This document shows, in pieces, positions 1 through 7,901 of a stretch of 7,901 bases of DNA. Location of the stretch: positions 1 to 7,901 of the forward strand of contig JAAXHY010000517.1 in the NCBI GenBank assembly GCA_012270665.1. Reading direction: 5' to 3'. Within the stretch, counting starts at the first letter, position 1. Each line of letters begins with the position of its first letter. Source of the stretch: Dehalococcoidia bacterium (GTDB taxonomy: Bacteria > Chloroflexota > Dehalococcoidia > SAR202 > UBA11138). The position numbers and the translations under genes are program-made. The notes beneath the pieces are model-generated. The model was not told the DNA's origin. It worked only from the letters and a program-made list of their open reading frames with translations, and searched no databases.

Positions 1-609
1 TTCCCAGAGTCCGGTGAGCCACTGGTGAATACGCGTCCTGTTGAGCGCGTCGAGAGCGCCGAAGGGCTCGTCCAGCAAGAAGACCTCCTGGTCGGCCAAG
101 ACGGTGCGAAGGAAGGCAGCGCGCTGTCGCATACCGCCCGAAAGGCTGTGAGGATATGACTTCTCGAATCCTTCGAGACCGAAGCGTCCTAGATGCTCTG
201 TTGCCCGTGACGTGGCTTCCTGCCTCGAAACGCCCTGGAGTTCGAGTCCCAGGATGGCATTGTCCAATACGCTTCTCCAGGGCAGCAGCAGATCTTTCTG
301 CTGCATGTATCCTACCGAACCTAGACGTGAGGGATCCTGTTTGCCATACAGAGAGAGGCTTCCCGACGTCGGTTCGTCGAGACCGGCGATGATGTTCAGC
401 ATCGTGCTCTTGCCGCACCCGGAGGGGCCGATTATGCTGACGAACTCGCCGTCGCTGGCATGAAAGTTGACGTTGTTCAGAGTCGGCAAGGGCTGACCGT
501 CGCGCTCGAACGTCTTGGACAGTCCGTCTATACGAATAGCGTATCGCGCGGGATCGGAAGCCTGCGCTTGTCCGTAGCCTCTCTCTTCAGTTTTGTCCAC
601 AGCCAACAT
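1..609 (-). CDS. ABC transporter ATP-binding protein, NitT/TauT (SsuB/ThiZ-like) type, probable thiamine-precursor uptake; 3' end outside window
   Basis: This is the cytoplasmic ATPase subunit of an ABC importer. I translated it by hand on the minus strand from ATG at 609-607; it stays open for exactly 203 codons to the window edge. Visible motifs are Walker A GPSGCGKST (residues 61-69), the Q-loop region YMQQKDLLLPWRSV (101-114), signature LSGGMRQR (156-163) and Walker B with D-loop VFLLDEPFGALDA (176-188). The LLPWRSVLDNA stretch is typical of the nitrate/sulfonate/taurine and pyrimidine (ThiZ) subfamily. A TPP riboswitch lies directly upstream, so the likely substrate is a thiamine precursor such as hydroxymethylpyrimidine; that is inference from context. 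The switch-H region, C-terminus, permease and binding protein are outside the window. There is no good Shine-Dalgarno before the ATG. An in-frame GTG two codons upstream (615) is an alternative start. Confidence 0.9.
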   Translation of the reverse strand, partial: MLAVDKTEERGYGQAQASDPARYAIRIDGLSKTFERDGQPLPTLNNVNFHASDGEFVSIIGPSGCGKSTMLNIIAGLDEPTSGSLSLYGKQDPSRLGSVGYMQQKDLLLPWRSVLDNAILGLELQGVSRQEATSRATEHLGRFGLEGFEKSYPHSLSGGMRQRAAFLRTVLADQEVFLLDEPFGALDALNRTRIHQWLTGLWE

Positions 610-615
610 ACTCAC

Positions 616-650
616 AAAAGGAGACCGCCCACCTGTGCGGGTGGGCGGTC
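616..650 (-). terminator. Riboswitch expression-platform hairpin, probable intrinsic terminator
   Basis: A perfect 11-bp inverted repeat pairs 623-633 with 640-650 around a 6-nt loop (634-639). On the minus strand the stem is followed by TCTCCTTTTG, a modest T-rich tract. It lies between the TPP aptamer and the ATPase gene, only 13 nt before the start codon. Termination on TPP binding is the simplest reading. Because the T tract is imperfect and the hairpin sits so close to the start codon, blocking of translation initiation is also possible. I did not identify a clear antiterminator partner. Confidence 0.75.
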
Positions 651-674
651 ATTTGTCTCTGTGGACTCAACCAC

Positions 675-770
675 ATCCCTCCGCTGGCATTACCCAGATC
701 AGGTTCTTAGGGGTCGACAGCATTTTGGGCTGCCCTCTCAGCCTGGCCTTCCAAGCTCCCCCAGGGCGCG
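675..770 (-). promoter_or_regulatory. TPP (thiamine pyrophosphate) riboswitch aptamer, THI element
   Basis: On the minus strand the two conserved blocks of the THI element are present in order. CUGAGA (741-736), inside GGCUGAGAGGG, is the pyrimidine-binding side. The second block spans 704-682 and reads ACCUGAUCUGGGUAAUGCC followed by AGCG; it is the near-invariant 3' half. The terminal P1 helix can form between CCCU near 765 and AGGG near 677. The aptamer begins about 10 nt after the predicted transcription start and precedes the ATPase gene, so it should reduce expression of the transporter when TPP is plentiful. Confidence 0.96.
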
Positions 771-787
771 TATCTGATTTTCCGAGA

Positions 788-816
788 AGTCTATCCTGAA
801 CGCGGGCGGGTGTCAA
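788..816 (-). promoter_or_regulatory. Sigma70-type promoter of the TPP-riboswitch transport operon
   Basis: On the minus strand there is a perfect -35 TTGACA (816-811), a 17-nt spacer and a -10 TAGACT (793-788, 4 of 6 matches to TATAAT). The expected transcript start near 781 falls just upstream of the TPP aptamer, which fits a riboswitch leader. The transport operon thus has its own promoter and need not depend on readthrough from the methyltransferase gene upstream. Confidence 0.75.
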
Positions 817-968
817 CCGTGATGATTCGTTGACCGGCGCCTTTCTTGAGCCGGCGTTTAGTCCCTCATATCGCTCGGCGCTGGGAAACGAGCGGCGCTA
901 TAAGGAACTGCTTGTCGCGGGAGTATCCGTGTCGAAAGTAGAGTGGGCTGGGGACGCGCGACCCTGTG

Positions 969-1760
969 TCATCTCTTCCGCGCAACCCAGATCATCTCCG
1001 TGCTGCCCGCGTGAAACTCTGAGAGGTCGAAGTCGCCCAGCAGATCATCTACCTCAAAGCCACACATTACGAGAAGATGGTGTATCTCCCAGCGATGACA
1101 GTATCTCAGGATGTAGTCACGATACATTTTTCGAGTAACCGTGTTATCGCCATCGAGTTCCTCGATAATCATCCGTATGCTGACCGTCTGGTCGTGAGTA
1201 TCATACCGACTCTGCTGATAGAGGACGTAGCTCTTGCCCGTGACCGGGTCGGTAACGTCGTTCAAATGACGGGGTGCGTCGCCCTGTTCGAAGGCCATGT
1301 TTGGATCAGGCACGAATATGTTGAATACAAGCCTTCCACCCGGCCCCAGGTGCCGTAGGATGCTATCAAGAGCGCTGATCTGATCTTCCACGGTCATCAG
1401 CGCGAGAAATCCCCTGAAGGGAATAGTTACAAGGGGGAATTGACGCCGGGCGCCACTCGCATCCCGAAGGTCGAAGTCGCGCATATCGGCGTGGGTCAAC
1501 TCAACTGAGCCCGCTCCCTCTCGAAGCGACGATAGCTTCTTCCTAGCTTTCGAGAGCATAGCTGAAGACGAATCTATCCCGACCACGTCAATCCCCAATT
1601 GGGCTGTCGGGATCGCTATGCGCCCGGTTCCCACGCCGAGCTCCAGCACAGGACCCCCGGATTCCACGGCCTGCTGAGCGTAGAAGGGTATATCCGACCT
1701 GACATATGAGTAAACGGCGTCGTAGATGTCGGCCCAGGGATCGTAGGGAGAGCGCTCCAT
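969..1760 (-). CDS. Class I SAM-dependent methyltransferase, substrate unknown
   Basis: This 263-residue protein has the Rossmann methyltransferase fold. Motif I is VLELGVGTG (residues 38-46), binding the SAM methionine/ribose region. The acidic residue that binds the ribose is D63 in VVGIDSSSAML. A motif II-type HADMRDF lies near residue 92, and a motif IV/V-type GGRLVFNIFVPD follows in the middle of the protein. The N-terminus YDPWADIYDAVYSY resembles the cap of small-molecule methyltransferases. The C-terminal half (MYRDYILRYCHRWEIHHLLVMCGF) matches the usual tail of the Methyltransf_11/25 families. It is the third gene of the ruvC-ruvA transcript; its ATG overlaps the ruvA stop codon (TAATG), so translation is probably coupled. 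Nothing visible identifies the substrate, and a link to recombination is not implied by position alone. Confidence 0.9.
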   Translation of the reverse strand: MERSPYDPWADIYDAVYSYVRSDIPFYAQQAVESGGPVLELGVGTGRIAIPTAQLGIDVVGIDSSSAMLSKARKKLSSLREGAGSVELTHADMRDFDLRDASGARRQFPLVTIPFRGFLALMTVEDQISALDSILRHLGPGGRLVFNIFVPDPNMAFEQGDAPRHLNDVTDPVTGKSYVLYQQSRYDTHDQTVSIRMIIEELDGDNTVTRKMYRDYILRYCHRWEIHHLLVMCGFEVDDLLGDFDLSEFHAGSTEMIWVARKR

Positions 1761-2344
1761 TACGCGCCTGCCAGATACTCTAGGGCGGAGCGGATCCGGT
1801 CTTCCTCAGACTGGCCGTTGGATGAGGTTCGAGACAGCGCTTCTCTCGCCTCGTTGTCCCCGTATCCGAGCGCGGTCAGAGCATCCACCAGTTCCGAGTC
1901 GGGAGCGGAGACTCGCCCATCAGCGAAGTCGAGGTCCAGCTTGCCCTTGAGTTCCAGCACTATTCGGCTGGCGGTGCGCCGGCCTATGCCCGGCACTGCG
2001 GACAGGGCCTTCGTGTCGCCCTCTTCAACCGTTTGAACAAGGGACTGCGGGCTAAATCGCGCAAGCATCGCGAGCGCCAGGCGAGGCCCGATCCCGCTTA
2101 TGTTCAACAGGGTGTCGAACGTCTGGCGTTCATCTTCGGAGAGAAACCCGTATAGAGTCAGACTGTCCTCCCTGACTTGCAGTGAAGTATGCAGTCTCAG
2201 GGGTTCGCCCACGCGCCCTATCGAGTTCACGGAAGTGTCCGGCACACTGATCCGAAACGTCACTCCCCCTACGGCAACGTCAACCCAGTCGGCCCCCACG
2301 CCTCTCAGTGTTCCCGATATGGATGAAATAAGTGTCGAGACCAT
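1760..2344 (-). CDS. ruvA: Holliday junction branch-migration protein RuvA
   Basis: RuvA binds four-way DNA junctions as a tetramer and loads the RuvB motor. The 194-residue product shows all three regions. The N-terminal OB-fold (about 1-66) carries VREDSLTLYGF, with the acidic pin E59/D60 that separates strands. The middle region has two helix-hairpin-helix motifs, ISGIGPRLALAML (82-94) and VPGIGRRTASRIVLELKGK (117-135). A C-terminal three-helix domain (about 148-194), expected to contact RuvB, ends SALEYLAG. The length is normal. The ATG gives about five more residues than the usual RuvA N-terminus and has only a weak AGAG ribosome site. ruvA starts 6 nt after the ruvC stop; ruvB is not present in this operon. 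Confidence 0.97.
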   Translation of the reverse strand: MVSTLISSISGTLRGVGADWVDVAVGGVTFRISVPDTSVNSIGRVGEPLRLHTSLQVREDSLTLYGFLSEDERQTFDTLLNISGIGPRLALAMLARFSPQSLVQTVEEGDTKALSAVPGIGRRTASRIVLELKGKLDLDFADGRVSAPDSELVDALTALGYGDNEAREALSRTSSNGQSEEDRIRSALEYLAGA

Positions 2345-2350
2345 AATTCT

Positions 2351-2845
2351 CTATTCCCACATTTCGATGTCGTGGGTCTGGGCATTGTTGATGTGGCAGA
2401 TAGCCACGGCGGCGGCGTCTGCCCGGTCCGAGGGTTCCAGCGGATCTGGCAGATCCAGGAGGAACTGCACCATGTCCTGCACCTGCTCCTTGGAACTCCC
2501 CCCGTTATCAGTAACAGCTTTCTTGACTTCCCTAGGAGCGTACATGGATACAGGAATGCCATGAGACGCGGCGGCAACCATTGCGACCGCCTGCGCCTGA
2601 CCTACGGAAATGGCCGCCTTGATGTTTCGACCGACGAACGGCGACTCGACAGCCACGACGTCCGGCCTTATCTCGGCCATCAACTCTTCGAGGCGGCTGT
2701 GGAGCCATCCGAGGCGCGCAGCCAATTCGGCGCTCCTCGGAGGGCTGAGCGCATCCGACAGGCGCAGGGAATACATCTCGCCGTCCGACTCCACTAGCCC
2801 GACGCCCATCCTGTATGTACCGGGATCAACGCCCAAGACAAGCAA
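2351..2845 (-). CDS. ruvC: Holliday junction resolvase RuvC
   Basis: RuvC is the dimeric endonuclease that cuts Holliday junctions after RuvAB migration. From the TTG start the product is 164 residues. The RNase H-like catalytic set is complete: D7 in LGVDPGT, E67 in VAVESPFVGRN, and D140 and D143 in SDRADAAAVAICH. The substrate-contacting stretch APREVKKAVTDNGGSSKEQV (103-122) is also typical. I chose TTG at 2845 because GGAGG (2858-2854) sits 8 nt upstream and because this places the first catalytic Asp at residue 7, as in the family. An ATG at 2860 would add five residues but has no ribosome site. The frame remains open to 3154, but that part does not resemble RuvC. The gene ends in TAG, 6 nt before ruvA and in the same frame. 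Confidence 0.96.
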   Translation of the reverse strand: MLVLGVDPGTYRMGVGLVESDGEMYSLRLSDALSPPRSAELAARLGWLHSRLEELMAEIRPDVVAVESPFVGRNIKAAISVGQAQAVAMVAAASHGIPVSMYAPREVKKAVTDNGGSSKEQVQDMVQFLLDLPDPLEPSDRADAAAVAICHINNAQTHDIEMWE

Positions 2846-2853
2846 TCGAGTTT

Positions 2854-2858
2854 CCTCC
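2854..2858 (-). promoter_or_regulatory. Shine-Dalgarno GGAGG that sets the ruvC start
   Basis: On the minus strand GGAGG overlaps the first possible ATG of ruvC (2860-2858), so it cannot serve that codon. It is spaced 8 nt from TTG at 2845, the start giving the family-standard N-terminus. Confidence 0.7.
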
Positions 2859-2896
2859 ATATTATTTCGCGCCAGCGAACTGCAACCCAATGAGTG

Positions 2897-2926
2897 AATA
2901 TAAATACAAGAGCCGCATTTACGCAA
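2897..2926 (-). promoter_or_regulatory. Possible promoter of the ruvC-ruvA-methyltransferase operon
   Basis: On the minus strand TATATT (2902-2897) matches the -10 consensus at 5 of 6 positions and lies in an AT-rich patch. An 18-nt spacer separates it from TTGCGT (2926-2921), which keeps only the TTG of the -35 box. It lies about 50 nt before the ruvC start. No inverted repeat typical of a LexA operator was found beside it. Confidence 0.45.
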
Positions 2927-3071
2927 TACGCCACGGGATGTTTTGATGTCTGTATGTGATTCTACTGCCTTTAGGCTGCAAGGATCGTGTGCTAACCTGA
3001 AAGTAGCGCAGGCGATGATACATGAACTTTTATCCTCAACCCATGCGGCGCAAGCGTGAGCGAACATACTT

Positions 3072-3713
3072 ATGCAGTGGCTAGACTTTCTGATCTTACT
3101 TATCCTGGCTGTTTCGCTTCTCTGGGGCCTTAAGACCGGCATCCTGGAAGTCATTTTTCTGTGTACAGGAATCGTAGTTGGATGGTGGGTGTCCGGCAGA
3201 TATGCGGACGACGCAGGTGAATTGGTGGGCTTTTCGGCGGGCGCCGACGCCTTCGTTTCAGTTCTAGCTTACATCTTCATAATGTCGGTATGTACATTGA
3301 TATTCGTTATGGCAGGCCGCGTGATAAAGACGGTCGCGAACGCCGGCACGCTCGGAGCGGCGGGAATAGCCGACCGCATATCGGGCGTCGCCTTGGGGCT
3401 GGTCATTGGGCTGACGGCCTCCCTCGCTCTCATCGTAATCCTGGCTCGGCTCGCCTTCGCGTTTACCCTGACCGGGGCCGACCTGGACATCCCCGCGACA
3501 GGCGTGGCCGCCGTTGACAGCGTTGACACTGCCACAGTCGTCGAAGACAAAAAACACATCCTCGTGGATGGGCTTGTCAGTTCCAAGGCTGTTTCTCTGT
3601 TCCTGGATGTGTGGGGCAATGTCCCGAGGACTTCGCTGGGGCCCGTTGTCGGCGACTTCGCAATCGGGCTGGACTTGCTGGCTGAAGAGGCGCATGGGAA
3701 AAGTGTCGCATAA
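3072..3713 (+). CDS. cvpA: CvpA-family integral membrane protein
   Basis: This 213-residue membrane protein has the CvpA layout: an N-terminal hairpin WLDFLILLILAVSLLWGLKTG (3-23) followed by a second segment (about 26-42), then a segment near 62-83 (FVSVLAYIFIMSVCTLIFVM) and a long one near 104-130. The second half opens with DRISGVALGLVIG, the family's conserved turn. The last 75 or so residues are hydrophilic and probably non-membrane. CvpA was first linked to colicin V production in E. coli, but in most bacteria its function is unclear and it is often tied to envelope homeostasis. The ribosome site is poor (GTGAG, 11 nt upstream). The gene is divergent from ruvC and 99 nt upstream of the HNH gene, with which it may be co-transcribed. 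Confidence 0.85.
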   Translation: MQWLDFLILLILAVSLLWGLKTGILEVIFLCTGIVVGWWVSGRYADDAGELVGFSAGADAFVSVLAYIFIMSVCTLIFVMAGRVIKTVANAGTLGAAGIADRISGVALGLVIGLTASLALIVILARLAFAFTLTGADLDIPATGVAAVDSVDTATVVEDKKHILVDGLVSSKAVSLFLDVWGNVPRTSLGPVVGDFAIGLDLLAEEAHGKSVA

Positions 3714-3812
3714 TCATAATATGGAGATAGGGCTGGGGTTTGGGTTAAACTATGCTCGAGCGGTGATCGCTTCAGGGAGTTTCCGGCAGACAAGTCCACC
3801 GTAAGGCGTAGA

Positions 3813-4325
3813 ATGAGCGCAATCAATTCGCCGGTTCTGGTGCTTAACCAGAATTACCAGCCACTCAACGTCTGCAACGTGCGACGCGCCCTGGTCCTGG
3901 TAGGGCGAGGCAAGGCGGAGCTTGTCGTAAACGGACGCGGCCACATACAGAGTGTCTCGGAACTGTTCCCTGCGCCATCGGTAATCCGCCTGATCTACAT
4001 GGTGAAGAGGCCCGTAATGCGCCGCCGCCTCTCCAGACAGGCGGTGTTCTATCGCGACGGGTTCACCTGTCAGTACTGCGGCAAGCAGACGCGCCAACTC
4101 ACACTCGATCACATCATCCCCCGATGGCGGCAAGGCCCCCATTCCTGGGACAACATAGTGAGCGCCTGCATACCCTGTAATCATCACAAGGCGGGCAGGA
4201 CTCCACGTGAAGCGAGAATGAAGCTGCTGCGCGAACCGGGAGCGCCGAAACCCAACCCCTACTATATGTTCCAGCACCGCGAGATCATGGAAGAATGGCG
4301 TCCATTCATCCCGTGGGTGAGTTGA
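3813..4325 (+). CDS. HNH endonuclease family protein
   Basis: The 170-residue protein has an N-terminal domain opening SPVLVLNQNYQPLNVCNVRRA (6-26), typical of a widespread stand-alone HNH family, and a C-terminal HNH beta-beta-alpha metal fold. Zinc-knuckle cysteines C86, C89, C119 and C122 are present in CQYC and CIPC. The catalytic core is LDHIIPRW (98-105, H100), with N114 in WDNIV and H124/H125 in CNHHK. RTPREA and the tail NPYYMFQHREIMEEW also match this family. A nuclease activity on DNA is expected, but the cellular role of the family is not settled. No methyltransferase or restriction partner is adjacent, so a restriction system is not supported. AAGG about 7 nt before the ATG supports the start. 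Confidence 0.93.
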   Translation: MSAINSPVLVLNQNYQPLNVCNVRRALVLVGRGKAELVVNGRGHIQSVSELFPAPSVIRLIYMVKRPVMRRRLSRQAVFYRDGFTCQYCGKQTRQLTLDHIIPRWRQGPHSWDNIVSACIPCNHHKAGRTPREARMKLLREPGAPKPNPYYMFQHREIMEEWRPFIPWVS

Positions 4326-4366
4326 ACGCGCGCCGCCAGATTCACGGTATCTTTGGCGCGCGCGTT
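4325..4366. terminator. Long-loop palindrome between convergent genes, possible bidirectional terminator
   Basis: A 9-bp GC-rich inverted repeat pairs AACGCGCGC (4325-4333) with GCGCGCGTT (4358-4366) around a 24-nt loop. It starts at the last base of the HNH stop codon and covers the final codons of the PSP1-like ORF on the other strand. Neither strand has a T tract after the stem, so intrinsic termination would be weak. Its position between two converging genes is the main argument for a terminator role. Confidence 0.45.
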
Positions 4367-4560
4367 ATGAGATTCAGGACACGCGGCAACGGCGCATTCA
4401 GGTCCGAATGAGCGACTTGACTCGATCCTATGACGATACTGGCCTCTTTGTCGCCGCGCTCGGTCTCAACCATCACCCTGTCGGCGAATTCAACGCAGAT
4501 TCCGTTATCGTCATAGAAATGCACCTTCCCGGAAGGGGAAAAACGGACTCCCACGATCAT
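4342..4560 (-). CDS. Truncated PSP1/RicT (YaaT)-like protein, N-terminal region only
   Basis: The 72-residue product reads MIVGVRFSPSGKVHFYDD, then VMVETERGDKEASIVIG and LPRVLNLITRAP. This is the pattern of the first domain of PSP1/RicT proteins (VGVRF..GK..YFD, V.VET.RG.E.G.V..G, P...VLR.AT). Full-length family members are about 270 residues and continue into the conserved PSP1 C-terminal domain, which is wholly absent: the ORF stops at the palindrome shared with the HNH gene. RicT-type proteins act in RNA processing and development in Firmicutes, and the holB-yaaT order is classical there, so the position just after holB supports the identity. Its upstream ATG (4566) overlaps the holB stop. 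I chose 4560 because GGAGG (4572-4568) is 7 nt before it. It is either a decayed remnant or a reduced stand-alone domain. Confidence 0.65.
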   Translation of the reverse strand: MIVGVRFSPSGKVHFYDDNGICVEFADRVMVETERGDKEASIVIGSSQVAHSDLNAPLPRVLNLITRAPKIP

Positions 4561-4562
4561 AT

Positions 4563-5585
4563 TCATCCCTCCCGGCGATGTTCAGACAATGAGGGCAGTT
4601 GCATCATCATCCCCTCGATGGCCAGGCGCGGAGAGACGTTCCTCTCCAGCAGGAACACTGTTCGACGAATGGCTTTCAGAGAGGATACTACCGATTCGGG
4701 AGAAGTCTGGTCGGAAACCGAGAGCAGAGAGTCAAGGCGGGACTTGTTGACTACAAGTTCGCGTTTGCTCTGCGCGATGAGAAGCGCGTCCCGCCACCAC
4801 GATTGCCACAGGTTGAGTTCTTCCAGGACTCCTTGTCTGTCCGCCGAGAAGCGGCCGGAGAGCCGCTCGGCATAGTCGAACCTGTCTGACAGGGAACCGC
4901 TGACGGTCCTCTCTATGGCGTCCATTGATTCCCATATCTCGTCTATTATCCTCGGATTCGCTGCCGCCTCGATAGCCCAGCCAATCCTGCCGCCAGACAG
5001 TCCGGCTATCTCATCGGCTCTCTCCCGATTTACATTCTTCCGTTCCACCAGGAATTCGGAAACGGTGTTTAATGGAGCCGGACGGAGATCTATGCGTCGG
5101 CACCTTGAGACCAGGGTTGGCAGCACGGAGTTCAGGTCGGAAGCCACAAGTATGATGATGACATTTTCAGGCGGCTCTTCCAGCGTCTTGAGCAGGCTGT
5201 TGGCGGCTTCGCCACTCAGTTTCTCCGCGCTCTCGAATATGAAGACTCTACTGCGACCCTCGTATGGCAGCAGGCTTGCATCCCGCTGAATCTCCCGCAC
5301 CTGTTCGATACTGATCTGAGTCCGCAGCCTGCCCGACCTGGCTGGTTCCAGCCCAATGATCCGTACGTCCGGATGCAGCTGGGATGTAATACGCTGGCAC
5401 TGGCGGCAAGCGGCGCATGGAGTTCCACCGCAGGAGCAGTTCGCGGCGCGAGCGATGTCGAGAGCGAGAGTGGTCTTCCCAACTTTGGCTGGCCCGGTTA
5501 TCAGGTATGAGTGCGCGATCCTGCCCGCCTCTATCGAGCGGCTCAGAGTTCTCATCGCCTTTTCATGTCCGAACGTTTGCCACAT
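4563..5585 (-). CDS. holB: DNA polymerase III delta-prime subunit (clamp-loader AAA+ ATPase)
   Basis: The delta-prime subunit is the stator of the clamp loader that places the sliding clamp on DNA. From ATG 5585 the product is 340 residues, close to the usual 330 or so. It opens MWQTFGHEKAMRTLSRSI, the standard 'W..IIGHE' N-terminus. A P-loop GPAKVGKTT (31-39) is retained, followed by a zinc module with cysteines at 50, 52, 57, 60 and 63. Next come a degenerate Walker B region VFIFESAEKL (114-123), SLLKTLEEPP (130-139) and the SRC motif (160-162) that supplies the arginine finger. The C-terminal helical collar follows. A TTG at 5681 with a perfect GGAGG 8 nt upstream, in frame, would add 32 residues, so the start is uncertain. 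Downstream is the PSP1-like ORF, overlapping by its first ATG. tmk, often upstream, is absent here. Confidence 0.93.
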   Translation of the reverse strand: MWQTFGHEKAMRTLSRSIEAGRIAHSYLITGPAKVGKTTLALDIARAANCSCGGTPCAACRQCQRITSQLHPDVRIIGLEPARSGRLRTQISIEQVREIQRDASLLPYEGRSRVFIFESAEKLSGEAANSLLKTLEEPPENVIIILVASDLNSVLPTLVSRCRRIDLRPAPLNTVSEFLVERKNVNRERADEIAGLSGGRIGWAIEAAANPRIIDEIWESMDAIERTVSGSLSDRFDYAERLSGRFSADRQGVLEELNLWQSWWRDALLIAQSKRELVVNKSRLDSLLSVSDQTSPESVVSSLKAIRRTVFLLERNVSPRLAIEGMMMQLPSLSEHRREG

Positions 5586-5678
5586 GAGATGTTTTGGACT
5601 TGTCTTGTCCGCCACTCTCCAAGTTAGTGTTACTTGAGCCTGTATCAAATCTATCAATGCCCTTGCCAGAGCGTCAAT

Positions 5679-5694
5679 CAAGAAACTATCCTCC
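5679..5694 (-). promoter_or_regulatory. Alternative translation start site of holB: GGAGG with TTG
   Basis: On the minus strand GGAGG (5694-5690) is followed after 8 nt by TTG (5681-5679), in frame with holB and with no stop between. The layout matches the ruvC start in this window. If used, HolB gains a 32-residue extension beginning MIDALARALIDLIQAQ. The family alignment favours ATG 5585 instead, which has no visible ribosome site. Confidence 0.5.
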
Positions 5695-5735
5695 AATTCC
5701 TGCACTCTATGAAACGATGAAACGAAAAATAGCTC

Positions 5736-5765
5736 TTGACAGCAAATGCCACAGTAAAATAAAAT
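5736..5765 (+). promoter_or_regulatory. Sigma70-type promoter of the zinc-binding lipoprotein gene
   Basis: A perfect -35 TTGACA (5736-5741) and a -10 TAAAAT (5760-5765, 5 of 6 matches) are separated by 18 nt in a strongly AT-rich stretch. The expected start of transcription is near 5772. The inverted repeat at 5776-5794 begins a few bases later. Confidence 0.7.
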
Positions 5766-5775
5766 AATCAACATA

Positions 5776-5794
5776 AATGATATTCTGTATCATT
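5776..5794. promoter_or_regulatory. Candidate metal-regulator (Zur/Fur-type) operator
   Basis: AATGATATTCTGTATCATT is a perfect 7-bp inverted repeat with a 5-nt spacer. It is 19 bp long and AT-rich, with TGATA/TATCA cores like the boxes of the Fur superfamily. It overlaps the expected initial transcribed region just downstream of the -10 element, a classic repressor position, and the gene it would control is a zinc-binding receptor. Zur is the natural candidate; Fur or MntR/Mur cannot be excluded from sequence alone. Confidence 0.6.
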
Positions 5795-5877
5795 AACTCT
5801 CGAAACAGACCGAAAGCAATCATCGAGCCAAATCCCTAATTGATACTAGCTCTCATTGATGGAGGCAGTTTGAAACT

Positions 5878-6144
5878 ATGAATTACAAGAGTATCTTGAC
5901 TCTTATCGCCGCGCTGGCAATCATCGCGGCGATTGTAGGGGCCTGCGGAGACGACACCGAGGAAAGCGCTCCTTCGACGACTTCAGCCGCGCCCGCGGTC
6001 CAGAGCGTGCCGACAAGCGTTCCTCAGCCAGCGCCACAGCCCACTGCGCCACCGGTGGCGCAAGCCACTATGGCTCCTCCCGCGACGGCTACGGCCCAAC
6101 CACAGATTTCTTCCCCATCCCCCCAGCCAGCCGACATGCCATAG
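5878..6144 (+). CDS. N-terminal fragment: lipoprotein signal peptide and Pro-rich tether
   Basis: If TAG terminates, this 88-residue piece is all that is made from the natural start. It has lysine at 4, a hydrophobic core ILTLIAALAIIAAIVGA and a lipobox ending at C23, followed by DD. The rest is low-complexity Pro/Ala/Thr/Ser/Gln, ending PADMP. Such tethers hold bacterial binding proteins a short distance from the membrane. Alone it has no binding domain and would be a non-functional lipopeptide. Confidence 0.7.
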   Translation: MNYKSILTLIAALAIIAAIVGACGDDTEESAPSTTSAAPAVQSVPTSVPQPAPQPTAPPVAQATMAPPATATAQPQISSPSPQPADMP

Positions 6145-7901
6145 CTGAGTGTGGTCAGCACCAGCAACATCGTCGGAGACTGGGTCAAGCGGGTCGGCGG
6201 CGAAAGGGCGACATCCTTCTCCCTTCTACCTCCCGACGCCGACCCGCACATCTTCCAGCCCGGAGCGAGGGATGTCGCTAAAGTTGCGGACGCCGACTTG
6301 GTGTTCAGCGTTGGTCTGTCCCTGGAAGCGGGTTGGCTGGAAGAGCTTATCGAGAACGCCGCCAAGGACCACGAGTCCATCGTGGCGCTCGCAGAGTTCG
6401 CGGAACCCATCGAGTTCGTGGATATATTCGATGAACACGGCCACGAGGATGAACACGGCCATGAGGAAGAGGGCGAGGGACACGTCTCGCTCACCGGCAG
6501 ACTGCTGGTAGCGGACGCGAACGAAGCCCACCTCTCCGTAGTGGATCTGATGACTGGCAAGGTCGCGGAGGAGGCTTTCGAGGTCGCGGCCCCCGGAGCG
6601 AGCGTTTACTCCAGCCCAAATTACCGATTCGGGTTTGCCGTCGCTAGGGGAGATGGGGACGACGATGACCGCGTTCACATATTCGACAGCGGCGTTTACC
6701 TTGTCGAACACGGCGATCACTATGACCGCGTCAGCAAACCGATTGCCATGCTGGAACTAGAGACCAGCGACGAGCGTCCCATACACGTAGCGAATGGTGG
6801 CGAGTGGACAGCCATCTTCCATGACGGCACAGGGCGTGTCGCGCTCCTGAACGAGCACGAGATGGAAGAGTCCGGGGACGGCTATGACATCGCTTTCTTG
6901 AATGCCGGGCTGCAGCACGGCGCGGTGGTGCCTATGCACGGAGATGTGTTCGCGGTGTCCGTAGCCAATCCTGACTATCCGGACAAGACGGAGAGCAGCT
7001 TGCCGGTCGGCGTGGAGATTCGGAACTTGGATGACCACGTGATTGATAGCAGCAGCGCGGATGATTGCTCCGGATTGCACGGGGAAGCGCACAATAACCA
7101 TGGGGTGATGTTCGGATGCGTTGGTGGAGTTCTGTACATAGAGAGTCACGATGACCACTTCGACCATTGGTTTATAGAGAATCCCCCTGAGATGAGGTCA
7201 GAATCTCGAATCGGCGCCGTCTATGGTCATGAAGACTCGAGCGTCTTCTTCGGAAGAGCGTCCTACCGAGGCGACAGCGGATTCATGGATGACGGCATAT
7301 GGATGATAGACCCTGAAGAGAGTACGATGACACTCGCGCTCGCGGCTTCCGACGACAAACGCTCTATCGGAGCGGCATTCGGGCCTGAAGGAGAGTTTCT
7401 CTACGCGCTAACCTACGACGGAATGCTGAACGTCCTAGACACTCACGACGGTGACGTAGTATCCGAGGTCCACTTGCTGGAAACCGTTGACCCAGAGGCG
7501 ACCCCGTCTTTCATCATCGTCGGTGAGACGCTATATCTTGCCGACCCCGCTAGTGGACATGTCCTTGAGTTCAGCCTAGAAGACATGGAAGTGGAGCGTG
7601 AGTGGGAAGTTCACGGCGCGCCGAGGAGGCTCGCGTTCCTGGGGATGGTCTCAGGTGAAGAGCATCCTGAGCATGGCCATGAGGAGGGTGAGGATGAACA
7701 CGAGGAGGAAGGCCACGACGAGCACGAAGGCCACGATCACGAACATGGCGAGTTTGACCCACACTTCTGGTTCGACCCACTGAGGGTTCAGAGCGCGGTA
7801 AACGAGATTGCGACGCGACTCTCCTCGCTCGACCCGGACGGAGCCGAGATATACCAGAACAATGCGAGCGCATACATTAGTGAGTTAGCCGAACTGCATT
7901 C
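6145..7901 (+). CDS. Downstream open frame: ZnuA N-lobe, His-rich arms, AztD-like propeller and start of ZnuA C-lobe (partial)
   Basis: The frame after the TAG is open for 585 codons to the window edge and carries the whole recognisable protein. If translated separately, the first available start is GTG at 6151, inside the first beta-strand of the ZnuA lobe, with no ribosome site upstream; the next in-frame ATG lies about 400 nt further on. It would have no signal peptide, although it is plainly an exported metal-binding domain. Independent translation is therefore unlikely. The N-lobe runs ADADLVFSVGLSLEAGWLEE before the first His-rich arm, matching the normal ZnuA order. Confidence 0.75.
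   Translation, partial: MSVVSTSNIVGDWVKRVGGERATSFSLLPPDADPHIFQPGARDVAKVADADLVFSVGLSLEAGWLEELIENAAKDHESIVALAEFAEPIEFVDIFDEHGHEDEHGHEEEGEGHVSLTGRLLVADANEAHLSVVDLMTGKVAEEAFEVAAPGASVYSSPNYRFGFAVARGDGDDDDRVHIFDSGVYLVEHGDHYDRVSKPIAMLELETSDERPIHVANGGEWTAIFHDGTGRVALLNEHEMEESGDGYDIAFLNAGLQHGAVVPMHGDVFAVSVANPDYPDKTESSLPVGVEIRNLDDHVIDSSSADDCSGLHGEAHNNHGVMFGCVGGVLYIESHDDHFDHWFIENPPEMRSESRIGAVYGHEDSSVFFGRASYRGDSGFMDDGIWMIDPEESTMTLALAASDDKRSIGAAFGPEGEFLYALTYDGMLNVLDTHDGDVVSEVHLLETVDPEATPSFIIVGETLYLADPASGHVLEFSLEDMEVEREWEVHGAPRRLAFLGMVSGEEHPEHGHEEGEDEHEEEGHDEHEGHDHEHGEFDPHFWFDPLRVQSAVNEIATRLSSLDPDGAEIYQNNASAYISELAELH
6430..6465 (+). repeat. Tandem 18-bp repeat encoding two DEHGHE units
   Basis: Units 6430-6447 and 6448-6465 are identical except for one C/T difference at a third codon position, and both are in frame. 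Each encodes Asp-Glu-His-Gly-His-Glu. The repeat forms the first His-rich arm, just before the propeller. Such short in-frame duplications are a common way for His-rich metal loops to lengthen. Confidence 0.85.
6484..7653 (+). other. AztD-like beta-propeller domain inserted in the ZnuA frame
   Basis: This is the region of about residues 203-592 of the composite protein. It shows repeated beta-rich blades such as GRLLVADANEAHLSVVDLMTG, GEFLYALTYDGMLNVLDTHDG and GETLYLADPASGHVLEFSLED. AztD-type hallmarks, from knowledge of that family, are DSGVYLVEHGDHYD (H278 and H281), HGAVVPMHGDVFAVSVANPD, and a likely disulfide pair C397/C414 framing SGLHGEAHNNHG. AztD is a periplasmic propeller that hands zinc to the receptor AztC. 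Here the domain sits inside the receptor itself. The AztD assignment is by eye and the blade count was not determined. Confidence 0.7.
7657..7746 (+). other. Second His-rich metal-binding stretch
   Basis: Residues 594-623 of the composite protein contain nine histidines (596, 599, 601, 608, 613, 616, 619, 621, 623) alternating with Glu, Asp and Gly. The stretch sits immediately before the DPHFWFDP ligand motif, the usual place of the His-rich loop in ZnuA-type zinc receptors. Together with the first arm at 6430-6483 it flanks the propeller on both sides, showing that the propeller was inserted within this loop. Confidence 0.85.

Follow-up and report, generated by a model that had tools for sequence, protein, structure and literature searches.

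An AztD-like domain nested in the D-loop of a ZnuA/AztC-type zinc receptor, a candidate single-chain zinc donor and acceptor

The window, i.e. the whole stretch of 7,901 nt that was analysed, encodes a zinc receptor of the ZnuA/AztC type (PF01297) interrupted by about 380 residues matching AztD, with a His/Asp/Glu-rich arm on each side of the insert (Table 1). In the profile search, the frame 6151-7899 gave two stretches of PF01297 (139.5 bits vs. the curated cut-off of 29), and between them NF038015, the AztD profile, covers residues 120-495 with an E value of 7e-39, the residues of this copy being numbered from base 6151. The insert also resembles the crystallised AztD in sequence (PDB 6cmk, E 2.5e-18; 6ck1, E 1e-17), and from the match to these solved propellers an eight-bladed beta-propeller fold is predicted. 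Its NF038015 score of 133.6 bits lies below the curated cut-off of 400, and the incomplete receptor of the window reaches 106.3 bits vs. the cut-off of 350 with NF040870, the AztC equivalog profile, so neither domain is a full family match, and the insert is AztD-like but does not rank as an AztD equivalog. Seven complete nested relatives score between 158.6 and 282.6 bits with NF040870, all under the same cut-off. The 5' piece with the signal and linker found no match in the Pfam profile search. The frame runs off the 3' end, and thus the third and fourth receptor ligands fall outside the window, which also ends before downstream transporter genes could appear.

Table 1. Features of the nested receptor gene and its upstream region in the window
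Feature	Positions	Strand	Basis or remark
Palindrome TGATATTCTGTATCA, operator candidate	5778..5792	.	some 100 bp upstream of the ATG
5' piece up to the TAG: signal of the lipoprotein type (AIVGACGDD), then a linker rich in P/Q/A	5878..6144	+	lipobox by eye
In-frame TAG between signal/linker piece and receptor	6142..6144	+	
ZnuA/AztC N-lobe, first part, with His 1	6145..6429	+	PF01297 profile 2-100; AztC match
First His/Asp/Glu-rich arm (DEHGHEDEHGHEEEGEGH)	6430..6483	+	repeats
AztD-like propeller domain with site 1, site 2, and Cys pair	6496..7647	+	NF038015; PDB 6cmk/6ck1
Second His/Asp/Glu-rich arm	7657..7749	+	
Next receptor part with His 2 (DPHFWFDP)	7750..7899	+	second PF01297 stretch; AdcA/ZnuA matches

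The insert occupies the D-loop of the receptor, with the ligand His 1 before it and His 2 after it. In structures of ZnuA and TroA both of these residues belong to the N-lobe. In the window copy His 1 is found at 6247-6249 and His 2 at 7762-7764. Receptor His 1, 2, and 3 are invariant in all 60 aligned relatives, the third being H693 at a position past the window end, while the fourth ligand (Asp279 of AztC), also past the window end, is Gly in 95 and Asp in two of the 97 relatives that were parsed (23 of 120 were not). The receptor pieces of a close relative, P0001, aligned to AztC (5w56), join at chain residue 91, immediately before the D-loop. PMC7463823 places the D-loop of AztC at 117-133 and a ligand at His138, and describes the loop of Paracoccus AztC as needed for zinc passage from AztD. 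The His-rich feature of the D-loop is represented in the window copy by the two arms at the D-loop position. In 23 of 50 distinct plain receptors the insertion place is taken by a His-rich loop 24-137 residues long, in the remaining 27 by one of only 1-13 residues.

The original prediction of a receptor with a nested AztD-related domain, framed by His-rich arms and placed at the transfer loop, is confirmed by these data, and its reading of donor and receptor as one chain is supported, with the correction that a TAG interrupts the window copy. Its H124 is receptor His 1, and the relationship of the insert to AztD, whose absence was one of two refutations set beforehand, was found both with the profile and by sequence match to the solved AztD. 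DPHFWFDP does contain a zinc ligand, as proposed, but its assignment to the C-lobe has to be given up, since it stands directly after the D-loop.

The site 2 ligands H99/H102/D104 (codons starting at 6709, 6718, and 6724) and the site 1 ligands H124/H167/H218 (6784, 6916, and 7078), mapped onto the window copy from the AztD paper (PMC6689063), are present, as are the residues Cys214 and Cys231 (7066 and 7117), which may form a putative disulfide. The first His of the second arm (residue 505) lies 7 residues past the last matched strand vs. 6 in PdAztD and, judged by eye, would fall near the expected place of the fourth site 2 ligand of AztD, the C-terminal His408. The six tested ligands and both Cys are invariant in 60/60 aligned relatives. 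In a wider nested set the best-kept ligands are those of site 2, the donor site (H99 34/34, H102 33/34, D104 34/34; for site 1, H124 33/34, H167 32/34, H218 31/34). Locus L133 has neither H102 nor any of the three site 1 His, and L074 and L132 have lost part of site 1, in each case with the receptor retained.

The TAG that interrupts the window copy occupies a position that is open in the close relatives P0001-P0003, whose sequences were read, and intact copies are present among the relatives, such as P0133/P0134 with 709/710 aa and P0003 with 790 aa. Stop-codon recoding is disfavoured, as ruvC in the window ends on an ordinary TAG and recoding is therefore not indicated. It is a real possibility, though one with less than even chances, that the window copy is a pseudogene of a genuine family, in which the stop cuts the signal and linker from the receptor and no anchored protein is made. 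The open position in P0001-P0003 and the ordinary use of TAG argue for it, but the stop is the only one among 674 codons and lies in the linker, the 583 codons 3' of it align without a frame break to the nearest relative, L001, with dN/dS of 0.117/0.808 (0.14, a value averaging both lineages), and the TAG may itself be a base-calling or assembly error. A plasmid origin was also considered; 5878-7901 gave no match among 72,556 plasmid records.

The nested order receptor-AztD-receptor was found in 117 of the 120 relatives listed and so is not a matter of chance; many relatives have these domains in one open frame, so that the other refutation set beforehand, a lack of such homologues, did not come true. 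Of the other three, two have two propellers with one receptor half missing, and one is without the N half. The counting profiles were built from 60 relatives that are themselves among the 120 counted. A contig scan with one protein yielded one nested locus among nine and was replaced by genome searches, which centred on Chloroflexota and Actinomycetota and took in 14 control genomes. In Actinomycetota an AztD match was obtained in 21 of 396 genomes; in the short stretches obtained from them, wherever a receptor could be recognised, AztD lay next to it and not within it.

The original prediction had proposed a search for znuB/znuC and for the absence of a separate aztD. In L001 the genes directly downstream encode an ABC ATPase and a permease of the ABC-3 type, and no second AztD match was found. 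Of 33 distinct nested loci, eight have these two genes directly after the nested gene (L001, L056, L059, L062, L063, L071, L132, and L133), and 25 are without them there, some of the stretches being short. The palindrome upstream of the window gene, a TGATAC-N3-GTATCA box, is a candidate Fur-family-like (Zur-like) operator, the identity of the regulator being presumed. It is also found before genes of some relatives for stand-alone AztD and plain ZnuA, and before genes for receptors of the nickel/oligopeptide type; in its strict form it is absent from 30 of 34 nested genes. Of the 19 operator sites, six have no assigned gene, and for three of these six no frame was run against Pfam.

The architecture, the insertion point, and the conservation of the ligands are established, as is the presence of transporter genes and a metal-type operator candidate at some copies. 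The reading that we prefer, with a probability of roughly 0.6, is that the product of this gene family is anchored in the membrane and unites zinc donor and acceptor in a single chain, with direct transfer from AztD site 2 via the arms; we infer the fold, the binding of zinc, zinc as the metal, and the direction of its transfer. A cluster A-I zinc receptor of the ZnuA/AztC type would here carry AztD within its D-loop. In Paracoccus AztD only site 2 donates zinc to AztC, and this site is made of the N- and C-terminal propeller strands and one hairpin (PMC6689063), so nesting would place it at the junction with both His-rich arms, of which the second would lead directly into receptor His 2. After capture by propeller and arms, zinc would pass from site 2 through the arms to the receptor cleft and on to an ABC-3 permease such as the one encoded beside the gene in L001. 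Association, the slow step of the two-protein system, would turn intramolecular, and the donor would be unable to diffuse off the anchored receptor.

Counted for a donor-acceptor were the split ZnuA with AztD inside, the nested order (117/120), the invariant ligands, the retention of site 2, the His-rich plain loops (23/50), the transporter-linked loci (8/33), the common operator candidate, and the dN/dS to L001. Counted against it were the AztD and AztC scores below cut-off, the ligand losses in L133, L074, and L132, the short plain loops (27/50), the missing operator (30/34) and transporter genes (25/33), Gly as the fourth receptor ligand, and the interrupted window copy.

It is rather unlikely that the propeller, together with the arms, serves as a tethered reservoir or buffer that raises local zinc, which would then dissociate and be rebound by the receptor with no ligand-to-ligand transfer. 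The acidic His arms that flank the insert (medians of 27 and 43 residues over 35 nested rows, counting duplicates) and the lability of both AztD sites in vitro (PMC6689063) are consistent with such a role, but the donor site 2 has the best-kept ligands, and the insertion is at the very loop needed for transfer from AztD. Less probable still is a docking or substrate-recruiting module, binding for instance another zinc protein or a zinc chelate and not acting as a donor. Propellers are common interaction scaffolds and the sites of L133 are degenerate, which suits a docking role, yet the six tested ligands of both zinc sites are invariant in the 60 close relatives. A false joining of two neighbouring genes is conceivable in a metagenome assembly, since breaks can arise at His-rich repeats, and several of the receptor halves stop at contig ends. 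For the family it is refuted, because independent assemblies show the same order in 117 of the 120 relatives listed, a number of them on contigs longer than 3 million bases, and the insert lies within the receptor and not between genes.

The AztD propeller is found in several receptor subfamilies, every time at the D-loop, and a single clade of all nested receptors was rejected (p-AU 2e-65) in a test named before the trees were seen, several subgroup tests being named afterwards. The receptors of L056 and L133 are 72/78% identical while their propellers share only 35%, whereas L056 and L049 have the propeller in common (77%) and not the receptor; the propeller of one outlier nested receptor groups with stand-alone AztD. 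L152, a plain receptor without a propeller, is 94/92% identical in its halves to nested L063, and L059 with L063 as one clade apart from it was not rejected (p-AU 0.268), which allows either gain or loss there. The receptor tree was built from rows with both halves above 25 bits, duplicates of the same gene being removed; L062, its N half under this threshold, was added by hand, and L110_p_2578, L135, L007, and L009 were left out as long or odd, a tree including them giving the same 11 changes. Domains below 50 bits and the very incomplete row L141 were left out of the AztD tree, and one subgroup test also included nested L132 and a second identical L133 copy, labelled nested.

These relatives suggest that nesting arose more than once. 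We give even chances to the view that the propeller is a mobile cassette for the D-loop. On this view it entered several subfamilies of zinc receptors, the simplest account requiring at least two independent insertions (one in the main Dehalococcoidia group, one in the SAR202 outlier L062), was swapped between receptors, and probably dropped out again; the arms rich in His would be the likely recombination sites. A two-protein pair would then have repeatedly become a one-molecule zinc relay, whose nested geometry would independently support the docking model, in that the D-loop meets AztD near its site 2 face. Repeated insertion at one loop would be an unusual domain nesting that tracks a functional contact.

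Direct passage of zinc from protein to protein is poorly known, and that from AztD to AztC is among the few measured cases, the complex of the two being known solely as a docking model (PMC6689063). This model becomes testable with a natural protein in which donor and acceptor are fixed to one another, and which has close relatives free of the propeller; such a protein would also allow the transfer complex to be studied without trapping and the transfer to be measured as a first-order step.

The aztABCD systems of Paracoccus denitrificans and Citrobacter koseri resemble the nested family in having a cluster A-I receptor and AztD with the same tested ligands and Cys pair and, as in L001, adjoining genes for an ABC ATPase and permease. 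In them, however, AztC and AztD are separate proteins, while in the nested family AztD is inside the receptor D-loop, and the window copy scores far under the curated cut-offs for both. The ZinT domain of AdcA is C-terminal. This streptococcal protein, a ZnuA-like domain fused to ZinT, also has its receptor and a zinc accessory on a single polypeptide (PMC6689063), but ZinT is appended to it and is not a propeller, whereas in the nested family the helper is within the loop. Some plain ZnuA proteins found in the same class have a long loop rich in His; their receptor halves are up to 94/92% identical to those of a nested one (L152 vs. L063), and in L152 the loop consists of 130 residues of His/Asp/Glu repeats instead of arms and propeller. 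Finally, the AztD-ZinT fusions P0129 and P0132 likewise join an AztD-like domain to another zinc-recruiting domain; no receptor domain was found in them, and their domains stand side by side and are not nested.

The frame following the TAG of the window gene comprises a ZnuA (PF01297) match split into two pieces, between which lies a match to AztD (NF038015, profile positions 1-352 of 356, E 7e-39); the AztC profile is matched in two stretches, both outside the AztD-like insert. The insert also matches crystallised AztD in sequence (6cmk, E 2.5e-18; 6ck1, E 1e-17), so that the original prediction of an AztD-like domain within a ZnuA-type receptor holds. The joints between propeller and receptor are two His/Asp/Glu-rich arms. 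With ligand positions assigned by the residue numbering of PMC6689063, zinc site 1 of the window propeller (H124, H167, H218) is complete, three of the four ligands of site 2 (H99, H102, D104) are found, and the Cys pair is present.

Coordinates of the features in the window
Feature	Position	Strand	Remark
Incomplete ABC transporter ATPase	1-615	-	closest to taurine-type models and the like, with scores under the cut-offs; not zinc type
Candidate Fur-type palindrome	5778-5792		
Lipoprotein-type signal and linker	from 5878	+	sequence reading
TAG, then a single open frame up to the window's end	6142-6144	+	

The further claim, that the insertion falls in the transfer loop, also stood: in the receptor pieces of the matched protein P0001 aligned to AztC (5w56), the junction is at chain residue 91, just ahead of the GGGHYHY loop. 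According to PMC7463823, the AztC D-loop comprises residues 117-133, transfer requires the loop and its three His, His138 is a zinc ligand, and in a docking model the D-loop goes into the AztD pore. Read against these positions, the alignment places the insert within the D-loop, after receptor ligand 1 and before ligand 2. Among 50 distinct plain receptors, i.e., those devoid of a propeller, the loop at this position is long in 23 (24-137 residues with 5-19 His) and short in 27 (1-13 residues); all those nearest the nested receptors in the tree (L055p, L143, L145, L140, L146, L152, L136-L139, L151, L154, and L156) have a long His-bearing loop. Since AztD site 2, from which alone zinc is donated to AztC, lies on an extension built from the N- and C-terminal strands and one hairpin (PMC6689063), nesting would place the donor site at the propeller-receptor joint.

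In the protein search 7997 candidates were scored, 599 proteins had E <= 0.001, and 120 matches were listed. The same domain order in a single chain (the propeller between the N and C parts of the receptor), on which the original prediction depended, was found in 117 of the 120 matches listed; the nested order is not a product of chance or of one assembly. The exceptions are P0042, lacking the N part, and P0012 (952 aa) and P0027 (851 aa), with tandem propellers in one receptor loop; each of the two lacks one receptor half, and misassembly is possible. A His-rich arm separates the two almost identical propellers of P0012. P0133 and P0134 (709 and 710 aa) represent another nested form, scoring closer to AztC and AztD. 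A lipobox-like motif (loose pattern) is present in 95/120 listed relatives, and in P0051 long Ala-rich repeats, perhaps a membrane spacer, precede the receptor at residues about 30-240.

An alignment of 60 relatives, selected from the 120, shows no variation at receptor His 1, 2, and 3, at the six tested propeller zinc ligands, or at either Cys. In a set of 34 nested propellers (33 and that of the window) both Cys are retained in all, site 2 is conserved in 34 (H99), 33 (H102), and 34 (D104), and site 1 in 33 (H124), 32 (H167), and 31 (H218). Four of the six ligands are lost in L133, and site 1 is partly lost in L074 and L132; the zinc role of the propeller is therefore not universal. Of the 120 listed relatives, 97 could be parsed at the fourth receptor ligand (23 could not), and 95 of these have Gly where AztC has Asp. 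This Gly, within the LYSGSLG motif of the receptor C-lobe, occurs in some plain relatives too, and so seems to mark the receptor subfamily and not the nesting.

In a receptor tree built from the halves without the insert (83 genes, 33 nested), nested and plain receptors interleave with 11 changes; a careful tree of 79 likewise has 11, of which starred branches force at least 7. A single clade of all nested receptors was rejected (log-likelihood 1230 lower, p-AU 2e-65). The propeller tree is more uniform than that of the receptors (3 changes among 68 rows), and a single clade of all nested propellers was likewise rejected (p-AU 7e-6). A swap between propellers and receptors is plain from the sequence identities: L056 and L133 have receptor halves 72 and 78% identical and propellers 35% identical, while L056 and L049 share 77% in the propeller and 38 and 31% in the halves. 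Nested L061, L069, and L055 fall among the plain receptors of their own genomes (G283, G222, and G180), and holding them as one group was rejected (p-AU 0.003). The receptor halves of nested L063 and plain L152 are 94 and 92% identical, and the repeat-rich loop of L152 matches the second arm of L063: an empty-site comparison, compatible with either order of the two states. Recombination among the His-rich repeats is suggested by the repeats within the arms and by the doubled propellers of P0012 and P0027.

The outlier L062 is identical to P0121, a protein named SAR202 cluster bacterium. Since its propeller lies inside a non-nested AztD group (P0122, P0126, P0128, P0129, P0132; support 100/99, inner branches 95/96 and 96/95), two separate nestings would require the fewest changes; a single early nesting, still conceivable, needs more losses. 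The branch between P0133/P0134 and the main nested group (support 93/95) does not settle their separateness. In P0129 and P0132 (about 1080 aa), relatives of L062, an AztD-like propeller precedes a ZinT domain (PF09223) and another long region; unlike in the nested proteins, two zinc-recruiting proteins are here joined side by side. P0130 and P0131 have about the same length. P0122 and P0126 (the latter named Candidatus Poribacteria) have an AztD-like propeller, and the C-terminal FlgD_ig/T9SS-type sorting tail of P0122 suggests surface display of a zinc propeller.

An AztD match was found in 43 of 393 genomes of the class to which the genome of L001, the locus nearest to the window, belongs. 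Among the stretches fetched from this set (four matches left out as too weak, L062 added by hand), a nested gene is present in 29 genomes, two of which carry two, and a stand-alone AztD in 12; G196 and G234 have both. The stand-alone frames L051, L078, and L089 begin at a contig end, and no receptor half follows them. On one strand of L086 (6078-9178), frames of 500 and 530 aa lie in tandem, both of them stand-alone AztD-like genes. The phylum set (13/400 genomes with a match) yielded two further nested genes, L132 and L133. In Actinomycetota, no nested AztD was seen in the short stretches around the matches of 21/396 genomes. Several of these genomes (L102-L107, L124-L129) have two different AztD-like genes flanking a receptor gene, and the second type has lost site-1 His in three rows.

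A TGATA-N3..7-TATCA palindrome occurs 11 times in 48 stretches, always just ahead of a frame that carries AztD or at its 5' end: at 4/34 nested genes (window, L001, L053, L074) versus 7/14 stand-alone AztD genes. The strict form is missing from most nested genes. TGATACT-N-AGTATCA has the 7-1-7 shape of Fur-family boxes. The pattern TGATAYNNNRTATCA has 19 sites in nine of ten whole genomes (G001, G225, G329, G234, G196, G007, G067, G163, G243), and the reversed control pattern none; the genes following code for 7 AztD, 2 plain ZnuA, 2 receptors of the nickel/oligopeptide type (SBP_bac_5), 1 receptor of the Fe/heme type (an ABC exporter gene flanks the opposite side), and 1 oxidoreductase, with 6 sites unassigned. 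This pattern points to a metal regulon, the metal probably being zinc.

L001, from a Dehalococcoidia MAG, shares with the window the fusion and the neighbouring Colicin_V-type, HNH, and, on the other strand, DNA polymerase III delta-type genes; downstream of its fusion lie ABC ATPase and ABC-3 permease genes, and the pairwise dN/dS between the two fusions is 0.117/0.808. The best reading is an anchored one-molecule relay, in which zinc would pass from propeller site 2 through the arms to the receptor cleft and on to the permease. The host group of the nested genes presumably comprises cells without an outer membrane, from which a free donor could be lost. Association is rate-limiting in the two-protein system (PMC6689063), and nesting would remove that step. 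Alternatively, the propeller might act as a tethered buffer or as a docking module. For the window copy only, a pseudogene is a further rival; the TAG precedes its open frame. In the accessible full-text literature on AztD/AztC, ZnuA, receptor insertions, and Dehalococcoidia zinc uptake, largely outside the subscription journals and including PMC6689063, PMC7463823, and PMC12183173, no report of AztD nested in a receptor was found. The parts are already known; new, as far as these sources go, are the insertion of AztD into the transfer loop, the swaps, and the apparent repetition of the nesting.
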